Shown: positions 1-35,950 of the stretch, in pieces | How positions within the stretch are numbered: the first letter of the stretch is position 1 | Layout of the letters: every line of letters starts with the position of its first letter | The notes under the pieces: model-generated | What the model was told of the DNA's origin: nothing | What the model saw: the letters and a program-made list of their open reading frames with translations, nothing else | The model's database searches: none | From: Gammaproteobacteria bacterium | GTDB taxonomy: Bacteria > Pseudomonadota > Gammaproteobacteria > Ga0077536 | Direction: 5' to 3' | Length of the DNA stretch: 35,950 nucleotides | NCBI GenBank assembly: GCA_016874535.1 | Contig: VGUA01000019.1 | Span: forward strand, 1-35,950 | Translations under genes and position numbers: made by a program

Positions 1-1906
1 CCCCGTAAGCATCGCCGTAGCCGACGCGTGCCTTGATGAGGAAGGTGAAGTCCCTGCCCAACGGGAAGAAATAGCGCGAGTCGTAATCCACCTTGTAGAA
101 CTGGAGGTCGCCACCCGGGGCCGCGATTTCACCGCGGATAGACTGCAACATGCCGTCCGTCGGGAAGATGGTGGAATTACGTGAGTCGTAGGAGAACCCG
201 GTATTGAAGCGGATGATGTCGAAATCGTTGCCCTCGATGGTGGTGAAGGCAAAGACCTCATCGGACAGAAAGAACGGACTCACATCGAGCTTGGTCTTTT
301 CGTAGTTGGCACCGAAAGCAAAGCTGTTGTACTCGGTCAACGGAATGCCAAAGCTCACGCCACCGGAGTAGGTCTCGGTGTTATAGCGCACCAGGCGGTT
401 GTCATTACCGGCGTCCACCTGCTGGTAGCTCACGTTGAAGCCGCGGCTGACCCCGTCGATGGTCCAGTAGGGGTTCATGTAGCCCAGGCGGAACAAGGTG
501 TTGAAGTCGCTGTTGTTGAACGCCGCGCTGACGCTCTTGCCACTGCCGAGGAAGTTGTCCTGGGTGACACTGGTATTGAAGATGATGCCCTGGGCCTGAG
601 AGAAGCCTAGACCCAACATCAGGTTGCCGGAAGGACGCTCCTTCACCGTGTAGTTCACGTCCACCTGGTCGGTCATGCCGGTGACCGCAGGCGTCTCCAC
701 GTTAACTTCCTCGAAGTAGCCGAGACGCTGCAGGCGAATCTTGGAGCGCTCCACCCATTTGGTGGAAATCCAGCCGCCTTCCATCTGGCGCATCTCACGC
801 CGCAGGACCTCGTCGCGGGTCTTGGCATTGCCGTTGAAGTTCACGCGGCGGACATAGACCCGCTGGCCGGGATCCACGAAGTAGGTGAGCATGACCGTGC
901 GCTTGGCCTTGTCCATCTTCGGAATGGCATTGACGTTGGCGAAGGCATAGCCTTCGTCGCCGAGGCGGTCGGTGATGTTCTTGGTGGTCTGGGTCACGGA
1001 CTTGCGGGAGAACATGTCGCCCTGACGGGTCTCCACCCGTTCGAAGAGTTCCTTCTCGTCCACGATGAGCTTGCCGGCGAGCTTGACCCCGGACACCGTA
1101 AACTGTTCGCCTTCGTTGATGTTGATGGTGACGTAAACGTCCGCCTTGTCCGGCGTGATGGAAACCTGGGTGGAATCCACCCGGAAGTCGATGTAGCCGT
1201 TGTCCTGGTAGCGGGAACGCAGGGTTTCGAGGTCGCCCGAGAGTTTCTGCTTGGAGTACTGGTCGTCCTTGGTGAACCAGCTGGTCCAGGTGGGGGTCGT
1301 CAGCTTGAATTCGGAGAGCAATTCCTTGTCGGTGAAGGACTCGTTGCCGACGATGTTGATCTGCTTGATGAGGGCGGCCTCGCCCTCGGTGATCTTGAAA
1401 TGGATGGTGAGGCTGTTGTCATCCAGCGGGGTGATGGTCGGTTCGATCTTCACCCCGTACTTGCCGTTGGCGTAGTACTGGCGGCGGAGCTCCTGTACCA
1501 CCTTGTCCATCTTGGATTCGTTGTACACCTCGCCCTTGGCAAAGCCCGCTTCGCCCAGCCCCTTCTCCAGCTCCTCGGTCTTGACCGCCTTGTTGCCCTC
1601 GAAGGTGATGTCGGCAATCGACTCGCGCTCACTGACGCGCACCACCAGCACGTCACCCTCGCGGTCCAGACGCACATCCTTGAAGAAACCGGTCTTGAAC
1701 AGCGCGCGGACGGCATCCTGACTGCGCTTTTCGTCGACCCTGTCGCCCACGGTGATGGGCAGATAATTGAAGACGGTACCGGGAGAGATGCGGTTCAGAC
1801 CCTCCACCTGGATGTCGTCGACGATGAATTCATCGGCGAGCGCGGACTTCACGAGCAGCATCGACAGGATGCATGCGACCCATTTGGAGGCTCTGGAAAT
1901 CACCAT
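1..1906 (-). CDS. bamA: Outer membrane protein assembly factor BamA (3' end beyond window)
   Basis: BamA is the outer-membrane core of the beta-barrel assembly machine that folds and inserts outer membrane proteins. About 635 codons are visible. A signal peptide (hydrophobic to about residue 23, then ALA-DE) is followed by the mature start [12 protein letters not shown]. Next come tandem POTRA domains to about residue 420 and the first strands of the C-terminal barrel. Family members run about 760-800 residues, so the last barrel strands lie outside the window. The ATG at 1906 is the only in-frame start after an upstream stop, and it has no clear Shine-Dalgarno sequence. The gene lies 30 bp after rseP as the last visible gene of the rpsB-bamA operon, the usual gammaproteobacterial order. 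Product assignment is firm. Confidence 0.95.
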
Positions 1907-1936
1907 TGAGGAGCTTTTACCGTCTGGCTGTCAGCG

Positions 1937-3301
1937 TTAGAAAATGCGCATCAAATCGTTATAGAGAGCCAGCCCCATGAGACCGAGCAACAGGAACAGG
2001 CCCAGCTGATGACCATATACCTGAACGGCCTCAGGCACCGGCCTGCGCGCGACGGATTCTATCAGGTAAAAAATCAGGTGTCCGCCATCAAGCATCGGAA
2101 CCGGCAAAAGATTCAGCACCGCAAGACTCACGCTGACCAACCCCAGAAATTCGAGAAAGCGCGCGGGCCCTAGGCGCGCCGACTCTCCCGCATATTGCGC
2201 GATGCTGAGCGGGCCACTGAGATTTTCCGGTGAAGCCCGGCCGCTCAGCATCTGTCCCAGGAACTTCAGGGTGGTGACCGTCACCTCGGTGGTGCGGCCG
2301 AAGGCACGGGTCAAAGCCTCGATGGGCCCGTAGCGCTCGGTCGCCATGGGCACGGTTTCGGCGGCTTCGGGCCTTGCGACCTCGGCCCCGATCCGCCCCA
2401 CGCGTTGCCCGCCCTCTTCGGCCACGCGCGGGGTAAGCGCGAGCGTGAGGCGCTGGCCGGCCCGCTCGACCTCGACGGTCAAGGGCATGCCCGGATGGGT
2501 TCGCACCGTCTCCACCCATGCCACCCAATCCGCAATGGGCTGCCCATCGACGACCGTCAGCAGGTCGCCCACCAGCAGCCCCGCCTCGGCCGCCGCCTCG
2601 CCAGGGACAAGCCTGCCGACCCGGGCCGGCAGGTGCGCGCGCAGCGGGGAGAACCCGGCCTTGTTGAAGAATTCGCCGCGGGAGAGGTCGTCAATGCTGA
2701 AACGACTGAAGTCGAGCACCACCTGGCGCTCGCCCTGGTCAGGGTGCTCGACGGTGAGATTGAGGAGGCCGCCGTCGAAGATCGCGTCGATGGCATGGCT
2801 CAGCACGTTGTCCCACAGCGCCACAGGATGATCATTGACCTCGCGGATCTCATCCCCCGGACGCAGGCCCGCCTCGGCGGCCGGTCCCGCAGGGGCCACC
2901 GTGCCGACGATTGGACGCGGCCCGGTGACGCCCCCGAGATAGCAGAGCCAGTAGACCAGTATCGCCAGGGCAAAATTCGCCAGCGGGCCGGCGCTGACGA
3001 TGGCGGCTCGCACCGCCACCGGCTGGCGATTGAACGCGCGGTGGCTGTCTTCGGGGGCCACCTCCCCCTCACGTTCGTCCAGCATCTTGACGTAACCGCC
3101 GAGCGGGATGGCGGCAATCGCAAATTCGGTATGGTCGCGGCCGGAACGCCAGCGCAGCAGCGGACGGCCAAAACCGACCGAGAACCTGAGAATCTTCACG
3201 CCCAGCCGTTTCGCGACCCAGTAATGCCCGTATTCGTGGAAGGTGACGAGCACCCCCAGGGCCAGGATGAAGGCCAGCAGGGTCTGCAGAAAGCCGGTCA
3301 T
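1937..3301 (-). CDS. rseP: RIP zinc metalloprotease RseP
   Basis: RseP is a site-2 intramembrane protease of the inner membrane. In relatives it cleaves the anti-sigma factor RseA to release sigma-E, and clears signal-peptide remnants. The 454-residue product has the zinc motif HEYGH at residues 22-26 in the first membrane segment and two PDZ domains in the middle (about 110-300). The second metal motif, [11 protein letters not shown], has LDG at 404-406 and is followed by C-terminal membrane segments. Length is normal for the family (about 450). Its ATG overlaps the dxr stop as ATGA, indicating translational coupling. Position between dxr and bamA is the standard arrangement and links it to envelope homeostasis. 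Confidence 0.96.
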
Positions 3302-4478
3302 GGGCTGGCGTGACGTTCCACGAGGCGGGCGGCTGTCTCGCGAGCGCGATGGTCATCCGCGAGCACCGCTTCCAGGGTGTCGGCGGCCTGATGCGGCAAG
3401 GAGGTCAGCGTCTCCTCCACCACGGCCGCGATGTGCGGGAAACGCAGCCGCCCGTCGAGGAAGGCCGCGACGGCGATTTCGTTCGCGGCATTCAGCAGGG
3501 TGGGGGCCGTTCCGCCGGCCGCAATGGCCTCGCGGGCGAGGCGCAGGCTCGGGAAGCGCTCAGGGTCGGGCTCCTCGAATTCGAGCTTGCGCACATCAAA
3601 GAGATTGAGTCGGCCCACCCCGGATTCCATCCGTGACGGCCAAGCCAGTGCATGGGCGATGGGCGTGCGCATGTCCGGGTTGCCGAGCTGGGCGAGTACC
3701 GAGCCGTCGACATATTCGACCATGGAATGGATCACACTTTGAGGATGGATCACGACCTCGATGTTGTCCTGCCCCGTCCCGAACAGCCAGCAGGCCTCGA
3801 TGATCTCCAGACCCTTGTTCATCATCGTGGCGGAATCGACCGAGATCTTGCGACCCATCACCCATTTGGGATGGGCACAGGCCTCGTCCGGGGTCACGGA
3901 CATCAACCCGGCCACGTCCCGCGTGCGGAAGGGCCCACCGGAGGCGGTAAGCAGGATACGGTTCACGCCCACCTGTGGCAGCCCGCGGGAGAAATCCCCC
4001 GGCATGCATTGGAATACCGCATTGTGTTCGCTGTCGATTGGCAGCAGCTCCGCCCCGCTGGCCCGCACGGCGTCCATGAAAAGCTGGCCGGACATCACCA
4101 GCGATTCCTTGTTGGCGAGCATCAGGCGCTTGCCGGCCCGGGCCGCCGCCAGATTGGGCATGAGCCCGGCCGCACCCACGATGCCGGCCATCACGTAGTG
4201 GGTCTGCGGGTGCGCAGCAACCTCGACCAGCCCGGCTTCACCCTCGAGAACCTCGGTGCGAATTCCTTCCGCCCGCAAGGCGGTGCGCAGTTCGCCCGCT
4301 GCGCGAGCATCGACCATCACCGCAAACGGTGGCCGCCACTGCCGGCACTGGGCCAGCAGGCCCTCCACATTGCGGTTGGCCGTGAGCGCCACGACCTCAA
4401 AGCGACCGGGGTCCCTCGCCACCACATCCAGGGTGTTGACGCCGATGGTGCCGGTGGATCCGAGGATGGTGATACCAA

Positions 4479-4482
<4 letters not shown>
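3298..4482 (-). CDS. dxr: 1-deoxy-D-xylulose 5-phosphate reductoisomerase
   Basis: Dxr converts 1-deoxy-D-xylulose 5-phosphate to 2-C-methyl-D-erythritol 4-phosphate with NADPH, the second step of the MEP isoprenoid pathway. The 394-residue protein opens with the nucleotide-binding motif LGSTGTIG. It carries NKESLVMSG, the metal-binding region DSEHNAVFQ and the substrate loop [11 protein letters not shown]. Length matches the family (about 398). The start overlaps the cdsA stop (ATGA at 4479-4482) and the stop overlaps the rseP start, so cdsA-dxr-rseP are tightly coupled. The pathway supplies isoprenoid precursors for UppS in the same operon. Confidence 0.97.
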
Positions 4483-5330
<848 letters not shown>

Positions 5331-5340
5331 ACCGGCGGCG

Positions 5341-6114
5341 TCAGTCGATGGGCGCCGCGGTCTCCCGCCCATGCGCCGCTTCGAGTTGCTCGCCTATCAT
5401 GCCGAACCGACGTTGGCGTCCCCGGAAACTCGCGAGCGCACGGTCGTATTCGTCCTGGTCGAAGTCGGGCCAGAGGCAGTCGGTGAAGTAGAACTCGGTG
5501 TAGGCCAGCTGCCACAGCAGGAAATTGCTGATGCGCTGCTCCCCCCCCGATCGGATGAAAAGGTCAGGGTCCGGTAGATCCGCCGTGCTGAGAAATCCCG
5601 CCAGGAGCTGTGGCGTGATGTGCGCGGGTTCAAGGGTACCTGCCTTCACCGCCTCGGCCAGCTGGCGGGCAGCCTGGGTGATGTCCCAGTGCCCACCGTA
5701 ATTCGCCGCGATGACCAGCCTGAGTCCCTGATTGTGGCGGGTGAGCGCTTCGGCGGCTGCGATACTGTCCTGGAGTTTGCGTGGGAAAGGACTGCGGTCA
5801 CCAATCACGCGCAGCTGCACGCCATTCTCATGGAGCTTCTGCGCTTCCTGGTCCAGCGCCATCACGAAGAGATCCATCAGCAGACGGACTTCCAGCGGTG
5901 GTCGGCGCCAATTCTCGCTGCTGAAGGCAAACAGGGTCAGGACTTCCACACCTGCCTCGGCAGAGCGGCGCACCAGTGCACGCACGTTTTCGACACCGGC
6001 ACGATGCCCTGCAATCCGCGGCAGATTGCGCTGCTTGGCCCAGCGTCCATTGCCATCCATGATGATGGCCACATGGCGCGGCACGCCGTCGGCACCGGGG
6101 GGCAGAGCTGTCAC
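5341..6114 (-). CDS. uppS: Undecaprenyl diphosphate synthase (cis-prenyltransferase)
   Basis: UppS condenses isopentenyl diphosphate units onto farnesyl diphosphate to make the C55 carrier lipid for peptidoglycan and O-antigen. The 257-residue protein has the catalytic MDGNGRWAK motif (Asp20). The substrate loop SGGEQRISNFLLWQLAYTE and the C-terminal region FTDCLWPDF follow the family pattern. The start codon is GTG at 6114, only 4 nt after the frr stop. An extended hydrophobic cleft is expected for a C55 product. The following gene, cdsA, begins about 10 nt after the stop. Assignment is firm; only the exact start is slightly uncertain. Confidence 0.96.
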   Translation of the reverse strand: MTALPPGADGVPRHVAIIMDGNGRWAKQRNLPRIAGHRAGVENVRALVRRSAEAGVEVLTLFAFSSENWRRPPLEVRLLMDLFVMALDQEAQKLHENGVQLRVIGDRSPFPRKLQDSIAAAEALTRHNQGLRLVIAANYGGHWDITQAARQLAEAVKAGTLEPAHITPQLLAGFLSTADLPDPDLFIRSGGEQRISNFLLWQLAYTEFYFTDCLWPDFDQDEYDRALASFRGRQRRFGMIGEQLEAAHGRETAAPID

Positions 6115-6118
6115 CTGC

Positions 6119-6676
6119 TCAAACCGCCATGATCTCTTGTTCCTTGGCGCCAGTGAGCTCGTCGATCTTCTTCACATGGGCGTCGGTGAGCTTCTGCACA
6201 TCTTCCTGTCCCTTGCGATCGTCGTCCTCGGAGATTTCCTTCTCCTTGAGCAAATCCTTCAAATCCGAAATGGCGTCCCGGCGGATGTTGCGCACGGCGA
6301 CCTTGGCCTGTTCGGCCTCGGATTTGACCACCTTGGTGAGATCGCGCCGACGTTCCTGGGTGAGCGGCGGCAGCGGGATGCGGATGACCGTGCCAGCCGT
6401 CTGCGGGTTCAATCCGAGGTCGGATTCGAGAATCGCCCGCTCGATGGCCGTGACCATGGCCTTGTCCCAGGCGGTGACGACGAGGGTTCGAGCATCTTCC
6501 ACAGTGACATTGGCCGCGCGCCCGACCGGAGTCACCGACCCGTAATAGTCGACATGCACATGATCCAGCAGGCTGGGATGCGCCCGTCCGGTGCGGATCT
6601 TCGCCAATTCGAGCTTGAAGCTGTCCACCGATTTGTCCATGCGCGCCTGTGCGTCCTTGAGTATGTCCTGCAGCAT
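6119..6676 (-). CDS. frr: Ribosome recycling factor
   Basis: RRF acts with EF-G to split the post-termination ribosome complex in the cytoplasm. The 185-residue product has exactly the family length. The N-terminal helix ([15 protein letters not shown]) and the [15 protein letters not shown] segment match the three-helix bundle. [16 protein letters not shown] marks the hinge to the second domain. It starts 4 nt after the pyrH stop and ends 4 nt before uppS, in the conserved pyrH-frr-uppS order. The region upstream of the ATG contains only a weak GGGA ribosome-binding sequence, so coupling to pyrH translation is likely. Confidence 0.97.
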
Positions 6677-6680
6677 GTGC

Positions 6681-7406
6681 TTATCCCGCTGTTACCAGTG
6701 TGCCCACATTGTCCCCGAGCGCGGCGCGCACGAAGGTCCCCGGCTGTGTCATGTCCACGACCCGCAGGGGCATGAGATTGTCCCGGCACAACACGACGGC
6801 CGTGGCATCCATGACTGCAAGCTTGCGCTCCAGCACTTCGTCATAGCCCAGCTGGTCGTACCGCACGGCGGACGGGTCCCGATTGGGATCGGCCGAGTAA
6901 ACGCCGTCCACCTTTGTAGCCTTGATCATGAGCTCGGCGCCGATTTCGATGGCCCGCAGGCTGGCGGCCGAATCCGTGGTGAAGAAGGGATTGCCGGTAC
7001 CTGCGGCGAGCACCACAACCCGTCCCTTCTCCAGATGCCGGATGGCGCGACGGCGAATGTAGTCCTCGCATACCGCATTGATCTTGATGGCCGACATCAC
7101 CCGCGCGAACAGTGACGCCCGCTCCAATGCATCCTGGATCGCGAGCGCATTGATCACCGTGGCGAGCATGCCCATGTGGTCGGCCGTGACGCGGTCCATG
7201 CCGCGCTCGGCGAGCCCTGCGCCACGGAAGATGTTGCCACCCCCGATGACGATTGCGACCTGCACGCCCGCCTGGATGAGCTCCCTCACTTCTTCGGCCA
7301 CGCGGGTGAGGATCACGGGGTCGATCCCGTAGTCGCCCTCGCCCATCAGGGCCTCGCCGCTGAGCTTGATCAGTACCCGGCGGTAGCGTGGTTGTTGCGA
7401 ATGCAT
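6681..7406 (-). CDS. pyrH: Uridylate kinase
   Basis: PyrH phosphorylates UMP to UDP with ATP in pyrimidine nucleotide synthesis. It belongs to the amino-acid-kinase fold and is hexameric in relatives. The 241-residue product contains [11 protein letters not shown] near the N-terminus, the phosphate-binding IGGGNIFRG, and the C-terminal nucleotide region with [11 protein letters not shown]. The length equals that of the E. coli enzyme. It lies 21 nt after tsf and 4 nt before frr, in the conserved translation/UMP kinase block. Nothing unusual was noticed. Confidence 0.97.
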
Positions 7407-7427
7407 CTCGACCCTTCCGGTGCCGGT

Positions 7428-8309
7428 TCAGTCAGCCGCGCGTGCCTGTGCCTTGACTTCCTCTGCGAAGTCGACGGTCTTTTTCTCGATGCCCTCGCCC
7501 ACTTCATAGCGCACGAAATTGAGCACCTTGGCCTTGCCGCCGAGCAGCTTGCCGACCGTGGTGTCCGGATCTTTCACGAAAGCCTGCCCGAGCAGCGTGA
7601 TTTCCGCCACGAATTTTCGCAGCTGGCCGGAGACCATCTTCTCCACGATGTCCGCCGGCTTGCCGCTGGTGGCGGCCTGGGCCACCCGGATTTCCTTTTC
7701 CTTGGCCAGGAGCTCGGCGGGAACCTCTTCCTCGGAGATGCAGGTGGGATTGGTCGCCGCCACGTGCATGGCGATGTCCTTGGCCAGTTCCGGGGTGCCA
7801 CCCTCCAGGGTCACCAGCACGCCGATGCGCTTGCCGTGGCGGTAGGCGCCCAAAGTCTGGCCGGCTTCGGCCTTGCGCTGCTCAAAGCGGCGGATGGAGA
7901 TGTTCTCGCCAATCTTCAGCACCAGCTGCTGGCGCGCGGCTTCGATGCTCTCGGCAGCACCCGGCATGACCAGCGCGCCCAGAGCATCGACGTCCGCCGG
8001 CGAATGCTCGAGCAGCGCCTGGCCGACCGCGGTGGAGAAGTGGCTGAAGTTGTCGTCATTGGCCACGAAGTCGGTTTCGCTGTTGATCTCGACGACCACG
8101 GCCTGACCGGCGCGCTCGGCAACGACCACGGTCCCTTCGGCGGCGATGCGGCCGGCCTTCTTGGCGGCCTTGGCGGCACCGGACTTGCGCAGGTGCTCGA
8201 GCGCGGCCTCGAGATCACCCCCGGTTTCCACCAGGGCGTTCTTGCATTCCATCATGCCCGCGCCGGAACGCTCGCGAAGCTCCTTCACGGCGGCTGCACT
8301 GATCTGCAT
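7428..8309 (-). CDS. tsf: Translation elongation factor Ts
   Basis: EF-Ts is the guanine-nucleotide exchange factor for EF-Tu. The open frame extends upstream to about 8651, but the true start is ATG 8309. There an AGAGGAA ribosome-binding site sits at good spacing and the product begins MQISAAAVKELRERSGAGMM, the canonical EF-Ts N-terminus (UBA-like domain). This gives 293 residues, normal for the family. The EF-Tu-contacting core follows (SETDFVANDDNF). The 160-nt gap to rpsB shows no gene or convincing terminator, so co-transcription with rpsB is expected. Confidence 0.97.
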   Translation of the reverse strand: MQISAAAVKELRERSGAGMMECKNALVETGGDLEAALEHLRKSGAAKAAKKAGRIAAEGTVVVAERAGQAVVVEINSETDFVANDDNFSHFSTAVGQALLEHSPADVDALGALVMPGAAESIEAARQQLVLKIGENISIRRFEQRKAEAGQTLGAYRHGKRIGVLVTLEGGTPELAKDIAMHVAATNPTCISEEEVPAELLAKEKEIRVAQAATSGKPADIVEKMVSGQLRKFVAEITLLGQAFVKDPDTTVGKLLGGKAKVLNFVRYEVGEGIEKKTVDFAEEVKAQARAAD

Positions 8310-8469
8310 GGTTCGATTCCTCTGAATAATGGGGTTGGGATGTGCTCGCAGTCCCCGGGTCAGCCACCCTTGGGCGGCGGCGGACTCGCTACTGACGATG
8401 GGACGCGGCCAGAGCGTCCCCGGGGGAGCCGGCGCGCCTGATGGCCCGCCGCTCCCGCCAGTGCCTCGC

Positions 8470-9360
8470 TTATTCCGCGCCAGCCGGGGCGTCGCCGGGG
8501 CCGGGCCTGCGGGCAGGCGCCTTCTTGCGCGGCGCTGCGGCCGGCACAACCTTTTTGCGACCACGGCGGGCATCGTCTTCGCTGCCGCGCTCACCGGACG
8601 CCTCGCGACGCACCAGCGGATTGCCCTCCTCGTCCAGCTCCACGAACTCATCCTGTCCGCCGGGGCCTGCAGTGGTGATGGTCATGCGGGCATCGAGCAC
8701 CGCATCGGCCGCCGCCTGGGCGTAGAGGTTGACGGCGCTGATGGCGTCATCGTTGCCCGGAATCACGTAGTCGATGCCGTCCGGCTTGCAGTTGGTATCG
8801 ACGATGGCGACCACCGGAATGCCGAGCTTGTTGGCTTCGGCGATGGCAATCTTCTCGAAGCCCACGTCGATAACGAACAGTGCATCCGGCAGGTTTTCCA
8901 TGTCCTTGATGCCGGCGAGCCCCAGATGGAGCTTGTCGTACTCGCGGCGGAGCTGCAGGCCCTCACGCTTGGAGATGCGGTCCAGCGAACCATTGTTGAT
9001 GCGTTCCTCGAGCTCCTTGAGGCGCTTGATGGACTGCTTCACGGTCTTGAAGTTGGTGAGCATGCCACCCAGCCAGCGGCGGTTGACATAGGGCATGCCA
9101 CAGCGGGCGGCCTCGCGGGCAATGGCTTCCTGGGCGGAACGCTTGGTGCCGACGAACAGCACCTTGCCACGACGGCTGATGACACGTCCCAAGAAGTTCA
9201 TGCCATCCCTGAACAGGGGCACGGTCTTCTCGAGGTTGATGATGTGAATCTTGTTGCGGTCTCCAAAGATGTACGGAGCCATCTTGGGATGCCAGAAACG
9301 GGTCTGATGCCCGAAGTGAACGCCAGCTTCCAACATCTGGCGCATGCTTACGTCAGCCAT
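8470..9360 (-). CDS. rpsB: 30S ribosomal protein S2 with basic C-terminal extension
   Basis: S2 joins the 30S subunit late and helps bind S1. The 296-residue product begins [19 protein letters not shown], with the family motifs [18 protein letters not shown] and [14 protein letters not shown]. The ATG is preceded by an AGGAGA site. E. coli S2 is 241 residues. Here about 55 extra residues follow the conserved end, rich in Arg, Lys, Pro and Ala (for example [21 protein letters not shown]). Such tails are probably disordered, and their role is not evident. It is the first gene of the operon, with a strong promoter about 150 nt upstream. Confidence 0.97.
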
Positions 9361-9507
9361 TGCAGTCTCCTGTGCGGGTTACGCCTCCACGGGTCCTGAG
9401 CCTCCATCGCGGGCGGCCTGAAGCGGCACCGCGACACCCAGAGGCACAGTGCATGACACGTGTGTGGGGTGGGTCGAAGTAGGTTACATTGCTCGAAGAG
9501 CGCGCGC

Positions 9508-9536
9508 TTTATACCATGTAAAACCTGTAGCAACAA
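9508..9536 (-). promoter_or_regulatory. Predicted rpsB operon promoter
   Basis: On the minus strand a TTGTTG box (9536-9531) is followed after exactly 17 bp by TATAAA (9513-9508). Immediately downstream comes an all-G/C discriminator (GCGCGCGC). GC-rich discriminators are typical of stringently controlled ribosomal promoters. The predicted start near 9501 leaves a leader of about 140 nt before rpsB. Feedback by S2 through such a leader is known in E. coli and may apply here. A weaker plus-strand pair for map, TTACAT (9484-9489) with TTTATA 18 bp later, overlaps the same DNA. Confidence 0.6.
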
Positions 9537-9556
9537 CGAGTTGGAACCCCCTGCGC

Positions 9557-10333
9557 ATGCCTGTGAGCATCAAGAACGCCGCCGACATCGAACACATGCG
9601 CCTGGCCGGCCGACTGGCCGCGGAAGTGCTGGAGATGATCGCCCCCCACATCCAGCCCGGCGTGACCACCGATGAGCTTGACTGCCTCTGCCATGAGTAC
9701 ATCGTGGGGGTTCAGGACGCCATCCCGGCGCCCCTCAATTACCACGGCTTCCCGAAGTCCATCTGCACCTCGGTCAACCATGTGGTCTGCCACGGCATTC
9801 CCAGCGAGAAGCGCCTGAAGGAAGGCGATGTGGTCAATGTGGATATCACCGTGATCAAGAACGGCTTTCATGGCGACACCAGCAAGATGTTCTATGTGGG
9901 CCCCCCGGGCATCAAGGCCCAGCGGCTGGTGGAAACCTGTTACGAGTGCCTGTGCGTAGGCATAGAGATGGTTCGGCCCGGGGTGCGGCTGGGGGACATC
10001 GGCGCCGCCATCCAGGCCCATGCCGAGGCCCGCAATTTCTCCATCGTGCGCGAATACTGCGGGCACGGCATCGGCCGCGAATTCCATGAGGATCCCCAGG
10101 TGCTGCACTACGGGCAGCCCGGCACGGGCCTCGTGCTCCAGCCCGGCATGACCTTCACCATCGAACCCATGGTCAACGCCGGCAAACGCCAGGTGAAGCT
10201 GCTGCCCGATGGCTGGACCGTGGTTACCAAGGATCACAGCCTCTCCGCCCAGTGGGAGCACACAATCCTCGTGACCGACTCCGGTTTTGAAGTCCTCACG
10301 GCGCGCCCGGATGAACATTTCAACACTCACTGA
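9557..10333 (+). CDS. map: Type I methionine aminopeptidase
   Basis: Map removes the initiator methionine from nascent proteins using two metal ions. The frame is open from 9449, but ATG 9557 gives the family N-terminus MPVSIKNAADIEHMRLAGRL and 258 residues, close to the usual 264. Visible metal-ligand motifs are the two aspartates in VDITVIKNGFHGDTS, the His of GHGIGREFHEDP, and the glutamates in FTIEPM and QWEHTI. It is divergent from rpsB, the classic gammaproteobacterial arrangement. Its 3' end overlaps the predicted glnD start by 23 nt. Confidence 0.96.
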   Translation: MPVSIKNAADIEHMRLAGRLAAEVLEMIAPHIQPGVTTDELDCLCHEYIVGVQDAIPAPLNYHGFPKSICTSVNHVVCHGIPSEKRLKEGDVVNVDITVIKNGFHGDTSKMFYVGPPGIKAQRLVETCYECLCVGIEMVRPGVRLGDIGAAIQAHAEARNFSIVREYCGHGIGREFHEDPQVLHYGQPGTGLVLQPGMTFTIEPMVNAGKRQVKLLPDGWTVVTKDHSLSAQWEHTILVTDSGFEVLTARPDEHFNTH

Positions 10334-13004
10334 GCCGGCCCGGGCCGAGCCCGCGGTGCCAACGCTGGACCCGGCGGAGCTTGCGGCCCTGCTGGTGCGG
10401 GCGCCGGACGGCAGCCTGCCGCCGATTGCCACGATCAAGCCTCTGCTCCAGCGCTTCCACGAGGCGCAGAAGGCCGCTTTCTTCGGTGGCCTGCCGGCGC
10501 GCGCCATCGTGGCCGCGCGTGCCACCGCGCTGGATCAACTGGTGGGCGCGGTGTGGCGAATGTTCGGACTGGACCGCACGCCCCACGCCCTGCTGGCCGT
10601 GGGCGGCTACGGTCGTGGCGAGCTCCACCCCTACTCCGATGTCGACATCAGCATCCTGACGGCCGGGGACGCCAGTGCAGCGGATCGCCAGGACTGCGAA
10701 GGGTTCGTGCGTCACCTGTGGGACATCGGGCTCGAAGTGGGCAACACCGTGCGCAGTGTCGCCGAGAGTGCGGAGGCTGCGCGGGGCGACATCACCGTGA
10801 TGACGGCGCTGCTGGAGGCCCGCGTGCTGTGCGGCCCACCGGCCCTGTTCGATACCGTGCGTGCGGCCATCGCGCCGGCCGTGATGTGGAACAGCGAGGA
10901 GTTCTTCACGGCCAAGTTCGATGAGCAGGATCACCGGCATGCGCGCTACAACGATGCCTTCCAGCAACTGGAACCCAATCTCAAGGAAAGTCCCGGCGGG
11001 CTGCGCGACATTCAGGTCATTGCGTGGGTTGCCAATCGTCATTTCGACTCGCAGGGCCTCGGCAACCTCGTCGGGCATGGCTTCCTGAGCACCGCGGAAT
11101 TCGCGGCACTCGAGCGCGGCCGCGAGCACCTGTGGCAGATCCGCTGCGCGCTGCATTTCCTGGCCGGGCGGCGTGAAGATCGCCTGCTCTTCGATCACCA
11201 GAAGCGGGTGGCAGAGCTCTTCGGATACACAGACGCCGCCCACAACCGCGCGGTCGAACAGTTCATGAAGGACTTCTACCGCACGGTGCGGGAGTTGAGT
11301 CGCCTGAATGAAATTCTGCTCGGCCTCTTTCAGGAGGCCATCCTGCAGAAGGATCGCGCGGTGCGCACCTCCCCCCTGTCACGCCGCTTTCAGGTGCGCG
11401 GTAATTTCATCGAGGCGGTCAACGAGAACGTCTTCAAACGCACGCCTCCCGCGCTGCTCGAGATTTTTCTTCTGATGCAGAAGAACCCGAGCATCAAGGG
11501 CGTGCGCGCCAGCACCATCCGCCTCATTCGCGAGCACCTCTATCTCATCGACGAGAAATTTCGCAAGGATATCCGGGCCCGCAGCCTGTTCATGGAAATC
11601 ATCCGTGAGCCGCGCCGCGTGGGACACGAGCTGCAGCGCATGCATCGCTATGGCGTGCTCTCGGCCTATCTGCCGGCCTTCGGCCGCATCGAAGGGCTGA
11701 TGCAATTCGATCTGTTTCATGTGTATACCGTGGACGAGCATCTGTTGTTTGTGGTGTTGCAGATGCGTCGCTTCTCCTATCCCATCACCAACGAAGATCA
11801 GTCCTACCTGCTGCGTCAGGCCATCGAGCGGATCCCCAAGCTGGAGCTGCTCTATCTGGCCGGCCTGTTCCATGACATTGCCAAAGGCCGCGGCGGGGAT
11901 CACTCGGACGGCGGTGCCGAGGATGCCGCCGAGTTCTGCAAGCTGCATGGCCTGAGCCAGTACGACACCAATCTGGTGGCATGGCTGGTGAAACACCATC
12001 TGCTGATGAGCAATGTCTCGCAGCGCCAGGACATCAATGATCCGGCGGTCATCCAGGATTTCGCGGCCGTGGTGGGCGACCAGATCCACCTCGATTATCT
12101 CTTCCTGCTCACCATCGCGGATATTCGCGGCACCAATCCGCGGCTCTGGACCAGCTGGAAGCAGTCGCTGCTGTCCGAACTGTATTTGCTCACTTTGCGC
12201 CGCCTGCGCGGTAGTGGCCAGACTGCCGGCGACCGTGCCCAGCGCGTGGAAGACACCCGCGCCGAGGCTCGCCAGCATCTGGACCCCAACCGGTTTCCGG
12301 AGCATGCCGTGGCGCTTTTGTGGGGGACGCTCGGCGAGGAGTACTTCCTGCGTCATCGCCCAGCCGAAATCGCCTGGCACACAGAAACCATCCTTGGCGC
12401 GGACGAGGACGATCTGCCGCTGGTGGCCGTGCGCAATTTCGAACAACGCGGCGGCACCTCCATCTTTATCTATACCCACAACGTGGATTTGCTGTTCGCC
12501 ATCTCCACTGCCGCCCTCGACCGCCTGCGGCTCGACGTACAGGATGCACGCATCATCACCTCCGAAGCGGATTACACGCTCGACACCTACAACGTGCTCG
12601 ATGCGGAAACCCGCAGCCCGGTGGAGGATCCGATGCGCATTCAGGAGATCTGCACCCGCCTGCGCAGCGCAATCCGTGCGGCGGAGATCCCTGCGGCACG
12701 ACAGGGGCCTGCCCAGCGCAAGCTGCAGCATTTCCGTTTTCCGGCGTCGGTGGAATTCAGTGATGACAGCGCGCACGGCCGTACCGTGATGGAAGTGATC
12801 GCCACCGACCGGCCGGGATTCCTCTCGGTGGTGGGTCGCGCCATGCGCGACTCCGGCGTGCGCCTGCACGATGCGCGCATCGCCACCATTGGCGAGCGTG
12901 CGGAAGACTACTTCTACATCACCGATCTCCACGACCAGCCGGTGACGGATGAAGCCACCCGCGCGCGTTTGCAGCAAAGCATCGTCAGCGAACTCGATGC
13001 GTGA
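10311..13004 (+). CDS. glnD: [Protein-PII] uridylyltransferase / uridylyl-removing enzyme GlnD
   Basis: GlnD senses glutamine and adds or removes UMP on the PII signalling proteins, controlling nitrogen assimilation. The 897-residue product has the N-terminal nucleotidyltransferase motif VGGYGRGELHPYSDVD near residue 100. The central HD hydrolase domain has LFHDIAKGRGGDHS near 520. Two C-terminal ACT domains follow, the last including VVGRAMRDSGVRLHDARI. A TTG at 10287 would lengthen it by 8 residues; ATG 10311 is preferred. It follows map, as in E. coli. The stop overlaps the mutH start by GTGA. Confidence 0.95.
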   Translation: MNISTLTEPARAEPAVPTLDPAELAALLVRAPDGSLPPIATIKPLLQRFHEAQKAAFFGGLPARAIVAARATALDQLVGAVWRMFGLDRTPHALLAVGGYGRGELHPYSDVDISILTAGDASAADRQDCEGFVRHLWDIGLEVGNTVRSVAESAEAARGDITVMTALLEARVLCGPPALFDTVRAAIAPAVMWNSEEFFTAKFDEQDHRHARYNDAFQQLEPNLKESPGGLRDIQVIAWVANRHFDSQGLGNLVGHGFLSTAEFAALERGREHLWQIRCALHFLAGRREDRLLFDHQKRVAELFGYTDAAHNRAVEQFMKDFYRTVRELSRLNEILLGLFQEAILQKDRAVRTSPLSRRFQVRGNFIEAVNENVFKRTPPALLEIFLLMQKNPSIKGVRASTIRLIREHLYLIDEKFRKDIRARSLFMEIIREPRRVGHELQRMHRYGVLSAYLPAFGRIEGLMQFDLFHVYTVDEHLLFVVLQMRRFSYPITNEDQSYLLRQAIERIPKLELLYLAGLFHDIAKGRGGDHSDGGAEDAAEFCKLHGLSQYDTNLVAWLVKHHLLMSNVSQRQDINDPAVIQDFAAVVGDQIHLDYLFLLTIADIRGTNPRLWTSWKQSLLSELYLLTLRRLRGSGQTAGDRAQRVEDTRAEARQHLDPNRFPEHAVALLWGTLGEEYFLRHRPAEIAWHTETILGADEDDLPLVAVRNFEQRGGTSIFIYTHNVDLLFAISTAALDRLRLDVQDARIITSEADYTLDTYNVLDAETRSPVEDPMRIQEICTRLRSAIRAAEIPAARQGPAQRKLQHFRFPASVEFSDDSAHGRTVMEVIATDRPGFLSVVGRAMRDSGVRLHDARIATIGERAEDYFYITDLHDQPVTDEATRARLQQSIVSELDA

Positions 13005-13663
13005 CCCCGCCCCCTGCGACTGAGGCTGAACTGCTGGAGCGTGCCCATGCGCTCGCCGGTCTGCGCCTTGGGGAACTCGCAGCCACTGCCGGTTTGCCCG
13101 TACCCCCCTCGCCCCGTCAGGGCAAAGGCTGGATGGGACAACTGCTCGAAATCGTGTTGGGAGCCGACGCTGGCAACCTGCCGGAGCCGGACTTCCGCGC
13201 GCTCGGCATCGAGTTGAAGACCATTCCCGTCGATGTAGCAGGCCAGCCGAGGGAATCCACCTACGTGTGCCGCGCGCCATCGCGACCTGAGCCTTCTAGC
13301 CGCTGGGAGGAGTCCGTGGTACGCCGGAAACTCGTCCGCGTGCTCTGGTTGCCCATCGAAGCGGCAAGCCTGGCGCCACTGCCAGCGCGGCGTATCGGCT
13401 GGGCGCGGCTGTGGAGCCCCGGCCCAGAGGAAGAAGCTCTGCTCCGGGCCGATTGGGAGGAATTGACGTCACTGCTGGTGCTGGGCCGGCAGGAAGAAAT
13501 CAGCGCGCGCCTCGGCGCCGTGATGCAGCTGCGGCCCAAGGCGGCGGACGCTTCGGTGACTGCGCCAGCATTTGATGCCAGCGGTGAGCCGGCCACCCGC
13601 GCACCTCTCGCCTGGTATCTACGGGCGGCTTTTACCGGCAGGATTCTCGCCGAGTCTGATTGA
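13001..13663 (+). CDS. mutH: DNA mismatch repair endonuclease MutH
   Basis: MutH nicks the unmethylated strand at hemimethylated GATC sites when activated by MutS and MutL. The 220-residue product aligns by eye with E. coli MutH (229 residues). It has LGELAATAGLPVP, GKGWMGQLLEIVLGA, then DFRALGIELKTIPVD. The catalytic set is Glu50, Asp64, Glu71 and Lys73, with the same spacing as E56, D70, E77 and K79 in E. coli. KLVRVLW and the C-terminal RPKAAD are also conserved. The start is GTG in a GTGA overlap with glnD, implying coupled translation. Its presence implies Dam-directed mismatch repair. It ends 13 bp before the convergent hydrolase frame. Confidence 0.93.
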   Translation: MTPPPATEAELLERAHALAGLRLGELAATAGLPVPPSPRQGKGWMGQLLEIVLGADAGNLPEPDFRALGIELKTIPVDVAGQPRESTYVCRAPSRPEPSSRWEESVVRRKLVRVLWLPIEAASLAPLPARRIGWARLWSPGPEEEALLRADWEELTSLLVLGRQEEISARLGAVMQLRPKAADASVTAPAFDASGEPATRAPLAWYLRAAFTGRILAESD

Positions 13664-13676
13664 TCAGCCCAAGCAT

Positions 13677-14729
13677 TCAATCTTCCCCACGCAAGCGGTA
13701 GAGCGTGCCCACCACACTGGGCGCATAGCGTCGCGGCGCAAATGCGTTGGCAAGAGACTGCTTGGCTCGCCACCCCGTGCAGTGGCCCGGCGCCACCAGG
13801 CGCGGATCCACCCGCTCCAACAGATCAGTCACCGTTTAGGGAATGCGCTCCTCCATCATCCGGCTAGCCAGGTGGTAGCCCCCAAGCACCAGGTCGACTG
13901 CCTCAGCAGGGAAACAGGCCTTGGCGTCCAGGCACGCATTCACGATACCGGCATGCGAACAGGCCGAGAAAACACTCACGCCGCGCCCGCGCACTTTTGC
14001 CACCAGATAACGCTCGTCCATGATTAGGGGGTCAGCCTCCAGCACATCGCCACGGAAGGTGTGATGCCCGGCAAGCCCGGTTTCATAGGAGGTTACCCGG
14101 GCAATGGCGCCGCTCCCGAAGAAGAAGCCATCGGACAGAAGATGGGCTTCTGAGGCGCGCAGAACCCGCCCCCCTGCTGTCTCCATCGCCGCAAAGCTCG
14201 GCTCTTCGGGCAGCAACAACAGCGTACCGTCGGGCGCCATCAGTCCGCGCTGATCGGGTCGATCGGGATGCACATCCACCACCAGTGGTGCAGTGTGGCC
14301 ACGCTTGGCACGTGCCTCGGTGATCGCCGCAATGACTTCAGGAAAGCCGCCACTGTGGTCAAAATGCCAGTGGGAAAGAAACAAGGCCTCGATCGACGCC
14401 AGGTCCACGTCCAGTCGACGCGCGTTGTCGAGCCATAGCTCAGGATAAGGCCCCACATCGAAGAGCACGCTGTGTTTCTCGTTGCCCACATGCCCGGTCA
14501 GCAGGACGGATAACCCGTGGCACGCACAGCACAGTTGGTCCATCACCACCTTGCACGCGTGCCCTTCGTACACTCGCGCAGGCGGCGTACGGGCCGCGAG
14601 ATGCACCACCTCCGGCACTTGCGGACTGCCCTCCGCGATACTTGAGAGGGTGTCTGTTTCGTTGTCGACCACCACCAGCACGTCGAGGGCGTCGAGCATT
14701 TTCAATTGCTGTCCAATCTCGCGAGACAT
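13677..14729 (-). pseudogene. MBL-fold metallohydrolase (COG1237-like) interrupted by in-frame TAA
   Basis: This is a metal-dependent hydrolase of the metallo-beta-lactamase superfamily, resembling the COG1237 group; the substrate is unknown. The start at 14729 has a GAGGAAAA ribosome-binding site. The first 297 codons contain the metal motif HWHFDHSGG (His120, His122, Asp124, His125), a later SACSHAG His and LGGYHLASRMMEERIP. Then TAA (13838-13836) stops the frame. The same frame continues for 52 more sense codons without any shift, encoding a family-like C-terminus with APGHCTGWRAKQSLANAF, ending at TGA 13679-13677. The HCTG histidine is normally conserved, so the 297-residue product is probably inactive unless the stop is read through or is a sequencing error. 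Confidence 0.75.
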
Positions 14730-14821
14730 CGGTTTTCCTCACTGCGAACCTGTGCCCGGAGATGATACGGTTACGACCTGTACCCGCAAGGCGCGGGCAA
14801 TTTCATGCGAGGAACAGCGCC

Positions 14822-15364
14822 ATGTCGAAAACATCCGTCATCAAGAAGCTGCTGGCGACCGCTGCGGCCATCGCGACCCTCACCGGCTGCGCCGGGCCCT
14901 CCCCTCAGGATTACGCGGCAGCCACCCCCACGCTCGATCTCGCGCGCTACTTCAACGGGCAGGTGGAAGCCTGGGGCATGGTGCAGGAGCGCTCCGGCAA
15001 GGTGATCCGGCGCATGAACGTGAAGATGGACTGCCACTGGGAAGGCGACACCGGCACCCTGGATGAACACTTCACCTATGACGATGGCAGTACGGAGCGG
15101 CGGGTGTGGACGATACGCAAGGAGGGCAATGCCTACACCGGCACCGCGGCCGACGTGGTGGGCGAAGCCAAGGGTTCAGCTGCCGGTAATGCGCTCAACT
15201 GGCGCTACGTGCTCGCCTACAAGGGAGAGGACGGCGTGGTGAAGCTCGACATGGATGACTGGATGTGGCTCATCGACGAGCGCACCTTGGTCAACAAGAC
15301 CCGCTTCAGCAAGTTCGGTATCGGCTTTGGCGAGGTGACCCTCTTCTTCCGCAAGGCGGAGTGA
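14822..15364 (+). CDS. DUF3833-type lipoprotein
   Basis: A predicted lipoprotein of 180 residues. Lys residues and a hydrophobic stretch lead to the lipobox LTGC, with the lipidated Cys at residue 23. The mature part has FNGQVEAWGMVQERSGKV, a DDGSTERR segment, and ends in KTRFSKFGIGFGEVTLFF. This matches what I know of the DUF3833 family, whose biochemical role is not established. The start has a GAGGAA site 8-9 nt upstream. The upstream frame to 14642 is unlikely to be translated. The last 144 bp of this gene recur in part at 15861-15924 and 16691-16834, on either side of higBA (see repeats). Confidence 0.88.
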   Translation: MSKTSVIKKLLATAAAIATLTGCAGPSPQDYAAATPTLDLARYFNGQVEAWGMVQERSGKVIRRMNVKMDCHWEGDTGTLDEHFTYDDGSTERRVWTIRKEGNAYTGTAADVVGEAKGSAAGNALNWRYVLAYKGEDGVVKLDMDDWMWLIDERTLVNKTRFSKFGIGFGEVTLFFRKAE

Positions 15365-15461
15365 GAGGTCGGGGGCAGCCCCACTCTTGCGGGGTGGGCA
15401 AGAGCGGCAGCCCGAGCTCGCCCTCCCGGAATCACTTCTGCGGGATGAGGCGAACTTGCAG
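15301..15461 (+). repeat. Direct repeat unit A1 (lipoprotein tail + spacer + xre tail)
   Basis: This 161-bp segment recurs at 15861-16022. It covers the last 64 bp of the lipoprotein gene, the whole spacer, and the last 30 bp of the convergent xre gene. The two copies differ at one base within the coding tail. A few differences and a one-base indel lie just after the stop. They are then identical for about 73 bp, with one substitution shortly before the end. The spacer contains the hairpin CTCTTG-N9-CAAGAG (15384-15404), possibly a terminator between the convergent genes although no T-run follows. Confidence 0.9.
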
Positions 15462-15743
15462 GTCGCAGCCTACCGCCTGAGCATAACGGCGCAGTGTCCC
15501 CAGAGAGGGACTGTGTTTACCCGCCCCCTCCAGCCGCGAGACCGCACTCTTGGTCGTGCCCATGCGCTCTGCCACGGCATCCTGCGTGAGACCCGCGCGG
15601 GCGCGTGCTTTCAAGAGCTGGTCAATCACCTGGCATTCCAGCTCCAAGGCATCGTAAGCCTCATCAAAGCCTTTCCTGGTACGAGCCTTCTCCAGAAAGG
15701 CCTTATGGTCGTGACGCACGGGAGAATGTTTCAAATCAGACAT
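15432..15743 (-). CDS. Xre-family antitoxin-like regulator (orphan)
   Basis: A 103-residue protein with a helix-turn-helix of the Xre/Cro type at about residues 52-73 (LTQDAVAERMGTTKSAVSRL). The C-terminus is LQVRLIPQK. The N-terminal half (EKARTRKGFDEAYDALELE) resembles antitoxins paired with RelE/Gp49-like toxins. In such modules the toxin lies just upstream. Here only a 20-codon frame with a possible toxin N-terminus remains, overlapping the ATG. It is convergent with the lipoprotein gene and its last codons lie in repeat A1. It probably represses its own promoter through the palindrome at 15804-15821. The function as an orphan is unknown. Confidence 0.82.
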   Translation of the reverse strand: MSDLKHSPVRHDHKAFLEKARTRKGFDEAYDALELECQVIDQLLKARARAGLTQDAVAERMGTTKSAVSRLEGAGKHSPSLGTLRRYAQAVGCDLQVRLIPQK

Positions 15744-15795
15744 GAACCAGCCGTCTCGGGAGCGGCGCGTGGAAGTATTGGATGTCGTAAGCCAC
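15736..15795 (-). pseudogene. Probable remnant of RelE/Gp49-like toxin
   Basis: A GTG-initiated frame of 19 codons plus stop (VAYDIQYFHAPLPRRLVHV) sits where the toxin of this antitoxin family belongs. Its stop overlaps the antitoxin start. The first eight or so residues look like the N-terminus of RelE/ParE-type Gp49-like toxins. The rest of a roughly 100-residue toxin is missing, which suggests an internal deletion. The predicted promoter would start transcription at or beside the GTG. The match is short, so the assignment is tentative. Confidence 0.4.
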
Positions 15796-15801
15796 GCCTG
15801 A

Positions 15802-15830
15802 AGGTTAGCGTTTCTGCTAACTCAGAGCAA
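15802..15830 (-). promoter_or_regulatory. Predicted autoregulated promoter of the xre module
   Basis: On the minus strand TTGCTC (15830-15825) and TAACCT (15807-15802) are separated by 17 bp. A perfect palindrome GTTAGC-N6-GCTAAC (15804-15821) lies between and over the -10 box. This is the usual place for an Xre antitoxin operator. The promoter boxes are weak matches; the palindrome is clear. Confidence 0.5.
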
Positions 15831-15860
15831 GCGCCTGGAGGCCAGCCGTTTTTTTCCAGA

Positions 15861-16022
15861 CCGCTTCAGCAAGTTCGGTATCGGCTTTGGCGAGGTCACC
15901 CTCTTCTTCCGCAAGGCGGAGTGAAAGGTCGGGGGGCGGGCCTACTCTTGCGGGGTGGGCAAGAGCGGCAGCCCGAGCTCGCCCTCCCGGAATCACTTCT
16001 GCGGGATGAGGCGAACCTGCAG
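15861..16022 (+). repeat. Direct repeat unit A2 (lipoprotein tail + spacer + xre tail relic)
   Basis: Second copy of the 15301-15461 unit. It begins abruptly after a T-run, inside the lipoprotein reading frame (RFSKFGIGFGEVTLFF). It keeps the stop and the hairpin CTCTTG-N9-CAAGAG (15945-15965), and ends with antisense codons for LQVRLIPQK, the end of an xre gene whose remainder is absent. Directly after it comes the 3' end of higA. The unit is therefore a relic of a second lipoprotein-xre junction. It has one substitution against A1 in the 64 coding bases. Confidence 0.88.
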
Positions 16023-16036
16023 CAGCCCACTACCCG

Positions 16037-16357
16037 TCAAGCAGCATCAAACCTCACCGACTTGATGACGGACAGTGCTTTCGTGGCTTTCGCCACTTGC
16101 CGTGCCTGCCAAAGGTCGTAGGCAGCCTGCTGGGCCAGCCACACTTCGGCAGCGCCGCCGTGGTCCCGGCCCAACCAGCGTTCGATGCGCAGCGCCATGG
16201 CCGGGCTGATGGCCGCGCGCCCATTGAGCACCTTGGACAATGTGGTTCGGTCGACGCCCAGCTGGGCGGCTGCCTCACTCACCTGCAGACTCAGGGCCGG
16301 CAGGATATCGTCCCTGAGGGTGAGGCCAGGATGAGGGGGATTGAACATCGAATTCAT
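16037..16357 (-). CDS. higA: HigA-family antitoxin
   Basis: The antitoxin of a type II HigBA module. It neutralises the HigB mRNA interferase and represses the operon. I use ATG 16357, giving 106 residues starting MNSMFNPPHPG, which is the HigA-family N-terminus. It has a TGAGG ribosome-binding site 4-5 nt upstream. A GTG at 16363 is also possible. The helix-turn-helix spans VSEAAAQLGVDRTTLSKVLNGRAAIS in two contiguous helical segments (about residues 27-52). The toxin gene precedes it by 20 nt, the typical toxin-first HigBA order. The pair lies antisense to the lipoprotein gene between two tail repeats, which points to acquired DNA. Confidence 0.92.
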   Translation of the reverse strand: MNSMFNPPHPGLTLRDDILPALSLQVSEAAAQLGVDRTTLSKVLNGRAAISPAMALRIERWLGRDHGGAAEVWLAQQAAYDLWQARQVAKATKALSVIKSVRFDAA

Positions 16358-16377
16358 GAGCACCTCAGTGGTAATCC

Positions 16378-16656
16378 TCAGTGATAGTCTTTGTAGTCGA
16401 CCAAGATGGCATCGCCGTTTTCAAACGCGAAGGTGAGGCGCCAGTTCCCGTTTACGCTGACGGCCCAGTGGTCGGCCAGGCCGCCCTTGAGGGAGTGCCA
16501 TCCCCAACCGGGTCGGTTCATGTCTTCAGGTCGCGTGGCGACATCCAGCGCAGATAGTTGCCGAGCGAGGCGTGGGGCATGTTTCGGTTTGATCCCCGCC
16601 CGTGAGCCGGTCCGAAAAAATCGCTCGATGCCCTTGTGCCGGAAGCTTCGAATCAT
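16378..16656 (-). CDS. higB: HigB-family toxin (RelE superfamily)
   Basis: The toxin of the HigBA module, expected to cleave mRNA on the ribosome. The open frame extends upstream to 16824 through the repeated lipoprotein tail, but ATG 16656 gives the family N-terminus MIRSFRHKGIERFFRTGS and 92 residues. Other conserved parts are ARLARQLSALDVATRPEDM, LKGGLADHWAVSVNGNWRL and the C-terminal ILVDYKDYH. It looks intact. Almost no leader lies between the predicted promoter and the ATG. The stop is followed after 20 nt by higA. Confidence 0.92.
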   Translation of the reverse strand: MIRSFRHKGIERFFRTGSRAGIKPKHAPRLARQLSALDVATRPEDMNRPGWGWHSLKGGLADHWAVSVNGNWRLTFAFENGDAILVDYKDYH

Positions 16657-16663
16657 GAGACTC

Positions 16664-16692
16664 AATGTAGCGCGTGGCGCTACACGCCGCAA
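16664..16692 (-). promoter_or_regulatory. Predicted higBA promoter and HigA operator
   Basis: A perfect inverted repeat TGTAGCGC-N3-GCGCTACA (16666-16684) lies just upstream of higB. It overlaps a predicted minus-strand promoter: TTGCGG (16692-16687), 17-bp spacer, TACATT (16669-16664). HigA-type antitoxins bind such palindromes to repress their operon. The predicted transcription start (about 16657) is next to the higB ATG, so the message may be leaderless. The -35 box straddles the start of the lipoprotein-tail repeat. Confidence 0.6.
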
Positions 16693-16849
16693 GGGCGAGG
16701 ACGGGGTGGTGAAGCTCGACATGGATGACTGGATGTGGCTCATCGACGAGCGCACCTTGGTCAACAAGACCCGCTTCAGCAAAGTCGGTATCGGCTTTGG
16801 CGAGGTCACCCTCTTCTTCCGCAAGGCGGAGTGAAGAGGTCGAGGGCAG
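16691..16849 (+). repeat. Third copy of the lipoprotein gene 3' end
   Basis: This segment matches 15221-15378: the last 144 bp of the lipoprotein gene (KGEDGVVKLDMDD to the stop), plus about 14 bp beyond the stop with a one-base indel. There are five substitutions in 144 bp. Four are synonymous third-position changes (GGA/GGC, GGC/GGG, AAG/AAA, GTG/GTC) and one changes Phe to Val (TTC/GTC). It has no start codon of its own. It ends the toxin-antitoxin array; unrelated sequence follows. Confidence 0.92.
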
Positions 16850-16914
16850 AAGGCTTGGGGGCTGGATGTGTCACCGAGAAGGTCGCTGGATGCGGCGTCC
16901 GGCGCAAAAGAGGA

Positions 16915-16936
16915 AGGGGCAGGTTACCCTGCCCCT
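16915..16936 (-). terminator. Rho-independent terminator after the PEP-CTERM gene
   Basis: A hairpin with stem AGGGGCAGG/CCTGCCCCT and a TTAC loop. On the minus strand it is followed by CCTCTTTTG, giving a short U-run. It lies 27 bp after the PEP-CTERM stop. A second inverted repeat, GTCAGGC/GCCTGAC (16948-16973), overlaps the stop codon itself. Confidence 0.75.
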
Positions 16937-16962
16937 CTTCAAGCAAGGTCAGGCGTGAAGTT

Positions 16963-17790
16963 TCAAGCCTGACGCTGGGCGCGGCGGCGGGCAACAAAAG
17001 CGCCCATCAGGCCCACGCACACCAAAGCGAGTGCACCCGGCTCCGGCACCGTGCCGCGATAGGCGGGGTAGTAAGCTGCATCCACGTCATCTTCGCTGAG
17101 ACCTCCGATGGAGAGGCCGATATTGGGGCCAATTTCTGCCGCCCCAAAGGCAAACTCAGCTATGGCGGAAGTACCGTCAACAGCCGCAAACACACTGTCC
17201 CAAGCGCCCGGTCCGCCGCCGGGGATCTGTTGCTCAATCTGGCTCACGGCCTTGGAACTCCACAAAAGCGCGGCCCCTGCCTCACCAGTCGGCGCTCCCA
17301 GCGGCGAGCAGCCCAACCCACCGCAAGAGATACCCAAGCCCGTATCGTCAGAGTTGTTGGGAGTGGTCCCGCCCAGCCGAGGGCCTACGAAAGCCGCCAG
17401 CCAATCCACGATGTCACCTGAGCCGTTCGTGCCTGCCGCGAAGTAGGCAAATCCCTCGGTGTCGTCGAAGGTGCCATTGCCGCTGGAACGTCCGTCATCG
17501 AAGGTCCAGCCAGTAGGACTGACAGCGCCGAAGCCGAGACCGTTACCCAGCGGCGCGGCAAGGGTCATGGACCAGGACAAGGCCTCGCTCGTCTTGTAGG
17601 AGCCGGGCACATTGCCGCCGTCAAAAACGGTCACATAATTCTGCCCGGTGAAGGAATACGTGTTGGTGCCGCCGTTGAAAACGAACCCGTCTTCCGCCTG
17701 CGGGACGACAAGAAGGCCAAGGGCACCGGTCAAGGCCAAAGCCTGCCCGCGTAGCCATGTACCTGACGTGAAACGACTGCGATTTTGCAT
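16963..17790 (-). CDS. PEP-CTERM sorting domain-containing protein
   Basis: A predicted exported protein of 275 residues. An N-terminal basic and hydrophobic signal peptide (RGQALALTGALGLLV) is followed by a Gly/Ser/Thr-rich secreted domain of no recognised function. The C-terminal sorting signal has VPEP at residues 248-251, then a hydrophobic helix and ARRRAQRQA. Exosortase is known to process such signals, usually in bacteria making exopolysaccharide; no exosortase gene is in this window. ATG 17790 is preferred over the longer frame from 17835 because GGAGTGAG lies 9 nt upstream and the signal peptide begins there. A sigma-54-type promoter precedes it. Confidence 0.88.
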   Translation of the reverse strand: MQNRSRFTSGTWLRGQALALTGALGLLVVPQAEDGFVFNGGTNTYSFTGQNYVTVFDGGNVPGSYKTSEALSWSMTLAAPLGNGLGFGAVSPTGWTFDDGRSSGNGTFDDTEGFAYFAAGTNGSGDIVDWLAAFVGPRLGGTTPNNSDDTGLGISCGGLGCSPLGAPTGEAGAALLWSSKAVSQIEQQIPGGGPGAWDSVFAAVDGTSAIAEFAFGAAEIGPNIGLSIGGLSEDDVDAAYYPAYRGTVPEPGALALVCVGLMGAFVARRRAQRQA

Positions 17791-17840
17791 TTTACTCACT
17801 CCGTTCGCCTGCCCATACGGCGGCGCTTGTCTCAAAAGCC

Positions 17841-17856
17841 AGCAACAGTCATGCCG
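17841..17856 (-). promoter_or_regulatory. Sigma-54 (RpoN) -24/-12 promoter of the PEP-CTERM gene
   Basis: The minus strand reads CGGCATGACTGTTGCT. Against the consensus TGGCACG-N4-TTGCW it keeps GGCA, the G, and TTGCT with the exact GG-N10-GC spacing. The transcription start would fall near 17830, about 40 nt before the ATG. In other PEP-CTERM bacteria, sigma-54 with the PrsK/PrsR pair controls these genes, which fits. Confidence 0.7.
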
Positions 17857-18050
17857 TTCCAGGGCATCGGGGGACCTTGCGGGCCGGAGTTGCAGACTGG
17901 ATCACAAAAAGAGGGGTGCGCGGACAGGAGGGTTGTCGGAGCCCGGGTCGGCGCCCTCGCGGAATGATCGGTGCAACCCGTTTTCACACCCATTAACCGG
18001 GGTCTGAAAGTTCTGCTCCCGAGACTCGAGCCAGTCTGATTACCTCCGGC

Positions 18051-18110
18051 TGTAAAATTTTTGGACGAAGCCATCCCGTTTTCAGGGGGTTTTGTAAGAA
18101 TTCTTGACGG
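18051..18110 (+). repeat. Paired direct repeats, possible activator-binding sites
   Basis: Two 18-bp boxes start at 18051 and 18093 and share the pattern TGTAANANTTNTNGACGN. The starts are 42 bp apart, four turns of B-DNA, so both face the same side of the helix. They lie about 200 bp upstream of the sigma-54 -12 element and about 190 bp upstream of the TPR gene. That is a normal distance for enhancer-binding protein sites. Function is inferred. Confidence 0.5.
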
Positions 18111-18300
18111 TGCCCAGGCCTGTCCAAACTTCGATGTGCCACCGGCATTCCGAAGGTCAGTCTGCTGCCCCGGAGGTAGGGCTACCCTTCAAGCAGGGGC
18201 ATTGACTGGCCGCTAAGTCTCCACAAGTCGAGTCACTCCCTGGCCACCGAGCCTGTTTTTTTCACGGAAAGCGGGCCCTGCCCAAGCAAGGATTTTTCAT

Positions 18301-20532
18301 ATGTCGCGCAAGCGCCCTTCTCCCCCCAAAGTCGTTGCCGTGACCCTGGGCCTGGTGGCCCTGCTGGTGCTCTGCCTGCTGGCGTATTCCGCCTGGCGGT
18401 CAACTTCCGCGCCTTCGGCCGCGGCGCTCGCGCGCTCCGCCGAGGAGGCGCTGGCGGAGCGGGATTACCGTGCGGCCGTCATTCATTACAAATCCGCCGT
18501 GCAGGCCGCTCCAGAAGATCTCGAGCTGCGCTGGGCGCTGGGCCGCCTGCAGCTCCAGCTCAAGCAATTTGCGGATGCCCAGAACCATCTGCGGCTCGCC
18601 CGCCCCTTGGGCAAGGAAAAGCCCGAGGTGCTGCTGGACCTCGCCCGCGCGCAGGTGGAGCTCGGCAAGTTCGAGGACGCGGGTCGCACCTTGGCGGACT
18701 ATCGCGGGAAAGACTCAGGCACCGCGGCAAGCCTCGAGGCGCGGGTTCGGCATGCGCTGGGGCAAACCGATGAGGCACAAGCGCTGCTCGCGGCACAGCG
18801 CCAGAAAACGCCGGAATCGGTGGAGATGGACCTTGCCGAGGCGCGCATGGCGATGGCGCAGAGGGACTTGCCGGGCGCGATCGAAGCGCTGGGCCGGGCG
18901 CTGGAGCTGGATCCAAAGAATGCGGACGCCCAGACCCTGATGGGGATGGCACGCCTGCAACAGGGAGATTCGGGACTCGCGGCGGCGCATTTCAAGGCGG
19001 CTGCGGCCGAGGCCGCCAATCCGCTGGAGGCGTTGACGGGCCTCGCTGAAGCGCAGCTCATGCGCCGCGAACACCAGGCAGCCCGCAAGACTCTGGATGA
19101 GATTGCCGCGAAGACGCCCAAGGCGCCGGTGCTCACCTACCTGCGCGGCTGGCTGGCCTGGTCCAAAGGCAACTGGGCCGGCGCCGAGTCGGAGCTGCAG
19201 AAAGCACTGCAGGTGATGCAGAAGAATCCGCGCCTGTTGCTGATGCTGGCCGACAGCACCCTGCGCCAGGACAAACTCAACCAGGCCGAGGAATACCTGA
19301 AAACCCTGGAAGCCTTCGCACCCGGCCTGGCGGCAGGCCGACAGCTTCTGGGCCGGGTCCAGCTCAAGCAGAAGCGTGCTCAGGAGGCCATCGAAACCTT
19401 GACGCCGCTCGCGGCGATGAAACCGGCAAATGTGTCCACGCTGTTGATGCTCAGCCAGGCCCACAGGCTCGCGGGACATCTGCACGAATCGCGCGCCTGG
19501 TTGCAACAGGCCACGAGCCTTGCCCCCGAAGGCCCGCAAGCCTCGCTGCTGGAAGCGGTGTCGGATCTGGAAGCCGGGCGCTTGGAGCAAGGCATCGCCG
19601 GACTGCAAGCACTGCGCGAGGGTGAATTGGCAACCACTTCCACCCGAGGCTTGGTAATGGCGCAGGTGGCCCAAGGCGAGCCTGAACTCGCACTGGAATC
19701 TGCACGCGCGCTGGTGGAGCTCGCGCCCGACGATGCGGACTCACATCACCTGCTCGGCTCACTGCTGCTGCGCCAAGATGATGAACCGGGGGCACGCAAG
19801 GCTTTTACACGTGCACTGGAATTGACTCCAGACCACGCCCCCACCCAGACCAGCCTCGCCATGCTTGCCCTCGCCGGGAAAGATCCGGTGGCGGCAGAGG
19901 CACTGCTGCGCAAGGCACTGTCCCAGGATGCGCGCTTCGAACCCGCCAGCGTGGCCCTGGCGAAGCTCCTGGCTCAGAGTGGCAAAACGACCGAGGCCGA
20001 CGCGGTGCTCGATGCCGCGATCACCGCTCAACCGCAGGCCGGTGCGCCCCTCTGGCTGCTTGCCGAACGTTATCTGCAGCAAGGCGATCGCGACAAAGGA
20101 CTCGCGCTGGCGCGCAAGGCCTGGGAACTCGCGCCCGCCGTTCCCGCCAACCAGCTGCGCTGGGGGATCTTTCTGCTCACCGCCGGTTCCGGCGTGGAGG
20201 CCGTGCAAGTCCTGAAGGCGCTGGTGGAATCGGATCCCGAGGCCTCGATGGCACGCGCCGCGCTCGCCCGCGCGGCACAGGCCACCGGACAGTGGGCCTT
20301 GGCGCGTGCGCAATATGAAGCGTTGCTGGCACAGGTTCCTGATCACGGCCCCAGCCTGTGGGCACTGCTGGGTCTGGATCTGGCGGCCAAGGACTATGCA
20401 GCGGCCGAAGCCGTGGCGCTGCGCATTGGTGAGGCGCAACCGGACAAGCCGGCGGGCACCCTGTCGTTGCTTGGCTTGGCATTGTTTGGTCTTGCGCGGC
20501 ATCGCAGGCTCATCGCACCTCGGCGGGTTTGA
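18301..20532 (+). CDS. Membrane-anchored tetratricopeptide-repeat protein with PEP-CTERM-like tail
   Basis: A 743-residue protein. One N-terminal membrane segment (about residues 11-31) has no lipobox. Tandem TPR units follow almost throughout, with repeated features such as AAVIHYKSAVQAAPEDLEL, AIEALGRALELDPKNADA and ARKAFTRALELTPDHAPT. It resembles the TPR proteins of PEP-CTERM systems (PrsT-like), which fits the divergent PEP-CTERM neighbour. The last 29 residues (715-743) are unusual for a TPR end: PAGTLSLLGLALFGLARHRR looks like the hydrophobic and Arg-rich part of a PEP-CTERM signal without the PEP. The start has an AAGGA site. A strong terminator follows. The molecular role is unknown; protein scaffolding is likely. 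Confidence 0.82.
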   Translation: MSRKRPSPPKVVAVTLGLVALLVLCLLAYSAWRSTSAPSAAALARSAEEALAERDYRAAVIHYKSAVQAAPEDLELRWALGRLQLQLKQFADAQNHLRLARPLGKEKPEVLLDLARAQVELGKFEDAGRTLADYRGKDSGTAASLEARVRHALGQTDEAQALLAAQRQKTPESVEMDLAEARMAMAQRDLPGAIEALGRALELDPKNADAQTLMGMARLQQGDSGLAAAHFKAAAAEAANPLEALTGLAEAQLMRREHQAARKTLDEIAAKTPKAPVLTYLRGWLAWSKGNWAGAESELQKALQVMQKNPRLLLMLADSTLRQDKLNQAEEYLKTLEAFAPGLAAGRQLLGRVQLKQKRAQEAIETLTPLAAMKPANVSTLLMLSQAHRLAGHLHESRAWLQQATSLAPEGPQASLLEAVSDLEAGRLEQGIAGLQALREGELATTSTRGLVMAQVAQGEPELALESARALVELAPDDADSHHLLGSLLLRQDDEPGARKAFTRALELTPDHAPTQTSLAMLALAGKDPVAAEALLRKALSQDARFEPASVALAKLLAQSGKTTEADAVLDAAITAQPQAGAPLWLLAERYLQQGDRDKGLALARKAWELAPAVPANQLRWGIFLLTAGSGVEAVQVLKALVESDPEASMARAALARAAQATGQWALARAQYEALLAQVPDHGPSLWALLGLDLAAKDYAAAEAVALRIGEAQPDKPAGTLSLLGLALFGLARHRRLIAPRRV

Positions 20533-20586
20533 CACCGCACCACGAGGTTTGAAACGCCGGGTACAGCTGGCGGTTCCATTCAAGCG

Positions 20587-20611
20587 AAAGGCGCCCTCCG
20601 GGCGCCTTTTT
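20587..20611 (+). terminator. Rho-independent terminator after the TPR gene
   Basis: Perfect stem GGCGCCC/GGGCGCC with a TCC loop, flanked by AAA and a TTTTT run, 55 bp after the TPR stop. The remaining 140 bp to dusA hold no gene. A CATAAT -10-like box occurs at 20712-20717 without a good -35. Confidence 0.9.
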
Positions 20612-20751
20612 CGTTCATGCCGTCCCCCCCGCGCCCGAATGTTCCCATGATCGCCTCCAGACCCTGCATGCGCTGCGCGAAGCGTCTCGACCACTTGGGT
20701 CCGGCTTGAGACATAATCTCCGCCCTCCTTCACTCGCAAATCCCGAATCAC

Positions 20752-21786
20752 GTGAGCAATACCAGCAGCATCACTCTCGGCGACTGGCGCTTCTGCGTCG
20801 CTCCCATGATGCAATACACGGATCGCCATTACCGGTATCTCGCCCGGCGCTTGAGTGCACATGCGCGGCTCTATACCGAGATGGTGGTGGCAAGTGCACT
20901 GGTCCGCGGGGACGCCAGGCATCTTCTGGCCTGGGATGTCTCCGAACACCCCGTGGCCTTGCAGCTCGGCGGCAGCGACCCGCGTGAACTCGCGCTTGCG
21001 GCCCGCATGGGCGAGGACAGTGGTTACGCCGAAATCAATCTGAACGTGGGCTGCCCCAGTGATCGCGTGCAGGCGGGCAGATTCGGTGCCTGCCTCATTG
21101 CCGAGCCCGGGCTGGTCGCGGACTGCGTGGCAGCCATGCGCGCCGCCGTGCAGATCCCGGTGACCGTGAAAGCGCGACTGGGCGTGGACGCGCTCGACAG
21201 CCAGCCGCATCTGGAAAATCTGGTGGCGCAGGTTGCAGCAGCCGGGTGCGCGGTGCTCATCCTGCACGCGCGCAAGGCCTTGCTGAATTTCTCGCCGCGC
21301 GCCAACCGCGAAATCCCCCCTTTGCAGTACGAGCGGGTCTACGCCATCAAACAGGCCTTCCCCGCACTGCCTGTGGTCATCAATGGCGGGATCAAGTCAC
21401 TGGTCGAGTGCCAGCGGCATCTGGCGGAAGTGGAAGGCGTGATGCTCGGGCGCGCCGCCTATGATGATCTCGGCCTGTTGGCGAGCGTGGATGCCGCCCT
21501 GTTCGGCGCGGATGCCGCGTCACTGTCCGAGGCTGAGCTGGTGGAAGGTCTGCAGGAGTATCTGATTCGAGGGCTGAGCGAGGGCGTGCCGCTGAAGCAC
21601 ATGACCAAGCACTGGGCCGGCCTGCGTCAGGGCAGGCCTGGCGCCCGTGCCTGGCGTCGCTGGCTCAGCACGCACCCGGGCGAAGATGCAGGCGATATTC
21701 CGGGCCTGGTGGCCGAGGCGGCCAGATTGCTCAGATCACTGGACAGCCTGCCGTACCCGGAGGAACAGTCGCTCAGGGCTTCCTGA
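20752..21786 (+). CDS. dusA: tRNA dihydrouridine(20/20a) synthase DusA
   Basis: DusA reduces uridines 20 and 20a in the tRNA D-loop using FMN and NADPH. The 344-residue product begins from GTG 20752 and reads RFCVAPMMQYTDRHYRYLAR, the DusA signature. It carries the catalytic-Cys motif NLNVGCPSDRVQAGRFGA, the FMN-phosphate region VVINGGI and GVMLGRAAYDD. The C-terminal helical tRNA-binding domain includes KHMTKHWAGLRQG. Length matches the family (about 330-345). Its 3' end overlaps by 14 bp the convergent methyltransferase gene, an arrangement without room for a terminator. Confidence 0.95.
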   Translation: MSNTSSITLGDWRFCVAPMMQYTDRHYRYLARRLSAHARLYTEMVVASALVRGDARHLLAWDVSEHPVALQLGGSDPRELALAARMGEDSGYAEINLNVGCPSDRVQAGRFGACLIAEPGLVADCVAAMRAAVQIPVTVKARLGVDALDSQPHLENLVAQVAAAGCAVLILHARKALLNFSPRANREIPPLQYERVYAIKQAFPALPVVINGGIKSLVECQRHLAEVEGVMLGRAAYDDLGLLASVDAALFGADAASLSEAELVEGLQEYLIRGLSEGVPLKHMTKHWAGLRQGRPGARAWRRWLSTHPGEDAGDIPGLVAEAARLLRSLDSLPYPEEQSLRAS

Positions 21787-22582
21787 ACTTGAGGGTCATG
21801 CGATCGGATTCACCGATCGCTTCATATTTCGCCCGATCCTTGTCGCCCAGTGCATAGCTCGGCGGGAGCGTCCACACCCCATCCGGATAGTCCTTGGTGT
21901 CCTTGGGATTGGCGTTGATCTCCGACTTGCCTTCCAGCTTGAAGCCGATGAGCTCCAGTTGCTCAATCATGAATTTCTCTGGCACATAGCCGGTCTTGGC
22001 CTTGGCGTCGGCATCCCAGTCATCCGGCGCGCGGTGCTGTTCTATGCCCAGAATGCCACCGGACTTCAGCACCTCGAAGATGGCTTTGTAGACATCATCG
22101 AACTGGCCGGCGCGAATCCACCCGTGGGTATTACGGAAGGTCAGCACCATGTCGGCCGAGCCGGCCGGCCCCAGAACCAGCGGGTCGCGCGGCATCGTGC
22201 GGCGCTCGATACGGTCGTAGAGTGCGGGCGCCGCATCCAGCTTGGCATTGAACAGCTCGTACTGCTTGCGCGCGTAGGGCGGTGGTGCGTCCGGCGGCAG
22301 CATCACGGTCACCAGACGGCCCTGTTCGCGCAGAACCGGCGCCAGGATCTCCGTGTACCACGCCTCGGCTCCCGGCAGCATCTCGATGACCTGCATCTGC
22401 GGTTCAAGGCCGAAGAACATCAAGGTCTCTTTGGGATGACGCTGCGAATCACGCGCCTTGTGGGCAGCCGCGCGATGTTCACCCGTGATGGCCTGCTCCA
22501 AAAAGGTGCCGACATCGGCCTGTGCAAAGCCGACAACGGCAATCAGTGTCAGGGTGCAAAGTACAGTTCGCAAGAAAGCCAT
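21773..22582 (-). CDS. Predicted exported SAM-dependent methyltransferase (COG4798-like)
   Basis: A 269-residue protein from ATG 22582, chosen because a GGAG site lies 8 nt upstream and a clear signal peptide follows (MAFLRTVLCTLTLIAVVGFAQA). The mature part resembles the COG4798 predicted methyltransferases: VIEMLPGAEAWYTEILAPVL at the SAM-binding strand, ADMVLTFRNTHGW, and FEVLKSGGILGIEQHRAP. A methyltransferase with a signal peptide is puzzling because SAM is cytoplasmic, so the real activity is uncertain. It lies 32 nt after thiC on the same strand and may share its transcript. It overlaps the dusA 3' end. Confidence 0.8.
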   Translation of the reverse strand: MAFLRTVLCTLTLIAVVGFAQADVGTFLEQAITGEHRAAAHKARDSQRHPKETLMFFGLEPQMQVIEMLPGAEAWYTEILAPVLREQGRLVTVMLPPDAPPPYARKQYELFNAKLDAAPALYDRIERRTMPRDPLVLGPAGSADMVLTFRNTHGWIRAGQFDDVYKAIFEVLKSGGILGIEQHRAPDDWDADAKAKTGYVPEKFMIEQLELIGFKLEGKSEINANPKDTKDYPDGVWTLPPSYALGDKDRAKYEAIGESDRMTLKFRKP

Positions 22583-22614
22583 GGTTGAGTCTCCGATGAT
22601 GGTGGGAGGGAGCT

Positions 22615-24510
<1,896 letters not shown>

Positions 24511-24606
24511 TCAGGCATGTCGATGTTTCGGCGTTGCCCGCGGGGCGGGGCACCGTGACAGATCAGCCGGAGGCGACAGCGCGCATCGGGCGCTGTCAGT
24601 CACTTT

Positions 24607-24707
24607 CGTCCGCTTCCCTACGCCGGCATGATCCGGGTCAGGTTCGAAGGGTGTCTCTCAGCTCGCAACGATGTGCCGTGAAAGCCCATCGCCGAGCACC
24701 CCCAGCC
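24607..24707 (-). promoter_or_regulatory. TPP riboswitch (THI element)
   Basis: On the minus strand the leader of thiC carries the conserved aptamer parts in order: GGGGGTGCTCGG, CTGAGAGACACCCTTCGAAC, CTGACCCGGATCATGCCGGC and GTAGGGAAG. About 105 nt of expression platform separate it from the thiC ATG. I could not resolve from the sequence whether it acts on transcription or on the ribosome-binding site. AT-rich DNA upstream (24722-24740, with TATAAT on the plus strand) probably holds divergent promoters for thiC and the next gene. Confidence 0.95.
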
Positions 24708-24836
24708 GCTGTGGTCGATTCGACTATAGCGTATATAATCCAAGCCATTCAAAGCCTTTGGGTCAGAGGGAAATCCCCTCGGTCAGCGACCCCCTCGGGC
24801 GTTCGAGCACAGGCATATCTCGCGAGGAAGCAGTCC

Positions 24837-25487
24837 ATGGATCTCAGCCAGGCCCGGTTCAACATGGTGGAGCAACAGGTCAGGCCCTGGGAGGTTCTGG
24901 ATCAGGCGGTCCTCGATGCGATGCTGGAGGTCCCGCGTGAACACTTCGTACCTGCGGCCTACCGGCGACTCGCCTATTCCGACATCCGCATTCCGCTCGG
25001 CTTTGGGGCTTCGATGTTCGCGCCCAAGTGGGGAGGCCGACTGTTGCAGGCCCTGGCCCCCGCGAAACATGAGCGAGCGCTGGAGATTGGCACTGGCAGC
25101 GGCTACCTCTCCGCATTGCTCGCGCGGTTGTGTGGGGCCGTGATCTCGGTCGACATCCAGCCGCAGTTCGTTGAAGACGCCACCCGCAAGCTGCGCGCGA
25201 TCGGCGCGGAGAACGTGCATTGCGTGGCTGGCGATGCCCTGGAGGGATGGGCCAGCGAGGCACCCTACGACCTCATCGCCGTCACCGCATCCTCCCCTGC
25301 ACGCCGCCCCGCGATCGAGGCCCAGTTGGCCCCGGGGGGGCGCCTCTTCATCGTGACCGGGACTGCGCCCGCGATGGAGGCGCGACTCATCACCCGCGAG
25401 GGTGACCGCTATCTCGAGGAATCGCTGTTCGAGCTCGAGCTGGAACCCCTGAGAGGCGCGGAGACCCCTCCCCGCTTCCAGTTCTGA
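24837..25487 (+). CDS. Protein-L-isoaspartate O-methyltransferase family protein
   Basis: A 216-residue SAM-dependent methyltransferase of the PCMT family. The start is ATG 24837 with a GAGGAA site; the upstream frame to 24534 is not used. It shows MVEQQVRPWEVLD, VPREHFVPAAYRRLAYSD, the SAM motif ALEIGTGSGYLSALLA (Glu83 to Gly89) and APGGRLFIV. The usual PCMT loop (TISQP) is replaced by ASMFAPK, so repair of isoaspartate is not assured. The same family occurs upstream of rhodanese and tolC genes in other gammaproteobacteria. It is divergent from thiC. Confidence 0.9.
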   Translation: MDLSQARFNMVEQQVRPWEVLDQAVLDAMLEVPREHFVPAAYRRLAYSDIRIPLGFGASMFAPKWGGRLLQALAPAKHERALEIGTGSGYLSALLARLCGAVISVDIQPQFVEDATRKLRAIGAENVHCVAGDALEGWASEAPYDLIAVTASSPARRPAIEAQLAPGGRLFIVTGTAPAMEARLITREGDRYLEESLFELELEPLRGAETPPRFQF

Positions 25488-25556
25488 TCTGCGCCTTCCC
25501 TGCCTGGCCCTGCAGTCGATGCACAGTTCCGCCACCCTGCGGATGCGCTGCCGCTG

Positions 25557-25871
25557 ATGGAGGACATCTCGCCCTCGGACTTGCGTGACCTGCTCGCGAA
25601 TGAGCCAGTGGTGATCATCGATGTCCGCGAACCCTGGGAATTCTCACTCTGCCAGATCGTCGGCTCCGAACTGGTGCCACTGGAATCCTTGCCAGATCAT
25701 CTCGCGGAACTCGATCCGGAAGCGCTCACCGTCATGGTCTGCCATCACGGCGTACGCAGTCATTGCGCGGCCGAGTATCTGCGCCGCAACGGTTTCCAGC
25801 GGGTGTTGAATCTGGCGGGCGGCATCCATCGCTGGGCCGCGGAGCTCGACCCCACCATGGCGCAGTACTGA
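25557..25871 (+). CDS. Rhodanese-like domain protein
   Basis: A single-domain rhodanese of 104 residues. It contains VIIDVREPWEF at about 19-29 and the active-site loop CHHGVRS with catalytic Cys62. The C-terminal LAGGIHRWAAELDP is typical. It is expected to transfer sulfane sulfur; the partner is unknown. ATG 25557 has no clear ribosome-binding site and no in-frame ATG or GTG lies upstream before the pcm-like stop frame ends. It sits between the PCMT-like gene and tolC, a recurrent gammaproteobacterial cluster. Confidence 0.92.
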   Translation: MEDISPSDLRDLLANEPVVIIDVREPWEFSLCQIVGSELVPLESLPDHLAELDPEALTVMVCHHGVRSHCAAEYLRRNGFQRVLNLAGGIHRWAAELDPTMAQY

Positions 25872-25881
25872 CGCTTCGCGG

Positions 25882-27285
25882 ATGGGATCCCACCCACACT
25901 CGCCGCAGTCTTTTGCCCGCCGCTGGCTGCGCGCGTCCCGACGTCTCGGTCTGGTCTGCCTCGGTGCCACCTTCTGCCTGCAGGCAGCACAGGCCACCAA
26001 CCTCGTCGATGCGCTTACCTTGGCGGAAAGCGCGGATCCCGCTTGGCGCGAGGCTCAGGCCAATGCACTGGCCGTGGCCGAGGGTATCCCGCAAGCCAAG
26101 GCGGCCTTGTGGTTTCCAACGCTCGCCTTCACTGCCGGCGGCAGTCACGCCGACCAGTCCATCACCACCGACGTCAACATCGGTCTCGGTGGCGACGTGG
26201 CCTTCCAGAATTACGATTACCGGCTGACCCTGACCCAGCCGGTGTTCAACCAGGAACGTTATGTGCGCCTGCGCCAGGCCCACAAGCGGGTGGCCCAGGC
26301 TCAGGCTGAACTCGATACGGCCTATCAGGATCTCATCCTGCGCGTTGCCGAACGTTATTTCGCAGTGCTCGCGGCACGGGACGACATCGCCTTTGCGAAA
26401 GCCGAGAAGGAGGCCCTGGGCGGCCAGCTCGATCAGGCGAAACAGCGCTTCGAGGTGGGCCTCATCGCCATCACCGATGTGCAGGAGGCGCAGGCCGGTT
26501 TCGACCGCTCGCAGGCCCGCGAGATCGCGGCCCTCAATGCACTGGAGATCGCGCAGGAAGAGCTGCGCGAGATCACCGGCACCTATCTTAACGATCTCAT
26601 CCCGCTCGGTGAGACGATGTCCCTGGATCGTCCGACCCCCGACAGCATCGAGCAATGGACAGAGTCTGCACTTGGCAGGAATCTGGAAATTGCCGCCGCG
26701 CAAGCTGCCACGGAAATCGCCATGGAAGAGATCAAGGCGCAGCAGGCGGGCCATTATCCAAGCCTCGACATCTCGGGCAGCCGTGGCCTGACGTCCCAAG
26801 GTGGGCGCTTCGGTCAGACGGAAGTCGACGGCGGTGATATCGGCATGCGGGTGAACATTCCGCTCTATGCAGGTGGCAGCGTGATGTCCCGCACGCGCGA
26901 GGCGACCCACTCCCATGCTGCAGCGCTGGAGCGCCTCGAACGTGCCCGACGCGCTGCCTACCGCCAAACCCGCGAGGCCTTCCTCGGCATCCTGTCCCAG
27001 ATCAGCGCCGTAACCGCTCTGGCCCAGGCCGTGCGCTCCTCCGCCACCGCCGTGGACTCGACCCGCGCGGGTTTCGAAGTGGGAACGCGCACAACGATCG
27101 ATGTGGTGACCGCCGAGCGTGGACTGTCCCAGGCGCGGCGCGACTACGCCATGGCGCGCTACGAATACACCTTGAACCGGCTGCGCCTGAAGCGTGCAGC
27201 CGGCACCCTCGCACCGGCCGACATTGCCGCCACCAATGAATGGCTGACACCTACCGCAAGCAGTGGGTCACAGACATCTCGCTGA
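25882..27285 (+). CDS. tolC: TolC family outer membrane channel protein
   Basis: An outer-membrane efflux channel used by tripartite pumps and type I secretion. The 467-residue protein has a signal peptide ending QAAQA (about residue 38). The two structural repeats follow: NLVDALTLAESADPAWREA at the start of the first, and SIEQWTESALGRNLEIAAAQ at the start of the second. The helical TolC segments include YFAVLAARDDIAFAKAEKEA and FEVGTRTTIDVVTAERGLSQ. Length is near E. coli TolC (493). It starts 10 nt after the rhodanese stop. No pump or adaptor gene is nearby. Confidence 0.93.
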   Translation: MGSHPHSPQSFARRWLRASRRLGLVCLGATFCLQAAQATNLVDALTLAESADPAWREAQANALAVAEGIPQAKAALWFPTLAFTAGGSHADQSITTDVNIGLGGDVAFQNYDYRLTLTQPVFNQERYVRLRQAHKRVAQAQAELDTAYQDLILRVAERYFAVLAARDDIAFAKAEKEALGGQLDQAKQRFEVGLIAITDVQEAQAGFDRSQAREIAALNALEIAQEELREITGTYLNDLIPLGETMSLDRPTPDSIEQWTESALGRNLEIAAAQAATEIAMEEIKAQQAGHYPSLDISGSRGLTSQGGRFGQTEVDGGDIGMRVNIPLYAGGSVMSRTREATHSHAAALERLERARRAAYRQTREAFLGILSQISAVTALAQAVRSSATAVDSTRAGFEVGTRTTIDVVTAERGLSQARRDYAMARYEYTLNRLRLKRAAGTLAPADIAATNEWLTPTASSGSQTSR

Positions 27286-27323
27286 ATCAGTCTCGCGACA
27301 CGCACCCGCGGGCGGAGAACAAC

Positions 27324-27899
27324 ATGACCGCACTCACTGCCAAGTACAAATGCAACGCCTCCCTCTCGCTGCTGGTGGTGGTCGACACCCAGCAACGACT
27401 GGGTGAGGCAATGCCAGGCAAGGTGCTCAACCGGGTGCTGCAAAACGCAGCCCTGATGGCACGCGCAGCGGACATGCTGGGCGTGCCGGTGATCGTGACG
27501 GAACAGTATCCCGAAGGCCTCGGTACCACCCACCCGTTGGTTGCGGTGTCCTTGCCGGAGGGCGTTCTCCCGATGTCGAAGACCACGTTCAGCTGTCTCC
27601 GCAACGAAGAGTTTCGAGCGGCCATAGAAGCTCGCGAAGATCGCCGGCAAATCGTGCTGGTGGGCATGGAAGCGCACATCTGCATCCTGCAGACGGCGTT
27701 GGACCTGCTGGCTGCGGGGCATGAGGTGTTCGTGGTCGAGGACGCGGTCTGTTCGCGTAGGCTGGAGAATTACCAGAACGCGCTCGAGCGCATGCATCGC
27801 CTCGGCGTGAATGTGGTGAGCGCGGAATCCGTGGTCTTCGAATGGCTGGGCGACTCCCGCCACCCGCAATTCAAGCAGATACAGTCTTTCCTGCGCTGA
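27324..27899 (+). CDS. Isochorismatase family cysteine hydrolase
   Basis: A 191-residue hydrolase of the isochorismatase-like fold. The start is ATG 27324 with GGAG 7 nt upstream; a longer frame from 27240 overlaps tolC and is unlikely. The expected catalytic triad is Asp21 (VVVDTQQRLG), Lys86 (MSKTTFSC) and Cys120 (GMEAHICILQTALDL). Members of this group act on diverse amide or ester substrates, and the substrate here is unknown. It may be co-transcribed with tolC, 38 bp upstream. An inverted repeat follows the stop. Confidence 0.9.
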   Translation: MTALTAKYKCNASLSLLVVVDTQQRLGEAMPGKVLNRVLQNAALMARAADMLGVPVIVTEQYPEGLGTTHPLVAVSLPEGVLPMSKTTFSCLRNEEFRAAIEAREDRRQIVLVGMEAHICILQTALDLLAAGHEVFVVEDAVCSRRLENYQNALERMHRLGVNVVSAESVVFEWLGDSRHPQFKQIQSFLR

Positions 27900-27933
27900 A
27901 CCCTGCCAGCAGGACGCCCGCGGGTGGCAGGGT
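27900..27933. terminator. Possible bidirectional terminator hairpin
   Basis: Inverted repeat ACCCTGCCA (27900-27908) and TGGCAGGGT (27925-27933) with a 16-nt loop, between two convergent genes. No T-run follows on either strand, so intrinsic termination is uncertain. Confidence 0.45.
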
Positions 27934-27947
27934 GAACCGGTGGCGAA

Positions 27948-28571
27948 TCAATTGACCGTGTACTTGCGGGCGCGCATACACGCCGCAAAGGCGTTGTTGT
28001 AGTCGCCCGTCTGGCGGGCCCGTATCTCGTAAGCCTGATTCTGCTGGGCCTGAATCTGCTGTTGCTGATAGGCCTGCTGCTGCTGGTACTGCTGTTGTTG
28101 CTGCGACTGCTGATTGTTTGAATTGGTGCGAGACACCGCCCCGAAGAGGGTGGAGGCCACGGCGCCGATGGCGGCACCCGAGGCGGCATTGCCGGCGATG
28201 GCACCGCCAGCCGCACCCAAGGCTGCGCCGGTTGCGGCGTCACCCACCACGCCACCGCCCTTGAAAAATCCGCCGTCACCAAGCCCGAGAAATCCCCCCT
28301 GCTGCTGTGGCGGCGGGGGCGGTGGTGCGTCCGCATAGCCCGCGCCCGGCGGTGGCGCGGCAGCGACCGGCGCGGCTACCGTCGGGTCGAAGCCCGTCTG
28401 GGACACCGCCCATTGATGACACTCGTAACGATCCTTGCCCTGCTGCTCCTGTGACTGTCCTGCATTGGGATAGGCAAAGACCTGCTGGGCATGGGCGTTC
28501 ATGACGACAGAAGCCGAGCAGGCAAGCAACACGGCAGCGACAGCACCTGTGCTCTTGTTGTTGATGGTCAT
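27948..28571 (-). CDS. Exported glycine-zipper, glutamine-rich protein
   Basis: A 207-residue predicted periplasmic or outer-membrane protein. The start is ATG 28571 with a GGAGGA site 8 nt upstream; the frame to 28787 is not used. A signal peptide ends NAHA (residue 28). Next come QVFAYPNAGQSQEQQGKDRY, a proline-rich stretch (PPPPPP), and a glycine zipper (AATGAALGAAGGAIAGNAAS). A Q-rich segment made mostly of QQQ runs with Y and A follows, then a C-terminal CMRARKYTVN. Glycine zippers pack in membranes. The function is unknown. The Q-rich part is encoded by CAG/CAA-type codons. Confidence 0.85.
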   Translation of the reverse strand: MTINNKSTGAVAAVLLACSASVVMNAHAQQVFAYPNAGQSQEQQGKDRYECHQWAVSQTGFDPTVAAPVAAAPPPGAGYADAPPPPPPQQQGGFLGLGDGGFFKGGGVVGDAATGAALGAAGGAIAGNAASGAAIGAVASTLFGAVSRTNSNNQQSQQQQQYQQQQAYQQQQIQAQQNQAYEIRARQTGDYNNAFAACMRARKYTVN

Positions 28572-28626
28572 GAGAGTGTTCCTCCGGTTTCCGCGCGTGC
28601 GAATTGCGATGCCCGAAATCCTACCG

Positions 28627-29925
28627 TCAGCCGGCGCGGGATGCATCGATTCCATCGAGCAAGGGCTGCAGCATGGCGAGCGTGCGTTGCGTGGCCCCGC
28701 GATTGGCCGCGATGCTGGACTTGCCGGCGCGACCCGCCACATCACGTTGCTCACTGTCCCTGAGCCAGGTAATGACCTGCGTGGCAACTTCCCCGGCGCT
28801 GGGTGCCACCTTCAGCGCACCGACCGCGGCGAGCCGCTCGGCAATGGCGGCGAAGTTGTAAAGGGACGGCCCGGTCACCACGGGGATGCCGAGGGCCGCG
28901 GGCTCCAGCATGTTCTGCCCACCGAATGGCAGCAGGCTGCCGCCAACGAAGGCCACATCGGCAGCGGCATAAAACTTCATCAGCTCACCCATGGTATCCA
29001 GCAGGAACACCTGCACGCGGCGCGCGCCAGGCGGGCCCGCAGTCCGGCGATGCACCTCGAAACCGGCCTTCCGACAGAGCTCTTCCACTTCGTCGAAGCG
29101 CTCCGGATGGCGTGGCGCAAGGATCAACAGAATCTTGGGCAAAGCCTCGGTTACCCGGGCCAGCACCGAGAGCAGCTCCGTCTCCTCCCCCACCCTGGTA
29201 CTGGCGGCAATCCACACCGGGCGGTCGACTCCGAGATCACGGCGGAGGGAAGCGGCCTCTTCAAAGAGACTGGCCGGCACATGGACATCGTATTTGAGGC
29301 TGCCGGTCACATGCAGACGGGCGGACGGCGCGCCCAGCGCCCGCAGGCGCGCGGCATCTTCTTCTGTCTGCACTGCTATCCCCGCGAATTGCCCGAGCAT
29401 GGGAGCGACCAGCGGTCGCAACAGTGCATAGCGCCCCGTCGAACTCGCCGACAGACGGCCATTGACCAGATAGACAGGCAGTTTCCGCTCCCCACAGCAG
29501 GCGAGGAGATTTGGCCACAGCTCCGTTTCCAGAATGATGAGGGCTCGAGGTTGGAAATGATCCAGGAAGCGACGCAGGATGAACCCCGCGTCATAGGGAA
29601 AGTAGACATGCCTCAAAGCCTGTCCGAACTGCCGTGTGACCGCATCACGACCGGTGGGAGTGGTGGTCGTGATGAGCACATCGACCTCCGGCAAGGCCTG
29701 GCGCAGGGCCTTGATCAACGGGACTGCCGCCGCGACCTCGCCAACCGATACTGCATGGACCCACAGGGGCGATTGCAGCTTCTGGCCAAGCGGCTCAGGG
29801 CGATAGCGGCCAAACCGCTCGGGCCAGCGCTCGCGGTAGCCCGGGTTGCGCAATCCTTTCCACCACAGCCTCAGGGCGAGGGTGGGAAGCAGGAGCAGGA
29901 TGAGCAGTCGATAGAGCGCCCTCAC
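28627..29925 (-). CDS. waaA: 3-deoxy-D-manno-octulosonic acid transferase WaaA (KdtA)
   Basis: WaaA transfers Kdo from CMP-Kdo to lipid IVA on the cytoplasmic face of the inner membrane, beginning the LPS core. The open frame runs from 30093, but GTG 29925 gives the family start [20 protein letters not shown] (one membrane anchor) and 432 residues. It forms a GTGA overlap with the hldD stop. Visible GT-B features are WVHAVSVGEV, LIILETELWPNLL, HVTGSLKYD and the C-terminal FGGQNMLEPAALGIPVVTG. Together with hldD and hldE it forms an inner-core operon. Confidence 0.94.
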   Translation of the reverse strand: MRALYRLLILLLLPTLALRLWWKGLRNPGYRERWPERFGRYRPEPLGQKLQSPLWVHAVSVGEVAAAVPLIKALRQALPEVDVLITTTTPTGRDAVTRQFGQALRHVYFPYDAGFILRRFLDHFQPRALIILETELWPNLLACCGERKLPVYLVNGRLSASSTGRYALLRPLVAPMLGQFAGIAVQTEEDAARLRALGAPSARLHVTGSLKYDVHVPASLFEEAASLRRDLGVDRPVWIAASTRVGEETELLSVLARVTEALPKILLILAPRHPERFDEVEELCRKAGFEVHRRTAGPPGARRVQVFLLDTMGELMKFYAAADVAFVGGSLLPFGGQNMLEPAALGIPVVTGPSLYNFAAIAERLAAVGALKVAPSAGEVATQVITWLRDSEQRDVAGRAGKSSIAANRGATQRTLAMLQPLLDGIDASRAG

Positions 29926-30866
29926 CGGTGCAGCCAGTCGAGATAGTCTCGCACTCCTTGCTCGACCTTGCGGAAGCTGGCGTCGTAGCCGGCGCTGCGC
30001 GCTGCCGTGAGGTCGGCCCGGGTATGGGCCTGGTAGGCGGCGCGCAGATCTTCCGGAAACGGGATGTACTCGATCTCGCCACGACCATGCCATTCAATGA
30101 GCGCCCGGGCCACGGCGTTGAAACTCACTGCCTCGCCCGTGCCGCAATTGAGCACGCCACGAAAATCCGTGAGTGTTCCCGCCCACAGGGTCATGGCCAC
30201 CACATCGTCCACGTGCACGAAATCGCGCAGCTGCTCACCCGCCGCCATGCCGTGTGAGCCCTCGAAAAGACGGACCTTGCCTGACTCACGCAACTGCTGA
30301 TCGAAATGGAAGATCACGCTCGCCATGCGGCCCTTGTGCTGCTCACGCGGACCGTAGACGTTGAAGTAGCGCAGGCCGGTGACCGGGATTCGGAGCGAAG
30401 CCATGCGTTGTCTTAGATGCTGGTCGAACACGAGCTTGGAGTAGCCATAGACGTTCAGCGGGCGCTCGCGGGAGGCCTCCTCCACACACAGGGCGCTGTC
30501 CCCGTAGACCGCCGCGCTGGAGGCATACACCAGCGGGACGCCGTGAAATTCGCAGGCATCCAGCACGTCGCGGGAGTAGGCGTGGTTGTTGTCCAGCATG
30601 TAGCGCCCGTTCCACTCGGTGGTGGTGGCACAGGCGCCGAGGTGATAGATGACCTCGGCCTGCTTGAGCCAGGCGGACTGACGCTGGAGATGCTGGCGGA
30701 ACTCGGTCCTGTCCTGATAGTCGGCGATGCGGGCGGTGGCGAGGTTTGCGAATTTGCGACCGTCCTCGAGATCATCCACGATCAGGATGTCGCTGCGCCC
30801 GGCTGCATTCAGGGCGTGGACGAGGTTGCTGCCGATGAACCCCGCGCCCCCGGTGACGATGATCAT
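29922..30866 (-). CDS. hldD: ADP-L-glycero-D-manno-heptose 6-epimerase HldD
   Basis: HldD converts ADP-D-glycero-heptose to ADP-L-glycero-heptose, the LPS core donor. The 314-residue short-chain dehydrogenase-type epimerase begins [16 protein letters not shown] (NAD(P)-binding GGAGFIG at 6-12). It has the catalytic Tyr140/Lys144 in [17 protein letters not shown] and DFVHVDDVV. The open frame extends upstream to 31082, but ATG 30866 overlaps the hldE stop as ATGA. The family length (about 310-320) supports this start. It acts directly on the product of HldE in the same operon. Confidence 0.96.
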
Positions 30867-32311
30867 GTCCCTGCTGCCCCCGCCTGACTGCTGCGCTCGA
30901 TGAGATCGGTGGTGGAATGTCCTGCGTGGAACTCCAGGGTCAACACACGCCCCCCCGCGGCAAGCACCTCCTGCGCGCCGGCAATGTCTTTCACCCGGTA
31001 ATCTCCGCCCTTCACCAGCACATCCGGCAGGATTGCGGCGATGAGCTCGCGCGGCGTGTCGGTATCGAAGGGCACCACCCAATCCACTGCGGCAAGCCGT
31101 TGCAGGACCTCCATGCGATGCTGCAGCGGGTTGAGCGGACGCGAGGGCCCTTTGAGACGCCTGACCGAGTCATCACTGTTGACTGCAACCAGCAGGCGAT
31201 CACCCAGCGCGGCAGCCTGTTCGAGGAAGCGAACGTGCCCCACATGCAGGATGTCGAAGCACCCATTGGTCATCACGATGCGCTGACCCTGGCGCCTCGC
31301 CTCGCGAAGCGCGGCATGCAGGGCCTCGCCTTCGACAATGCTCGACTTCCTTCGCGCGCGTCGTCCCAGCGATTCCTCGATTTCGTGCGCCGAAACGACC
31401 GCAGTGCCGAGCTTCGCCACCGCGAGGCCCGCCGCCGTGTTCGCCAGCTCCACCGCGCGTTCCAGCGCCTCTCCCCGGCCAAGTGCCCAGGCGAGGGCCG
31501 CGCAGACCGTGTCCCCGGCGCCCGTGACGTCGAACACATCCTTCGCGCGGGTTTCCAGATGCAGCGATTCACCGCGGGCAGGCACGAGACTCATGCCATG
31601 CTCACCCCGCGTCACCAGCACTGCGCCGAGCTGGAAGCGCGCGCACAGTTCGCGCGCGCGTTCGACCAGCATGGCATCTCCGGTGCAACGGCCGACCACC
31701 GCCTCGAATTCAGCGAGATTGGGCGTGATGAGATCGGCGCCTGCATAGCGCGCGAAATCGCGGCCCTTGGGATCCACGATGGAGAAATGTCCGGCGGCGC
31801 GCACGGAGGCGACGAGCGCCTGCACGTCTCGCAGGGCGCCTTTTGCGTAATCGGAGAACACGACGATGGAAGGCGTCTCCAGCACCGCAGTCAGGGTGTC
31901 GGCCAGCGCAGGCGGGGCGCCCGGCAGTTCGTCGGCAGCAGCCTCAAAATCCAGCCTGAGCAATTGCTGGTGCTGGGCCATCACACGGAGCTTGACCGTG
32001 GTGGGCAGGCGCGGATCGCGTAGGAGGCGCGGCGACAAGCCGTGCTCCCGACAGAGCACTTCCAGTCGGTCGGCATCGGCATCGTCGCCGGCCACGCCGA
32101 TGAGTGTCACCTCCGCACCCAAGGCGGCCGCATTGGCGGCCACATTGGCTGCGCCACCCACACGCTCGTCGCAGCCGGTGACCCGCACGATGGGGACGGG
32201 TGCTTCAGGCGAGATCCGTCCCGTTTGCCCCCGCCAGTAGCGATCCAGCATGACATCGCCCACCACGACCACGGGCCTGGAGCCAGTCGCGCCTTGCACC
32301 GGCCGCGTCAT
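30863..32311 (-). CDS. hldE: Bifunctional heptose-7-phosphate kinase / heptose-1-phosphate adenylyltransferase HldE
   Basis: HldE carries out two steps of ADP-heptose synthesis. Residues 1 to about 320 form a PfkB-type kinase: [21 protein letters not shown] in the N-terminal region, and DVTGAGD at 261-267 with catalytic Asp267. Residues about 340-482 form a nucleotidyltransferase with [13 protein letters not shown] (HVGH at 356-359). The 482 residues match the fused E. coli protein (477). It is the first gene of hldE-hldD-waaA. The region to the divergent DUF3108 gene is about 135 bp; no strong ribosome-binding site was seen. Confidence 0.96.
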
Positions 32312-32368
32312 GGGGCGGGAAGTGAGTTCCGTGGCATGATGCCCGGACTGTCGATGGACGGAGGAAAC

Positions 32369-32443
32369 ATGGCGGTGGCTTCAGATGACGGTTGGCGTCT
32401 CTCGGTAGAGCATTGCGCGCGGCGGATGAGGGGCGAATCGTAG
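32369..32443 (+). CDS. Possible 24-codon leader ORF upstream of the DUF3108 gene
   Basis: ATG 32369 is preceded by GGAGG at good spacing and opens a 24-codon frame that ends at TAG 32441-32443, three bases before the DUF3108 ATG. It is in the same frame as that gene. The DUF3108 start lacks a ribosome-binding sequence of its own, so translation may be coupled or reinitiate. The peptide ([13 protein letters not shown]...) resembles nothing I know. It could also be a chance frame. Confidence 0.4.
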
Positions 32444-32446
32444 CAT

Positions 32447-33154
32447 ATGCACCTTCGCCGCCATCCCCGGATTCCGGCCCTGCTCGCCCTGTTGTGGCTT
32501 CCCCTTCTTGTCGCGGCTGCGCCGCTGACGCCCTTCGCAGCCGTTTACGACGTGACCCTGCGCGGTGTCACCGTTGCGCGGCTCACGCGGGAACTCTCCC
32601 TGCCGGCCCCAGAGGAATACCGGTTCGTCTCGCATCTGGAATCCACGGGGCTGGCCAGCCTGCTCCACAAGACGACAACCACGGAACAGAGTGAGGGCAC
32701 CCTGGATTCAACAGGCCTCCATCCCGTGCGTTATGTGGAGAGCAAGGTCTCTGGCCGCAAGCGGCGCGAATCGACGGTGGACTTTCAGCGCACCACAGGC
32801 CGCATCATCCAGCAACACAAGGGCGAGACCTCTGAGACTCCGCTGGAGGCGGCCACGCTCGACAAGCTTTCCTACCAGCTGGCCTTGATGCGTGATCTGG
32901 AGGCCGGGATCCGACAGCTCGACTATCGCGTGGCGGACGATGGCAGGGTCAAGGATTACCGGCTCACCGTGGAGGGACCGGAATCCGTGGCGCTTGCCGA
33001 CGGCGAGGTTTCAACCCTGCGGGTGGTGTATTCCCGCGAAGGCTCTGGCCGTCGCACCACGCTGTGGTGCGCGCCCGCACTCGGCAATCTGCCCGTGAAG
33101 ATTGAATACCGCGAACGTGACGGGGGTCGCCTGGTTGCGCTGCTGCGGCGCTGA
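32447..33154 (+). CDS. DUF3108 domain-containing exported protein
   Basis: A 235-residue protein with a signal peptide (PALLALLWLPLLVAAA, cleavage near residue 25). The domain I recognise as DUF3108 follows: FAAVYDVTLRGVTVARLTREL, HLESTGLASLL, then SKVSGRKRRESTVDF and the C-terminal LWCAPALGNLPVKIEYRERD. The family is periplasmic and of unknown function, probably a beta-rich fold. The start ATG lacks a Shine-Dalgarno sequence (see leader ORF). It is convergent with dsbC, with only 11 bp between stops. Confidence 0.88.
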   Translation: MHLRRHPRIPALLALLWLPLLVAAAPLTPFAAVYDVTLRGVTVARLTRELSLPAPEEYRFVSHLESTGLASLLHKTTTTEQSEGTLDSTGLHPVRYVESKVSGRKRRESTVDFQRTTGRIIQQHKGETSETPLEAATLDKLSYQLALMRDLEAGIRQLDYRVADDGRVKDYRLTVEGPESVALADGEVSTLRVVYSREGSGRRTTLWCAPALGNLPVKIEYRERDGGRLVALLRR

Positions 33155-33165
33155 GCCGCGACGCG

Positions 33166-33906
33166 TCAACCGCCCTCGCGCACCAGCTCGTTCTCCTCCA
33201 GCATCTTGATGAGTTCCTTGGCCGGAATGTAACCGCCGATCTCCTCCCCGTCCTCGGTGAAGACGGCGGGCGTACCCTGCACGCCGACCGATTGTCCCAG
33301 TTCAAATTGCGCGGCCACGGGGTTTTCGCATTTCATCAATTCAGGTTTCTTGCCTTGCTTGGCGGAGGTCAGCGCACTGCGCGGATCCTTGGCGCACCAG
33401 ACGGCGACCGCCTTGTCGTAGCTTTCGCTCTTCAATCCCGCACGGGGAAAGGCGAAGTACTGCACGGCGATTCCCGCGGCGTTCAGCTTGGGGACTTCCG
33501 CGTGCATTTTCCTGCAATAGCCGCAATCGATGTCGGTGAAAACATACAGGGTGCTCTCCACCTTGCCATTGGCAGGTGCAAACTCGATCGCGCGCGGAGC
33601 CTCCGCGACGAAGGCGGCAATGCGCGCTTCCGACCGGCGACTGTCCGTGAGATTGGCGCGGGTCTTCAAATCGAAGATATCCCCGCGCAAGGTGTAGCGA
33701 CCGTCGGCGGTCATGTAGAGGACGTTCGCGCCGAGCATGACCTCGTAGAGGCCGGCAATCGGCGAAGGATTGACTGCCGTGACCTTGGCGTCCGGGATCA
33801 CCTTGGCAAGCTTGGCCGCAAGCTCGGCCTGCAGTTTCTGGTCCGCCTGCACATGGCCGGTGTGCAGGGCCAGGCCCGCGATGAGGAGGGTGAACAGTCT
33901 TGGCAT
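33166..33906 (-). CDS. dsbC: Thiol:disulfide interchange protein DsbC
   Basis: DsbC is a periplasmic disulfide isomerase, dimeric in relatives and kept reduced by DsbD. The 246-residue product has a signal peptide (cleavage after about residue 21) and an N-terminal dimerisation domain (PSPIAGLYEVMLGANVLYMTADG). The thioredoxin-like domain has the active site CGYC at 128-131 and the cis-Pro loop GTPAVF. Two further cysteines (VWCAKD, MKCENP) match the structural disulfide of E. coli DsbC. It follows xerD on the same strand, the same pairing as in E. coli. Confidence 0.95.
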   Translation of the reverse strand: MPRLFTLLIAGLALHTGHVQADQKLQAELAAKLAKVIPDAKVTAVNPSPIAGLYEVMLGANVLYMTADGRYTLRGDIFDLKTRANLTDSRRSEARIAAFVAEAPRAIEFAPANGKVESTLYVFTDIDCGYCRKMHAEVPKLNAAGIAVQYFAFPRAGLKSESYDKAVAVWCAKDPRSALTSAKQGKKPELMKCENPVAAQFELGQSVGVQGTPAVFTEDGEEIGGYIPAKELIKMLEENELVREGG

Positions 33907-33985
33907 GGGATGCTCCGTGCTGCGGCGGGAAAAGTCCGGGGATTGTAGGCGAGAGCGGCAGACCCGGCCACCGCACCCTCCCCGC

Positions 33986-34897
33986 TCACCCGCGCGGGTG
34001 GTGCTGCTGGTGCAGTTTCTTCAGGCGCTCGCGTGCAACGTGGGTATAGATCTGGGTGGTGGAGATGTCCGCATGGCCGAGCAGCATCTGCACCACGCGC
34101 AGATCCGCACCATGGTTCAGGAGGTGGGTGGCAAAGGCATGCCGCAAGGTGTGTGGCGAGAGAGTCGTGCTGACTCCGGCCTTGAGCGCATACCGCTTGA
34201 TGAGGTGCCAGAAGGCCTGGCGCGTCATGGCCTCGCCGCGCTGGGTGGGGAAAAGGTGCTCGGAGTGCGCGCCGTGCAGCAATGACGGGCGTGCCTCCTG
34301 CATGAAATGACCCAGCCAGCGGTTTGCCTCCTCGCCCATGGGCACCAGACGCTCCCGATCTCCCTTGCCGATGATGCGCACCACCCCTTGCGCGAGACTG
34401 ACGCGCGACAGGGAGAGGCTGATGAGTTCAGAGACCCTGAGACCCGTGGCATACAGAAGCTCGAGCATGGCGCGATCACGCAGCCCCAGTGGCTTTGTGG
34501 TATCCGGTGCCAGCAGCAAGGCGTCCACATCAGCTTCAGACAGGGACTTCGGCAGTGCGCGGCCCAGACGGGGTGTTTCCACGCGCAAGGTCGGATCGCG
34601 TGCGACCACGCGTTCCCGCACCAGGTAGCCGTAGAAACGGCGGGCAGCGGACAGACGCCTTGCAGCGGTGCGGGTGGATTGTCGGGTCTGCTCGCTGAGC
34701 CAACCCAGCACTTCGGACTCGCCGGCTGTTTCCAGTGTGAGGGCGTGTCGTGCGAGGAAGGCTGCGAAGCTCAGTAGATCCGCCCGGTAGGCTTTCAACG
34801 TGTTGTCACTGACACCGTCCTCCACCCACAGGCTGTCGAGAAAGCGTTCGACCAGCGCAGGACTGGCGCCGTGGTGTGCGGACGTGGACTGGTGCAT
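33986..34897 (-). CDS. xerD: Tyrosine recombinase XerD
   Basis: XerD with XerC resolves chromosome dimers at dif under FtsK control. ATG 34897 gives 303 residues, near the usual 298; ATG 34948 would add 17. The N-terminal SAM-like domain includes VERFLDSLWVEDGVSDNTLKA in two parts. The catalytic residues are Arg154 (ATGLRVSEL), Lys178, His249 and Arg252 (HTLRHAFATHLL), His275 (LLGHADISTTQ) and Tyr284. The close match to XerD and the dsbC neighbour argue for the housekeeping enzyme rather than a mobile-element integrase. Confidence 0.94.
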   Translation of the reverse strand: MHQSTSAHHGASPALVERFLDSLWVEDGVSDNTLKAYRADLLSFAAFLARHALTLETAGESEVLGWLSEQTRQSTRTAARRLSAARRFYGYLVRERVVARDPTLRVETPRLGRALPKSLSEADVDALLLAPDTTKPLGLRDRAMLELLYATGLRVSELISLSLSRVSLAQGVVRIIGKGDRERLVPMGEEANRWLGHFMQEARPSLLHGAHSEHLFPTQRGEAMTRQAFWHLIKRYALKAGVSTTLSPHTLRHAFATHLLNHGADLRVVQMLLGHADISTTQIYTHVARERLKKLHQQHHPRG

Positions 34898-34973
34898 GTG
34901 GCTGGTTCCGGCTTGCCCGCGGGAACACTGCGGGATAGCCTTCAGCATAATTCCTGAATCGATGGATTAGCCA

Positions 34974-35252
34974 GTGAGCACAGCAGCGCTGAAACAAACC
35001 CCGGGACACACCCTCTACTATTCCCAGCTATGCGGCTTTTGCTCCCGCGTACTGCAGGTTGCCCGCTCGATGGGGCTTGAACTGGAACTGCGCGACGTGG
35101 ATTTTGAGGCAGGGCGCCGTCAGGAACTCATCGTTGGTGGTGGCAAGGGCCAAGTGCCGTGCCTGCGTATCGAGGGCGCGGATGGGAGCGTGAACTGGAT
35201 GTATGAATCTGCGGATATCTCGCACTACCTGAAGGAACACTTCAGCAGCTGA
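34974..35252 (+). CDS. Glutaredoxin-like thioredoxin-fold protein
   Basis: A 92-residue protein from GTG 34974. It has a redox motif CGFC at residues 20-23 after a short beta-strand (HTLYYSQL), and the cis-Pro region GQVPCLRIEG. The C-terminal ESADISHYLKEHF resembles the N-terminal domain of glutathione S-transferases and glutaredoxins. It probably uses glutathione to reduce or bind partners; the substrate is unknown. It is divergent from xerD. The downstream terminator at 35321-35356 separates it from rplS. Confidence 0.88.
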   Translation: MSTAALKQTPGHTLYYSQLCGFCSRVLQVARSMGLELELRDVDFEAGRRQELIVGGGKGQVPCLRIEGADGSVNWMYESADISHYLKEHFSS

Positions 35253-35320
35253 GCACTGCGTTGATGATCTCACGCTCTCGGGTGTGACCTGCTTGCGCGA
35301 TAAGACCTCGGTCCCGGATC

Positions 35321-35356
35321 AAAAAAGGCCGGTTCCCTTGCGGGCGACCGGCCTTT
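35321..35356. terminator. Terminator between convergent rplS and glutaredoxin-like genes
   Basis: A 10-bp perfect stem AAAGGCCGGT/ACCGGCCTTT with a 13-nt loop. On the minus strand it is followed by a TTTTTT run, making a strong intrinsic terminator for rplS. On the plus strand only a short TTT follows. Confidence 0.92.
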
Positions 35357-35408
35357 CAATTGGCGGCAACTCGCGTTGCCCCAACCAACATCGTGACGAC
35401 GCTGGAGT

Positions 35409-35777
35409 TCAGCTTCCCTTCTTGGCGGTCGGCGTGATCTTCTCGCGGATACGCGCAGCCTTGCCCTTCAGTTCGCGCATGTAATAGAGCTTGGCGCGTC
35501 GCACGGCACCACGACGCTTGACAGTCACATCGGCGACCAACGGGCTGTGAGTGGGGAACACGCGCTCCACGCCCTCGCCATGCGAAATCTTGCGCACGGT
35601 GAAGGAGGAATTGGCGCCGCGATTGCGCTTGGCAATCACCACGCCTTCAAAGGCCTGCAGACGCTCGCGGTTGCCTTCCACCACCTTGACCTGCACGACC
35701 ACGGTATCGCCGGGCGAAAAGTCTGGGAGTTTGCGCGTGATCTGCTCAGCTTCAAGTTGACGAATCAGGTCGGTCAT
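35409..35777 (-). CDS. rplS: 50S ribosomal protein L19
   Basis: L19 lies at the interface of the 50S and 30S subunits. The 122-residue product from ATG 35777 begins [12 protein letters not shown] and contains the family motifs [50 protein letters not shown] and [16 protein letters not shown]. The open frame reaches 35900, but the shorter start has a GGAG site and the usual length (about 115-120). It follows trmD, as in the common rpsP-rimM-trmD-rplS operon. Confidence 0.96.
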
Positions 35778-35838
35778 GGGGGGCTCCAGCCATCGGGTCC
35801 GTAAAGGCGGCGGATTGTAGCCTATCGATGGGCAGTAA

Positions 35839-35950
35839 TTAAGCCTCGTCGGCTGATTTTTCAGGGTTTTCGCGCCCAATTTCCGCAGCCACCCGGGCAA
35901 TTTCGGGTCGCTCGAGTGCTGCCGCCATCAGATCTGGTCGCCGGGCTGCG
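35839..35950 (-). CDS. trmD: tRNA (guanine-N1)-methyltransferase TrmD, C-terminal fragment (5' part beyond window)
   Basis: The last 36 codons of a gene entering from the window edge. The frame reads [15 protein letters not shown] and ends [12 protein letters not shown] before TAA. RRPDL is the conserved end region of TrmD, and the position directly upstream of rplS supports this strongly. TrmD makes m1G37 in tRNA, which prevents frameshifting. Only the non-catalytic tail is visible, so the call depends mostly on the motif and the context. Confidence 0.8.

Follow-up and report, generated by a model that had tools for sequence, protein, structure and literature searches.

A premature in-frame TAA ahead of the HCTG motif of a gammaproteobacterial MBL-fold hydrolase gene, probably a recent nonsense mutation

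The histidine of the final motif is a metal ligand in other enzymes of the metallo-β-lactamase (MBL) fold. The gene described here resembles COG1237, which we take to be a group of MBL-fold metal-dependent hydrolases. Its closest solved relatives are 2p4z, 3h3e (Tm1679), and 7dck (tw9814), COG1237-like proteins with which it has in common the fold and four motifs: HxHxDH-like, C(S/A)H, GGxHL, and HC(T/S)G. Foldseek matched the hydrolase to these three structures with E values of 7.3e-21 to 8.3e-16 at an identity of about 20%, and its sequence alignment to 2p4z and 3h3e extends through the HCTG motif. The assignment to the MBL fold comes from Pfam PF00753, from the invariance of H120, H122, D124, and H125, and from the best PDB matches, which are MBL-fold proteins. 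No NCBIfam model matched at or above its cut-off, and no publication on this hydrolase gene appeared among the literature search results. Unlike the products of the solved relatives, the translated product of this gene ends ahead of HCTG, which is encoded beyond an in-frame TAA.

The gene lies in a 35,950-nucleotide stretch of DNA (the window; contig VGUA01000019.1) from a gammaproteobacterial draft genome. The features of the locus are as follows.

13836..14729, minus strand: MBL-fold hydrolase gene, 5' portion, which opens with ATG, encodes 297 aa, and ends in the in-frame TAA (match to Pfam PF00753 Lactamase_B, E 7.1e-09)
13836..13838, minus strand: in-frame TAA at codon 298, where the 53 relatives scored all have a sense codon
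13677..13835, minus strand: 52 conserved sense codons and a TGA 3' of the TAA, encoding the invariant PGHCTGWRAK (from the frame, the relatives, and the alignment)
13677..13832, minus strand: ORF of 51 aa from a GTG directly 3' of the TAA, a candidate restart product (open frame only)
13001..13663, plus strand: mutH, the convergent neighbour, intact (Pfam PF02976)

The hydrolase gene starts at an ATG (14729-14727) and meets the TAA (13838-13836) in frame after 297 codons. Beyond it the frame runs on for 52 sense codons (13835-13680) to a TGA (13679-13677), which lies 13 bp from the end of the convergent mutH (13663). A first-pass annotation had described the TAA, the 52 codons, and the distance to mutH in the same terms, and re-reading the frame bore this out. 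It had also remarked that no frameshift was visible. This holds as well: the gene aligned over 1053 bases with zero gaps on either side to its copy in the closest relative, a genome of the same genus (G003; 85% amino acid identity). No second lesion follows the TAA, as there is no gap against G003 and the tail sequence is still recognisable. The reading frame after the TAA is far from chance, because it is common to the relatives, codon 298 is a sense codon in all of those scored, and PGHCTGWRAK is invariant in 36 of 36 aligned proteins. These 36 comprise 35 relatives' loci and the window's own, with frame-broken and partial loci left out.

What do relatives carry at codon 298? The site is variable, with Ala in 22 relatives, Asp in 15, Pro in 8, Glu in 4, Gln in 2, and Ser and His in 1 each. 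The scored set was 53 of the 55 loci supplied; the two skipped were minus-strand loci, both of which had no internal stop in a separate genome search. Lys, which the first-pass annotation had proposed as the original residue (AAA to TAA), occurs at this codon in 0 of 53. Orthologs that naturally end at the TAA position, which it had named as refuting evidence, were looked for and likewise number 0 of 53. Among 36 genomes of the family, a close copy was present in 14 including this one (66-100% identity, two partial), only a distant match in 2, and no match at E 0.001 in 20. A single internal stop was seen among these copies, the TAA in this genome. A named-genome collection yielded 54 loci, one of which (L093) is a short piece without codon 298 and was left out of scoring. 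Three of the 55 relatives' loci (L068, L089, and L092) are frame-broken; in L068, from another MAG, the hydrolase frame shifts within the GHCTG codons (3850-4030).

The TAA removes a sizeable part of the predicted fold. The full frame, with the stop entered as a placeholder, was predicted with a mean pLDDT of 90.2, and the TAA falls inside a predicted helix (296-307). The elements lost after it are a strand (311-315), GHCTG (315-319), a helix (320-330), and the last strand (343-347). In all, 53 residues are lost through the TAA, including the invariant PGHCTGWRAK. Pfam Lactamase_B is matched by both the short product and the read-through product. By analogy with the MBL superfamily, the histidine of HCTG is presumably a metal ligand in this hydrolase too. 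The 297-aa product is probably inactive, because the last strand-helix-strand and GHCTG with this putative ligand are missing; going by the predicted fold and the analogy, normal folding or metal binding would be unlikely.

The 297-aa product could instead be a stable functional protein in shortened form, or one half of a split protein together with the 51-aa product of a restart at the GTG (13832-13830). The GTG stands 3 bases after the TAA, a purine-rich GGAGGAG ends 15 bases before it, and the downstream ORF is open. However, the purine run encodes a conserved ME(E/Q)R region and is not special to this genome, the break falls within the predicted helix, and no relative among the 53 ends or splits at this codon. 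We consider a shortened or split protein very unlikely.

The constraint on the tail bears on the age of the stop. At columns conserved in at least 95% of the proteins, the hydrolase deviates at 1 of 92 before the stop (G289S) and at 0 of 20 after it; G289S says little, as most relatives likewise deviate at 0 to 2 such columns. Differences from G003 at codon positions 1, 2, and 3 number 39, 20, and 159 in the 297 codons before the stop, and 5, 4, and 21 in 49 codons after it. In other words, differences at positions 1 and 2 amount to 0.099 per site before the stop and 0.092 after it. Because constraint after the stop equals constraint before it, the stop appears young and the tail not yet decayed. 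A simple Poisson model puts the share of this lineage's branch over which the tail was unconstrained at about 20-25% at most; the probability of seeing so few tail changes is 0.07 at a fraction of 0.20 and 0.037 at 0.25.

An undecayed tail would likewise be seen if the product were still being made, and conservation after the stop is equally expected if UAA is read through, in a programmed way or frequently, to give the full-length enzyme. Such readthrough, at a useful rate and in this species only, would yield a little full-length hydrolase and keep the tail under selection. Several results argue against it. The stop is kept in none of the 53 relatives. UAA behaves as an ordinary terminator, since for 12 of 13 genes ending in TAA in this genome the G003 counterpart stops no more than 10 codons away. 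Both prfA and prfB scored above cut-offs and are uninterrupted. No suppressor tRNA for UAA was found, the anticodon TTA being present in 0 of the 40 tRNA genes detected. The RNA shows no notable structure at the stop or beyond it: a 101-nt stretch with the stop and the sequence following it folded with z -0.54, and 55 of 200 shuffles were at least as good. Known programmed stop-codon readthrough likewise involves conserved coding sequence beyond an in-frame stop, but here the stop is unconserved in relatives, is a UAA, and has neither notable RNA structure nor a suppressor tRNA. Readthrough, which the first-pass annotation had offered as one of its options, is thus highly improbable. Reassignment of UAA was considered separately and rejected, as the 135 gene pairs compared contain no further internal TAA flanked by conserved coding sequence and TAA-ending genes end alike in G003 (12 of 13).

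The genome carries one copy of the hydrolase, and a search of it found no second intact copy. The gene is dispensable in the family, as 22 of the 36 genomes, including 3 of 6 of the genus, had no match (20) or a distant match only (2). The neighbourhood of mutH is common to this genome and G003. Near mutH in the four other genomes of the genus, there was no good hydrolase match; the gene has therefore moved or been lost in close relatives, which fits dispensability. G003, besides its intact copy, has a second piece of the hydrolase gene, which covers 59 N-terminal residues with 73% identity to the query and sits right at a contig end (C108, 26459-26635).

The region of the window from 14642 to 16845 is repetitive. 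A DUF3833 gene (14642-15364) has its 3' end repeated at 15861-15935 and 16690-16834 with 87-97% identity, and a second repeat of 91 bp occurs at 15371-15461 and 15932-16022. Around and between the copies of the DUF3833 end lie two HTH genes (15432-15743 and 16037-16363, both minus strand) and a HigB-like toxin gene (16378-16824, minus strand), which as listed overlaps the last copy with its 5' part. The arrangement resembles toxin-antitoxin cassettes in which the end of the target gene has been copied.

Is the TAA present in the organism at all? The main rival is an assembly or consensus error, in which case the organism has a sense codon and an intact gene. With 189 contigs the assembly is still a draft, and the undiminished constraint after the stop is what an error would leave. 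According to one published survey, assembly errors account for many of the apparent pseudogenes that contain internal stops (PMC11017572). Moreover, frame breaks are not rare in these records, as 3 of 55 relatives' loci have one, including the break within the GHCTG codons of L068. Against an error stand a completeness of 97.61 with contamination of 0.15, and the absence of other such stops in the genes compared. In a homology scan, 1.19 Mb of this genome was compared with 135 G003 genes that show a coding signature (46,371 codons), and a stop was taken as flanked by conserved coding when amino acid identity was at least 80% on both sides over about 50 codons with third-position-dominated differences. 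A first scan had 16 of 146 G003 genes meeting a stop; the stricter one gave 13 stops in 135 pairs, including the hydrolase TAA, the only one with conserved coding both before and after it. In the remaining 12 cases the stop falls in the first 40% of the query, and conservation before it is weak or non-coding or spans too few codons to judge; these are read as over-extended 5' ends. In the reverse direction, 139 pairs contained 22 stops, many of which fell in antisense frames. The homology scan replaced an ab initio search for lone stops separating coding-like segments, whose 1110 candidates among 1888 ORFs were too noisy because of antisense frames and frames of the next gene. Since the hydrolase TAA is the only such stop in the 135 pairs, errors are not widespread in the assembly, although this does not decide a single base. 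An error at this base is possible, at a clearly lower likelihood than a mutation.

The evidence as a whole points to a recent nonsense mutation as the probable explanation, in a single-copy and dispensable gene for an MBL-fold metal-dependent hydrolase. The relatives scored all lack the stop, the reading frame around it is intact, and the sequence is as constrained after it as before it. The mutation would have created the TAA at codon 298, where translation would terminate, and the product, deprived of the final strand-helix-strand and the invariant GHCTG, would probably be inactive. We infer that the TAA base is real in the organism, although identical data fit a single consensus error. Among the options raised in the first-pass annotation, a recent nonsense mutation is favoured, sequence error stays in contention, and readthrough finds no support in the tests made. 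Annotations should show an interrupted gene here and not a 297-aa enzyme. Otherwise the locus matters little: it exemplifies either the very recent loss of a gene or an error in assembly that mimics such a loss. Nonsense-mutation pseudogenes of bacteria show the same pattern, a single premature stop in a conserved frame in one genome with intact relatives. Nothing sets this locus apart from them, and judged by its sequence it would be a young, undecayed case.

Follow-up and report, generated by a model that had tools for sequence, protein, structure and literature searches.

Toxin-antitoxin modules flanked by long copies of a host gene 3' end in a gammaproteobacterial genome

Introduction

Restriction-modification genes have been described as inserting with a long and variable duplication of the target (Nobusato et al. 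2000; Furuta et al. 2010, via PMC3874152, PMC3031569 and PMC1643837), and such long repeats make tandem amplification through unequal crossing-over possible (PMC3031569). The passage on long duplications in the review PMC3874152 covers restriction-modification systems only. Toxin-antitoxin (TA) modules have been connected with repeat-flanked DNA in superintegrons, which they stabilise (Szekeres et al. 2007, cited in PMC3031569). How small TA modules that carry no recombinase of their own enter chromosomal sites is an open question.

The locus described here lies in a stretch of 35,950 nucleotides from a Gammaproteobacteria bacterium (contig VGUA01000019.1), referred to below as the window. As in the restriction-modification insertions outlined in these sources, a predicted addictive pair is located between long, variable target repeats of the order of 100 bp, and a close relative has the empty site. 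The difference is in the cargo, which consists of type II TA modules instead of the restriction-modification genes of the original description, two of them in tandem and one with its toxin deleted. TA genes are predicted to counter the loss of repeat-flanked DNA here, as they do in superintegrons; however, the superintegron repeats, as cited, are attC sites moved by an integrase, whereas the repeats at this locus are copies of a host gene end. No description of the same arrangement around TA modules was found in the literature searched, which omits most subscription journals.

Results

Organization of the locus and its insert-free counterpart in a sister species

The intact host gene at this locus encodes a DUF3833 lipoprotein of 180 aa (14822-15364, + strand; Pfam DUF3833, E = 1.9e-65), and its orthologue in the sister species (genome G003, record L021) is 89% identical. 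In the sister species a PEP-CTERM protein gene follows within about 28 bp and then PrsT, with no TA genes between the lipoprotein and PEP-CTERM genes. Homology of the window with this record stops at 15371 and restarts at 16984. Behind the last tail copy in the window are the same native neighbors as in the sister species, with the PEP-CTERM gene at 16963-17790 (- strand). Because the sister species has these neighbors and no TA genes, the insert can be delimited as 15379-16689 (1311 bp) and the duplicated target as 15220-15378 (about 159 bp). It was originally predicted that one of the tails had arrived from a related strain with the TA DNA; the empty site supports arrival of the TA DNA as an insertion, but the silent-site argument for a related-strain origin of the tail fails, as detailed in the next section.

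Target copy 1 (15220-15378, + strand) consists of the genuine 3' end of the lipoprotein gene and the 14 bp that follow its stop codon. Copy 3 (16690-16848, + strand) is a lipoprotein tail that lacks a gene body and continues into the native downstream sequence. Self-comparison of the window aligns 15220-15364 with 16690-16834 as a 145-nt repeat at 97% identity, and the similarity reaches about 14 bp beyond the stop codon, for a total of about 159 bp. The same comparison reveals the last 75 nt of the tail once more at 15861-15935. This copy 2 (15861-16022, + strand) is made up of 64 nt of lipoprotein tail, a spacer and the last ~30 nt of an XRE antitoxin gene. It repeats 15301-15461 at 96%, and the repeat between copies 1 and 2 (~161 bp) therefore reaches ~97 bp past the stop codon, through the spacer and into the XRE gene. 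E-values of the tail repeats near 1e-70 exclude chance, and a whole-genome search located the tail sequence at just these three places in the 3.08-Mb genome.

The XRE gene lies between copies 1 and 2, and a higBA pair between copies 2 and 3. The XRE gene (15432-15743, - strand; HTH_31/HTH_3) encodes an orphan antitoxin of a Gp49-XRE module. Its homologue in another genome, G004, is located directly behind a Gp49 toxin gene with the palindrome GTTAGC-N6-GCTAAC in front, and this palindrome, a putative operator of the module, is conserved in the window at 15804-15821. Alignment to the intact G004 module identifies the 5' end of the Gp49 toxin gene at 15757-15790 (- strand), where the first ~12 codons are kept and ~240 bp of the toxin are deleted. 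There is thus no complete Gp49 (PF05973) toxin gene beside the XRE gene in the window, and a profile search of the window's own genome gave no PF05973 match. The orphan antitoxin and its palindrome (15432-15821), left after deletion of the toxin, are a possible anti-addiction remnant.

In the second module, a HigB toxin gene (16378-16656, - strand, 92 aa; Pfam HigB-like_toxin PF05015, E = 2.2e-19) precedes a HigA antitoxin gene (16037-16363, - strand, 108 aa; TIGR02607 antidote_HigA, 87.9 bits against a cut-off of 47.7). A palindrome before higB, GTAGCGC-GTG-GCGCTAC, was read directly from the sequence at 16667-16683 and is a putative operator. This toxin-before-antitoxin order with a palindrome in front is that of known higBA type II modules, and neutralisation of the toxin is predicted. 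Nothing in the module itself is different; the novelty is the flanking duplication. It is noted that a 142-aa open reading frame (ORF; 16406-16834, + strand) runs antisense through higB with copy 3 in its frame, probably by chance.

The insert has no terminal inverted repeats, the longest word common to both ends being 5 nt, and a transposon bounded by such repeats was rejected as a candidate. No recombinase was recognised in the insert. The window was also inspected for attC sites at the borders and had none there, the borders being lipoprotein gene sequence. A hairpin or terminator in the spacer was considered as a recombination signal, and its folding is no better than that of shuffled sequences (z = -0.57 and -0.99). 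The 9-base word TGGCGCTAC is present both in the host gene, shortly before the duplicated segment (15200-15208), and in the higBA palindrome beside copy 3 (16675-16683). From its placement, TGGCGCTAC could have acted as a joining microhomology.

Sequence differences among the tail copies

Alignment of 15221-15364 with 16691-16834 confirms the five predicted differences exactly, four silent third-position changes and one Phe/Val replacement. Given as copy 1/copy 3, they are A/C at 15226 (GGA/GGC), C/G at 15235 (GGC/GGG), G/A at 15313 (AAG/AAA), T/G at 15314 (TTC/GTC, the Phe/Val replacement) and G/C at 15337 (GTG/GTC), with those at 15313 and 15314 next to each other. The middle copy (15861-15924) is indeed a mosaic, having AAG TTC as in copy 1 and GTC as in copy 3.

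To polarise these changes, the sister species was used as the outgroup. The changes at 15226 and 15235 occurred in copy 1, the latter assignment being less certain as more distant relatives vary at that site. Since copy 1 is the live gene, silence of these two changes is expected, and coding constraint on copy 3 need not be assumed. The AAGTTC to AAAGTC change is in copy 3 only, alters the protein and is probably one event. The GTG to GTC change is common to copies 2 and 3 and is seen in neither copy 1 nor the sister species. This leaves the dead copies with a single silent change, the one that copies 2 and 3 have in common, and with the protein-altering double change at neighboring sites. Without constraint, four third-position changes out of five have P = 0.045, which is marginal, and two of the five sites adjoin each other. 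The mostly silent pattern had been read as a sign that both tails evolved as ends of working genes; with such a marginal value, and with the live gene accounting for two of the silent changes, that reading does not stand, and silent-site constraint on copy 3 was rejected after polarisation. We infer from the sequences that copy 3 is a dead gene end and not the end of a working gene.

The original prediction also called for examining how the copies group relative to other lineages. With the sister species as the comparison, copies 1 and 3 fall together, sharing 17 states against it; copy 1 agrees with the sister at 3 sites and copy 3 at 2. Copies 1 and 3 are also sisters in the tree, although support is modest (0.67, from 144 sites). 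Under the refuting condition set with the original prediction, this grouping, as judged against the sister species, favors local duplication over arrival of a tail from a related strain.

Similar arrangements around other TA modules

At least four further TA modules of the genus are flanked in this way. Among 17 HigB loci of the genus, four, including the window, are located between copies of a host gene end. The other three higBA pairs are surrounded by copies of a nitroreductase tail (L036, 159 bp at 97%), a glycosyltransferase tail (L041) and the tail of a HigA-like gene (L040). A fifth HigB locus (L031:1125-1916, genome G005), a higBA pair beside a RidA-like gene, was not counted as a gene-tail case, its surrounding repeats being attC-like; it resembles an integron cassette. 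Of nine Gp49 loci one, a Gp49-XRE module, lies between tail copies of a metallo-beta-lactamase-fold gene (L134, 333 bp at 92%). In G004 (contig C53:79267-81063) it is the head of a reductase gene, 400 bp at 90%, that is duplicated around an Unstab_antitox/RelE-like pair, whose putative RelE-like toxin behind the antitoxin was read from the frame only. The repeats differ between loci in length (159, 159, 217, 333 and 400 bp) and in their borders.

Repeats spanning the central gene were found at 5 of 31 HigB loci (one of them attC-like) versus none of 30 acetyltransferase controls. No gene-tail duplication was found at 30 PIN loci, the 30 acetyltransferase controls or 14 HigB loci outside the genus. 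Loci L120 and L126, with repeats resembling dispersed intergenic repeats, were left out of the counts.

The content of gaps between local low-copy repeats was recorded in 1.55 Mb of G004, an assembly of 60 contigs with 100% completeness and 0% contamination. Three of 15 such gaps hold a HigB, Gp49 or PIN toxin where 0.29 would be expected (about 10-fold, P = 0.0034), in a scan that is not fully independent, three loci having been known beforehand and the contigs partly picked for TA hits. Gaps between dispersed repeats hold such a toxin in 0 of 10 cases. A fourth low-copy gap contains the Unstab_antitox antitoxin between the 400-bp gene-head copies and a fifth a Uma2 nuclease behind a radical-SAM gene; some other gaps hold an unassigned ORF or dispersed repeats. 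In a similar scan of 0.71 Mb of genome G001, the sole repeat not read as tandem paralogues flanks higBA.

Several of the G004 gaps are recorded here as separate observations. The Uma2-family nuclease gene is enclosed by 160-bp duplicates of a radical-SAM/SPASM gene end (L165:12459-13988; C49:192459-193988), and this insertion mode may extend beyond TA modules. Copies of a nitronate monooxygenase gene end, 129 bp long, enclose a 1.3-kb insert with a 122-aa ORF, a candidate selfish or addictive gene (L186:2869-4463; C21:202869-204463). An ORF of 259 aa that has no Pfam match is flanked by 189-bp repeats, 98% identical (L187:6922-8410; C21:226922-228410).

Discussion

The insert, the long target copies on both of its sides (about 159 bp in the window, 159-400 bp at the other loci) and the empty site in the close relative resemble the insertions known for restriction-modification genes. 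By sequence comparison, we file the TA case as an apparent variant of that insertion mode, new in its TA cargo as far as the literature searched shows. The explanation we consider probable is that TA DNA inserted behind the lipoprotein gene and that its target, the 3' end of that gene, was duplicated over a long stretch (~159 bp). We read the probable succession of events and the likely origin of the individual tails from a comparison with the sister species, rather than with another strain of the same species. Foreign TA DNA would have been captured and the target copied on both sides, leaving both neighbor genes intact. Two modules, one in a Gp49-XRE allele and the other in a higBA allele, may have reached the same spot, and unequal crossing-over between the tail copies of these alleles would then have placed them in tandem. 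Such a crossover would account for copy 2 carrying the 3' end of the XRE gene and sharing GTC with copy 3. Recombination between direct repeats would ordinarily collapse them; loss of a module, however, is predicted to lead to poisoning by the longer-lived toxin, and we propose that repeat-flanked insertions persist because loss of the module is lethal.

It is rather unlikely that copy 3 (or copy 1) was the end of a working lipoprotein gene in a related strain and entered together with the TA DNA through homologous recombination within the gene tail. The insert is horizontally acquired, and GTC in copies 2 and 3 but in neither copy 1 nor the sister species is what one donor allele, possibly of the same species, would give. 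However, the argument from silent sites is lost on polarisation, AAGTTC to AAAGTC in copy 3 matches no outgroup among those examined, and copies 1 and 3 diverge by 3.5% where their distance to the sister is 13-14%, which would require a donor of the same species or very near to it. Tandem duplications are frequent in bacteria, and copy borders that vary among loci would suit a plain tandem duplication of the gene tail, with the TA DNA dropped between the copies later. This order of events is nevertheless improbable: two independent rare events would be needed at each of at least five loci, and the gaps hold toxins at about ten times the expected frequency.

We give very little weight to a site-specific mobile element (tyrosine recombinase, integron cassette or transposon) that targets gene 3' ends. 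Some known elements do insert at the end of a gene and leave that gene restored, and the attC-like repeats around higBA at L031 may be a case of this kind in the genus. Against this, repeat length and border vary by locus, one target is a gene head and not a tail, and the insert has neither inverted ends nor a recognised recombinase. A misassembly that merged insert-bearing with insert-free strains is scarcely credible; the window comes from a 189-contig draft genome and the assemblies appear draft, but the copies differ in sequence and flanks, so that real reads must underlie each, and the pattern recurs in the complete, uncontaminated G004 assembly.

Insertion with duplication of the target remains our preferred reading, although such repeats were lacking at all 14 HigB loci outside the genus and some G004 gaps hold contents other than TA genes. 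A wider proposal, which we put forward tentatively and think possible rather than probable, is that type II TA modules spread through chromosomes by a route that needs no transposase and duplicates 100-400 bp of target on both sides, that addiction protects the unstable repeats, and that the repeats act as crossover points that stack further modules in tandem. If long target duplications are regular and kept by addiction, they would form a readable scar from which the empty site, the target and the order of arrival could be reconstructed. The idea of addiction guarding unstable repeats would become directly testable, and TA modules would be tied to the mode of mobility proposed for restriction-modification genes. 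The arrangement suggests a way in which addictive genes settle and stay in chromosomes.
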